From IMG/VR virus record IMGVR_UViG_3300031884_000100, positions 1-29,602 of that record: a stretch of 29,602 nucleotides of DNA. One strand, written 5' to 3'. Of this stretch, positions 1 through 29,602 are shown piece after piece (position 1 is the stretch's first letter; every line of letters begins with the position of its first letter). Under the pieces are notes generated by a model that was given only the letters and a program-made list of their open reading frames with translations, was not told the origin of the DNA and did not search any database. A program made the translations under genes and the position numbers. The stretch comes from a virus.

Positions 1-1
1 T

Positions 2-676
2 GGCACGACCATTACTAGCTTCGGCACGGGTAATGGCGGTATCGGCACCTATAACATCAGCGTTCCGCCGTCTGCTGCCATTACTGGCGGCACGATTACC
101 GGCACTGGAACTGGCCTTGTTAGTTCGGTTGCCTATGGCCTGGATAATTGCATCAATCTGTGGAACCCCGTTGCACTTCTGGGTCGCGCGGTCAGCATTA
201 CGTCCACGACCAGCCAGATTTCTGCCGCTACCTTCACCGTTCGCGGCTTTGACGTATATGGCTTCCCAGTTACCGAGGTTATTACGACTTCCGGCACATC
301 TGCCACGACCACAAACGGCAAAAAGGCGTTCCGCTATATCCTGTCTGTCACGCCGAATACGACTGATGGCACCGGAAGCTATTCGGTGGATACGACCGAC
401 ATTATTGGCTTCCCGCTTCGCTCCGATACTTTCCAGATCGGCACCGAGTATGACATTGCCATTGCTTCTAACAATGCTACCGTTGCGGCCACGACCGGCT
501 ACACCGCTGCCGTAAAGACCGTGGCTACTGCAACTACGGGCGACGTGCGCGGCACTTTTGCGCTTCAGACGCCTTCTAATGGCACACTTCGCTTCCTGAC
601 GACGCAGAGCCCGCCGCTCCCTGCGCTTGGCAGTATCGCTGGTCTATTCGGCGTCACCCAGTACGCAGATTTTTAA
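2..676 (+). CDS. Virion structural protein, 5'-truncated
   Basis: The reading frame is open from base 2 to the TAA at 674-676, so the start lies left of the window and about 224 C-terminal residues are visible. The sequence is rich in Thr, Ser, Gly, Ala and Val and has alternating beta-strand character, typical of capsid decoration or other virion surface proteins. No catalytic motif is visible. It lies directly upstream of small structural genes and the head-tail connector genes, the position usually held by capsid-associated genes after the major capsid gene. Structural role is inferred from composition and position; the exact role is unknown. ATG codons inside the frame (for example at 386) are internal, since the fold-like sequence continues well upstream of them. 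Confidence 0.75.
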   Translation, partial: GTTITSFGTGNGGIGTYNISVPPSAAITGGTITGTGTGLVSSVAYGLDNCINLWNPVALLGRAVSITSTTSQISAATFTVRGFDVYGFPVTEVITTSGTSATTTNGKKAFRYILSVTPNTTDGTGSYSVDTTDIIGFPLRSDTFQIGTEYDIAIASNNATVAATTGYTAAVKTVATATTGDVRGTFALQTPSNGTLRFLTTQSPPLPALGSIAGLFGVTQYADF

Positions 677-687
677 GGAGACATGAT

Positions 688-1026
688 ATGAAGGGCCACA
701 AGAGTAATCATCATCGCAAGCACCGCGAAACTGGCGGTGTCAACGAGGCGGAAGAAGACCTGAAGACGAAGCCGGAAGCTTACACTGACGCCAAGAAGAT
801 TGATTCTGAGGCGGAGGAAATGGAAGAGCGCAAGTCTGGTGGCCGCGCCAAGCGGAAGCATGGCGGCAAGATGGTCGGCATGGTAGAAGGCAAGCACGCC
901 AAGCATCACGCTGGTCACAAGCCCCGCAAGGCTGGTGGCCGCGCGACTTCCGATATGAACCCGTTTACTTCGGCCCGCAAGGGTACTCCTGCCAAGGGTC
1001 GCAAGCTTGAAATGGAAATGGATTAA
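688..1026 (+). CDS. Lys/His/Glu-rich small virion-associated protein with GG motifs
   Basis: A 112-residue, highly charged protein preceded by a good Shine-Dalgarno (AAGGAG, 675-680) eight bases before the ATG. The first half is acidic/basic mixed and probably helical; the second half is strongly basic with Lys, His and Gly. It contains GG motifs in a basic setting (SGGRAKRKHGGK and KAGGRA), and similar motifs recur in three other virion proteins of this window. The function is unknown. A DNA-binding internal protein or a scaffold-like protein would fit the charge, but nothing in the sequence proves either. It is followed directly by a terminator, so it may be the last gene of a highly expressed capsid transcript. 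Confidence 0.8.
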   Translation: MKGHKSNHHRKHRETGGVNEAEEDLKTKPEAYTDAKKIDSEAEEMEERKSGGRAKRKHGGKMVGMVEGKHAKHHAGHKPRKAGGRATSDMNPFTSARKGTPAKGRKLEMEMD

Positions 1027-1053
1027 TTGGGGGCCGTGCATTGACTGCATGAG

Positions 1054-1076
1054 CGGGGGCCTTGTGCCCCCGTTTT
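1054..1076 (+). terminator. Rho-independent terminator inside the late block
   Basis: A perfect 7-bp GC stem (CGGGGGC 1054-1060, GCCCCCG 1066-1072) with a five-base loop is followed by TTTT at 1073-1076. Two further pairs (A-T and a G-T wobble) can extend the base. It lies 27 bases after the stop of the preceding gene and 20 bases before the next start, with no room for an obvious promoter. It therefore probably attenuates rather than ends late transcription. Confidence 0.75.
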
Positions 1077-1096
1077 GCCTTGAGGGAACAGAGTAA

Positions 1097-1420
1097 ATGC
1101 AGAATATTGTTCTGACGCAGACCGGAACTGGCAGTTCGCGCGTTGCGATCCCTGATTTTTTCAAGGACACGTTCAATATCGGCTTGCAGGCTATCGTAAC
1201 CGGTACTGTGACTTACACGGTTTGGTATACTCTGGATGATACCCAGGCTGATGGCTATGTTCCTTCGACTGGAAATTGGTTTCCTGTTGCATCGCAGATG
1301 CTTGCAGCCACAGCAACAAATGCGGCGCAGTTGGTGACGCCATGCAAGGGTATATATTTGCAGGTTACGGCTGGGACTGGAACAGTTGCCCTTACAATTC
1401 AGCAGGCTGGTACGAGGTAG
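1097..1420 (+). CDS. Small virion structural protein, beta-rich
   Basis: A 107-residue protein with alternating hydrophobic and Thr/Gly residues, predicted mostly beta. The core reads like a single beta-sandwich domain, with TVTYTVWYTLDD in the middle and an AGTGTVALTIQQAG end. Such small proteins are common between capsid genes and connector genes and may be head decoration or fibre proteins. It starts just after the internal terminator and precedes the gp4-like gene by 21 bases. No family could be assigned with certainty, and the structural role is an inference from composition and place. Confidence 0.7.
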   Translation: MQNIVLTQTGTGSSRVAIPDFFKDTFNIGLQAIVTGTVTYTVWYTLDDTQADGYVPSTGNWFPVASQMLAATATNAAQLVTPCKGIYLQVTAGTGTVALTIQQAGTR

Positions 1421-1441
1421 TCGCGCCTCACGGAGTGAGAG

Positions 1442-2131
1442 ATGACGACTAGCGGAACATATAACTACAATCCGGGATTGGGAGAGGCGACAATATACGC
1501 CTTCAATCTGTGTGGCATCCGTGGCACGGCTATTCTCCAAGAACACATGGAATCGGCCCGCATGGCAGCAAATATGCTGCTGGGTCGCTGGAGTAGCCAG
1601 GGGGTAAATCTTTGGGCCGTCGATCTTCAGACAATTAATTTGGTTCAGGGCACTTCAACATATTCTGTCCCAGCTAATACGATTGTGATGCTGGATGCCT
1701 ATGTTACGACAACAAACGGCGGCGTCCCGATCAATCGACTTATTTTGCCTATCAGCCGCACAGAGTATGCCAGCTACCCAAATCCGCAGCAGCAAGGCTT
1801 CCCGACTACCTATTGGATGGATCGCCTTCTAGCGCCTTCTGTGACACTCTGGCCGGTACCTGACGGCAATGAGGTATCATTTAGTTACTACAGAGTCCGG
1901 CAGGTACAGGATTCCGCCTTTACGTCCGGTCAACAGGTGGAGATTCCATATTATTTTCTGGAGGCATTCGCGTATGGTCTAGCCCAGCGTTTAGCTATGA
2001 TCTGGGCGTCGGACAAGGTTGCCATGCTGAAGCCGTTAGCGGATGAGGCATATGCTATTGCGGCGGCTCAGAACATCGAGACCGCCGCAACTTACATTAG
2101 CCCCATGATTTCGTCATACTTCCGACCATGA
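1442..2131 (+). CDS. P22 gp4-like head-tail connector / tail accessory factor
   Basis: A 229-residue protein with the pattern of the P22 tail accessory factor (gp4) family. An N-terminal helical part (residues about 10-50) ends in MLLGRWSSQGVNLW, the family's typical helix followed by a short turn. A beta segment (QTINLVQGTSTYSVPANT) follows, then a P-x-TYWMD...LWPVPDG stretch and a C-terminal helical bundle (PYYFLEAFAYGLAQRLA). In P22, gp4 binds under the portal after packaging, retains the DNA and carries the tail. The RBS is GGAGTGAG just before the ATG. Its stop overlaps the start of a homing endonuclease gene by four bases (ATGA). The family assignment is by eye; the role follows from known relatives. 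Confidence 0.65.
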   Translation: MTTSGTYNYNPGLGEATIYAFNLCGIRGTAILQEHMESARMAANMLLGRWSSQGVNLWAVDLQTINLVQGTSTYSVPANTIVMLDAYVTTTNGGVPINRLILPISRTEYASYPNPQQQGFPTTYWMDRLLAPSVTLWPVPDGNEVSFSYYRVRQVQDSAFTSGQQVEIPYYFLEAFAYGLAQRLAMIWASDKVAMLKPLADEAYAIAAAQNIETAATYISPMISSYFRP

Positions 2132-2769
2132 ATAGTGAAAACGTTTTCTATATCTACGAACACTGGCGTCCTGATAAGGGCGTTTGTTTCTATGTTGGAA
2201 AGGGAAAAGACAAACGCGCTTGGGACATGAAAAACATGCGCAATTGCCATCATAAGGCTGTCGTATCAAAACTTACAGCCATGGGATTTAGTGTAGATGT
2301 CCGCATAATCGTATCTGGCCTATCCTCAACGGCGGCACTTGCAGTCGAAATAGATCGCATTGCGACGTACAGCAGGGAAACCCTTACAAATATGACGCGC
2401 GGCGGCGATGGGCTAGTCGATCCAAGCCCTGCCGTTAGAAAGCGCATGTCTGAATCTCAGAAGACAAGATTTGCACGGCCTGAAGAAAGAGAGAAAATGA
2501 GCGCCAGGGTTACGGGACGAGTAACATCTGATGAGACTAAAAAGAAACTATCAATAACCAGCAGCGGTCGTAAGTATTCCAAAGAAACTATCAAAAAGAT
2601 GAAGGTGGCCGCAAAAATACGTGGTATTTCGGCAGCGACTAGAGAAGCGCAGGTTAAGGCAATTACAGGTAAAAAGCGCGCGCCGTTCAAGGAATCTACC
2701 ATTATAAAAATGCGCGCCGCTGCTAAAGTCAGAGAAGAAAAAAAGCGCCTAGCTCGCGAGGTCTCCTGA
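2128..2769 (+). CDS. GIY-YIG homing endonuclease with NUMOD3 repeats
   Basis: A 213-residue free-standing homing endonuclease. The GIY-YIG nuclease core is visible as Y8-I9-Y10 and Y22-V23-G24-K25-G26, with a downstream E-x-D-R-I and a TNMTRGGDG segment typical of the family. Residues about 105-200 hold several NUMOD3-type DNA-binding repeats (SDETKKKLS, SKETIKKMK). Such enzymes cut intron-less or endonuclease-less alleles and spread by recombination. The start overlaps the stop of the gp4-like gene (ATGA), and the gene ends one base before the next virion gene, whose RBS lies in its last codons. It appears to be a clean insertion between virion genes. It is a distant paralogue of the gene at 8837-9613. 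Confidence 0.88.
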   Translation: MNSENVFYIYEHWRPDKGVCFYVGKGKDKRAWDMKNMRNCHHKAVVSKLTAMGFSVDVRIIVSGLSSTAALAVEIDRIATYSRETLTNMTRGGDGLVDPSPAVRKRMSESQKTRFARPEEREKMSARVTGRVTSDETKKKLSITSSGRKYSKETIKKMKVAAKIRGISAATREAQVKAITGKKRAPFKESTIIKMRAAAKVREEKKRLAREVS

Positions 2770-2770
2770 T

Positions 2771-3505
2771 ATGGCCTACGCGTCACAAACTGGAAGAGCT
2801 AGAACAAATCCCAGTGACCCAAATGCCCACGCTATCTGTGACCGCTGTGGATTTCGGTACAATTGGATTGATTTAAATTGGCAGAATGAGTGGCGCGGTG
2901 CGTCTCTCATGAACATCCGCATTTTGGTTTGTCGTCGGTGTTTAGACACGCCTCAAGAACAATTACGCGCCATTGTTGTACCTGCTGACCCGCTGCCTAT
3001 CATCAATGCGCGAGTTCAAGACTTTGCAATAGCTGAGACTAATTACCAGACCATCACTCAGCTACCTGTTTACGATCCGACAACCGGCATTCCAATTCCG
3101 GGAACGACCACGCTTGTCACCCAAGACGGGCGCAATCTCGCCACACAGGAAACGGGACCGCCCACTGGGCTAACGCAGTCTGCTATTATGCCGTTGCAAG
3201 GCAACGTTCATTATGGCGTTTGTCTAAATCTGCTTTCGGTTACTGCGAACGGCACGACAATCATCACCGTGACTTGTTCGTCGCCGCACGGACTTTCTAC
3301 GAACGGACAGATTGCAGCGGAGGGCCTGTCTAACAACAAAGCGGATGGCTTCTATAGTGTGACGGTGCTTGGGGCCATGTCGTTTACCTACATGACAAAT
3401 ACCGTTATACCGAGTGGATCACTTTTGACAGCTACCGCATTGATTACAACTGCTTCTGTCGGGTTGCCGTTGCAATTCGATCAGATACCGCAGACGGGGA
3501 TTTAG
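2771..3505 (+). CDS. Virion protein with N-terminal zinc ribbon
   Basis: A 244-residue protein. The N-terminal 60 residues hold a four-cysteine zinc-ribbon pattern (C23-x2-C26 and C54-x2-C57) with the conserved-looking segment LVCRRCLDTPQEQLR. The remainder is beta-rich, with a TVTCSSPHGLSTNGQI stretch like the repeat modules of phage tail proteins. Similar proteins with an N-terminal CDRCGF ribbon sit near head-tail connector genes in many phages, and their exact role is not established. It lies between two homing endonuclease genes. Structural role is inferred from neighbours; the zinc site is read directly from the sequence. Confidence 0.75.
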   Translation: MAYASQTGRARTNPSDPNAHAICDRCGFRYNWIDLNWQNEWRGASLMNIRILVCRRCLDTPQEQLRAIVVPADPLPIINARVQDFAIAETNYQTITQLPVYDPTTGIPIPGTTTLVTQDGRNLATQETGPPTGLTQSAIMPLQGNVHYGVCLNLLSVTANGTTIITVTCSSPHGLSTNGQIAAEGLSNNKADGFYSVTVLGAMSFTYMTNTVIPSGSLLTATALITTASVGLPLQFDQIPQTGI

Positions 3506-3511
3506 ACTTAG

Positions 3512-4180
3512 ATGCAAGCATGTTCTAAATGCCATGTTGAAAAGCCGCTGGAGGATTTTTACCAGCGTAAAAATGGTGCGTACAGAAAGGATTGCAAATC
3601 CTGCTTTACTCAAAAGACTAAAGAGTGGAAAGAAAAAAACGCGGACAAAATGCGTGAATACTGGCGTCTTTATTGCTTAGAGGCATACCGTAAGAATCCT
3701 GAAAAGGGCAAAGAAAAGGCTCGTCGTTATCGCGCGGCAAACCCAGATCGAGTTAAAATTACGTGGGCTGACAACAATAAAAAAAGATGGGCAAACATTA
3801 CGCCGGAAAAAAAAGAACAAGAAAAGAAAAGGCTACGTATATTTTACGAGAAAAATAGAGAGAAACAGTTAGCCAGAACTAGCGCAGCAAAAAAGCGCAA
3901 TAGGGGTCATTATACTGCTTACCAAAACGCCAGACGGGCACTCCAATTGTCTGCTTCTCCGCCATGGCTTTCTGCAATTCAGCTAAACCAAATCGCTGAA
4001 ATGTATGATGTTGCCGTAGCGTGCAACATGCAGACTGGAATTAAACATCACGTAGATCACATTGTTCCTTTGCGCGGAAAGGCAGTGCGTGGACTTCATG
4101 TTCCATGGAATTTACAAGTAATTCCTGCGATTCAAAATCACCGAAAACACAATAAGCTTGTCGAAGAGTATTTACGTTGA
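3512..4180 (+). CDS. HNH homing endonuclease with N-terminal zinc finger
   Basis: A 222-residue free-standing endonuclease. The N-terminus has a C4-x2-C7 ... C28-x2-C31 zinc finger. A long Lys/Glu/Arg-rich helical DNA-binding spacer follows (about residues 35-135). The C-terminal HNH nuclease starts at about H179 (HHVDHIVPL) and continues through HVPWNLQVIP to a final N/H-rich segment, giving the metal-binding His/Asp/Asn set of the family. The start is six bases after the previous virion gene's stop. The last four bases overlap the TTG start of the next gene, whose Shine-Dalgarno (GAAGAG) lies inside this gene. It is a paralogue of the gene at 15570-16247. Confidence 0.87.
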   Translation: MQACSKCHVEKPLEDFYQRKNGAYRKDCKSCFTQKTKEWKEKNADKMREYWRLYCLEAYRKNPEKGKEKARRYRAANPDRVKITWADNNKKRWANITPEKKEQEKKRLRIFYEKNREKQLARTSAAKKRNRGHYTAYQNARRALQLSASPPWLSAIQLNQIAEMYDVAVACNMQTGIKHHVDHIVPLRGKAVRGLHVPWNLQVIPAIQNHRKHNKLVEEYLR

Positions 4181-4617
4181 GCACAGTAACCATTCCCCAG
4201 CTTCCCATGGCAATCTCCTTGGCTGGAGCCGAGCAGATGGAAGCTGTTCAGGCTGGCGTTTCGGTTCGCTTCACCACGGCGCTTTTGGCACAGTACGTCG
4301 CTACCTTTGTCATTGTCCCGGCCATAACGACCTTCCCGCAAGTCACCAAGACGGCAAACTACGCATTAAATCCGCTCACTGACTATTATGTTCTATGCAC
4401 CACAAATGCGTTCACCCTAACGCTTCCGTCTGCCATTGGTCTTGGTGGAAAGACGTTTGTGTTACTCAACGGAAACACAGGCGCATCTGGACATTACATA
4501 AGTCTAGCAACTGTACTTGGACAAACGGTTAGCCTTTTTTCTTCGCCATATCCAATTGCGCCAGGGGCCGTTTCGATCACAGTATGGAGCGATAATGCAA
4601 ACTGGTGGGTAAGCTAA
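4177..4617 (+). CDS. Virion structural protein, TTG start
   Basis: A 146-residue protein whose frame starts at TTG 4177, overlapping the HNH gene's TGA. The N-terminus STVTIPQLPMAISLAGAEQMEAVQ is a segment that recurs in tail-module proteins of related phages. A beta-rich body follows, with TNAFTLTLPSAIGLGGKTF, a small beta-sandwich pattern found in phage fibre and surface proteins, and the protein ends in WSDNANWWVS. The TTG start is preferred because the first ATG in frame (4207) would remove the conserved N-terminus, and GAAGAG lies eight bases upstream. The next gene begins immediately after its stop. The role is inferred as virion or tail surface. Confidence 0.72.
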   Translation: MSTVTIPQLPMAISLAGAEQMEAVQAGVSVRFTTALLAQYVATFVIVPAITTFPQVTKTANYALNPLTDYYVLCTTNAFTLTLPSAIGLGGKTFVLLNGNTGASGHYISLATVLGQTVSLFSSPYPIAPGAVSITVWSDNANWWVS

Positions 4618-5394
4618 GTGTCCCAGCCAGTTGCCACCAATCCACTGACCTATAACGGCTTCGTTACACAGCTTGGCGTGATGACCGTTGAAAATACTAC
4701 GACTGTCAGCGGTGTCGTGCAGGGTGTCGATGCACCTTTTAACGCACTAATTCCACAGGCATTGAATTACGCAGAGCTAAGAATTAGCCGCGATGTGGAC
4801 TTGCTACCGTCCCTGACAAATAACAATTATTCGCTGGCCGCTGGAAACAACGTCCTACAGATTTCAACCAATGATTTTGTGACGATCCAGACCATTCAGG
4901 TTGGAACGGGAAACCCGCCCCTTCTGCCAGTTTCTAAGGAATATTTGCAGACCGTATGGGGTAGCAATGCCGTTATAGGAACGCCAAAAGCGTTCGCCAT
5001 GATTGGCGGTGATCTAACTACGGCTGGAAATACCTATAATAACATCATGGTTGGACCGTATCCCGACACAACTTATGCTGTGTCTATATATGGCACGATC
5101 AGGATGCCGTCCCTGTATCTCAACGCAACGCAGGCGCTTGCAAACACCGCAACAACCTTTATCAGCCAATGGCTTCCCGATCTTCTTATGCAGGCGGCTA
5201 TGATTTATGTGTCTCAGTTCCAGCGGAATTTCAGCCCCACAAGTAATGATCCGCAGATGCCGGGCTCGTATGAGAGCCAGTATCAAACATTGCTCAAGGG
5301 CGCGATTGTTGAAGAGGCCAGGAAACGATTTACGGCATCCGCCTGGTCTTCCATGTCACCAGCTACCGTTGCTACCCCGACGCGAGGTGCTTAA
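4618..5394 (+). CDS. Phage adaptor protein (SU10-type), head-tail connector
   Basis: A 258-residue protein starting at GTG 4618 directly after the previous stop. The pattern matches the phage adaptor protein family. There is an N-terminal helical region, a beta segment with SLAAGNNVLQIS, a middle motif GPYPDTTYAVSIYGTIR, and a C-terminal helical part with a WLPDLLMQAAMIYVSQF stretch followed by YESQYQTLLKGAIVEEARKR. In phages with a dodecameric portal such adaptors form the ring below the portal that receives the tail. Together with the gp4-like gene at 1442 this means two connector-type proteins. The family call is by recognition of motif order, without alignment. Confidence 0.62.
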   Translation: MSQPVATNPLTYNGFVTQLGVMTVENTTTVSGVVQGVDAPFNALIPQALNYAELRISRDVDLLPSLTNNNYSLAAGNNVLQISTNDFVTIQTIQVGTGNPPLLPVSKEYLQTVWGSNAVIGTPKAFAMIGGDLTTAGNTYNNIMVGPYPDTTYAVSIYGTIRMPSLYLNATQALANTATTFISQWLPDLLMQAAMIYVSQFQRNFSPTSNDPQMPGSYESQYQTLLKGAIVEEARKRFTASAWSSMSPATVATPTRGA

Positions 5395-7509
5395 ATGCCT
5401 CACGCCTCAGTTCGTGTAACGCCGGGAATCAATACTACCGAAACACCTGCTTTGAACGAGGCGGGGATTTCATCGAGCAATCTAATCCGCTTTATGCCTG
5501 ACACGGTATTGGGCGGGATAACCCAAAAGTTGGGCGGGTGGACAAAATTCTATCCCAACACAATAGCTGCGATTGTACGCGCGCTATGGGCTTTCGAGGA
5601 CACCAACAGTCAGGCGCACCTTGCACTGGGTACGCAGAATATTGGCAGTTCTGGGCAGGCACAACTTGCCGTCATAACAAACAATAGCTTGTCGGACATC
5701 ACGCCACGTGACACGGCAGATAATATTGCACTTGCAGTTGCAACTACGTCTGGAAGCGCCAGCGTCGTTATCACAGACACAACCACGGGAAATATCACCA
5801 ATTACGATAGCGTCTATATCCCGGCGCACATCAGTATTGGCGGTATTGTTCTGTTTGGCCTTTATGCCTGCGACCCTGATGGCTATATCAGTGCAACTAG
5901 CTATACCGTGTTTTCACGGGACATTCTGGGAAACTTACTGCCTGCAACATCAAGCTCTTCATCGCCCGTTGTAGCAAAATTTACGACGACAAATACAACG
6001 TCCACCGTCTCTGTTCTACTGCCAAATCATGGGTATGTTGTTGGAAGCACGTACCCTGTTTTGATACCGACTACGGTAGGTGGAATTGCATTCTACGGAA
6101 ATTACATCGTTCAGTCGGTAACTGACGCAAGCAATTTTGTTATTATTGGCACATCGACTGCCACGTCATCCACCACTGGCTATATCAATGGCGGAAATGC
6201 GCAGTACATTTACAACTTCGGCGTAGGGGCTATTCCATCAGGTACTGGTTACGGTATCGGCGGATATGGCTCTGGCGGCTATGGCAGTGGCACTGCCATT
6301 GTCCCGTCCACAGGAACGCCCATAGGGGCAAACAATTGGACGCTGGATAACTGGGGGCAGGTTCTTATCGCTTGCGCTATAGAGCCCGCAGAAACGCTCT
6401 CATCCACGATTGCGCCTTACCAACCGATATACTTTTGGGACTCAACCGCCGGGGCACCGACAGCAGAGGTAATTCCGCAGGCCCCGCCATTCAATGACGG
6501 CATATTTATCGCTATGCCGCAGCGTCAGATTGTAGCCTGGGGATCGACATTCACGGGCATCCCCGATCCGCTCTTACTGCGCTGGTGCGACGTAAACAAC
6601 TACGGGTCATGGATTGCGCTTCCCACAAACCAAGCCGGTTCCTTTCGCCTTCCGAAAGGATCGAAGATCGTTGGGGGTCTTCAGGTTCCGCAACAGGCGC
6701 TTATATGGACCGATATTGGCGTGTGGTCGATGCAGTACATCAATCTGCCTCTAGTGTATTCCTTCAATGAAATTGGCTCTGGCTGCGGCCTTATCGCCCG
6801 CAAGGCGGCTGCATCCTATGGCGGCATCGTCTATTGGATGGGGCCTTCGCAGTTTTATTCTCTTACCTCAACAGGCGTCACGCCCGTTCAGTGTCCTGTT
6901 TGGGATGTAATTTTCCAAAACCTAGACCAAACAAATTTGGATAAAATTAGGGTCGCGGTAAATTCACGGTTTGGGGAGGTCGCATGGTACTATCCAACGA
7001 TTAGTAGTGGGGGCGAGGTCAACGCCTATGTGAAGTACAATACACTTCTGGGCCAGTGGGACTTCGGCAGCCTTGGGCGTTCAGCATGGGTGGACCAGTC
7101 AGTGCTAGGACCGCCGATAGGCGCTGACCCAAGTACGCTATATCTCTATCAGCATGAAACATCGCCAGATGCGGATGGTCAGCCACTTCTAGCCAGCTTT
7201 CAAACTGGATATTTCGCCATGGCAGAGGGCGACCTAAAGACGTTTGTGGATCAAGTGTGGCCTGACATGAAATGGGGTTATTACGGTGGTTCGCAGAACG
7301 CGACCGTGAACATCACATTCTATGTGGCTGATTATGCGGGACAGACACCAACAGTTTATGGGCCTTATTCCGTAACCCAAAGCAGCACATTCTTTACGCC
7401 GCGCTTTCGTGGCCGCCTAGTATCAATTGGAGTGGCGAGTAACGATACTGGCTCATGGTGGCGGCTTGGAAACATTCGCTATCGGTATAGCCCTGACGGG
7501 AAATTCTAA
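5395..7509 (+). CDS. Tail hub protein, P22 gp10-like
   Basis: A 704-residue beta-rich protein beginning at an ATG flush with the previous stop. The N-terminus carries a TPGINTTETPALNEAGISSSNLIRF segment followed by a GGWTKF region. A mid-protein Gly/Tyr/Ser-rich stretch (about residues 280-300, GYGIGGYGSGGYGSG) links to repeated blade-like segments such as PQRQIVAWG, LRWCDVNNYGSW and QQALIWTDIGVWSM. This arrangement is like the beta-propeller tail hub (P22 gp10, packaged-DNA stabilisation) family. Its position after the connectors, and a length somewhat above gp10 (about 470 residues), suggest a tail hub with extra domains. The structural role is very likely; the gp10 label is moderately supported. 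Confidence 0.65.
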   Translation: MPHASVRVTPGINTTETPALNEAGISSSNLIRFMPDTVLGGITQKLGGWTKFYPNTIAAIVRALWAFEDTNSQAHLALGTQNIGSSGQAQLAVITNNSLSDITPRDTADNIALAVATTSGSASVVITDTTTGNITNYDSVYIPAHISIGGIVLFGLYACDPDGYISATSYTVFSRDILGNLLPATSSSSSPVVAKFTTTNTTSTVSVLLPNHGYVVGSTYPVLIPTTVGGIAFYGNYIVQSVTDASNFVIIGTSTATSSTTGYINGGNAQYIYNFGVGAIPSGTGYGIGGYGSGGYGSGTAIVPSTGTPIGANNWTLDNWGQVLIACAIEPAETLSSTIAPYQPIYFWDSTAGAPTAEVIPQAPPFNDGIFIAMPQRQIVAWGSTFTGIPDPLLLRWCDVNNYGSWIALPTNQAGSFRLPKGSKIVGGLQVPQQALIWTDIGVWSMQYINLPLVYSFNEIGSGCGLIARKAAASYGGIVYWMGPSQFYSLTSTGVTPVQCPVWDVIFQNLDQTNLDKIRVAVNSRFGEVAWYYPTISSGGEVNAYVKYNTLLGQWDFGSLGRSAWVDQSVLGPPIGADPSTLYLYQHETSPDADGQPLLASFQTGYFAMAEGDLKTFVDQVWPDMKWGYYGGSQNATVNITFYVADYAGQTPTVYGPYSVTQSSTFFTPRFRGRLVSIGVASNDTGSWWRLGNIRYRYSPDGKF

Positions 7510-7853
7510 TGAGCGCATCACTATCAGACATTTTAACAACTGCAAAAAATGTCGTAACGGCGATCAATGGGATGGCGCAGACATACCTTGCTGTTCAGGG
7601 CGCGCAGAGTCAGGCTTTAATATCTGTTGCTACACTGGTAAAAAATACCAGCGGCAGGATTTGCACAATCAGCGTTACGACGGCTGGGAGCGCGACCGGG
7701 ACGATTGTGGATTCCAACAATGCATCAAACACAGCGCGGGTGATTTACGTAATTCCAGAAGCCGTTGGCGAGTATGTCGTGAATCTACCGACTAACTACG
7801 GTATTTTGGTTATCCCAGGCACAAGCCAAGTGCTTACAGTGAGCTATTCATGA
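7509..7853 (+). CDS. Small virion structural protein
   Basis: A 114-residue protein overlapping the tail hub stop by one base (TAATG) and the next gene by four (ATGA), indicating translational coupling. A short N-terminal helix (DILTTAKNVVTAINGMAQTY) is followed by a beta-sandwich-like body rich in Thr, Val and Ile and ending with SQVLTVSYS. It is probably a tail or head surface component. No family is recognised beyond this. Confidence 0.7.
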   Translation: MSASLSDILTTAKNVVTAINGMAQTYLAVQGAQSQALISVATLVKNTSGRICTISVTTAGSATGTIVDSNNASNTARVIYVIPEAVGEYVVNLPTNYGILVIPGTSQVLTVSYS

Positions 7854-8332
7854 TTACGAAATATCATGTGCCAAAGCCGCACGGAATGAAGAAAATGCAT
7901 CTTCACGTTGGTCCAATTCATAGCGCAGTAGCGGGGCGAACAGATCACCTTCCGATGCACGTTCCGAGCGGATCGTATGTAATTCCAGCCGATATAATTT
8001 CCTCAATGGGAGAGGGGAACACGATAAACGGCTTTAAGCATATGCGAAGAATGTTCGGCGGAAGCCCGTATGGCGGCAGTAGCGGCCCCTACGGACAGGG
8101 CGCAGGCCCGTATGGCGAGGCGGTACAGAATGGGAAGGCGGCGGGCGGGGAAGTGTCCTCCGTGCCTATCGTGGCGGCGGGCGGGGAATACGTTTTATCG
8201 CCCGAAGAAGTCATGCACGCTGGGGACGGAGACCTTGATATGGGCCATAAAGTCTTAGACGAATTTGTTAAACGGACGCGCGCGCAGGCGATTAAAACGC
8301 TGAAGGCGCTACCACCTCCAAAGAGAGACTAA
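7850..8332 (+). CDS. Conserved phage protein with duplicated G-x-YV(I/L)xP motif
   Basis: A 160-residue protein typical of podovirus-like tail clusters. It contains two related motifs: PSGSYVIPADIISSMG (residues about 40-55) and AGGEYVLSPEEVMHAG (about 108-123). Between them lies a Gly/Tyr-rich linker with three PYG triplets at six- to seven-residue spacing. The C-terminus is a basic helix ending in PPPKRD. The GGEYV-x-PEEV motif is widespread in phage tail-tip and internal proteins, where its function is not settled. It overlaps its upstream neighbour (ATGA) and abuts the acetyltransferase gene, so it is co-translated with both. Confidence 0.75.
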   Translation: MITKYHVPKPHGMKKMHLHVGPIHSAVAGRTDHLPMHVPSGSYVIPADIISSMGEGNTINGFKHMRRMFGGSPYGGSSGPYGQGAGPYGEAVQNGKAAGGEVSSVPIVAAGGEYVLSPEEVMHAGDGDLDMGHKVLDEFVKRTRAQAIKTLKALPPPKRD

Positions 8333-8827
8333 ATGAGCGATCAAGAAGACCTAAAAATACGCCTCGCTACCGTTCCTGATTTAGACGAAATCATGAAGCT
8401 GGCGATTGCGGCGAGCGGCGAAAATAGCTTTCTCAAAGCATCGCCCGCACGGCTCGCGGCAGAGATTTGGCCAGCCCTGAATTTAGACCATGGTCTTTGC
8501 GGAGTAATCGGCAAGGAAAACGGAAGCATAGAAGGCGCGGTTCTTTTGCGAATTGGAACAATGTGGTATTCAGACAGCATAGTTCTTGAGGAGCGGGCCA
8601 TTTTTATTGATCCAGTACATAGAAGCGCCAAGGGTGGCCGCGCCAGGAAGCTTTGCGAGTTCAGCAAAAAGGTGTCTGACACGCTCGGGATTCCGCTGCT
8701 CATAGGGGTACTTTCTAACGCGCGCACGCAGGGAAAGATCAAGATGTACGAACGGCAATTTGGCCCGCAGGCAGGCGCTTTCTTTTTGTACGGAGCCGCC
8801 ACGGGCACCACACCGCAGACACATTAG
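8333..8827 (+). CDS. GNAT family N-acetyltransferase
   Basis: A 164-residue protein with the GNAT fold order: beta-1 KIRLATVPDLDEIMKLA, helices, the central strands GAVLLRIGTMWY and LEERAIFIDP, then the acetyl-CoA-binding turn VHRSAKGGRARKLCEFSKKVSDTLG (motif A, R/Q-x-x-G-x-G/A type), and a final helix/strand with IPLLIGVLSNARTQGK. It would transfer an acetyl group from acetyl-CoA to an unknown amine. Its start is flush with the stop of the preceding virion gene and it lies inside the tail module. Acetyltransferase genes are repeatedly seen at this position in related phages, and the substrate is unknown. Host protein modification or virion modification are both possible. Confidence 0.85.
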   Translation: MSDQEDLKIRLATVPDLDEIMKLAIAASGENSFLKASPARLAAEIWPALNLDHGLCGVIGKENGSIEGAVLLRIGTMWYSDSIVLEERAIFIDPVHRSAKGGRARKLCEFSKKVSDTLGIPLLIGVLSNARTQGKIKMYERQFGPQAGAFFLYGAATGTTPQTH

Positions 8828-8836
8828 GGGTTTGAG

Positions 8837-9613
8837 TTGAACGATTACCGTTTTTATGTCTACGAGCATTGGCGTCCTGACCGGGACGAGTGCTTTTACG
8901 TGGGGAAAGGAAAGGGCGGTAGGGCTCACGATATGCATCGTGGCCGTAATCGGTTTCATAAATTTATTCAGGCAAAGCTATCCCGTATTGGTATGGCAGT
9001 AGATGTTCGCCTAATTGCTATGTGCCTAACTGAAAACGATGCCTTTGCCTTGGAGCGTGAGCGTATTTCATTTTGGCGTGCTGATGGCGTTGACTTGGCC
9101 AACATTACTGATGGTGGTGACGGCCCAAGCGGAAGAAAGCACACCGAAGAGTGGAAGTTGGCCAATAGCGAGAGAATGAAAGGGCGCAAACCTTCTGCTG
9201 AAACACGGGCGAAAATGTCTGCTGCCGCTATTGGAAATACTAAGGGGCTTGGAAAGAAAAGACCGGAAGAAGCATCGCGCATAACTGCTGAAAAAAATCG
9301 CGGTAAAAAGCGCAGTGCTGAAGTAAGGCTGCATTTAAGTGAAATAAGAAAAGTAAACCCTACGTTTAAAGGGCGTCATCATACTGCTGAATCAATTGCT
9401 AAGATAAAAGCTCCGCAAATTGGTCGGCCAAAGTCAGAAGAGACTAAGGCTAAGATGCGAAAGCCCAAGAGCGAAGAACATAAGCGTAAGATTGCCGCTA
9501 TTCGCCTTGGAAAGAAACATACTCCGGAAACTCTTGCGAAACTTTCGGACGCGGTAAAACGCGGATGGGAAAATCGCAGGCGCAAAGCCCAGCTAAAAAT
9601 GATGGATCAATAA
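8837..9613 (+). CDS. GIY-YIG homing endonuclease with NUMOD3 repeats, TTG start
   Basis: A 258-residue endonuclease. The GIY-YIG core appears near the N-terminus (FYVYEHWRP then CFYVGKGKGGRA), with an E-x-E-R-I-x-x-W segment and NITDGGDGPSG. It is followed by at least five NUMOD3-type DNA-binding repeats (SAETRAKMS, SAEVRLHLS, TAESIAKIK, SEETKAKMR, TPETLAKLS). The TTG start at 8837 is required: the next in-frame ATG (codon 33) lies beyond the nuclease motif. A GGGG segment precedes it by seven bases. The gene is inserted between the acetyltransferase and the giant S74 protein without extra DNA. It shares domain order with 2128-2769 but has a longer NUMOD3 array. Confidence 0.88.
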   Translation: MNDYRFYVYEHWRPDRDECFYVGKGKGGRAHDMHRGRNRFHKFIQAKLSRIGMAVDVRLIAMCLTENDAFALERERISFWRADGVDLANITDGGDGPSGRKHTEEWKLANSERMKGRKPSAETRAKMSAAAIGNTKGLGKKRPEEASRITAEKNRGKKRSAEVRLHLSEIRKVNPTFKGRHHTAESIAKIKAPQIGRPKSEETKAKMRKPKSEEHKRKIAAIRLGKKHTPETLAKLSDAVKRGWENRRRKAQLKMMDQ

Positions 9614-9614
9614 T

Positions 9615-12600
9615 ATGGGCTCGAAGGGCAGCACTAGCACCCAAAGCGTTTCAATCCCACCTGAAGTGTTGGCAATGTATTCGTCGGTTAACGCCAACGC
9701 TCAACAAGTTGCTCAAACACCATTCCAAACCTATAGCGGCGAGTTTGTAGCCCCGGTAAATTCTGAACAACAGTCTGGTATTGCCGCTACCAACACGGCG
9801 GCAAATCAGGCGCAACCGTATTATTCTGCCGCCACAGGTGCGCTTGGCAGCGCGGCGCAGGCCGGGACAACCGCAAATCAGCAGGCGTCTAATCTCTATG
9901 GTGCTGGCTTGGCCGCAGCAGCCCCCGCTACGATTGCATCTGGCGCGGCAGCAAACCCGACAACCTTAGACCAATCCGCTATCAATCAATATCTGTCGCC
10001 TTACCTGAACGATGTAGTTGGCAGCACGGCTTCTTTGCTAAACCAGCAAAATCAGCAGGCCATGTCTGGCCAGACTGGAAATGCTATTAGCCAGGGGGCC
10101 TTTGGCGGTGATCGTGCCGGTATTGCGGCTGCTGTGCTTCAGGGGCAGCAAAGTCTAAATGAGGGTAATGTTCTCTCCAACCTGTTGAACACAGGCTATC
10201 AGAGCGCCCTTGGAACCGCACAGCAGCAGCAGGGCGTCGATTTGTCAGCCCAGCAGGCCAATCTAGCCCGCGAAGGAAGTGCCGCCCAGCAGCTTTATAA
10301 CGAAGCTAGTGGCACAGCTTCTGGATTGGCCGGTGTTGGCAATCAGCAGTACACTCAGGGCGCTAATACCGCCAATGAACTTGGTGCCCTTGGCACTGGC
10401 GCACAGGCGGCTGGTCTTCAAGGTGCGCAGGCGCAGCTTGCGGCTGGACAGGTCGAACAGCAGACCCAGCAGGCGCAAGATACGGCACAGTACAATCAAT
10501 TCCTTCAGCAGCAATCGTATCCGTTTCAGACGGCACAATTCCTTGCAAATATCGCGGAAGGCACTGGGTCTCTGTCTGGGTCAACTACAACCACGACACA
10601 GCCGGGCGGATTTTTCTCGGATAAGCGCCTGAAGGAAGACATTGAGCCAATTGGCGAGACGTATGACGGCCAGAAGATTTACAAATATCGCTATAAGGAC
10701 GGCGATAAGCGCAAGCAGATTGGTCTCATGGCGCAGGATGTTGAAAAGAAACACCCTCACGCCGTTGGTTTAGCTGGAGGCTATCGCACCGTCGATTACG
10801 ACAAGGCTACTGAAGGCGCTGCGGAACGCGGGCACTTCTATAAAGGTGGGCTTGTCCCTGCTAATTCCAATGATGAAGAGCGGCGCGCCTATGCCAACGG
10901 CGGATACTCTGCGTTTTCCGGCTTAGGCCCGTCTGGCGTTAGTCCGATTGATATTGCCGCGCTGCTTTCCGCTCAGGAACAGATGTATGCTCCATTCGCA
11001 CAGGCCGGGCTCTATGGCGGTCAGGCTGGCGGCGCGCCACACGGAGGCTCATCCTATGTTCCAGCCGCAAACCTTCCGGTTTCGCATTTGCAGGTCGCTG
11101 GGCCACTTCCTAAGCAAGATAGTGAATTGGAACAGGCCGGACAAATCGCTGGTCTTGCCGTTGATGTTTCTAAGGGTACTGACTGGATAAAGAAACAGTT
11201 GGCATCTGACGATTCAGATATTAGTGCCCCAAGTGCTGATATGTCTGGAGTTGCCGCCGCAGATCAGGCGGACACAGATAACTATTGGGATCAGAATCAG
11301 AATGCGCCAAATTTAAAGCGCGGCGGCCTAGCCAGAGCTAAGCGCGCTGATGGCGGGGCAAATGATGATTTGCCATATGGGCAACAGGGCGGTCTTAATA
11401 TTCCCGACGACGATCCGCAGGCCAAGCTGGCGACAGCCTCTGGAAATGTATCAAAGCCACAATCTGGTCTGAGCCAATTGAGCGGACTCGCTGGTACAGT
11501 CAGCGGCTTGGCAAGCGCAGGTTCATCCATCATGGATCTTTTGCCCTTACTTGCTCTCAAGCATGGTGGCGTTGCCAGCCGCAAGGGCTATGCTGATGGC
11601 TCTAGTGTAGATGATGATGGCAATGGCATCGTCAATATGGACATGGAAGACCCAAATTCTTCTTGGGCACGGTCACTAGGAGACTCCGTTCGTGATGCAG
11701 AGGCGCAAAGAGCGCAGGTTCGTAGTGCCATAGGCAATGCCGCTAGCGATTTTTGGTCTGGTCTTACCGGAAAGACCGCTCCAAAGTCCTCTGCTTCACC
11801 GACAGTATTGGATGTTCCAGTCAACACTGTAACTCCGACTCCTAGGCCGAATATCCCTATTGCCGCGCGTGGGTTAAGTGCGGCATCTAGACAACCTAAT
11901 ATTACAGCCCCTTCCGCTGATCTTGGCGGCTTGGCTGCTTCAGATAACATCTCTGATTCTGATGCAATCGCTGCACAAATGCCCGGCGTCTATGCAGAAA
12001 TGAACCAGAACAATCAGCCTGCACCGCAGGCAGGCGGCCTAGCGTCCGTGTCTGTGCCGCCCGCCACTGACACATCTGCCGGTCCTGGCTGGTTCGATAA
12101 GGCAACTGCTGATGGCAAAGTTGGCGCTAACGGCAAGGAAATTCCCAATAGTGGCGGATGGCTGAATAACCTGTTGGAAACGCAGAACATTATTCCGCTT
12201 CTGGCTGGCATCGGTGCGATGGGTTCTGCAAAGACGGTCCATCCTGGCGTTGCCTTGGCACAAGGGCTTGAAGCTGGGGCGCTGGCATATCCGAAGGTTC
12301 AGTCTCAGCAGGCTGAATTGGCCCAAACACAGGCCGCTACAGGTAATATTGGGGCAAATGCGACGAAGCAATTGCAAGCTAACGCAATCACTTTTAGGCG
12401 GTTAATGCAGGCAGGTCTCATTAAGAGAGACCCTGCGGGAACAATTGTTGATCCAGAGACTGGGATTCACTACAGCAATACGCAGTCTGGAACTTCAGTT
12501 CCTGGCAGCGAATCCAAGTTGCCGTACAAATATCTTGGACCATCGGCGCAGGCTTTATTGCCAAATTCCGCAGAACAATTTTTGAATGACTCTCCCGGCA

Positions 12601-13313
12601 TTGGCATAACTCCGAATGGTGGGAACATTCGGCTATCTAACAAAATTATTGCTGACACCCAGCAAGCGGCTGCGGATGCCCAGACAGCAAAGACAATTCA
12701 GAACGAACAAGCTGCTGCGCTTCTGTCGCCGGATCGTAAGGGGATTTTATCGCAAGGCGCTCTCGCACCTGTTTTCCAACCCTATGTGGAGAAGTTCAAC
12801 TCTTTGGTGACTGACTCTGGCCATCCTGAATGGGCAATCAGCGGCCTTGGTGATGCCCAAATCGCCCACAAGCTACAACTCGGACAAGCTGCCATGCAGT
12901 CAACTGGCGCTGGGCAACACGCCTATCAAGCTCTCAGCGACTTTACCCAACTTGCGCCCGGCGGGTCTCTTGATCCCCATGCAGCCGCTACTTTGATGGC
13001 GCAAAACGCCGTCGCCGCGACTAAGGCTATAGACCAGCGTAATGCGCTGGATGAAGCCAAGCAGCACGCGCCAAACGGAAATTACGAGGCGCAGGATATT
13101 ATGACGGCATTTGACCGGGATAATCCGCCTGCGGTCTATAATGCCATGCGTGATGCAGTAACCTCTATTTATCAAAACCCAGCTTACGCCACGATTCACT
13201 CCGCACTAGCCAAGCCAGGAACGCCAGAATATCGAAAGACAATTAACACATTGAATGCTTACGGTACCCAGCGCGGAATACCGAATTTTGCCCGCGTGTT
13301 TACGGGGGGATAA
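9615..13313 (+). CDS. Giant virion protein with internal S74 (endosialidase chaperone) domain
   Basis: A 1232-residue protein. Residues 1-330 are Gln/Ala/Gly-rich and probably coiled. Residues about 333-408 match the peptidase S74 intramolecular chaperone: FFSDKRLKEDI (S335 is the candidate autocleavage serine), then IGLMAQDVEKKHP and YRTVDYDKA. After it come low-complexity regions with repeated GG motifs (YKGGLV, KRGGLARAKRADGG, KHGGVASRK) and a 15-residue motif that occurs twice (residues 536 and 763). The last 350 residues are helical and resemble the ends of ejection or internal virion proteins. It probably belongs to the tail or internal core. S74 domains usually end fibres, so the internal position is unusual. 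The ATG lies one base after the preceding stop. Confidence 0.78.
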   Translation: MGSKGSTSTQSVSIPPEVLAMYSSVNANAQQVAQTPFQTYSGEFVAPVNSEQQSGIAATNTAANQAQPYYSAATGALGSAAQAGTTANQQASNLYGAGLAAAAPATIASGAAANPTTLDQSAINQYLSPYLNDVVGSTASLLNQQNQQAMSGQTGNAISQGAFGGDRAGIAAAVLQGQQSLNEGNVLSNLLNTGYQSALGTAQQQQGVDLSAQQANLAREGSAAQQLYNEASGTASGLAGVGNQQYTQGANTANELGALGTGAQAAGLQGAQAQLAAGQVEQQTQQAQDTAQYNQFLQQQSYPFQTAQFLANIAEGTGSLSGSTTTTTQPGGFFSDKRLKEDIEPIGETYDGQKIYKYRYKDGDKRKQIGLMAQDVEKKHPHAVGLAGGYRTVDYDKATEGAAERGHFYKGGLVPANSNDEERRAYANGGYSAFSGLGPSGVSPIDIAALLSAQEQMYAPFAQAGLYGGQAGGAPHGGSSYVPAANLPVSHLQVAGPLPKQDSELEQAGQIAGLAVDVSKGTDWIKKQLASDDSDISAPSADMSGVAAADQADTDNYWDQNQNAPNLKRGGLARAKRADGGANDDLPYGQQGGLNIPDDDPQAKLATASGNVSKPQSGLSQLSGLAGTVSGLASAGSSIMDLLPLLALKHGGVASRKGYADGSSVDDDGNGIVNMDMEDPNSSWARSLGDSVRDAEAQRAQVRSAIGNAASDFWSGLTGKTAPKSSASPTVLDVPVNTVTPTPRPNIPIAARGLSAASRQPNITAPSADLGGLAASDNISDSDAIAAQMPGVYAEMNQNNQPAPQAGGLASVSVPPATDTSAGPGWFDKATADGKVGANGKEIPNSGGWLNNLLETQNIIPLLAGIGAMGSAKTVHPGVALAQGLEAGALAYPKVQSQQAELAQTQAATGNIGANATKQLQANAITFRRLMQAGLIKRDPAGTIVDPETGIHYSNTQSGTSVPGSESKLPYKYLGPSAQALLPNSAEQFLNDSPGIGITPNGGNIRLSNKIIADTQQAAADAQTAKTIQNEQAAALLSPDRKGILSQGALAPVFQPYVEKFNSLVTDSGHPEWAISGLGDAQIAHKLQLGQAAMQSTGAGQHAYQALSDFTQLAPGGSLDPHAAATLMAQNAVAATKAIDQRNALDEAKQHAPNGNYEAQDIMTAFDRDNPPAVYNAMRDAVTSIYQNPAYATIHSALAKPGTPEYRKTINTLNAYGTQRGIPNFARVFTGG

Positions 13314-13314
13314 A

Positions 13315-15570
13315 ATGGCTGAACCGCAAGACGTAGATAACGGGTTGCTCTCGCAATTAAATGGCGCAAGCCAGAGTACGCCGGTCGCGTCGTCCACTGA
13401 CGATATTGATACCGGACTTCTTCACCAGTTAAATTCACCGACACAAACACCAGATTCTGGCGTTGGGAATGGCGCGAAATCTTCACGCCACAACGCACCG
13501 ACGCGCTTTCAACAGTCTGTGTCTCCAGCCGATCAAGGTGATCCCGAACTATCTTGGGCCGACACTGGAAAGCAGGCGATTGCTAATTTTCTCCCATCAC
13601 TAGGCGGCGTCGGAACCTCTATGTTCGATGCTGTACTTCACCCAATTGATACGGCAACAGCGTTGGGCAACCTTGGCAAAGGGGCGTTTTCTCAGGCTGC
13701 TGGCGCTATAGGGATACAGCAAGACCCTGTTGAGAAAAAGCAAAATGAAGCTCTGATTTCTGCGCTGGAAGATCACTACAAGACAACATACGGCTCGGTT
13801 AAAGGGCTAAAGAAGGCGTTGGCGACCGATCCGGCCAGCGTAATGATGGATGCCGCCTCAATCATTCCTGGATTTGGCGAAGCGGCGGACGCTGCTGGGC
13901 TTGTAAAAACAGCAGGCGTTATCAACAAAGTCGGAAGTGCGGTCGATCCTATAGCTAATGCTATGCGCGTAGCAAAACTTCCCATGAAGGTAATCGCGCC
14001 TGTTGCGAGACAAGCTAGCAGCATTACTACTGGCCTTCCGGCTTCAGTTTTTAAACTAGCTACCGCAGTAGGGTCACATCCCGATCCAGCCGTTGGCGCG
14101 GCTTATGCAAAATTTGTGACCGGCCAAGGAGATGCTACTGAATTTCAGAGGGCGTTGCAGGGTACGATAGGGTCAATCAAGAAAGATGATAGTGACGCCT
14201 TCATGGCACAAAAGGGGCCGATGGCGCAGTTACCAGTCAATTTGACAAAAACCAAGCAGGCGTTAGCGGACGCAATCACCAAGGCCAATATGGGGGCTCA
14301 GGTCGGTCCGGTTCGCGGTGCAGCCATGAAGGCGATCAATGATGCCTCCGATATGGTCAATAGCGTGTCATCAAATCCCACGCTGGAGAATGTTGATGCT
14401 CTTAAGCAGCAACTTTGGCAGCTTAAGAATTTTCACCCGGAGGTTGCTGACAATTATATAAACGGTATCTATCACGGTGCGCGTGATGATCTGGTGGAGG
14501 CGGACCCCGCTTATGCTAAACTGATGTCCACATATCAGGATGCCATGCAGAATGCGAACGATCTGACAAAAACCCTTGGTGCGGGAAAAAATACTGCCGC
14601 TAGCGCGGCGCTAGTCAAGAACCTTCGTGCGATGAAAACTGGAACGGGCGAAAACTTACTTTCTCAGGTTATGGCAAAAGACCCCACCATTGGCGGAATG
14701 TTGGCCGGTCAGGCGTTGCACCCATGGCACGCTGGCGGGCGGTCCATGATCGAGGCCATGCTCGCCGCCCCCGCTGCGGGAGCCGTGTTCAGCCATCCTG
14801 GCGTTGCCGCTGCGGCTGTGCCAGCTTCTCTTATTGCGTCCTCGCCACGGATTGCGGGCGCGGTCAATTACGGAGCCGGTGCGCTGGGCAGAAAACTTGA
14901 ACAGGGCGCACCGCTACCCAAGGCTGCTTACTACGCCGGTCGAGTAGAACAAGAGCAAGACACCCCCCAAGGTGATTCTGTCGCGCCAAGCCCGCTTGCA
15001 TCCAATGGCAGTCTTCCGCGCAATGTCAGAAACAACAACGCCGGTAACATCATTGATAGTAAATTTGCGCGTAATCAGCCGGGATATGTTGGTTCAGATG
15101 GAGAGATGGCACAATTCGATACTCCGGAACACGGGCTTGACGCTACCAAATCTCTCCTAAAAATCTACGCTTCAACGGGGCGAGATACTATCAATAAAAT
15201 TGTCGATAGCTGGGCACCAGCCAGCGACAAGAGAAATTCGCCGCAAGCGCGAGAGGATTACAAGTCTTATCTATCTAATCGTCTTGGGATTGAGCGCAAT
15301 CAGCACATAGACACTAGCGATGACGGTTTTCTTACAAAGGCTGCAAAGGCTATGGCTCATTTTGAGGGTGATAGGGCCGCAGCGACGGGTGGCCGTATAA
15401 TGCGTGCTTCTGGCGGAAAGGTTCGTAAGACACACGAAGAGCTTGTTCAGCGCCTTATGAACATGGCCAAGCAGGCAAAGCGCAAAGAGGATGATGGCAC
15501 TAAGCCGCTGCTTAATGTTCCTGACAATGCTATTGTCAAAGCATTAGACGTGGCACAGCAGGCAATCTGA
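13315..15570 (+). CDS. Large virion protein with C-terminal lysozyme-like domain (RNNNAGNI)
   Basis: A 751-residue protein. The start at 13315 (GGGGG seven bases upstream) is preferred over an earlier in-frame codon inside the previous gene. The N-terminus has two copies of D-x-GLLxQLN (residues 8-16 and 32-40). Residues about 130-550 are Ala-rich helical with hydrophobic stretches, as in ejection proteins. Residues about 570-690 match the phage structural protein domain that starts RNNNPGNI-like (here RNNNAGNI at 572) and continues GYVGSDGEMAQFDTPEHGLDA, thought to be related to peptidoglycan-active enzymes. The C-terminus (ATGGRIMRASGGKVRK... then PLLNVPDNAIVKALDVA) resembles the ends of other phage ejection proteins. 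It probably enters the cell envelope during DNA delivery. The enzymatic role is inferred. Confidence 0.75.
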   Translation: MAEPQDVDNGLLSQLNGASQSTPVASSTDDIDTGLLHQLNSPTQTPDSGVGNGAKSSRHNAPTRFQQSVSPADQGDPELSWADTGKQAIANFLPSLGGVGTSMFDAVLHPIDTATALGNLGKGAFSQAAGAIGIQQDPVEKKQNEALISALEDHYKTTYGSVKGLKKALATDPASVMMDAASIIPGFGEAADAAGLVKTAGVINKVGSAVDPIANAMRVAKLPMKVIAPVARQASSITTGLPASVFKLATAVGSHPDPAVGAAYAKFVTGQGDATEFQRALQGTIGSIKKDDSDAFMAQKGPMAQLPVNLTKTKQALADAITKANMGAQVGPVRGAAMKAINDASDMVNSVSSNPTLENVDALKQQLWQLKNFHPEVADNYINGIYHGARDDLVEADPAYAKLMSTYQDAMQNANDLTKTLGAGKNTAASAALVKNLRAMKTGTGENLLSQVMAKDPTIGGMLAGQALHPWHAGGRSMIEAMLAAPAAGAVFSHPGVAAAAVPASLIASSPRIAGAVNYGAGALGRKLEQGAPLPKAAYYAGRVEQEQDTPQGDSVAPSPLASNGSLPRNVRNNNAGNIIDSKFARNQPGYVGSDGEMAQFDTPEHGLDATKSLLKIYASTGRDTINKIVDSWAPASDKRNSPQAREDYKSYLSNRLGIERNQHIDTSDDGFLTKAAKAMAHFEGDRAAATGGRIMRASGGKVRKTHEELVQRLMNMAKQAKRKEDDGTKPLLNVPDNAIVKALDVAQQAI

Positions 15571-16247
15571 TGAAGCAATGTACGAAGTGCAAAACTGAAA
15601 AGGCGTTAGACGAATTTCCAAAACGGAAATCCGCCGCTGATGGCCGCCGCAATGAATGTTGCGCATGTACTTGGGAAGCAAAACAAGCTTGGAACGAAAA
15701 CAATAAGTCTAGGATTGCCGCTTACAACAAGGTGTGGGCTGCGAAAGACCCTGAGAAGACCAAGGCATCACAAAGGGCTGCGCGAGAACGGCTTGACCCT
15801 GAAAAAGTGAATGCGTGGCATAGACAATGGTATGCAAAAAATAGGGAAAAATGTCTTGCCAGAAACAAAGAGTGGCAAAGCCAAAATACAGCATGGCTAA
15901 AAGAATACGTTGCGCGAAATGAAGAAAAGGCAAAGTCGCGTCGGCAAAAATGGGAAGAAAATAATAGAGGCAAGGTTAGAGCAAAAGCTAGAAACTATCA
16001 GGCAAAAAAGCGTGGGGCGATGCCTTTGTGGCTAACTGCCATTCAACGCGCTCAAATATTAGAAATGTACGATGTAGCGGTTGCTTGTGGCACTCAGACT
16101 GGCGTTGAGCATCACGTCGATCACATCATTCCGCTACAGGGAAAGGCAGTAAACGGATTACACGTTCCCTGGAATCTTCAAGTCATTCCAGCTTTTGACA
16201 ATCTAAGTAAGAACAACAGAATTGTTGAGGTGCACAATGGTATCTAG
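15570..16247 (+). CDS. HNH homing endonuclease with N-terminal zinc finger
   Basis: A 225-residue paralogue of the gene at 3512-4180. It has an N-terminal C-x2-C zinc finger (CTKCKTEKALDEF, with CCAC as second half), then a long Lys/Asn/Glu-rich helical spacer with repeated N-K and W residues. The C-terminal HNH nuclease starts at about H181 (HHVDHIIPLQG), followed by HVPWNLQVIPAF and NNR. The two proteins share the almost identical segment AEMYDVAVAC/LEMYDVAVAC before the nuclease. The ATG overlaps the preceding stop (ATGA), and the gene's end overlaps the start of the tail-fibre gene by 11 bases, giving the fibre gene its RBS. It is a mobile gene placed at the left edge of the receptor-binding locus. 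Confidence 0.87.
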   Translation: MKQCTKCKTEKALDEFPKRKSAADGRRNECCACTWEAKQAWNENNKSRIAAYNKVWAAKDPEKTKASQRAARERLDPEKVNAWHRQWYAKNREKCLARNKEWQSQNTAWLKEYVARNEEKAKSRRQKWEENNRGKVRAKARNYQAKKRGAMPLWLTAIQRAQILEMYDVAVACGTQTGVEHHVDHIIPLQGKAVNGLHVPWNLQVIPAFDNLSKNNRIVEVHNGI

Positions 16248-17079
16248 CTGGACCACTCAACGGCATATCGAAAAGCCTGCTAATGGCGATGATGTTGGAA
16301 ATTGGAATGTCCCGGTAAACGCAGACTGGGACATTATTGATGCGTGCCTTGGCGGACTAACGACTTTGAATGCAACAGCTGCGTCTGGCGTTGTTACGTT
16401 GACGGTCGCACAGTATAGATCGCCAATCATAGAAATAACTGGCACATTGACAGCAGCCGTAAACTATCAATTGCCATCTGGTATTGGCGGCTTGTGGTCT
16501 ATATTCAATAATACGACCGGCGCGTTCACAATCACATACTCCAACGCCGCCGCTGGCTCTACTGTCACACTGGCGCAGGGATACAGTAGCATTGTAGTTT
16601 CTGACGGGACGAATATCGGATTCGGTAGCACCCTTCCAGTCAGTGCGGCTGGCTCCAATACTCAGATTCAGTACAACAATAGCGGTGTCTTTGCCGGTTC
16701 ATCAAACCTCACTTGGAACGGATCGATGTTACAGGTAGGCGGTGCATTTAGTGCATCGGGAAATGTCACGGGGGCTGTCGGTACGTTCTCTAGTCTGTCC
16801 ATTTCCGGCAATATCTCCGGTGCTACCGCTGGTTTTAGCGGCAATGTCACCGTTGGTGGAACGCTTGGTATCACGGGCACTCTGACAGGCGCTCTAGGCG
16901 CGTTCAGCAGCCTAACCGTGAGCGGAACCTCGGCTTTCTCTACAAACCCAACCTATGCAAGTCATCCCATGTGTTCGGTAGTTTCCGGTCAGGCTGGCTA
17001 TGCCGGGGGCATTGGCTATGGATCATCGGCAGTATCTGGAACACTTGCAGTTGGCGAAATTTATTTTCAAACGGTCTAA
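16237..17079 (+). CDS. Tail fibre-like protein
   Basis: The ATG at 16237 has GAGG seven bases upstream, inside the HNH gene; an in-frame TTG at 16222 is less likely. The 280-residue protein begins with VSSWTTQRHIEKPANGDDVGNWNVPVNADWDIIDACLGG, a segment typical of phage fibre N-termini that dock to the baseplate or hub. A long Ser/Thr/Gly/Ala-rich beta region follows, with GTLT/FSSLSISGNISG-like short repeats resembling fibre shaft repeats. The C-terminus is Tyr/Gly-rich. It probably binds or carries receptor-binding proteins. Family identity is not certain. Confidence 0.72.
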   Translation: MVSSWTTQRHIEKPANGDDVGNWNVPVNADWDIIDACLGGLTTLNATAASGVVTLTVAQYRSPIIEITGTLTAAVNYQLPSGIGGLWSIFNNTTGAFTITYSNAAAGSTVTLAQGYSSIVVSDGTNIGFGSTLPVSAAGSNTQIQYNNSGVFAGSSNLTWNGSMLQVGGAFSASGNVTGAVGTFSSLSISGNISGATAGFSGNVTVGGTLGITGTLTGALGAFSSLTVSGTSAFSTNPTYASHPMCSVVSGQAGYAGGIGYGSSAVSGTLAVGEIYFQTV

Positions 17080-17781
17080 ATGCCCATCTTTGTTGGAACG
17101 GGAACAAACAAGCAGATACAAGTCGCTACCATTGGTATTGGTGGCGGCAATAAGACCATTTTGCAGGGAACGATAGGAACGGCATCCGGTAATAAAAATA
17201 TCTTCTCGTCTTTCACACCGTACACTGACACGTTTACGGGCGGCAGCGGAACGGAATTAGTCCCAACAAATGCTTCTAAAGTTGTCGTAACGGTTGATGG
17301 CGGCGGTGGTGGCGCTGGTAAGGGAACCGTCCTTGGCGGCGGTGGTGGCGGTTCTGGGCGCGCAGTAAAAACAATTAGTCTTACGTCATCAGACTGGGGT
17401 GCGAGCCTTTCCTATAGTGTTGGCGTTCCTGGCAATGGCAAAACTGGCGCAGCCGGTATAGGCGGCGGTGGTGGCATAAGCACAGTAACTGGCACCTTGA
17501 CGGCTGGTAGCGTTTCTATGACTGCCAATCCTGGCACTGGTGGTGGCACCACAATGAGTTCTAACGGCTCTGGTGGCTCAGCCACAGGCGGCGACACCAA
17601 TACATCTGGTAGTAATGGCTCTGCGGGATCGGGTGGTAATGCGGGCTCTGGAGCCCTTGGCGCTGGTCCTGAGAATGGCGCTGGTGCCGCTCCGGGCGCT
17701 GGCGGTGGTGGCGGATCAGTAAATGACGCCGCTGACGGCGGCAATGGTGGCAATGGACAGATTTCTTTTGCGTGGAGTTAA
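17080..17781 (+). CDS. Glycine-rich adhesin-like virion protein
   Basis: A 233-residue protein beginning flush with the fibre stop. A beta-rich N-terminus (residues 1-70, MPIFVGTGTNKQIQVATIG) is followed by about 160 residues with very high glycine content, including GGGGGAGKG, GGGGGGSG and GGGGGISTV blocks, alternating with Ser/Thr/Asn-rich strands. Polyglycine-rich sandwiches occur in tail-tip adhesins of phages such as the gp38 group and in the glycine-rich domain of many fibre-tip proteins. Its place directly after the fibre gene, and the ATG of the following HNH_3 gene one base after its stop, support a fibre-tip receptor-binding role. Sequence repetition at DNA level (GGCGGTGGTGGC) makes it prone to recombination. 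Confidence 0.7.
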   Translation: MPIFVGTGTNKQIQVATIGIGGGNKTILQGTIGTASGNKNIFSSFTPYTDTFTGGSGTELVPTNASKVVVTVDGGGGGAGKGTVLGGGGGGSGRAVKTISLTSSDWGASLSYSVGVPGNGKTGAAGIGGGGGISTVTGTLTAGSVSMTANPGTGGGTTMSSNGSGGSATGGDTNTSGSNGSAGSGGNAGSGALGAGPENGAGAAPGAGGGGGSVNDAADGGNGGNGQISFAWS

Positions 17782-17782
17782 T

Positions 17783-18250
17783 ATGACTAAATCCATGATT
17801 GAAAAACTTTATACCAATGTTTCATTAGTTGGTGACTGTTTACTTTGGAACGGCGGGAAAAATAAAAAGGGGTACGGCGTCGTCTGGGATGAAAACCAAA
17901 AGGTTGTTGGCGTTCACCGTGCGGCCTTCAAAGCAATGAATGGAGAAATTCCTGCGGGGGCGTATGTCTGCCATTCCTGTGATAATCCAAGCTGCATAAG
18001 ACCAGATCACTTATGGCTTGGAACAGCTAAAGAAAATACCTTGGACATGGTTTCCAAAGGCCGTTGGAAAAGTCCGCCACATTATCTTGGTGAGATATCT
18101 CCAAGGGCAAAGCTGGCAAATTCTGATGTTATGGAAATTCGCCGATTGCTAAAATCAGGTGTCTTGGACACCGAACTGGCAAGAAAATACACAGTGAGCA
18201 AGGCTCAAATATCTAAAATCAAAATGAACAGGGCGTGGCAGTCAGTGTGA
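17783..18250 (+). CDS. HNH_3 homing endonuclease with C-terminal helix-turn-helix
   Basis: The ATG at 17783 follows the adhesin stop by one base, and a GGAG element lies a few bases upstream; longer upstream extensions are internal to the adhesin. The 155-residue product shows the HNH_3 (I-HmuI-like) core: a VVGVHRAAF segment, then VCHSCDNPSCIRPDHLWLGTAKENTLDM, which provides the conserved H-x-C-D-N-P-x-C-x-x-P-x-H-L pattern. The C-terminus (RAKLANSDVMEIRRLLK...SKAQISKIKMNRAW) is a helix-turn-helix DNA-binding tail. It belongs to a different endonuclease family from the others in the window. With 15570-16247 it brackets the fibre and adhesin genes. Confidence 0.87.
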   Translation: MTKSMIEKLYTNVSLVGDCLLWNGGKNKKGYGVVWDENQKVVGVHRAAFKAMNGEIPAGAYVCHSCDNPSCIRPDHLWLGTAKENTLDMVSKGRWKSPPHYLGEISPRAKLANSDVMEIRRLLKSGVLDTELARKYTVSKAQISKIKMNRAWQSV

Positions 18251-18312
18251 CATTTTTCAGCATTAGGATATAAGGTTGAAATGCGGTGCGCCGCGAAATG
18301 GGGTTTAGACAA

Positions 18313-19005
18313 ATGAAAAACTTTAGACTATTGACTGCTATCGCTATTGCGATTTTGCCGTCCGCCGCATATGCACAGTCCCAGCAGGGCGTAATTCCTG
18401 GATTTATAGCTCCAGCCGGAATAGATGGATGTCCATCTAGTAGTCCGTGCTTCGTCCCGTATTCCGCCACATATCCGCTACCAACTACTCCGTCTGGCTC
18501 CGGAACTGGAAACGTCAACATCACCCAAGTTGGCGGCAATGCTGTTCTAACTGGTGCGGGAGCAACTGGAACTGGATCGCAGCGTACAACTGTAGCACAG
18601 GATGCAACTACGGTGGCGGGTTCGGCTCCGGGCACAGCGGGAACGCCTAGCACTAATGTTGTTAGCGTGCAGGGTGTTTCTGGCGGGACGCCGCAGCCGG
18701 TTACGTCAAGCCCCGGATCGCGCACCATCGTCCCGCTAGATGTTTCCACTGTGACGACGGGCGGTACCGCTGTTACGGCGCTGACGGCTGGCCACAGAAC
18801 GGCTGGCGGCTTCCTGCTCAATCCAATTGGCGCGACTATCAATCTCTGCATCAATGAGCAGGGTACAGCATCGGGAACAACTTCATCTGGCGCGCTTACC
18901 TGCATTGTTCCGGGCCAGACATATAATCTCACGCCTGCCGCTGGTGCTGTATCGGTAATTACCTCGGATTCGTCGCATCCGTTTTCCGGTCAGGGGCTGA
19001 ACTAA
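18313..19005 (+). CDS. Fibre-like protein with Sec signal peptide
   Basis: The ATG at 18313 (GGGG eight to nine bases upstream) opens a 230-residue protein with a classical signal peptide: MKNFR, a hydrophobic core LLTAIAIAILPSAA, and a cleavage site AYA-QS at about residue 22. The mature part has four cysteines in two pairs (CPSSSPC near the N-terminus; C...C around LCINEQG...LTCIVPG). It also has the phage fibre-type segment VNITQVGGNAVLTGAGATGTGSQRTTVAQD and ends SSHPFSGQGLN. Such beta-rich fibre repeats are common in tail fibres, but a signal peptide is unusual. The stop overlaps the next start by one base (TAATG). A secreted or membrane-associated virion protein, or a lysogen surface protein, are possible roles. 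Confidence 0.68.
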   Translation: MKNFRLLTAIAIAILPSAAYAQSQQGVIPGFIAPAGIDGCPSSSPCFVPYSATYPLPTTPSGSGTGNVNITQVGGNAVLTGAGATGTGSQRTTVAQDATTVAGSAPGTAGTPSTNVVSVQGVSGGTPQPVTSSPGSRTIVPLDVSTVTTGGTAVTALTAGHRTAGGFLLNPIGATINLCINEQGTASGTTSSGALTCIVPGQTYNLTPAAGAVSVITSDSSHPFSGQGLN

Positions 19006-19877
19006 TGAGAAAGATACTGTTCGGAATTGCGGCGTTCTTTGCGCTTTCGATTGCGGCGATTGCGCAACCTTATGGGCCCGGTCCTACTATTCCACCCTGC
19101 ACAGCGTTCGGGACCACTGCTGGAACATGCATCCAAGGGGCTGGCGCGCTGGGCACTCCGACTTCTGGAAACGGGACTAACATCACAAATGTGAATGCCG
19201 CGACGCTTGGCGGCTCCGCTATTGGCACTTCCGGGGCCACGGTCCCGCTGCTCAACGGAGCGAACACTTGGAGTGGAAAAAATACGCTCGGCGGGGTTGC
19301 GCTCGATCCTAGCTGCACGACAACTGGGCCTAGCATCTGTGTTAATTCCAATGCAATTGCGCTAGTTGGCGGGACTTCTGGTTTTGTCTTCTATAATCAG
19401 GCGTTCAACACAACGGAAATGTCGCTGTCAAATGCGGGCGCGCTGGTAACTGCCGGATCGCTAACGATTGGAACCGTAGCGTCATCTACCGGATTGTTTG
19501 TCTGTGAGACAGCAGGTTTGATTTCAAGCGGCATCACAACCTGCGTTGCATCCGACAAACGCGTCAAGAATGATCTAGGCATCGTCACGCCTGAAATGGC
19601 TGTTGCCCGCGTGATGGCGCTCCCAGACGAGCATCGGTTCACATACAAACCAGGATATGGACCAAGCGGCGATCACACCGGCTGGTGGGCGCAGGACATT
19701 GCAAAGAGTTGGCCTGGGATCGTCTACAGAGGCAAACCAACGAAGCTCACGCCGGACGGCGAGCTTTCGATGGACCGGGCAGAAATTGGACCGGACACAA
19801 CCACGGCAGTGAAATGGCTCATTTCAGAAGTCAGAAAGCAAAAAGCCGAAATCTCCAGACTAGAGCGCAGGCATTAA
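19005..19877 (+). CDS. Fibre-like protein with signal peptide and C-terminal S74 chaperone
   Basis: A 290-residue protein starting at an ATG overlapping the previous stop. The N-terminus MRKILFGIAAFFALSIAAIA-QP is a convincing signal peptide. The mature part has six cysteines in three short pairs (CTAFGTTAGTC, CTTTGPSIC, CETAGLISSGITTC), as expected for disulfides formed outside the cytoplasm. Residue 183 begins a peptidase S74 domain (SDKRVKNDLGIV, then HRFTYKPGYG, WWAQDIAKSWP). A final coiled coil (WLISEVRKQKAEISRLERRH) follows, the usual end of trimeric fibres whose chaperone cleaves itself off. It probably is a trimeric fibre or fibre-like surface protein. The signal peptide has no ready explanation for an ordinary virion protein. 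Confidence 0.72.
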   Translation: MRKILFGIAAFFALSIAAIAQPYGPGPTIPPCTAFGTTAGTCIQGAGALGTPTSGNGTNITNVNAATLGGSAIGTSGATVPLLNGANTWSGKNTLGGVALDPSCTTTGPSICVNSNAIALVGGTSGFVFYNQAFNTTEMSLSNAGALVTAGSLTIGTVASSTGLFVCETAGLISSGITTCVASDKRVKNDLGIVTPEMAVARVMALPDEHRFTYKPGYGPSGDHTGWWAQDIAKSWPGIVYRGKPTKLTPDGELSMDRAEIGPDTTTAVKWLISEVRKQKAEISRLERRH

Positions 19878-19880
19878 ATC

Positions 19881-21611
19881 ATGGCATACCAGCCATATTC
19901 ACTCGTTGTTCCGAACACGGTAACGCCGACACAGCCGTATATTCCTTATAACGAAATCCCCGTGGAGGCGTGGGGAGTTGCCGGCGATGCGCAGCAAATC
20001 ACGAATGCGTCGATTACTTCGGGCCAAGCTATCGTATCAGGGCACACATTTGTTGCCGCTGATGTTGGCAAGGTTGCCGTCTTTCTGCGAGCTGGAGCCT
20101 CTGTCTCCGGTGGTCAGCCGCAGACTATCATCACGACCATAACGGGCCTTTCCGGGTCTAACGCTATCATCGGCGTCAATGCGCAGCAGACGCTTTCTGG
20201 CACAGGCATTTTTGTCTGGGGCACCGATGACACCGCCGCGATCAATACCGCGCTTGGCGCGATAGGGCCTAACGGGTGCCTGCTGTTTTCCAAGCCAGGT
20301 TATCTCTTGACCAACACGCTTCAGGTCGGCGGTGGTGGTTCAGTCAACAACGCGAACTGGTGCAACAACATCAGGGGCGCGGGGAACCCCCATATCTATT
20401 TCGCGATTGCTCCACAAAGTCCTTATACGAATACACCGAACTGCTTTGTCCGCCATGCGTATTTCATCGGGACACAGCCGAATCAATACTATGCGATGAA
20501 TCTTCTCGGCGGGTTCACGATGGACTTCATGAACACCGGACTGGATGGTGAAGTCGTCAATGGCGGCTATCGCATCTATGAAGAAAATCTCTTTACTGTT
20601 CATGCCTATCGGAATGATTGCGCGAAGATTGTTGGAAACTCTGATAACATTCAGCAATTCACTTCGATAAATCGCCATGTGAATGAGGCTGGGCTTCACG
20701 CTGAGTTCTATTGGTCAACGTCAAGCGGTGCTGGCTACATAGACGAAATTGCCTATTTCGGTTTCAGCAAGATCGCATGGGGGTTAAACTCCAAGATATT
20801 CAGCGCCACGGCTGGCCTATGGGGGTGTGCTAAATACTGCATCAACGCTGGATCAGGCGCTAACAATTTCATGCAGGGCCATACCTACAATGGCGCGCTT
20901 GATTGGGCGTCTAATAGGTCTGTAGCTGTTGGCTATGGTTCCGATCAGAACCCGTCTGCCGTTTTGTTTGCTGATGGTACTCAGTCCAATGCGCTTTGGG
21001 GTTCAAACGCTGGCGCTATCCTAAACTGTTTCCGTCGCCACATTTACAATAACAATGTGATTGAAGCGGCTTCAACTTCAACTCAAGCGACTGGCGGTAT
21101 GTTTGCCGCTCAAACAACAAATGTTGTTTTAATAGCAATGCAGTTCAACAATATCGAACTGACTGGAGATTGGGCACAGCAGACGGTGAATATCAATTTC
21201 ACTCCTGCCGGTGGCCAAGGGAATATCTTCTCCACACCCAATGCTTCTGGCAACGTCCCCCAGACTCTCTATGGAACTAACATCGTCACGGGCCAGGTTC
21301 TCGCTCAAACGACTTCTGCCAGTGGCCTAGTGAACTTTGGCGGCAATAATAGCAATGAAGTTATAATTACCGGAACGGCTACGGTCATTGTTAACAGTAC
21401 GTCTATTGGCGGCCTGTTTATAATAAGAGACTTGACTAATGGTGGCATGTGTTCAGTTTTGTGGGTCCATGATGGCGGAGCGCCGACAGTAAATGCGGGC
21501 CAAACTACGGGTTTGACATTCACAGATACGTCTAGCGGACTAAAATGTGCAACGACTGGCTCGCCAACTACTAGAACATTGAGTATAGTTTCAATCGGCC
21601 CGAATGTTTAA
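19881..21611 (+). CDS. Tailspike-like beta-helix protein (pectate lyase superfamily)
   Basis: A 576-residue protein. The N-terminus (residues 1-30) is a short docking segment. From about residue 30 the pattern VEAWGVAGDAQQITNASIT...FVAADVGKVAVF...GTDDTAAINTALGAIGPNGCLLFSKPGYLLTNTLQV is the typical start of the pectate lyase / right-handed beta-helix superfamily seen in phage depolymerase tailspikes. The body continues as beta strands with regular Asn/Gly turns. The C-terminus (NNSNEVIITGTATVIVN...) is a beta-sandwich-like trimerisation or binding domain. It probably cleaves or binds surface polysaccharide. No catalytic residues could be assigned by eye. The RBS is weak, so translation is probably coupled to the upstream gene, whose stop lies three bases before. 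Confidence 0.75.
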   Translation: MAYQPYSLVVPNTVTPTQPYIPYNEIPVEAWGVAGDAQQITNASITSGQAIVSGHTFVAADVGKVAVFLRAGASVSGGQPQTIITTITGLSGSNAIIGVNAQQTLSGTGIFVWGTDDTAAINTALGAIGPNGCLLFSKPGYLLTNTLQVGGGGSVNNANWCNNIRGAGNPHIYFAIAPQSPYTNTPNCFVRHAYFIGTQPNQYYAMNLLGGFTMDFMNTGLDGEVVNGGYRIYEENLFTVHAYRNDCAKIVGNSDNIQQFTSINRHVNEAGLHAEFYWSTSSGAGYIDEIAYFGFSKIAWGLNSKIFSATAGLWGCAKYCINAGSGANNFMQGHTYNGALDWASNRSVAVGYGSDQNPSAVLFADGTQSNALWGSNAGAILNCFRRHIYNNNVIEAASTSTQATGGMFAAQTTNVVLIAMQFNNIELTGDWAQQTVNINFTPAGGQGNIFSTPNASGNVPQTLYGTNIVTGQVLAQTTSASGLVNFGGNNSNEVIITGTATVIVNSTSIGGLFIIRDLTNGGMCSVLWVHDGGAPTVNAGQTTGLTFTDTSSGLKCATTGSPTTRTLSIVSIGPNV

Positions 21612-21622
21612 AGGATTGAGAC

Positions 21623-21700
21623 ATGCTCAAGAAAATTATCGCCTATTTCAATCGCATTGCCGCAGCTATTGAGGACGATTGGGCTGATAATCAATGGTGA
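21623..21700 (+). CDS. Very small (25-residue) amphipathic protein
   Basis: ATG 21623 to TGA 21700 encodes MLKKIIAYFNRIAAAIEDDW... with a basic N-terminus, an amphipathic helix and an acidic/Trp-containing end (ADNQW). An AAAGGA element lies upstream at 21610-21615. It sits between the tailspike stop and the holin-like gene, which would otherwise leave a 100-base gap, and its end is 13 bases before the holin ATG. Its size makes the call uncertain. A role in lysis control or membrane association would fit the location and the helix; neither is shown by the sequence. Confidence 0.5.
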   Translation: MLKKIIAYFNRIAAAIEDDWADNQW

Positions 21701-21712
21701 GGAAAATGGCAT

Positions 21713-22021
21713 ATGTCTGATATCTCACCAAAGCCCGTCGAAGGCTCCGTTGCTCCAGTTGAAGTTGTTTCCATCTGGAAACATCCGATGGTGCTCATCA
21801 CAAGCATCATCGCTGCGCTTCCTCTCATTCTCGCTGCTCTAGTTCAATTGCAGCAGATACCGGGACTTCCGACAAACTGGATGGCTTGGATCGCGTCCGG
21901 CATTAGCGCCATCACCGCTCTGATAACGATCCTTCGCGCCCTTGGGCTTCTTGGCAGTCCGGTAATTACACCGACTGCGGCAAGAAAATTGATTCAATCC
22001 GACCCTGGCGAAAAGGTCTAG
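21713..22021 (+). CDS. Holin-like protein with two transmembrane segments
   Basis: A 102-residue protein with two predicted membrane helices: residues about 24-48 (HPMVLITSIIAALPLILAALVQL) and 55-79 (WMAWIASGISAITALITILRALG). The N-terminus is short and Pro-containing, and the C-terminus is short and charged (ARKLIQSDPGEKV). This is the topology and size of a class II holin, which would form membrane lesions to release the endolysin or collapse the membrane potential. A GAGGAAAA sequence precedes the start by about ten bases. It opens the lysis/membrane cluster after the tailspike. No family assignment was possible, so the function is inferred from topology and place. Confidence 0.6.
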   Translation: MSDISPKPVEGSVAPVEVVSIWKHPMVLITSIIAALPLILAALVQLQQIPGLPTNWMAWIASGISAITALITILRALGLLGSPVITPTAARKLIQSDPGEKV

Positions 22022-22027
22022 TATGCC

Positions 22028-22432
22028 ATGGTCGGCGCAGATGATGTGGAACGGTTCATTGGTGCAATTACCCCGCCACCGGAAGGGAAAGATTCGCGTA
22101 CATGGCGCGTTAATATCAGCATTATCGTTGGAGCCTTAGTCGTGGGAAACTGTTTCCATATCGCGTGGGCTTGCGGCTGGCTGACAATGTTCGGCCTGAC
22201 GGGTTTCGCGCAGGCAAATGACATGAATGACCAGAAACATGCTCTGGCTATATTACAGGCAAACCAGTTGGATTCATCCCTGCTTAATACTCGGCAGCGC
22301 CAGTGCGAAACACTAAACCAGAACAATCCTGATGCGCGGCACTTCGCTACGGAGCGGCTTCAATACCTACTGGAACAGTATAGGCATCTGGTAAGTGCCG
22401 ATTGGCGCATTCCAGAATGCAACGAACTATAG
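22028..22432 (+). CDS. Small membrane protein, possible inner-membrane spanin
   Basis: A 134-residue protein. Residues about 1-25 are polar with EGKDSRTWR; one membrane-spanning stretch follows (about 27-60, ISIIVGALVVGNCFHIAWACGWLTMFGL). A long polar C-terminal region is helical and probably coiled (DMNDQKHALAILQANQLDSSLLNTRQRQCE... up to LQYLLEQYRHLVSADW). A single anchor followed by a helical extramembrane domain fits an inner-membrane spanin. A small lipoprotein gene lies 0.5 kb downstream, but the usual adjacent or nested arrangement is missing. Two cysteines in the tail could form disulfides in the periplasm. Membrane protein is well supported, spanin is a guess. Confidence 0.6.
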   Translation: MVGADDVERFIGAITPPPEGKDSRTWRVNISIIVGALVVGNCFHIAWACGWLTMFGLTGFAQANDMNDQKHALAILQANQLDSSLLNTRQRQCETLNQNNPDARHFATERLQYLLEQYRHLVSADWRIPECNEL

Positions 22433-22441
22433 GGGTTTGTC

Positions 22442-22672
22442 ATGTGGGGCGATATTATAGGCGATGTGATCGACTCCGTTGTAAAATATGGTTTCGATTT
22501 CTTCTCGAAACAAATGTCTAAGAGGTCACTAGTTAGCCAAGGTCAAGCTACCCAGGCCGCAGCTGAAACAGCTACCAGCCTCAATACCGAGACGAAAATC
22601 GCACAGGCGGAAACTGATACAGACCGCTCTGCGGAGGCCATGGAAGTCGCCGCCAAGAATGGGCAGTTCTGA
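22442..22672 (+). CDS. Small coiled-coil protein
   Basis: A 76-residue protein preceded by AGGGGT. The N-terminus MWGDIIGDVIDSVVKYGFDFFSKQ is amphipathic, and the remainder is an Ala/Thr/Gln-rich helical stretch (GQATQAAAETATSLNTETKIAQAETDTD) ending EVAAKNGQF. It is unlike known enzymes. It overlaps the next gene by one base (TGATG). It may be a lysis-cluster regulator or a small virion-associated protein, but no sequence evidence decides. Confidence 0.6.
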   Translation: MWGDIIGDVIDSVVKYGFDFFSKQMSKRSLVSQGQATQAAAETATSLNTETKIAQAETDTDRSAEAMEVAAKNGQF

Positions 22673-22938
22673 TGAGTGTCGTTGTTGGTCTTGATGGCAA
22701 ACAGGTATTTGACGAATTACCGCGCGAAGACACGCCGGAATTTGTTCTGGAAAAACTTCTAGGTCAAATCAAAGACGGCACGGCACACGTTGACCGCCTT
22801 ATCGTGATTGTGGAAGGCTCAATTGGAAGCCAGGATAATCACTATTTCACCCGCGCATCTCTAGCAACAAATTCAGAGGCGTTGGCCCTAACGGTTATTG
22901 GTCAGCGCATTCTGGTGGATGGCATCTTAGATGTTTAA
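22672..22938 (+). CDS. Hypothetical small phage protein
   Basis: An 88-residue protein with mixed alpha/beta character. It begins MSVVVGLDGKQVFDELPRED and has a VDRLIVIVEGSIG strand and an ALALTVIGQRILVDGILDV C-terminus. It starts in an ATGA-type overlap with the preceding stop and overlaps the next gene by eight bases, so it is part of a coupled cluster. No signal peptide or membrane helix is present. The function is unknown. Confidence 0.6.
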   Translation: MSVVVGLDGKQVFDELPREDTPEFVLEKLLGQIKDGTAHVDRLIVIVEGSIGSQDNHYFTRASLATNSEALALTVIGQRILVDGILDV

Positions 22939-23182
22939 ACAAGTGCCCATTGTAGCCCTCATGGCTCTCTACGGCTGCGCTACGCCACCTCCAATCGACG
23001 TTAAGGTTCAGTGCCTACCGATGGTAACTTACACACAAGCGCAAGACACCGAATACGATGCAGAGCTTCGTGCCTTGAAGGCATCTGGGAGATATCCCAC
23101 GACAATTCAGTATCTTGGCGATTTCTACGCCATGAGGAATGCGGACCGCGCCTGCATGTCTGGAACCAAGACAGGAAACTAG
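22931..23182 (+). CDS. Small lipoprotein, candidate outer-membrane spanin
   Basis: An 83-residue protein with a signal peptide and lipobox: MFKQVPIVALMALYG-C16, with L13-Y14-G15-C16 in the lipobox. The mature part starts CATPPP, the Pro-rich start seen in many Rz1-like spanins. It continues with a polar helical region (AQDTEYDAELRALKASGRY) and two more cysteines. The length is close to that of o-spanins, and it sits in the lysis region. It overlaps the previous gene by eight bases. Lipoprotein is well supported; the spanin function is inferred from size, location and Pro-rich start. Confidence 0.62.
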   Translation: MFKQVPIVALMALYGCATPPPIDVKVQCLPMVTYTQAQDTEYDAELRALKASGRYPTTIQYLGDFYAMRNADRACMSGTKTGN

Positions 23183-23215
23183 CGTTTCCGTCCTGATATT
23201 ACCTCGGGGTCCGAT

Positions 23216-23410
23216 ATGCTGATTTCCTTACTTGTGGCTGTTTTGGTGATCGGACTCCTTGTCTGGCTTGTCCAGATGCTGCCAATTCCAGAACCATTTC
23301 GAACTGTAGCTATCGTGGTTGTCATCATCATAGCGATTATCTGGCTCTTGGAAGGCTTTGGGGGCGGTTTCGGCCTTGGTAGTCATTGCGCTAGGCTTAT
23401 CGGCTGCTGA
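23216..23410 (+). CDS. Small two-helix membrane protein (Thivi_2564-like), possible second holin or antiholin
   Basis: A 64-residue protein with two membrane helices: residues about 2-21 (LISLLVAVLVIGLLVWLVQM) and 28-47 (FRTVAIVVVIIIAIIWLLEG). A short hydrophilic PIPEP turn lies between them. The pattern LLVWLV...P...RTVAIVVVIIIAIIWLL is like the Thivi_2564-type small membrane proteins seen in phage and bacterial genomes. The C-terminus is Gly-rich. It lies 33 bases after the lipoprotein gene. Two small membrane proteins in the same cluster as the holin-like gene at 21713 would be consistent with a holin/antiholin pair. Confidence 0.62.
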   Translation: MLISLLVAVLVIGLLVWLVQMLPIPEPFRTVAIVVVIIIAIIWLLEGFGGGFGLGSHCARLIGC

Positions 23411-23633
23411 GCCTTCCTAGCCCCCTCTAAAGCCCTATATTCCCCGTTGCCAATCCCCTCTCTGTGGCGTAACGTGTGGGGGATGCGGCAGCGTGGAAAG
23501 CTTCGCGTGGTCAGGTCCTGTGGCGTCTGAGTAATTAACAGAAACGCGCGGATAATTGAGCCTGAAGGTCGCCGGATTTGCGCCCGGCCCGCATCGTCCA
23601 TTACCGCCCATTCCGGGCACAAAGGGGTAACGA
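23411..23633 (+). other. Intergenic region without a clear gene
   Basis: A 223-base gap before the next gene. It contains an AT-rich stretch (TAATTA near 23532) preceded 18 bases upstream by TGGTCA, a weak promoter-like pair. A possible stem (GCCCGG at 23582-23587 with CCGGGC at 23613-23618) sits just upstream of the next ribosome-binding site (AAAGGGGT). The opposite-strand frame here has no credible protein features. The gap suggests a separate promoter for the last late gene, but this is weak. Confidence 0.35.
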
Positions 23634-23957
23634 ATGTCAAGTTTCTGGTCCGATGTCGAAGCCGCCATTGCCGCCGAAGCTACCAAGCTGAAGGCCGAAG
23701 TCGAAGCCGCCCTACCTTTCATCAAAACCCTTGTTGTCGCTACGGCTCAGGAACTTGGCTCTGCCGCACTTCAGGCCGTTGTCGCTCAGGCTCCGTTGCT
23801 TATCAGCGGGCAGGAGAAGCTCTCTGGCGCGATTTCGTCGGTCGGCAAGACCCTGGCTGCGGACGGTAAGGCTGCAGCCTTGACGGATACGCAGATCGCG
23901 GTACAGGCGGCTTATAACCAGCTTGGTCTTGGTAAGGCCCCCGCCGTCGCCCCGTAA
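23634..23957 (+). CDS. Small helical phage protein
   Basis: A 107-residue Ala-rich, mainly helical protein with the start supported by AGGGG nine bases upstream. Residues 1-50 are a charged amphipathic helix (FWSDVEAAIAAEATKLKAEVEAALPF), residues 50-90 a hydrophobic helical stretch (VVATAQELGSAALQAVVAQAPLL), and the end is LTDTQIAVQAAYNQLGLGKAPAV. No known motif or signal was found. It follows a 223-base gap, suggesting separate control, and is the last gene before the terminator facing the early operon. The function is unknown. Confidence 0.62.
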   Translation: MSSFWSDVEAAIAAEATKLKAEVEAALPFIKTLVVATAQELGSAALQAVVAQAPLLISGQEKLSGAISSVGKTLAADGKAAALTDTQIAVQAAYNQLGLGKAPAVAP

Positions 23958-24023
23958 TTCCTTCGCAGGAACCCTCGCGCGTCTCGCTTTGCCTCCCCCA
24001 GTTAGAGACAGCGAACAACTTGG

Positions 24024-24060
24024 CCCGCTAAGGCGTTAAACCGCTTTAGCGGGTCTTTTT
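24024..24060 (+). terminator. Strong terminator between convergent late and early transcription units
   Basis: A 12-bp stem (CCCGCTAAGGCG at 24024-24035, CGCTTTAGCGGG at 24042-24053) with a six-base loop TTAAAC and one G-T wobble is followed by TCTTTTT. It ends rightward late transcription. The left-facing gene at 24046-24450 terminates inside the right arm of this stem, so the stem also forms the end of the early transcripts, although upstream Us on that side are not present. Confidence 0.85.
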
Positions 24061-24450
24061 CTTGATCTTCGGACGCCACTGTTCCTCGAAGGTATCAAAG
24101 CTATCGCCAACCCGCCGCATCTTCCATCCCCAGCGACGGCATGTCTCGCGCATTTCCCTAGTGGGCTCTACGATGACGGGAATGAGTCCAGCAGCAGTGA
24201 TGCCAGCTATAGTGCGTGTGAGCGCGCCAGTGCCGGGTCTAAGGGCCTGTATGGCGATCAGCCGAACGCGATCACCAGCAATCGAAACCACGACGCTATA
24301 GTGCCAATCATCGGCGGAAAGCCATGGACGCTCGCCGGGCTTTACAACAGTGCGGCCAGCCTTCGCCTCATTGCCGCGCATGAGGTCGTGAACACTTCTG
24401 CCGCGATCATAGACAGCAAAGATTTCCTCTAGGGCAGATTCAAGGTTCAT
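24046..24450 (-). CDS. Hypothetical conserved phage protein
   Basis: A 134-residue protein and the last gene of the leftward operon. It has a helical N-terminus (LESALEEIFAVYDRGRSVHDL), then the block GRTVVKPGERPWLSADDWHYSVVVSIAGDRVRLIAIQALRPGTGALTRTIAGITAAGLIPVIVEPT. A C-terminal stretch contains RRWGWKMRRVG and ends with a lysine-rich KIKKKTR. The strands and the DWHYSVVVS segment suggest a small alpha/beta domain. I recall similar hypothetical proteins in alphaproteobacterial phages, but function is unknown. Its last codons overlap the terminator tail. Start at 24450 is one base after the next gene's stop (TAA at 24452-24454 on the minus strand). Confidence 0.7.
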   Translation of the reverse strand: MNLESALEEIFAVYDRGRSVHDLMRGNEAKAGRTVVKPGERPWLSADDWHYSVVVSIAGDRVRLIAIQALRPGTGALTRTIAGITAAGLIPVIVEPTREMRETCRRWGWKMRRVGDSFDTFEEQWRPKIKKKTR

Positions 24451-24451
24451 C

Positions 24452-24625
24452 TTAGCCCCACCATCCCCGCCATGCCCCGTAAGCCAAAACAGTTCCTAAA
24501 AGAACTGCCCAGCAAGCTATCGAACCGATGATAACAAGGCCACAGCCTCCCCCACCAATATCCGATTCCCGGTATAATCCGTCATCCTCATAATCGTTAG
24601 ATGGAATGCCCCAATTCCGCTTCAT
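24452..24625 (-). CDS. Small membrane protein
   Basis: A 57-residue protein starting at the ATG at 24625 with a GGGGGG segment seven bases upstream. The upstream extension of the same frame lacks a good start and runs through another small gene. The N-terminus is polar (MKRNWGIPSNDYEDDGLYRESD), followed by a Gly-rich turn (GGGGCGL) and a single membrane helix (VIIGSIACWAVLLGTVLAYGAW), ending RGWWG. The function is unknown. It shares the leftward operon with other tiny membrane proteins. Confidence 0.6.
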   Translation of the reverse strand: MKRNWGIPSNDYEDDGLYRESDIGGGGCGLVIIGSIACWAVLLGTVLAYGAWRGWWG

Positions 24626-24647
24626 GGTTTGCCCCCCAGTTCTTAAT

Positions 24648-24803
24648 TTAAGCCCACGGATTGCGGACCTTTGTAATCCCGCAAGTTTCGCATTGCAGAT
24701 AGTAGCGTGTACCTTTGCCGTAGGCGCAGACATTTTCTTTCTGGTCGATGATCTTCCAGTGATGATCGTGTCCGACAAACAACTTAACTAGCCAGCGCCA
24801 CAT
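24648..24803 (-). CDS. Small Cys/His protein, possible zinc-binding
   Basis: A 51-residue protein found by reading the minus strand directly. ATG 24803 is followed by a Trp/Leu-rich start (MWRWLVKLFVGHDHHWKIID). Then come a cysteine and a short C-x2-C pair (CETCG) in YYLQCETCGITKVRNPWA before the TAA at 24648. His-Asp-His-His and three cysteines could bind a metal. The gene fills the space between two membrane-protein genes, and an opposite-strand frame of similar length lacks protein features. Similar small Trp-rich proteins occur in phages; the function is unknown. Confidence 0.6.
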   Translation of the reverse strand: MWRWLVKLFVGHDHHWKIIDQKENVCAYGKGTRYYLQCETCGITKVRNPWA

Positions 24804-24814
24804 TGACCTTGCTC

Positions 24815-25000
24815 CTATTTTGTATAGAAATAAACCTCTTGGCCATCTCGCAAACAGGCGCTACGGCCAGATTTTCCAGTCCACTCTACAACTTTCTCTT
24901 GTCCACCAGCGCGGTCACACAAATCCATCTGCACCCAACCACCTATGATTATCACGGCAGCAAAAAACACAACGATGGCCGCTAAAATGGCATCGTTCAT
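24815..25000 (-). CDS. Small membrane protein with cysteines
   Basis: A 61-residue protein starting at the ATG at 25000; the longer upstream frame lacks a good RBS. A hydrophobic N-terminal helix (ILAAIVVFFAAVIIIGGWVQM) is followed by a polar tail with two cysteines (DLCDRAGG ... SGRSACLRDGQEVYFYTK). The tail could lie in the periplasm. It overlaps no neighbour and lies between small genes of the leftward operon. The function is unknown. Confidence 0.6.
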   Translation of the reverse strand: MNDAILAAIVVFFAAVIIIGGWVQMDLCDRAGGQEKVVEWTGKSGRSACLRDGQEVYFYTK

Positions 25001-25007
25001 AGCGCAC

Positions 25008-25250
25008 TCACCACCAAGCCCACACAACAGCACCCAATACTAGCATAGCGGATACGCATTGGAGAATGATGGTTAGGTAGGGGGTGGGGAGGCGGATGCT
25101 TTCCAATTCCCCCGTGGATTTGTCATGGGAACGGGCGAACTCGAAATGGCGTCTGTCATATTCGTAGCCACCTGAAACGTAGGCAGTCGATTTACTTGCG
25201 GCTCGCTTTAGCGTTTTAGTGTGCGATACGAGCGTTAGCTTTGCAACCAT
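25008..25250 (-). CDS. Small protein with C-terminal membrane anchor
   Basis: An 80-residue protein with a good Shine-Dalgarno (GAGGAG) upstream of ATG 25250. The N-terminus is basic and polar (KLTLVSHTKTLKRAASKSTAYVSGGYEYDRRHFEFARSHDK), and the C-terminus is one hydrophobic segment (YLTIILQCVSAMLVLGAVVWAWW). It resembles tail-anchored small phage membrane proteins. Its stop lies eight bases before the next gene's start. The function is unknown. Confidence 0.65.
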   Translation of the reverse strand: MVAKLTLVSHTKTLKRAASKSTAYVSGGYEYDRRHFEFARSHDKSTGELESIRLPTPYLTIILQCVSAMLVLGAVVWAWW

Positions 25251-25253
25251 GAC

Positions 25254-25622
25254 CTATCTCCTCACAACTTCGCCAGTTATCTTTTTCTTGAACTTGCTGT
25301 CCCGTGATCCTGGAAAGCGAGATTTCTTGCGAATACCTAGATGTTTAGACCGCTTCTTGTAGACCTTGGACTTCTCCGCAACATCGTCAGCACTTTTGCG
25401 ATAACAACAATTGCCACAAGCGGGGGAAAGATTAGATTCCCGATTACTGCCGCCATTAACCAAGGCGATGACATGATCTGCCTGCCAATACTCTCCAGCC
25501 GAAATCTTTCTTCGGCATATGTAGCAGCAACCACCAGCGCTATCAAACACACGGACACGGACACGCGCAGGAATCGGTGTATTGTCATTCTTTCCAATCC
25601 ACTCATCAGTTGATCGTGCCAC
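25254..25622 (-). CDS. HNH endonuclease in the early operon
   Basis: A 122-residue protein starting at GTG 25622. Its central part is a compact HNH nuclease: CCYICRRKISAGEYWQADHVIALVNGGSNRESNLSPACGNCCYRKSADD, with zinc-binding C-x2-C pairs (CYIC, CGNC), the catalytic H of ADH and the N of SNL. The C-terminus is strongly basic (KKRSKHLGIRKKSRFPGSRDSKFKKKITGEVVRR), suggesting DNA binding. Such HNH proteins in early phage operons act as homing endonucleases or in packaging-type cleavage. The start overlaps the end of the neighbouring zinc-ribbon gene by 17 bases. The nuclease fold is clear; the specific role is not. Confidence 0.82.
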   Translation of the reverse strand: MARSTDEWIGKNDNTPIPARVRVRVFDSAGGCCYICRRKISAGEYWQADHVIALVNGGSNRESNLSPACGNCCYRKSADDVAEKSKVYKKRSKHLGIRKKSRFPGSRDSKFKKKITGEVVRR

Positions 25623-25770
25623 CCGTCTTTTCTTTCTCTAGGGCTACAGCGAACTCGGCTGCAATTTCGTCTTCAAGAAACAAACAGCGGACACAGATTG
25701 GCCTATCATCGGCTTCACTCTCAAACACCGTTACCGTGGCCTCAGCCAACCCGCAGACACAGCATTTCAT
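25606..25770 (-). CDS. Small four-cysteine zinc-ribbon-like protein
   Basis: A 54-residue protein read from the minus strand: MKCCVCGLAEATVTVFESEADD... followed by ICVRCLFLEDEIAAEFAVALEKEK and a TGA at 25606. The CCVC and CVRC pairs, about 22 residues apart, form a zinc ribbon or knuckle; the rest is an acidic helix. The start overlaps the stop of the gene at 25767-25970 by four bases (ATGA) and its end overlaps the HNH gene. The overlap pattern supports a real coupled gene. The function is unknown; a DNA- or protein-binding role is inferred. Confidence 0.65.
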   Translation of the reverse strand: MKCCVCGLAEATVTVFESEADDRPICVRCLFLEDEIAAEFAVALEKEKTGGTIN

Positions 25771-25970
25771 TCCGCTGCATCCAAGTCTTTAGCCGCAAGC
25801 TTTCCCAACGCGCTGGGCTTAAAGCGTCCTACGGAGCCCTCTACAAGCATTCCCTGACGGCATAATGCACGGGCCTTCGACAGATACGACACTGGAACAT
25901 CAACCCAATCGCCATCATTGCGAGAGAATTGTGTTACCACAAGGCTAAGAACAGCGGCCCGTGGGATCAC
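25767..25970 (-). CDS. Hypothetical small early protein, possible winged helix
   Basis: A 67-residue protein starting at GTG 25970, overlapping the preceding stop by four bases (GTGA). The sequence AAVLSLVVTQFSRNDGDWVDVPVSYLSKARALCRQGMLVEGSVGRFKPSALGKLAAKD has a helix / helix / beta-hairpin order that would fit a small winged-helix DNA-binding domain. This is a weak inference. It lies in the coupled early operon and overlaps the zinc-ribbon gene. Confidence 0.58.
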   Translation of the reverse strand: MIPRAAVLSLVVTQFSRNDGDWVDVPVSYLSKARALCRQGMLVEGSVGRFKPSALGKLAAKDLDAAE

Positions 25971-26260
25971 AGCAACCCCCGTCCATTCTGTGCGGCTTCG
26001 TAGTGGCTAATCTTAGGCAGGGCGGCTAACGCAGCCTTCAGGGCTTGCCCACTACCGTTTCTTGCCCCGCGCGCATATTCATCACTTCCGGTATCCGCTG
26101 CTGATAGTTCCTTGGCAACGCGCCGCACCGCATCAATCACGGCATCACGGCCATGGCCGACCAATTCCCGCAGTAAATCATCCAATGTATCGCCATGACC
26201 TGTCGCATAGCTGTTAGCTAGCATCCATTGGGCGACTTCTTCGCGGGCTTCGTCGGTCAT
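25967..26260 (-). CDS. Hypothetical early protein
   Basis: A 97-residue mainly helical protein (MTDEAREEVAQWMLANSY ... LDDLLRELVGHGRDAVIDAVRRVAKELSAADT). It overlaps both neighbours by four bases, so translation is coupled. The repeated charged and Ala-rich helices resemble small early phage proteins without a known domain. The function is unknown. Confidence 0.6.
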   Translation of the reverse strand: MTDEAREEVAQWMLANSYATGHGDTLDDLLRELVGHGRDAVIDAVRRVAKELSAADTGSDEYARGARNGSGQALKAALAALPKISHYEAAQNGRGLL

Positions 26261-26421
26261 TTATCCCCCATCATACGCTCAATCAGCCTTGCGACATTCA
26301 GGGCCATGGCTGCATTTCCTGCTTGGCCATCTGTCTGTAGGATAAGAGCGGTAATTTCTAGCCAGTCTATTGCTTCGCGGCAGGCGGCGTCTTGGCTGTA
26401 AGCGATAGGTATATCGGTCAT
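26257..26421 (-). CDS. Hypothetical early protein
   Basis: A 54-residue helical protein starting at ATG 26421, which overlaps the stop of the DUF1367 gene (ATGA). The longer frame upstream lies inside that gene and is rejected. The sequence (IPIAYSQDAACREAIDWLEITALILQTDGQAGNAAMALNVARLIERMMGDK) forms an Ala-rich helical bundle-like stretch. The function is unknown. Confidence 0.6.
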   Translation of the reverse strand: MTDIPIAYSQDAACREAIDWLEITALILQTDGQAGNAAMALNVARLIERMMGDK

Positions 26422-26831
26422 CGCTTTTGGCTTTCGTTCGGTGCCAACAGATCGGCTAGCGCAGCAGGCTCGACACCCCAACGGGCATAGGCGATATTAA
26501 CACATTCCTCAAAAAATCGTGAGAACTCTGTTTGATCCATCTTGTGAAATGCAATTGAACGAAGCACCAAAGTATCCTTATCGCCATGCGTGAAGTGGTC
26601 GAAGTGTCCCGTTTCGACCTTAAACGCGCGTTCGATCCACTCGGCATCTTTGCCAATGCCTTCACCGATACGAGCGCACAGCTTCCAAAACAGGCGATGA
26701 TGGGCCAGATTGCGGGGCCGCGTAATCTCAACTTGCAACGGCTTCCCGACCGGCAATTCAGCCAGCGCGTTAGCAGCCTCCGCGCCATCAGGAAGCAACG
26801 CCACACCTTTCCTGATGGCAAAGATTTTCAT
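26418..26831 (-). CDS. DUF1367 family protein
   Basis: A 137-residue protein with the hallmarks of DUF1367: the RPRNLAHHRLFWKLCARIGEGIG segment, the FKVETGHFDHF block and SIAFHKMDQTEFSRFFEECVNIAYARWG in the C-terminal half. The family is found in phages near recombination or replication genes and has no established activity. It lies next to the candidate annealing protein and overlaps it by four bases, suggesting co-expression and possibly a shared role in phage DNA metabolism. The assignment is by motif recognition. Confidence 0.72.
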   Translation of the reverse strand: MKIFAIRKGVALLPDGAEAANALAELPVGKPLQVEITRPRNLAHHRLFWKLCARIGEGIGKDAEWIERAFKVETGHFDHFTHGDKDTLVLRSIAFHKMDQTEFSRFFEECVNIAYARWGVEPAALADLLAPNESQKR

Positions 26832-27574
26832 CCTAGGTCGAAGCTCTTGGCCTGCATCGCGTCCATAACCTGCTTGTGCAAGTCTGGCTGCTTTTCCTTG
26901 AGATTAACCAGATGGGTTTCAAAGCGGGTTTCGAAATCGGTCAGGCCATCGAAATTTGTGATCGCCTTTATCCTATCAAGCGCCTTATGGGTCCATTCTT
27001 CCGCGCTCATTTTAGGCGCTTCGGGCTGCGTCGGAGCGGGTGCTGGCGGGGGCGCGGGCGGCGGGGTCGGGGCCGTGTTAGACAGCGTTGGCTCACCACG
27101 CACTGCGCCAGGAATGCTATCGACTTCGCTTTCATCAAGCCAGCCAAGGCCGCAGATTGAAAGCGTAGCGCGCCGCTTGGCCTTAGTCTCTGCTTTCATC
27201 AAAGCGTTAGCCAGCGCCTCGCCTTTCAAGCCGCCGATGCTCACGGCACCCTTGGCAATATCGGTGCGCCCCTGACCATTCTTGACCTTGGCTGTCACAA
27301 TGAAAACGCCATCCCGTTCGGTTTCCGCCAAATCCTCAACGGAAACGGCATAGATTGACCGAAGCTGATCGGTACAGGCTCGCAACGCATAGAGCGTCAA
27401 TTTGCCGTTAAGCGTGATGTACTCGAAAGGTTTGGTCATGGGGTTTAGCCCCACGCTCTCGCAAACCTTGGAGTAGTATTCCGCGCGCTGGGGCGGCGTC
27501 AGGGATGACAAATCACCCTTGATTAGAACCTGTTCGACAACGGCGGCGGATGGGGCAACAGTGACAGCGTTCAT
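26828..27574 (-). CDS. Candidate phage single-strand annealing recombinase (RecT/ERF-like)
   Basis: A 248-residue protein. The N-terminal domain (residues about 20-160) reads LTPPQRAEYYSKVCESVGLNPMTKPFEYITLNGKLTLYALRACTDQLR, followed by an Ile/Val-rich central sheet and GLKGEALANALMKAETKAKRRATLSICGLGWLDE. This is a pattern I associate with phage annealing-type recombinases. A proline-rich linker (about 167-190) leads to a C-terminal helical domain. Position in the early operon between a coiled-coil protein and DUF1367 matches recombination modules. It overlaps both neighbours by one to four bases. Annealing activity is inferred; a Rad52-like fold would need structure prediction. Confidence 0.55.
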   Translation of the reverse strand: MNAVTVAPSAAVVEQVLIKGDLSSLTPPQRAEYYSKVCESVGLNPMTKPFEYITLNGKLTLYALRACTDQLRSIYAVSVEDLAETERDGVFIVTAKVKNGQGRTDIAKGAVSIGGLKGEALANALMKAETKAKRRATLSICGLGWLDESEVDSIPGAVRGEPTLSNTAPTPPPAPPPAPAPTQPEAPKMSAEEWTHKALDRIKAITNFDGLTDFETRFETHLVNLKEKQPDLHKQVMDAMQAKSFDLG

Positions 27575-28503
27575 CAGCTAACTTTCCTTTGCTCTTCGAT
27601 TTCACACCCGGCAACTGTAAAACCAGCGTCAACCAACTTCTGAGCTAGTTTCTGTATCAGGGCGGCTAGTTCTGGCTGGGACTTTAGGGCCTGATAGGCG
27701 GCATCCTGATCCTTAACGATTGCCAGCTTTACAACCTTTACGGATGCAGCGCGGCCATAGGCCCCCTTAATTGGAGCCGCTACAGGCGCGGGGACGGGCG
27801 CTGGGGCCGGTTCTGGCTCAATCGTGGTCCCAATGGGGGCTTTAGCTTGTTCGGCTTCCAGCGCCTTCCTACGGGCCTCCTCGGCCAGCTTAGCCTGACG
27901 AGCCGCTTCCTGCGCTTTACGGGTTTCATGGGCACTCAGCGCCTTGGCGATGGTGTCTGCCCCCGCCTTGGATTCCTTGACCAAGGGTTGCCATGCGGCG
28001 TCTACCGCCCGCCCAGCCTCTAGGTGCGGCTCTTTTTCGGCAGCGCGCTTCTTGTCAGCCTCCCGGCTCAGTTCCAGAAGACGGCTGCGGAGACTCTGGG
28101 CCTTGGCGGCGGTTTCGTCCGTGGTGATTTCCGTATATTCGTATACACCGGCCAGGGCGGCTTCGATCTGGTCTTTGAAGGTATCGACCTCTGGCGGTCC
28201 ATTGTGCCCGATAGAGGCAGTTACGGCATCGCTTTCATCGTGCCATTTGCCAGTATTTACCCGATCCCAATATTGCTGTTCGGTGATAGGGTGCTGGCAA
28301 CAGTACGTCCAGATTTCTTGCGGATTGATAACCTTCAGGTCAGCCACACCTGTAAGCCTCCCGTCCATTTCCCATATCGCTACGGGAATATAACCTGCCG
28401 CTTTCCCGGTGCGCTTGCGGTAGTATCCAGGCTGGGCATCTGAATCGTGAACCGGAGGGTTCTCGCCAGCCAAGGACTTCTGCCAGAAATCGTAAGTAGC
28501 CAT
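27574..28503 (-). CDS. Coiled-coil early protein, recombination-associated
   Basis: A 309-residue protein with AGGGGAT just upstream of ATG 28503. Residues 1-60 include a segment GYIPVAIWEMDGRLTG and a short GHNGPP motif follows at about residue 98. Residues about 105-225 are a long charged coiled coil (AAKAQSLRSRLLELSREADKKRAAEKEPHLEAGRA, then HETRKAQEAARQAKLAEEARRK). A Pro/Ala-rich linker is followed by a compact C-terminal domain ending AGFTVAGCEIEEQRKVS. Such proteins commonly sit next to annealing or exonuclease genes in phage recombination operons. The enzymatic function is unknown. Its stop overlaps the next start (ATGA). Confidence 0.6.
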   Translation of the reverse strand: MATYDFWQKSLAGENPPVHDSDAQPGYYRKRTGKAAGYIPVAIWEMDGRLTGVADLKVINPQEIWTYCCQHPITEQQYWDRVNTGKWHDESDAVTASIGHNGPPEVDTFKDQIEAALAGVYEYTEITTDETAAKAQSLRSRLLELSREADKKRAAEKEPHLEAGRAVDAAWQPLVKESKAGADTIAKALSAHETRKAQEAARQAKLAEEARRKALEAEQAKAPIGTTIEPEPAPAPVPAPVAAPIKGAYGRAASVKVVKLAIVKDQDAAYQALKSQPELAALIQKLAQKLVDAGFTVAGCEIEEQRKVS

Positions 28504-28512
28504 AATTATCCC

Positions 28513-28626
28513 CTAGATAAAAACCGCAGCGCAGAAAATAAGCGCCAGCACAAAACCGTTATGTAGCCACCACACGGCAGACGCCTTCTCAGCCGGTGGA
28601 ATGTATAGGCCCTCAAACATCGACAT
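28513..28626 (-). CDS. Very small single-helix membrane protein
   Basis: A 37-residue protein. ATG 28626 has GAGG six bases upstream, which supports it over longer frames. MSMFEGLYIPPAEKASAVWW leads to a hydrophobic C-terminal helix (LHNGFVLALIFCAAVFI). It overlaps the preceding gene by 14 bases. Tiny membrane proteins are common in early phage operons and often unconserved. The function is unknown. Confidence 0.5.
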   Translation of the reverse strand: MSMFEGLYIPPAEKASAVWWLHNGFVLALIFCAAVFI

Positions 28627-28948
28627 TGCGAGCCTCACGAAGTCTCTTGACGTGTTCCGCGATACCGGCGTTGTATGCATCTTCAGCATCGCGCGCCGCC
28701 TCATAGGCAATCCGCTTTGCTATGTCGGCTGCGATTCTTTCGTCGGGGTCATCTGTACTTGTCAGCCTGTTGCAACGCTTCATAGCCTCGTTCCACGCTT
28801 CCTGCGTCCGAACCTTTTCATCTAACAGGCTAGTGAGCATGTCTTTGATGAGGCTTTGCATCGGAATAACCTTTGCGTCCCGAACATCCTGCTCGGTTCT
28901 AACGCTATCGGCGCTCATGGCCACATATGGGCTAACATTGTCAGACAT
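28613..28948 (-). CDS. Hypothetical helical early protein
   Basis: A 111-residue protein starting at the ATG at 28948 (AAGGGAAG upstream), with the longer frame rejected because it runs into the neighbouring gene. It is almost entirely helical and charged (SLIKDMLTSLLDEKVRTQEAWNEAMKRC, then DERIAADIAKRIAYEAARDAEDAY, ending EHVKRLREARNVDV). It may be a coiled-coil accessory protein. It overlaps the upstream gene by eight bases. The function is unknown. Confidence 0.62.
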   Translation of the reverse strand: MSDNVSPYVAMSADSVRTEQDVRDAKVIPMQSLIKDMLTSLLDEKVRTQEAWNEAMKRCNRLTSTDDPDERIAADIAKRIAYEAARDAEDAYNAGIAEHVKRLREARNVDV

Positions 28949-29159
28949 AACCGCTTCCCTTCGCCAATTCCGCTTCATACGCAGCATTGTCTCTCGCATA
29001 CGCAGCATCTTCTGCTGCAATATCGGCTTCGATACTAGCCTTACGTTCCCAACAGACCTCGCACCACACTTCCAGCGATACGCCGTCGTTACACGCTCTC
29101 CCGGTTATCGGGTCATGGCACTGGCAGCAGAGAGGGTGATCGAACCAGGAATGGGTCAT
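28941..29159 (-). CDS. Small cysteine-rich (zinc-ribbon) early protein
   Basis: A 72-residue protein. The N-terminal half has a zinc-ribbon pattern: CCQC at 11-14 and CEVC at 33-36, with HDPITGRAC between. The C-terminal half is an acidic Ala/Glu-rich helix (KASIEADIAAEDAAYARDNAAYEAELAKG). It is close in design to DksA/TraR-type small proteins, which bind RNA polymerase, but the match is only partial. It starts one base before the stop of the first operon gene and overlaps the next gene by eight bases. Confidence 0.65.
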   Translation of the reverse strand: MTHSWFDHPLCCQCHDPITGRACNDGVSLEVWCEVCWERKASIEADIAAEDAAYARDNAAYEAELAKGSGYV

Positions 29160-29160
29160 G

Positions 29161-29349
29161 TTAGTGTTCTACCGTATTGAGAATGTTGGCGAGCCGAATG
29201 ATGCTTTCCATGGGAAGGCTTGTGAGCGCCCTGTCGATTAGGTCAGCGTTTCCGGTTTGGCCCTCCACGATATATTCGTCCCGCAGATCGGCCATCGCCG
29301 TCGCCAGCTTGCGGCCCGCGTCATATTCTTTTGAGGTATAAGCGGTCAT
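29161..29349 (-). CDS. First gene of the leftward operon, hypothetical
   Basis: A 62-residue protein starting at ATG 29349 with a perfect GGAGG five bases upstream; an earlier in-frame TTG at 29403 lacks an RBS and overlaps the operator-like palindrome. The sequence MTAYTSKEYDAGRKLATAMADLRDEYIVEGQTGNADLIDRALTSLPMESIIRLANILNTVEH is helical with a charged centre. The function is unknown. Its place directly downstream of the presumed leftward promoter suggests early expression. Confidence 0.65.
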   Translation of the reverse strand: MTAYTSKEYDAGRKLATAMADLRDEYIVEGQTGNADLIDRALTSLPMESIIRLANILNTVEH

Positions 29350-29378
29350 ATCGGCCTCCGTTGCTGTTGGAACCAGAC

Positions 29379-29403
29379 TGTCACGCCAGCTTGACACGGT
29401 CAA
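29379..29403. promoter_or_regulatory. Divergent promoter/operator region with palindromes
   Basis: The region between the leftward operon and the rightward regulator contains the palindrome TTGAC-ACG-GTCAA (29391-29403) and an overlapping inverted repeat TGTCA-N8-TGACA (29379-29396). TTGAC elements occur on both strands (TTGACA on plus, TTGACC on minus), suitable as -35 boxes for divergent promoters. The matching -10 elements are weak. It is an operator-like layout; binding by the neighbouring helix-turn-helix protein is inferred. Confidence 0.5.
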
Positions 29404-29444
29404 GCGCTATTTACACGGACGGCAAAATTATTTATGGTGCTGGA

Positions 29445-29602
29445 ATGACAGACAGCGAAATACTAGACAAAATCGTTGCCAAGTATGGCACTCAGGAACT
29501 TGCCGCAGAGGCGTTCAATGTAACGCGCCAGACCCTACACACATGGCGGAAAATGGGGATCACGCTACGGGGCAGATTCGCTGTCAAAGCCATTGCAGAG
29601 CG
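29445..29602 (+). CDS. Cro/YdaS-like helix-turn-helix regulator, truncated by the window end
   Basis: The frame starts at ATG 29445 and is open to the window end, with 52 residues visible. The segment ILDKIVAKYGTQELAAEAFNVTRQTLHTWRKMGITLRGRF has the pattern of Cro/C1-type helix-turn-helix proteins: helix 2 QELAAEAF, a turn NVT, recognition helix RQTLHTWRKMG. No clear Shine-Dalgarno precedes it, though GGTGCTGGA is 5-13 bases upstream. It is divergent from the leftward operon and adjacent to a palindrome, as in lambda-like switches. A repressor, Cro or anti-repressor role cannot be separated from a partial sequence. Confidence 0.7.
   Translation, partial: MTDSEILDKIVAKYGTQELAAEAFNVTRQTLHTWRKMGITLRGRFAVKAIAE

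Follow-up and report, generated by a model that had tools for sequence, protein, structure and literature searches.

Candidate exported, disulfide-bonded pairs of fibre-like proteins encoded by tailed phages

Textbook tailed phages fold and assemble their fibres in the reducing cytoplasm. The window analysed here (the whole stretch of 29,602 nucleotides of an IMG/VR record) is a 29.6-kb fragment of a tailed phage of podovirus type and encodes two consecutive fibre-like proteins, ORF1 and ORF2, each of which begins with an apparent Sec signal peptide. This arrangement raises the question of whether the two proteins are exported and, if so, what a phage might do with fibres outside the cytoplasm.

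Two fibre-like genes with predicted signal peptides

The window encodes a P22-type stabilisation protein (5395–7509; 574 relatives in viral contigs, with MW202675.1 as the closest reference record), and its fibre block lies 3′ of the internal virion proteins. In particular, a non-exported tail fibre (16222–17079, plus strand; 285 aa), whose N-terminus is a conserved virion anchor by which the fibre module can be recognised in relatives, is directly followed by a glycine-rich fibre (17080–17781); an HNH endonuclease gene (17723–18250) sits directly 5′ of ORF1 and ORF2; and a third cistron (19881–21611, plus strand; 576 aa) encodes a signal-less protein that is tailspike-like by eye and has no family match. 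Lysis-type genes (21713–23182) are located 3′ of the tailspike-like gene and are set apart from ORF1 and ORF2, which have no muralytic domain, no spanin layout, and no match to a SAR endolysin or spanin family. In the lysis-type block, 22931–23182 encodes a small lipoprotein (MFKQVPIVALMALYGCATPPP) that has the look of an outer-membrane spanin and adjoins 22672–22938. The virion block is broken by three endonuclease genes (8837–9613, 15570–16247, and 17723–18250), of homing endonuclease, endonuclease VII-like, and HNH types.

ORF1 (18313–19005) and ORF2 (19005–19877), both on the plus strand, have the coordinates and the complete Sec-type signal peptides that the sequence-only reading had assigned to them. 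Specifically, ORF1, read from the ATG at 18313 (alternative in-frame starts at 18298 and 18286 yield an identical signal), comprises 230 aa: a predicted signal peptide (18313–18375; MKNFRLLTAIAIAILPSAAYA^QSQQG, predicted cut AYA^QS); and a mature protein of 209 aa with four cysteines (18376–19002), the N-terminal part of which is of a phage structural-protein repeat type (VGGNAVLTGAGATGTGSQR..) and the C-terminal part of which (18709–19002; ~98 aa) is a conserved domain. The ORF1 stop and ORF2 start overlap in TAATG (19003–19007, one shared base), which suggests coupled translation. ORF2 comprises 290 aa: a predicted signal peptide (19005–19064; MRKILFGIAAFFALSIAAIA^QPYGP, predicted cut AIA^QP); a mature fibre-like part (19065–19550) that starts with the recurrent exported N-terminus QPYGPGP; and a C-terminal region (19551–19874) with an S74-type intramolecular chaperone domain and a coiled coil. 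ORF2 matches PHROG tail-fibre families at 1.5e-7 and 6.4e-6. The S74 assignment stands in part: the SDKRVK motif is present, but the match to PF13884 falls short of the curated cut-off (E 0.0089; 16.7 bits vs 22), and the domain is, as judged from its sequence, a divergent one.

The cysteines are paired as proposed, at positions 40, 46, 179, and 197 of the ORF1 precursor and at positions 32, 42, 104, 112, 167, and 180 of ORF2, giving six in mature ORF2. It is only roughly true that the other virion proteins contain fewer cysteines, since the products of 2771–3505 and 3512–4180 have six each, partly as CxxC, and the tailspike-like protein has nine. What distinguishes ORF1 and ORF2 from the other virion proteins is the combination of a signal with an even cysteine count. 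Neither protein has a lipobox, and neither mature protein has a membrane anchor.

Signals were scored with a hand-made rule that asks for a positive n-region, a hydrophobic h-region, and small residues at −3 and −1, and that replaced an earlier, stricter rule that had overlooked clear cases. At the cut-off used (at least 4.25), the rule detects 13 of 16 known E. coli signals, and its background is 0.5–0.8% of 630 long ORFs from other phage loci. ORF1 and ORF2 score 5.3 and 5.4, well above the cut-off, and both present n-, h-, and c-regions and an A-x-A type cut site by this rule. A chance origin of the signals was considered and rejected: none of 630 shuffled N-termini passes.

A recurrent cassette with even cysteine counts

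A profile search with ORF1 returned 36 viral loci, 26 of them distinct besides the window, all on contigs from uncultured viruses, many of which come from a small number of sample series, so that their independence is limited; the same query found no relatives in reference phages. The part conserved in every relative is the C-terminal ~95 residues, in which Cys179 and Cys197 are invariant in 26 of 26 aligned sequences. The full-length ORF1 model is mostly of low confidence outside this domain, and the domain was therefore modelled alone, giving a small beta jelly-roll-like fold (pLDDT 92.6, pTM 0.83). Its Foldseek neighbours, the disulfide-linked Ena endospore pilins and the PM2 spike P1, are weak (probability 0.98–0.99, E 0.03–0.06); they share no sequence similarity with the domain, reach no significant E-value, and belong to other biology. 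The domain occurs in phages of different build, namely the podovirus of the window and a phage with an adjoining sheath gene (L003).

Relatives lacking the hydrophobic N-terminus were sought and none was found: all 25 relatives with an intact 5′ end have a signal-like N-terminus, 21 by the rule and four by eye (L114, L124, L007, and L139, which have an identical layout but score slightly lower or carry Arg in the c-region). The signal sequences are mutually dissimilar, indicating that the type of signal, rather than its sequence, is conserved. Across these dissimilar signals, the predicted cut sites follow one pattern: position −3 is a small residue, position −1 is Ala, and the next residue is in most cases Gln.

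Counting the window, 26 loci have an intact 5′ end, and in 24 of them the ORF1-type gene directly abuts a second gene that carries an export signal, typically sharing 1–4 bases with it; the exceptions are L124, where the exported gene is one further on, and L142. Signal genes cluster around ORF1 (19 of 181 neighbours vs 2 of 170 distant genes, p 1.7e-4). Some partners have Sec signals and others twin-arginine (Tat) signals; several of them, above all the Tat-type ones, were classed by eye because the rule was designed for Sec signals. About eleven partners have a Tat signal, and the RR ahead of the hydrophobic region is invariant in the eight that were aligned. The partner folds are mutually unrelated: an S74 fibre in the window, glycine-rich fibres (L118, L133), a protein of beta-helix tailspike type (L122), a LamG-like protein (L132), a protein with YadA-like repeats (L134), and tail proteins of phrog_5939 (L120, L124, L138), with matches to tail-fibre, tail, and virion PHROGs.

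Mature partner N-termini often read Q-x-x-GP-x-P or similar (QPYGPGP, QPYGPQP, QVGPQP, QVVGPGP, QRLGPQ), at 19065–19085 in the window and at L002 3157, L133 3925, L122 6277, and L132 8345. GP falls within the first 12 mature residues of 12 of 22 partners, vs 6.4% expected, for a motif picked post hoc. A DNA scan for AQPYGPxP gave 19 viral matches, three of which are signal-bearing fibre genes.

Exported disulfide-bonded proteins favour an even number of cysteines (PMC7678975). With the signal removed, the cysteine count is even in 38 of the 39 Sec-type proteins that have any cysteine, vs 91 even and 116 odd among 207 ORFs without a signal from the same contigs (Fisher p 3e-11); signal-less ORFs with a fibre-like composition are 11 even and 28 odd. 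The cysteine pairs of the ORF1 domain are not mutually independent, so that the safer figures are those for Sec-type partners alone (13 of 13 even) and for six complete Sec-type proteins checked afterwards (2, 2, 20, 12, 4, and 4 cysteines; all even). Tat-type partners, by comparison, are 2 even and 6 odd. Tat substrates are expected to be folded before export, and the absence of an even-cysteine bias among Tat-type partners is an internal control for the parity result.

Taken together, the signals, the invariant cysteine pair, the parity, and the co-occurrence of Tat signals strongly imply real export and periplasmic disulfide formation; the relatives thus back the proposal, made for the window, that the two proteins are exported and disulfide-bonded. 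ORF1 and ORF2 appear to constitute an exported fibre-like cassette of tailed phages, and we regard the export and disulfide part of this reading as likely. The weakest alternative is that these are cytoplasmic virion proteins that keep the hydrophobic N-terminus uncut, as a segment that acts on membranes or anchors them in the virion. Hydrophobic N-termini do occur on some virion and ejection proteins, but this reading is very improbable given the cut-site pattern that recurs over dissimilar signals, the sharing of one gene position by Sec and Tat types, and the even-cysteine parity that it leaves unexplained.

Exported pairs are optional in the window's own phage group: among 15 gene maps, most members are without one, indicating that the module is accessory, and it seems to move between phages. 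Members with signal genes include the window, L096/L098 (two signal genes in the matching place, of other make-up), and L026, which has, elsewhere in its genome, a divergent ORF1-like gene (hhalign probability 84%) and a signal-bearing partner. The adjacent signal genes of L096 (10482–12837, minus strand) encode an Asn/Thr-rich protein of 293 aa and an adhesin-like protein of 498 aa with four cysteines each. The anchored, non-exported fibre is short in two pair carriers (285 aa in the window; 352 aa in L091, 3148–4206), vs 455–507 aa in eight pair-less relatives (further loci listed with this comparison are L099, L100, and L102); L096/L098 break this trend, having signal genes plus a full-length 503-aa fibre.

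Possible roles outside the cytoplasm

The sequence-only reading had put forward an unusual assembly route, periplasmic attachment, or an influence on superinfection as candidate consequences of export. We propose the following sequence of events. ORF1 and ORF2 would be made from one message by coupled translation, late in infection as judged from gene position. Both would pass through the host Sec machinery and be cut by signal peptidase, with the partners of other phages going via Tat; both would fold in the periplasm, where each cysteine pair would form a disulfide. ORF2 would probably trimerise and cut itself via its S74 domain, a step suggested by the SDKRVK motif in the sequence only. The small, conserved ORF1 protein, with its jelly-roll-like fold and one invariant disulfide, would act with its variable partner, an exported fibre or lectin-like protein; we infer this joint action because the genes are coupled. 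The pair would build up outside the cytoplasm and be freed at lysis.

For what follows, our leading guess, offered tentatively and by analogy, is that the proteins mask receptors, as Llp of phage T5 does: the mature fibres would bind the host's own surface receptors, so that superinfection is blocked and released progeny are spared trapping on debris. Masking would explain why phages that differ in build share one ORF1 domain. The lack of a lipobox or membrane segment in the mature proteins, a difference from Llp, counts against stable anchoring in the envelope.

A possible but less probable role is that of late-joining virion parts, which would be folded and disulfide-bonded in the periplasm, dock on virions leaving at lysis, and supply receptor-binding tips that cannot be oxidised in the cytoplasm. 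Pick-up at lysis would explain both the fibre folds of the exported proteins and the short anchored fibre of the window. Consistent with it, fibre architecture is retained (S74, glycine-rich fibre, beta-helix tailspike, LamG, tail PHROG matches), the genes lie in the fibre module, the anchored fibre is short in the window and in the pair-bearing L091, and the GP-containing mature N-terminus could be a docking peptide. On the other hand, the conserved virion-anchor domain of the non-exported fibre at 16222–17079 and its relatives is absent from mature ORF1 and ORF2, the spread of the ORF1 domain over different phage builds is not what a specific virion dock would predict, L096/L098 combine signal genes with a full-length fibre, and the GP motif was chosen after looking. 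We regard as doubtful the general form of this proposal, in which some tailed phages export adsorption parts through Sec or Tat, a two-component complex is oxidised in the periplasm, and its attachment to virions waits until lysis. The remaining probability falls to other surface roles or to no export.

A further reading, lysogenic-conversion cargo, in which secreted proteins would alter the lysogen surface or biofilm and be unrelated to phage adsorption, is improbable. Such cargo is common, lambda Lom sits between fibre genes (PMC12309495), and the two L096 signal genes are adhesin-like and Asn/Thr-rich in make-up. However, no ORF1 relative was found in a pattern scan of GTDB contigs or in 385 alphaproteobacterial genomes (the latter search run without a positive control), giving no sign of a prophage form; moreover, the partners are of fibre and tail types, and the pair is located inside the late fibre block rather than at an edge of the genome.

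Comparison with known systems and origin of the signals

Exported phage proteins, such as Llp, Lom, and spanins, are already known, as are pairs of a tail fibre gene and an adjacent assembly-chaperone gene. Like such fibre/chaperone pairs, the cassette has a variable fibre gene, a small conserved neighbour, and overlapping ends; unlike them, both members are predicted to be exported, and the conserved one is a predicted disulfide-bonded jelly-roll-like domain rather than a cytoplasmic chaperone. The C-terminal domain of ORF2, with its SDKRVK motif and coiled coil, resembles the Peptidase_S74/CIMCD tail-fibre chaperone (PF13884), but known S74 phage fibres fold in the cytoplasm, whereas ORF2 bears a Sec signal.

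T5 Llp blocks the receptor, and its gene adjoins the receptor-binding gene (PMC4728585). As with Llp of T5 and BF23, ORF1 and ORF2 are phage-coded, predicted to be exported, encoded beside a receptor-binding gene, and expected to act at the host envelope (PMC4728585); Llp, however, is a small lipoprotein made early, whereas ORF1 and ORF2 are two fibre-like proteins with no lipobox, with paired cysteines, and in a late-type block. Lambda Lom is likewise an exported phage protein encoded among tail-fibre genes (PMC12309495), but is an outer-membrane beta-barrel, whereas ORF1 and ORF2 have no membrane segment and keep fibre domains. Surface-displayed DGR target lipoproteins of bacteria, e.g. Legionella (cited in PMC6199706), are exported, ligand-binding, and similar to phage adsorption proteins, but these lipoproteins are bacterial. 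The usual view of phage proteins runs counter to the ORF1/ORF2 pattern: according to a survey of phage DGR adsorption-type proteins, these are without the signal peptides found on the bacterial ones (PMC6199706).

A literature search, in which subscription journals were thinly covered, found no report of Sec- or Tat-exported, disulfide-bonded phage fibre pairs. Because unrelated viruses share this kind of pair, some of the fibres in the phage repertoire may be produced extracytoplasmically. The recurrence of signal-bearing fibre-like pairs, by two export routes and in unrelated phages, would mean that phages repeatedly gain from extracytoplasmic placement, and the cassette may point to a new step in assembly, or else to a superinfection or receptor-masking strategy that is widespread. 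A signal together with an even cysteine count offers a simple genomic mark for finding more such pairs.

As to origin, a search with ORF2 brought up no viral-contig relatives and a single weak match, to an E. coli phage fibre. The four bacterial homologues retrieved with a Tat-partner profile are all signal-less, and no signal is present in the annotated fibre-region genes of Rhizobium Paso, StenR_269, Azospirillum Cd, and two Bradyrhizobium prophages, reference phages that match distantly in fibre or tail proteins; it thus seems that ordinary tail-protein domains acquired the signals. An S74 search of 142 alphaproteobacterial genomes gave matches in nine, and none of the few ORFs read has a Sec signal. 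In an alphaproteobacterial genome (L171, 409–1800), the S74 chaperone domain is located on a protein whose N-terminus resembles that of a type IV pilin.
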